Shown here: positions 1 to 5,337 of the stretch, one piece after another | Position numbering within the stretch: position 1 is the stretch's first letter | Layout of the letters: each line of letters opens with the position of its first letter | Assembly: GCA_021820805.1 (NCBI GenBank) | Contig: JAKADF010000279.1 | Span: 1 to 5,337, forward strand | Source of the DNA: Bacillota bacterium | GTDB taxonomy: Bacteria; Bacillota; Bacilli; Alicyclobacillales; Alicyclobacillaceae | Length of the DNA: 5,337 nucleotides | Reading direction: 5' to 3' | Notes under the pieces: model-generated | Database searches by the model: none | The model's input: the letters and a program-made list of their open reading frames with translations, nothing else | Told to the model about the DNA's origin: nothing | Made by a program: the position numbers and the translations under genes

Positions 1-592
1 GTTCTTGCTTTGTGCGAATTCGGTTGCGTTTCCAGTCAAATAGTATACGGTCAATATATTTAAAACTATATTTATTCGCAAGAACAGCTTCTCTTAACGC
101 TTCTGTTAACATCCACTCTGGATGTTTGTCCATTTCCAGCCATTGTCGAATCTGGTCGTATTCAAGTCCAGAAAGGGGTCTCCCAAACTCTTCCTCAAAT
201 AAAGTAACCGGGTCTTTGTGCCACTCTCGTATTCCAGATCGTTTCGTATCTTTTCCTCGGATTTGATTCCAAAGAGGGCGTAAATCATAGTAATTACTGT
301 GCGTTCCTTGTTCATCCAGTCGTTCACCTATTGCAAGAAAGCCAGAACGCAGAAGCCTGTCAATATGACTCATGACATCATGAAGGGGCATCCCGCATAA
401 GTTTGCAATTTCCTGAGCAGACAAGTCTGTGGTGTGCCTTATTTGACTCGCACCCAGAATTTGAACTAAAATGAGAAACTCCTCTGAACTAAGCCCTAGT
501 GTCGAAAATTTTTCAAGAAAAATATACGGGAGAGACAAGAATGACCCGCCGAGCAACTCAACAAATGCTTCTTCCCGTTCAGACGGTTTCAC
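1..592 (-). CDS. dnaD: DnaD replication initiation/primosome protein, C-terminus cut by window edge
   Basis: A frame open from a GTG at 592 to the left edge gives 197 residues without a stop; the end of the gene lies outside the window. DnaD works with DnaB and DnaI in loading the replicative helicase at oriC and at restart sites in Firmicutes (family knowledge). Residues 1-110 fit the N-terminal winged-helix oligomerisation domain (LSAQEIANLCGMPLHDVMSH lies at 57-76). Residues about 128-190 fit the DnaB_2/DDBH2 DNA-binding domain: FEEEFGRPLSGLEYDQIRQW at 132-151, then YIDRILFDW at 179-187, which carries the YxxxIxxxW signature. B. subtilis DnaD is about 232 residues, so roughly 35 or more are missing. 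The GTG start is chosen because GGGAGG sits 7 bases upstream. It follows asnS as in B. subtilis but has its own promoter, with a terminator between the two genes. Other forward and reverse frames here are shadows. Confidence 0.93.
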   Translation of the reverse strand, partial: MKPSEREEAFVELLGGSFLSLPYIFLEKFSTLGLSSEEFLILVQILGASQIRHTTDLSAQEIANLCGMPLHDVMSHIDRLLRSGFLAIGERLDEQGTHSNYYDLRPLWNQIRGKDTKRSGIREWHKDPVTLFEEEFGRPLSGLEYDQIRQWLEMDKHPEWMLTEALREAVLANKYSFKYIDRILFDWKRNRIRTKQE

Positions 593-599
593 GAGTTTC

Positions 600-605
600 C
601 CTCCC
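600..605 (-). promoter_or_regulatory. dnaD ribosome binding site
   Basis: GGGAGG on the minus strand, 7 bases before the GTG at 590-592. It fixes a GTG as the dnaD start, since no ATG lies nearby in frame. Confidence 0.8.
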
Positions 606-619
606 AACAATTCGATACC

Positions 620-648
620 AGTATAGCATGACCAAAGCTGATTGAATA
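620..648 (-). promoter_or_regulatory. dnaD promoter, extended -10 type
   Basis: On the minus strand a TATACT -10 (620-625) is preceded by TGC (626-628), giving an extended -10. The best -35 at 17 bp spacing is TATTCA (643-648), only 3 of 6 to consensus, as is common when the extended -10 is present. Transcription would start near 613, leaving a leader of about 20 bases that contains the ribosome binding site. It lies just downstream of the asnS terminator, so dnaD can be transcribed alone. Confidence 0.6.
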
Positions 649-664
649 TAAATCTAATAGACTG

Positions 665-693
665 AAAACACCCGCAATCATAGATTACGGGTG
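665..693 (-). terminator. Intrinsic terminator after asnS
   Basis: An inverted repeat has 11-base arms at 669-679 and 683-693 with a 3-base loop. In the minus-strand RNA all 11 pairs form, one of them a U-G wobble; read on the plus strand the same position is a C-A mismatch, so the structure favours the minus strand. The 3' side is followed by UUUUC (665-668 and on), a short U-tract. It ends the asnS transcript 37 bases after the stop codon. The short U-run makes partial readthrough into dnaD possible. Confidence 0.7.
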
Positions 694-729
694 CCAGCTT
701 TCTAAATTAAAGGTGGTACTAATCCATGT

Positions 730-2025
730 TTATGGATACAATCGATATAACATTCTCGGGAACGCGGATGCTTCTCTAACATGTTCTAAACCGCAAATCC
801 AAGCGACTGTTCTTTCAAGTCCAATTCCAAATCCGGAATGCGGAACGGATCCAAATTTGCGTAAATCCAAATACCAGCCATAGGTATCTTCAGGCAAGTT
901 ATGCTCCTCAAACCGTTTCCTCAGCAAGGCATAATCGTGAATACGTTGGCTGCCTCCTACGATTTCGCCGTATCCTTCTGGAGCGAGCATATCTGCACAA
1001 AGTACAACCTCGGGTCTGTTAGGGTCTGGTTGCATATAAAATGCTTTTATTGTAGTTGGATACCGCTCAATAAAGACTGGCTTATCATATTGCTCGGCTA
1101 TTGCCGTTTCATCCGGGGCACCGAAATCATCGCCCCATTTAATGTCCCGGCCGTTGTCTTGTAAAAATTTGATTGCCTCATCATAGCTGATACGCGGGAA
1201 AGGAGCCTGTACCTTCTGTAGTATTGATATATCTCGGCCAATTGTTTGCAGTTCATGTTTACAATGATTTAAAACATGTGAAACGACATGAGAAACAAAT
1301 TGCTCTTGCAGCGCCAAATTATCATCATGTTCGTAGTAAGCCATTTCTGGCTCAATCATCCAAAATTCTATGAGATGGCGTCTAGTCTTTGATTTTTCTG
1401 CACGGAAAGCTGGCCCCATGGAATAGGCTTTTCCGAGGGACATAGCCGCCGCTTCCATATACATTTGCCCGCTTTGCGTTAAGTACGCATCTTCGTCAAA
1501 GTACTTTGTATTAAACAATTCTGTCGTACCTTCGCAAGAAGAAGGAGTCAAAATTGGCGGATCAACACGGGTGAAACCATCATTGTCAAGAAAATCCGAC
1601 ATTGCCCGAAGAATTTCTGCACGAATCTTTAAAATGGCTCGTTGCCTAGGTGTTCGAATCCATAAGTGTCGGTGATCGAGTAAGAAATCGACACCATGTT
1701 CCTTTAAAGTAATTGGATAATCCACGGAGTCACTTACTTGTTCTACATTTGTTACTGTTAGCTCATAACCAGTTTGTGAACGGGAATCAACGCGTACAAC
1801 GCCAGTTACCCGAACAGATGATTCCTGCGTTAACCCTTGGCATGCCGAAAATATTTCTTCTCCAACCTCGCTTTTTACAGCAACACATTGAATTAATCCT
1901 GTGCCGTCTCGAACTTGGAGAAACTGGATCTTACCGCTGGAGCGTTTATTATATAACCAACCTCTAAGTTCGACTGTTTGACCAACATAATTACCAACTT
2001 TGTTAATCGTTGTTAAATCACTCAC
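730..2025 (-). CDS. asnS: Asparaginyl-tRNA synthetase, class IIb
   Basis: This cytoplasmic enzyme joins asparagine to tRNA-Asn using ATP. The 431-residue product matches the usual length (B. subtilis AsnS is 430). An OB-fold anticodon-binding domain occupies about residues 16-100 ([20 protein letters not shown] at 18-37). The class II core follows: motif 1 around [18 protein letters not shown] (154-171), motif 2 at [16 protein letters not shown] (207-222), and motif 3 at [12 protein letters not shown] (398-409) with Arg405. The end, [10 protein letters not shown], is typical of AsnRS. An ATG seven codons further up (2044-2046) stays in frame, but its first codons are themselves the ribosome binding site, so GTG at 2023-2025 is the real start. 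The gene has its own promoter and terminator and shows no T-box leader. AspRS is excluded by the close overall match to bacterial AsnRS. Confidence 0.97.
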
Positions 2026-2030
2026 GCAAT

Positions 2031-2037
2031 TACCTCC
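2031..2037 (-). promoter_or_regulatory. asnS ribosome binding site that decides the start
   Basis: GGAGGTA on the minus strand, with GGAGG ending 7 bases before the GTG at 2023-2025. The longer reading from ATG 2044-2046 would translate this site as Leu-Gly-Gly-Asn, so that start is very unlikely. Confidence 0.88.
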
Positions 2038-2088
2038 AAGGCTCAAAATCGCCTATATCTCATCATCTCTATGATATCTTCTTTTGGG

Positions 2089-2116
2089 ATTATAGCAAAA
2101 TCTAAAGCAACATCAA
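2089..2116 (-). promoter_or_regulatory. asnS promoter, SigA-like with extended -10
   Basis: On the minus strand a perfect TATAAT (2089-2094) is preceded by TGC (2095-2097). A -35 of TTGATG (2111-2116, 4 of 6 to TTGACA) lies 16 bp upstream. The start would be near 2082, giving a leader of about 57 bases, too short for a T-box riboswitch. The -35 overlaps the tail of the preceding terminator. Confidence 0.75.
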
Positions 2117-2152
2117 GAAAGCCACACTCGTTTGTACGCGAGGTGTGGCTTT
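2111..2152 (-). terminator. Intrinsic terminator after the FtsH-like gene
   Basis: Arms at 2118-2130 and 2139-2152 pair over 13 bp with one bulged base and an 8-base loop (2131-2138). On the minus strand the stem ends in GUGUGGC followed by UUUCUUGAUG, an interrupted U-tract. It starts 21 bases after the stop at 2174. It separates the protease transcript from asnS, whose -35 box lies directly in the terminator tail. Confidence 0.82.
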
Positions 2153-2173
2153 AGTTACATATCATGTGAGAAT

Positions 2174-3706
2174 TTAGATTGTTGCAGGGACAGAACCATC
2201 TATCGAGCCAGACATTGCAGATACAAAAGCGGTGTCAAGATGCAGGATGGAGTCTAACCAATTACGGAATTCAGTACCATCAATGCTCTCTTCATCAACA
2301 ATATGTCCCGCAAACCGAGCTATATCAGCCTTAAATGGTTCCAGAATTGTACGTGTTTCTTTTTCTTGTTCTGCCAGAATATGACGCACCTCAGTGTCAA
2401 GAACACTTTCTGGCAAGTGTTCTTCATCAACAATGCCGATTCGAGATAAACCACAAGTTACCATAGTCCTGGCTAAGTGCGATGCTTGCACGAAGTCATT
2501 TTGAGCTCCTGTACTCCGGTTCCCATAGTGTAATTCTTCAGCAAGACATCCAGCCAGCGCAACATTTATTTGTTGTCTTAGATGGTCAATTGTGTACAGG
2601 TATCTATCCGATTCTGGAATTTGTCTTACGAATCCAAGTGCGTTTCCCCGAGGTGCAATTGTGATATGGGATACGCTTTTTGGCTTCATTAACTCACTAA
2701 TAATCGCATGGCCAAGTTCATGAACGGCAACACGCTGCAGTTCATCATCAGACGGGCGGCGGCCTGTCTTTTCACCCATCAGTACTTTATCTACTGAATC
2801 TCGAAACATCTCTTGGTCGATTTGTTTCGCGTCTTTTCGTAATGCAATAATCGCAGCTTCATTCATAAGCGACTCAAGCTGTGCTCCAGAGAAACCGAAT
2901 GTCTCACGTGCTATATGCTCTAAATTAACGGTTTTCTCCAGTGGCTTATCTTTCGCCAAAATTTTCAAGATATGCAATCTGCCTTCTTTATCAGGGAAGT
3001 CGACTTTAATTTGTCTATCAAACCGTCCTGGTCGAAGAAGCGCAGAATCCAATATGTCAGGTCTGTTCGTCGCTGCCATTACTAGTACCAGCGGTGATTG
3101 CGTTGTACTCATTCCGTCCATTTCGGTTAATAACTGATTAAGAGTTTGGTCATATTCTTGGTGACTAAACTGACCACGTTTTCCGCCTACAACATCGATT
3201 TCATCGATGAAAATGATGGCACTGTCTTTATTTTCTTTTTTTGCATTTGCACGTGCACGCCGAAATAAATCACGAACGCGTTGGGCTCCGACGCCAACGT
3301 ACATTTCTACAAACTCACTTCCTGAAGCAGAAAGAAAGACAGAATCCGTATAAGTTGCGGCTGCTTTTGCCATTAATGTTTTACCTGTTCCGGGCGGTCC
3401 AGTCAGCAAAATACCCTTGAGCGGTCTAATGCCTAAAGATTTGATGCGATCACGGTACCGAAGGAAATCAAGAGCCTCCATAAGTTCTCGTTTTGCATGC
3501 TCTTGACCGCCTATTTGTTCGAATGAGACTTTATGTTTTACTGGCGGAGAGTTTGTTGCGCTAACAGCTGTAGACCTTTTCCCCATCATGACCCACAGAA
3601 AACCTGATAGAGCAGCTAGAATGATAAATGGCATGATATTTATTTTTAACACTGCCAAAAAAATGAGCACTGCAGCACCAATACCTATTAGCCATTCTTT
3701 TATCAA
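2174..3706 (-). CDS. FtsH-like membrane AAA+/M41 zinc protease without extracytoplasmic domain
   Basis: 510 residues, predicted to be an ATP-dependent membrane protease. Two hydrophobic segments (about 5-20 and 24-41) are joined by a few residues around KIN, with Lys/Arg after the second: a tight hairpin replacing the TM1-loop-TM2 of FtsH. The AAA+ domain has Walker A GPPGTGKT (103-110), pore loop MYVG (135-138), Walker B IIFIDEID (164-171), sensor Asn214, and the second-region-of-homology arginines Arg228 and Arg231 in GRFDR. The M41 domain has HELGH (329-333) and the third zinc ligand Asp404 in STGAQND, so it should be active. The helical C-terminus (440-488) is present but the usual long tail is missing; E. 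coli FtsH has about 644 residues. The TTG start has GGAGG 9 bases upstream, and its codon overlaps the stop of the preceding gene (TTGA). It is probably a paralogue beside a normal ftsH elsewhere, not the main FtsH; I give no symbol for that reason. Confidence 0.9.
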
Positions 3707-4239
3707 GAGGCTACACCTCCTCCTTGATGTATGGAATATGGAACGACATCGTAAAGATAATTATTGCCTTTTGAAAACTGGATGAAAATATCATGTTGGC
3801 TCATCGTAACACGTGCGTCGATATGGTCAGCTTTAGCTTTCTGTTCAATGTTCGAAATCATTTGGGTATAGTTTTCTTTCGCTATTCCTTCAAAAAGAGA
3901 CGGTGTGTAGGATTCATAAGCAGAATCCAAACTCCAATCTCTATGATCTAAAAGTGTAATGGAAACCGATGAACCAAGCGTTTCTTCAGTGACAGCGACA
4001 ATTTTAGCGTAAGTGGTTTGCAAATCCCCGTTTTGCAATTTAGAAACAGGACCTAATTGTATTGTGACTTGATTTGCTCCAGTGTCCACATGCGCAGATT
4101 CAACGCCGGGAACCTCGGCAAGTTTGGACTGCAGAGGGTTAAGCAGGTCGAAGTGCTGATACGCTTGCCACCCGCCTATGAGTGCAGCGAGCGTAACAAC
4201 AACGATGAAGAAAATTGGAACGAGGCGGATACGTGTCAA
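3703..4239 (-). CDS. Membrane-anchored protein of unknown function, coupled to the FtsH-like protease
   Basis: I do not recognise this 178-residue protein. Arg3 and Arg5 precede one strongly hydrophobic segment (about 7-24) with no lipobox Cys and no clear signal-peptidase site, so the N-terminus is probably inside and about 150 residues outside. The outer part seems to hold two related helix-strand-strand units: KLAEVPGVESAHV followed by VTIQL (39-62), and KAKADHIDARV followed by IFIQF (134-155). This is compatible with a small alpha/beta fold. The TTG start (4237-4239) has GGAGG 9 bases upstream; the ATG at 4244-4246 is in another frame and only 2 bases from that site. Its TGA stop overlaps the TTG of the protease gene, so the two are translationally coupled. 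A promoter lies just upstream. Inference: an adaptor, regulator or outer domain for the protease. The function is unproven. Confidence 0.8.
   Translation of the reverse strand: MTRIRLVPIFFIVVVTLAALIGGWQAYQHFDLLNPLQSKLAEVPGVESAHVDTGANQVTIQLGPVSKLQNGDLQTTYAKIVAVTEETLGSSVSITLLDHRDWSLDSAYESYTPSLFEGIAKENYTQMISNIEQKAKADHIDARVTMSQHDIFIQFSKGNNYLYDVVPYSIHQGGGVAS
3714..3720 (-). promoter_or_regulatory. Ribosome binding site of the FtsH-like gene
   Basis: GGAGGTG on the minus strand inside the last codons of the 178-residue gene, with GGAGG 9 bases before TTG 3704-3706. It supports the TTG start; the next in-frame ATG (Met25) would cut away the first membrane segment. Confidence 0.8.
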
Positions 4240-4248
4240 TAAACATCG

Positions 4249-4253
4249 CCTCC
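4249..4253 (-). promoter_or_regulatory. Ribosome binding site of the 178-residue gene
   Basis: GGAGG on the minus strand (within AGGAGGCG), 9 bases before TTG 4237-4239 but only 2 bases before the out-of-frame ATG at 4244-4246. It therefore selects the TTG. Confidence 0.78.
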
Positions 4254-4276
4254 TGTCTGGTCATTTAACAGTATCT

Positions 4277-4305
4277 AGTATAGCACGGCCAGGCAGAAGT
4301 GCTTA
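4277..4305 (-). promoter_or_regulatory. Promoter of the membrane protein/FtsH-like unit, extended -10 type
   Basis: On the minus strand TATACT (4277-4282) is preceded by TGC (4283-4285). At 17 bp spacing the -35 is TAAGCA (4300-4305), 3 of 6 to consensus. Transcription would start near 4270, about 30 bases before the TTG start. No terminator is visible between ypmB and this promoter, so readthrough from upstream could add to its output. Confidence 0.6.
4282..4303. repeat. Small inverted repeat across the promoter (possible operator)
   Basis: AGCAC (4282-4286) and GTGCT (4299-4303) form 5-base inverted arms, 12 bases apart. One arm touches the -10 and the other overlaps the -35 of the promoter for the membrane protein/protease unit. 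The position suits a regulator site, but 5-base arms can arise by chance. Confidence 0.25.
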
Positions 4306-4319
4306 CAGTACATATTTCC

Positions 4320-4826
4320 TTAAGAGTAAACAGGTTGCCAGATGACTGTGCCAGTATAAGCATCGAGATATAAATATTCATTCTTGTTCCCAACAGAACC
4401 ATAAACTTCCCATACAACTTTTGATTTTGTGTTGAACAAAGCAGTTGTGGCATAGTTAAGATACCCTAAATGTGCAGATATAACCTTCAAATGATTTATG
4501 CTCATAACTTTTGTTTTAATCTGCTTGCTTGTTAGAATTCCGTCTGCAAGAACTGATGTAACCGTGAACGGTGTTCCAGATAGAAACGCAAACCATCTAC
4601 GACCAAAAGTGTCAATTCCGGAAAACACCTCTTCATCTCCAGAACCCGTAAATACATCATGGGTCTGAAGATGATCGATTGGTGTATGGTTTAATGCATA
4701 TTGTGCTGCTGTGCCTTCATATTCCCATTCGGTGGATATATTCTTCCATACGGCAACAGTCAGCGCTCCTGCAGATAAAACAACCACGGAAAGAAGTATT
4801 GTAGTCCACACTTTCCAAGTTTTCAT
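4320..4826 (-). CDS. ypmB: YpmB-like membrane-anchored protein (DUF5590/PepSY-like)
   Basis: 168 residues. A hydrophobic segment at about 9-27 behind two lysines (Lys2, Lys5) anchors the N-terminus, with the rest predicted outside the membrane. The C-terminal part (about 95-165) has the PepSY-like pattern ending in VVWEVYG (137-143) and YLYLDAYTGTVIW (151-163). B. subtilis YpmB is about the same length and shows the same layout. The function is unknown; PepSY-type domains are often seen in proteins that modulate peptidases. The ATG start overlaps the ypmA stop (ATGA), and no Shine-Dalgarno sequence precedes it, so translation probably depends on ypmA. The assignment rests on length, topology, the C-terminal motif and position after ypmA; the N-terminal half is not strongly conserved. 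Confidence 0.85.
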   Translation of the reverse strand: MKTWKVWTTILLSVVVLSAGALTVAVWKNISTEWEYEGTAAQYALNHTPIDHLQTHDVFTGSGDEEVFSGIDTFGRRWFAFLSGTPFTVTSVLADGILTSKQIKTKVMSINHLKVISAHLGYLNYATTALFNTKSKVVWEVYGSVGNKNEYLYLDAYTGTVIWQPVYS

Positions 4827-5020
4827 ACAGGCGTAGAGGCTCGATATAGTGTAATTACCATTTTCCCCTCTGCTTCCTCGCTTTTTGACAGACCGAAAAC
4901 AACATCTTTGTCCTTTAAGTTACGATTTAGAAAATCTACAAGTGTATACAAATCTTCCGTAGCAGTACATAAATGTGTTGCTATAATATTCAATCGAAAG
5001 TCCACTATTTCACCGTCCAT
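4823..5020 (-). CDS. ypmA: YpmA-like small conserved protein (DUF4264)
   Basis: 65 residues from the outer ATG. The core EDLYTLVDFLNRNLKDKD (22-39) followed by VVFGLS (40-45), and the end TLYRA, match the small Bacillus YpmA protein, whose role is unknown. It is soluble with no signal or membrane segment. The start is uncertain: the ATG at 5018-5020 has no ribosome binding site, while an in-frame GTG at 5003-5005 is preceded by GGTGA 4 bases away and would give a 60-residue protein closer to the B. subtilis length as I remember it. The outer ATG is given as the limit. It lies 28 bases after surE with no visible promoter or terminator between, so it is probably cotranscribed with surE, and its stop overlaps the ypmB start. 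Confidence 0.87.
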   Translation of the reverse strand: MDGEIVDFRLNIIATHLCTATEDLYTLVDFLNRNLKDKDVVFGLSKSEEAEGKMVITLYRASTPV

Positions 5021-5048
5021 CGTACAACTGAAAATAATTCAATTAAGG

Positions 5049-5337
5049 TTATAACCATGCTTTAAGACTATCAAGGAATGAATCGTTTGTAAAACGATAC
5101 CGCAAAGGAGTAATGCTGATTTCTCCTCGCCTGAGTGCCAAAACATCAGTTTCATCCCCGCCTAATTCCTCTAACTCTTCCCCGCTGTACAAGTAGCTGA
5201 CTTTCCCTGACTCATCCGTTTGTTCCTTAAAGTTATTCGTAAATCCTCGTGCACCAAGTTCAGTTGCTTTCCATTTTGCATTCTCAATATTTTCTGGAGG
5301 AAAATTCACGTTTAAAAAAGTGTCAGATGGAAAACTC
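5049..5337 (-). CDS. surE: SurE 5'/3'-nucleotidase, C-terminal part only
   Basis: The frame is open from the right edge to TAA at 5049-5051, giving the last 95 residues; the N-terminal part with the metal-binding Asp-Asp lies outside the window. SurE removes phosphate from nucleoside 5'- and 3'-monophosphates and is a cytoplasmic, metal-dependent enzyme (family knowledge). The visible part starts with SFPSDTFLNVNFP, the conserved LNVNxP strand of SurE. It also has DETDVLALRRGEISITPLR near the end, matching the family's TDxxALxxGxxSITPL block, and then the usual short final helix. SurE proteins have about 250 residues, so roughly 150 are missing. The apparent methionine start at 5307-5309 is really the GTG of an internal valine (LNV). 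Confidence 0.9.
   Translation of the reverse strand, partial: SFPSDTFLNVNFPPENIENAKWKATELGARGFTNNFKEQTDESGKVSYLYSGEELEELGGDETDVLALRRGEISITPLRYRFTNDSFLDSLKAWL

Follow-up and report, generated by a model that had tools for sequence, protein, structure and literature searches.

FtsH is described as a central membrane-bound and ATP-dependent protease of bacteria, and how its transmembrane and outside parts are built and function is still regarded as open (PMC8943139). Other membrane proteins are reported to act together with this protease. In E. coli, HflK/C docks on the periplasmic domain of FtsH (PMC12067869), and in B. subtilis the rhomboid protease YqgP, which has a cytosolic N-terminal domain, is presented as a membrane adaptor handing substrate to FtsH (PMC7231995). 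TseB (YpmB) of B. subtilis has been connected with cell division (PMC4406074), and two to three ftsH copies were counted in acidophilic Bacillota (PMC10490939). Within open-licence papers, a scope outside which most subscription journals lie, we found none on the gene pair described here.

The window, that is the whole stretch of 5,337 nucleotides analysed, carries all of its seven genes on the minus strand in the order surE (end only)-ypmA (DUF4264)-ypmB-like-mem-ftsHL-asnS-dnaD, where the name ypmB is based on place and relatives. We use mem for the gene of a small single-span membrane protein and for its product, and ftsHL for the coupled gene of an FtsH-like protease (FtsHL). An earlier, sequence-only reading had placed two genes with overlapping stop and start codons (TTGA) between ypmB and asnS and described the products as an unknown single-span membrane protein and an FtsH-like protease. 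The open reading frames and the sequence confirmed this arrangement, and hydropathy and Pfam matches confirmed the nature of the two proteins (Table 1). The ribosome-binding site of ftsHL, of the GGAGG type, lies within the last codons of mem. The two frames overlapped in 34/44 loci with both frames, and their spacing was at most 8 nt in either direction in 41/44; the remaining three gaps (25, 21 and -35) hinge on the start codon chosen. In the tree, FtsHL of the window groups with Alicyclobacillaceae (NCBI class Bacilli).

Table 1. Features of the mem-ftsHL locus (nucleotide positions refer to the window, residue numbers to the mem protein).
Feature	Position	Strand	Description
mem	4239..3703	-	ORF, 178 aa, TTG start
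ftsHL	3706..2174	-	ORF, 510 aa, TTG start; AAA+/M41 protease
mem/ftsHL junction	3703..3706	-	TTGA, 4 nt; ftsHL start overlaps mem stop
-35 of mem promoter	4305-4300	-	TAAGCA; weak, 3/6 match
Extended -10 of mem	4285-4277	-	TGCTATACT; motif TGNTATA[AC]T
Hairpin terminator 3' of ftsHL	2118-2152	-	-17.9 kcal/mol, z -3.68
asnS promoter-like site (separate unit)	2116-2089	-	TTGATG-16-TATAAT, 10/12, TG before -10
mem protein parts	span ~6-28; outside domain ~45-168		predicted; short positive N-terminus, one span, extracytoplasmic alpha/beta domain

FtsHL shares the AAA+-M41 order and the key residues with FtsH, both with the model TIGR01241 and with the canonical paralogue encoded in the same genomes. 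Pfam matches were to AAA (3.1e-40), AAA_lid_3 and Peptidase_M41 (3.7e-34), and the score against TIGR01241 was 477.5 bits, under the curated cut-off of 600. Walker A/B, the SRH arginines, HExGH and the Asp of the ND motif, which we take to be the third zinc ligand of M41 proteases, were kept in 44/44 FtsHL relatives. In contrast to FtsH, FtsHL lacks the outside domain, falls into a clade of its own and has a coupled partner gene. It also differs in the aromatic pore residue, which is Tyr in 44/44 FtsHL versus Phe in 6/6 canonical-type rows, five of them from FtsHL-bearing genomes and one from Thermomicrobiaceae. Whereas canonical FtsH is predicted to have a first span, about 90 residues outside and a second span (three rows examined), FtsHL has no extracytoplasmic domain. 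A hydrophobic hairpin is left, at about residues 7-42 in the window protein and with a length of 36-38 residues in 45 rows. Its turn is often G-x-N-x-x-P, a positively charged segment lies C-terminal to it, and G8, F16 and P26 are kept in about 95% or more of the rows. Hydropathy resolved one or two segments here depending on the row, with a single one for the window protein, and instead of two full spans the hairpin may form a re-entrant loop.

In a tree of 95 rows the 45 FtsHL rows formed a single clade with a support of 100, separate from canonical FtsH and from other paralogues. The tree was midpoint-rooted and long branches meet at its root, so that the exact origin of FtsHL is unsure. 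Other FtsH paralogues (L126-L129, L158), with 38-43% identity to FtsHL of the window, occur in some genomes of the class, and L127-L129 among them make up a long-branched group. No mem was seen in the stretches of about 4.3 kb around these five loci, and mem therefore goes with FtsHL and not with FtsH-like proteins generally. Three FtsHL relatives (P0054, P0062 and P0064) bear the public names 'vesicle-fusing ATPase' or 'microtubule-severing ATPase', which look like misannotations.

Residues 1-7 of mem were net positive in 45/45 sequences, in line with an N-in orientation, and AF2 modelling gave a pLDDT of 85.4 for the whole protein and a confident 94.6 for the outside domain alone. The mean entropy was lowest in the span segment, and L20, G23, Y27 and P35 were conserved to over 90%; M146 in the outside domain was as conserved as the span. 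No family in Pfam or NCBIfam matched mem above cut-off. A search of the outside-domain model against the PDB found no clear structural relative, and the fold yielded no functional lead.

Mem would resemble HflK/C as a membrane-bound partner that controls an FtsH-type protease and has a domain outside the membrane. The two systems differ in that FtsHL is without the periplasmic domain bound by HflK/C, and in that mem had no SPFH/Band_7 match in Pfam at E 1 for the window protein or at E 0.1 for eight relatives. With YqgP it would share the service to an FtsH-type protease, but mem consists of one span and an outside domain, unlike the rhomboid architecture described for YqgP, and to our knowledge yqgP is not coupled to ftsH. 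Mem is also similar to the product of the neighbouring gene, YpmB/TseB (2gu3), in which a single N-terminal span likewise precedes an outside domain comparable in size. It had no TseB/PepSY match, a weak difference since the same TseB model also misses the ypmB-like protein of the window: among eight ypmB-like proteins three reached the cut-off of this model, two stayed below it and that of the window gave no match.

The initial description of the locus had further proposed that the pair is a dedicated proteolytic module, to be checked by a survey of genomes. In the near loci with a complete upstream side mem was directly 5' of ftsHL in 19/19, a count from which L016 was left out as it is cut by a contig end. 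In a family sample of 41 genomes, mem was present in 40 and an FtsHL-type match (E below 1e-240) likewise in 40. G036 (1.8 Mb) had neither; its assembly is probably incomplete, because canonical FtsH was also missing at E 1e-80. A second, canonical-type FtsH match was found in 39/41 of these genomes (all except G034 and G036). In the order sample, 56/59 genomes had mem.

Among the 398 genomes of a class sample, mem was detected in 194, ftsHL in 195 and both in 189. This sample was drawn evenly over groups, so that 195/398 is not a share of species. We applied a narrow profile with E <= 0.01 for mem and a cut-off of E <= 1e-112 for ftsHL, scoring the best eight or best three candidates per genome, respectively; the latter cut-off shuts out canonical FtsH, for which the best E was about 5e-104 where listed. 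For the six genomes with ftsHL only (G070, G100, G140, G221, G326 and G334) a wider profile found mem directly upstream in 6/6. The matches in the five genomes with mem only (G149, G183, G237, G292 and G307) were marginal (E 0.005-0.01) and are probably due to chance. Among the matches listed, 150 places per class-sample search, 124 genomes were common to the mem and ftsHL searches, and mem and ftsHL were adjacent and on one strand in 124/124 of them; outside of this count, they were on different contigs in G133 and G136 and, in the family sample, in G039. The small gene was thus not seen without the protease in many genomes (5/398), nor was the protease seen with unrelated neighbours among the matches listed, and the joint presence together with this adjacency supports the proposed module.

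In-frame stops were observed in mem of G023 (C16:70059-70571), G044 (C82:18894-19400) and G076 (C35:158011-158520) and in ftsHL of G013 (C29:9470-10978), and may represent assembly errors or decay. The second copy in 195 genomes of the class sample weakens, but does not refute, the idea that a second ftsH reflects adaptation to acid.

The split between presence and absence mostly follows one clade. There were therefore few independent events, and the Fisher value for the pairing of mem and ftsHL overstates independence. In the subtree of canonical FtsH, 19 rows from ftsHL-bearing genomes fell into one clade of 23 rows, with a support of 87 that is not strong. The same clade holds four rows of ftsHL-less genomes at two places, G088 at one and G060, G083 and G101 together at the other. 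If this tree is right, ftsHL would therefore have been lost at least twice, and the class-sample search gave no mem match in any of these four genomes. In one small order, 4/5 genomes have mem and ftsHL, and G088 has neither, also by a wider mem alignment.

Co-divergence was also considered as support for the pairing. The mirror-tree Spearman correlation between mem and ftsHL was 0.77-0.91 in wide sets. The partial correlation was about 0.87-0.88 with asnS as control and 0.78 with dnaD, but only 0.38 with ypmB, and within 17 Alicyclobacillaceae the value was 0.527, the second lowest of 10 gene pairs. Strong with the asnS control, this line of support failed with the ypmB control and within the family, and we do not use it.

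Gene coupling, joint presence and absence, an intact active site, a missing outside domain and a predicted topology are what can be observed in these loci. We consider it an evenly balanced proposition that mem and FtsHL make up one membrane proteolytic machine, in which FtsHL, as an FtsH variant devoid of an outside domain, would have mem as its dedicated partner on the extracytoplasmic side. Judging from its family, FtsHL would, like FtsH, assemble on the cytoplasmic face of the membrane into a ring powered by ATP. The aromatic pore loop would pull in membrane or cytoplasmic substrates, and the zinc protease, whose active-site residues are intact, would cut them. Mem would be an obligate partner with its span packed against the FtsHL hairpin, and its outward domain might take over the job of the FtsH periplasmic domain by sensing the envelope or substrates and by controlling or feeding the protease. 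The binding of mem to FtsHL, the stoichiometry, the direction of control, the role as adaptor or regulator and the assembly of a hexamer are parts of this machine that we infer. A membrane partner replacing the outside domain is reasonable because, in the papers cited above, HflK/C docks on this domain of FtsH and YqgP delivers substrate to FtsH. The coupling of the two genes would also fit mere co-expression.

More tentatively, and with a probability that we place clearly below even, the pair might represent an FtsH split in two. An FtsH paralogue would have shed its outside domain within one branch of Bacilli, and the co-translated mem would form an extracytoplasmic ring or sensor in trans. 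Envelope signals might then reach the cytoplasmic protease via the contact between the GGW-Y span of mem and the G-x-N-x-x-P hairpin.

Mem could also inhibit FtsHL and be its regulated substrate, or either of these: co-produced with the protease, it would keep the latter in check and itself be degraded upon a signal. The pairing and coupling data apply here in the same way, and the wider profile left zero protease-only genomes, as expected if the free protease were harmful. We nevertheless find this role rather unlikely, as the folded outside domain of about 120 residues, kept class-wide, would exceed the needs of a simple inhibitor. From sequence data, the adaptor and the inhibitor or substrate would hardly be told apart.

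A further explanation is that a general quality-control FtsH paralogue and an unrelated membrane protein are ordinary operon neighbours, joined by location only. The order surE-ypmA-ypmB-mem-ftsHL-asnS-dnaD is indeed largely conserved in the family, and within the family mem and ftsHL did not specifically co-diverge. However, mem and ftsHL stayed together at several wider loci (L079, L081 and L084) that gave no asnS or dnaD match within the 4-5.5 kb covered downstream, and this together with the consistent adjacency among the matches listed makes a purely positional association improbable.

A ypmB-like gene lies 5' of the pair in 18/19 near loci and in at least 9/20 wider loci (six, and three more via Pfam TseB above cut-off), and the downstream side varies. 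Some loci deviate from the usual order. An asnS match was absent between ftsHL and dnaD in L012 (~8452-8712) and L015 (~8542-8689), both Alicyclobacillaceae, from which the other 17 complete loci differ, and a ypmB match was absent at its usual place between ypmA and mem in L001 (6182-6465). A gene similar to that of 3-hydroxybutyryl-CoA dehydrogenase and an acetate kinase gene follow ftsHL in two distant lineages (L079, 9260-11328; L088, 9144-11231).

Presumably aspB lies between ypmB and asnS in B. subtilis, and we know of no second FtsH in this organism; M41 matches were obtained there in a control search. The sequence-only reading had assigned the pair to the position of aspB, which holds in so far as the pair lies between ypmB and asnS. 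A replacement of aspB was rejected, since L088 has both. Between ftsHL and asnS this locus carries first a gene resembling that of 3-hydroxybutyryl-CoA dehydrogenase (321 bits against a cut-off of 408), then an acetate/propionate kinase gene that exceeds its cut-off, and last a gene resembling that of aspartate aminotransferase (455.6 bits against a cut-off of 550). An aspB-like identity of the gene after asnS in L074 was dropped, since a model search gave no match. The pair is an extra module and no substitute for aspB.

A promoter and a terminator of their own had also been ascribed to the two genes, and both were upheld with qualifications. The extended -10 motif was present 5' of mem in 20/20 regions versus 0.1 expected from mononucleotide shuffling; these came from the window (81 bases) and from 19 relatives (180 bases each) that are not independent, FtsHL being identical in L010 and L020 and L002 and L004 being very close. 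The -35 is weak, though, and a consensus promoter scanner, which found 14 sites in the window versus 11.0 expected, listed none between ypmB and mem. At the 3' end of ftsHL the stem of the hairpin was equalled by 2/200 shuffles, its T tract is short and weak, and a simple terminator scanner did not list it.

That the pair serves wall growth or division together with the neighbour YpmB/TseB, with mem as part of the envelope machinery and trimmed by FtsHL, is the least probable reading. The frequent ypmB-like gene upstream and the division link of TseB speak for it, but in all 20 regions mem is set apart from ypmB by a promoter element of its own, and ypmB is presumably present in B. subtilis without the pair.

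The pairing of mem and FtsHL is easily overlooked because the annotated names vary and the partner is a 'hypothetical protein': public names of FtsHL members are 'cell division protease FtsH', 'AAA family ATPase' and 'vesicle-fusing ATPase'. An FtsH-type protease as such is already known. The variant without outside domain and with a putative dedicated partner is real, consistently paired and common, with FtsHL in 195/398 class-sampled genomes, and the joint function that we infer for it would be that of a membrane proteolytic machine. As a natural FtsH variant in which the outside part is missing and a separate gene encodes a partner, it would make the role of the outside part testable by gene addition or removal.
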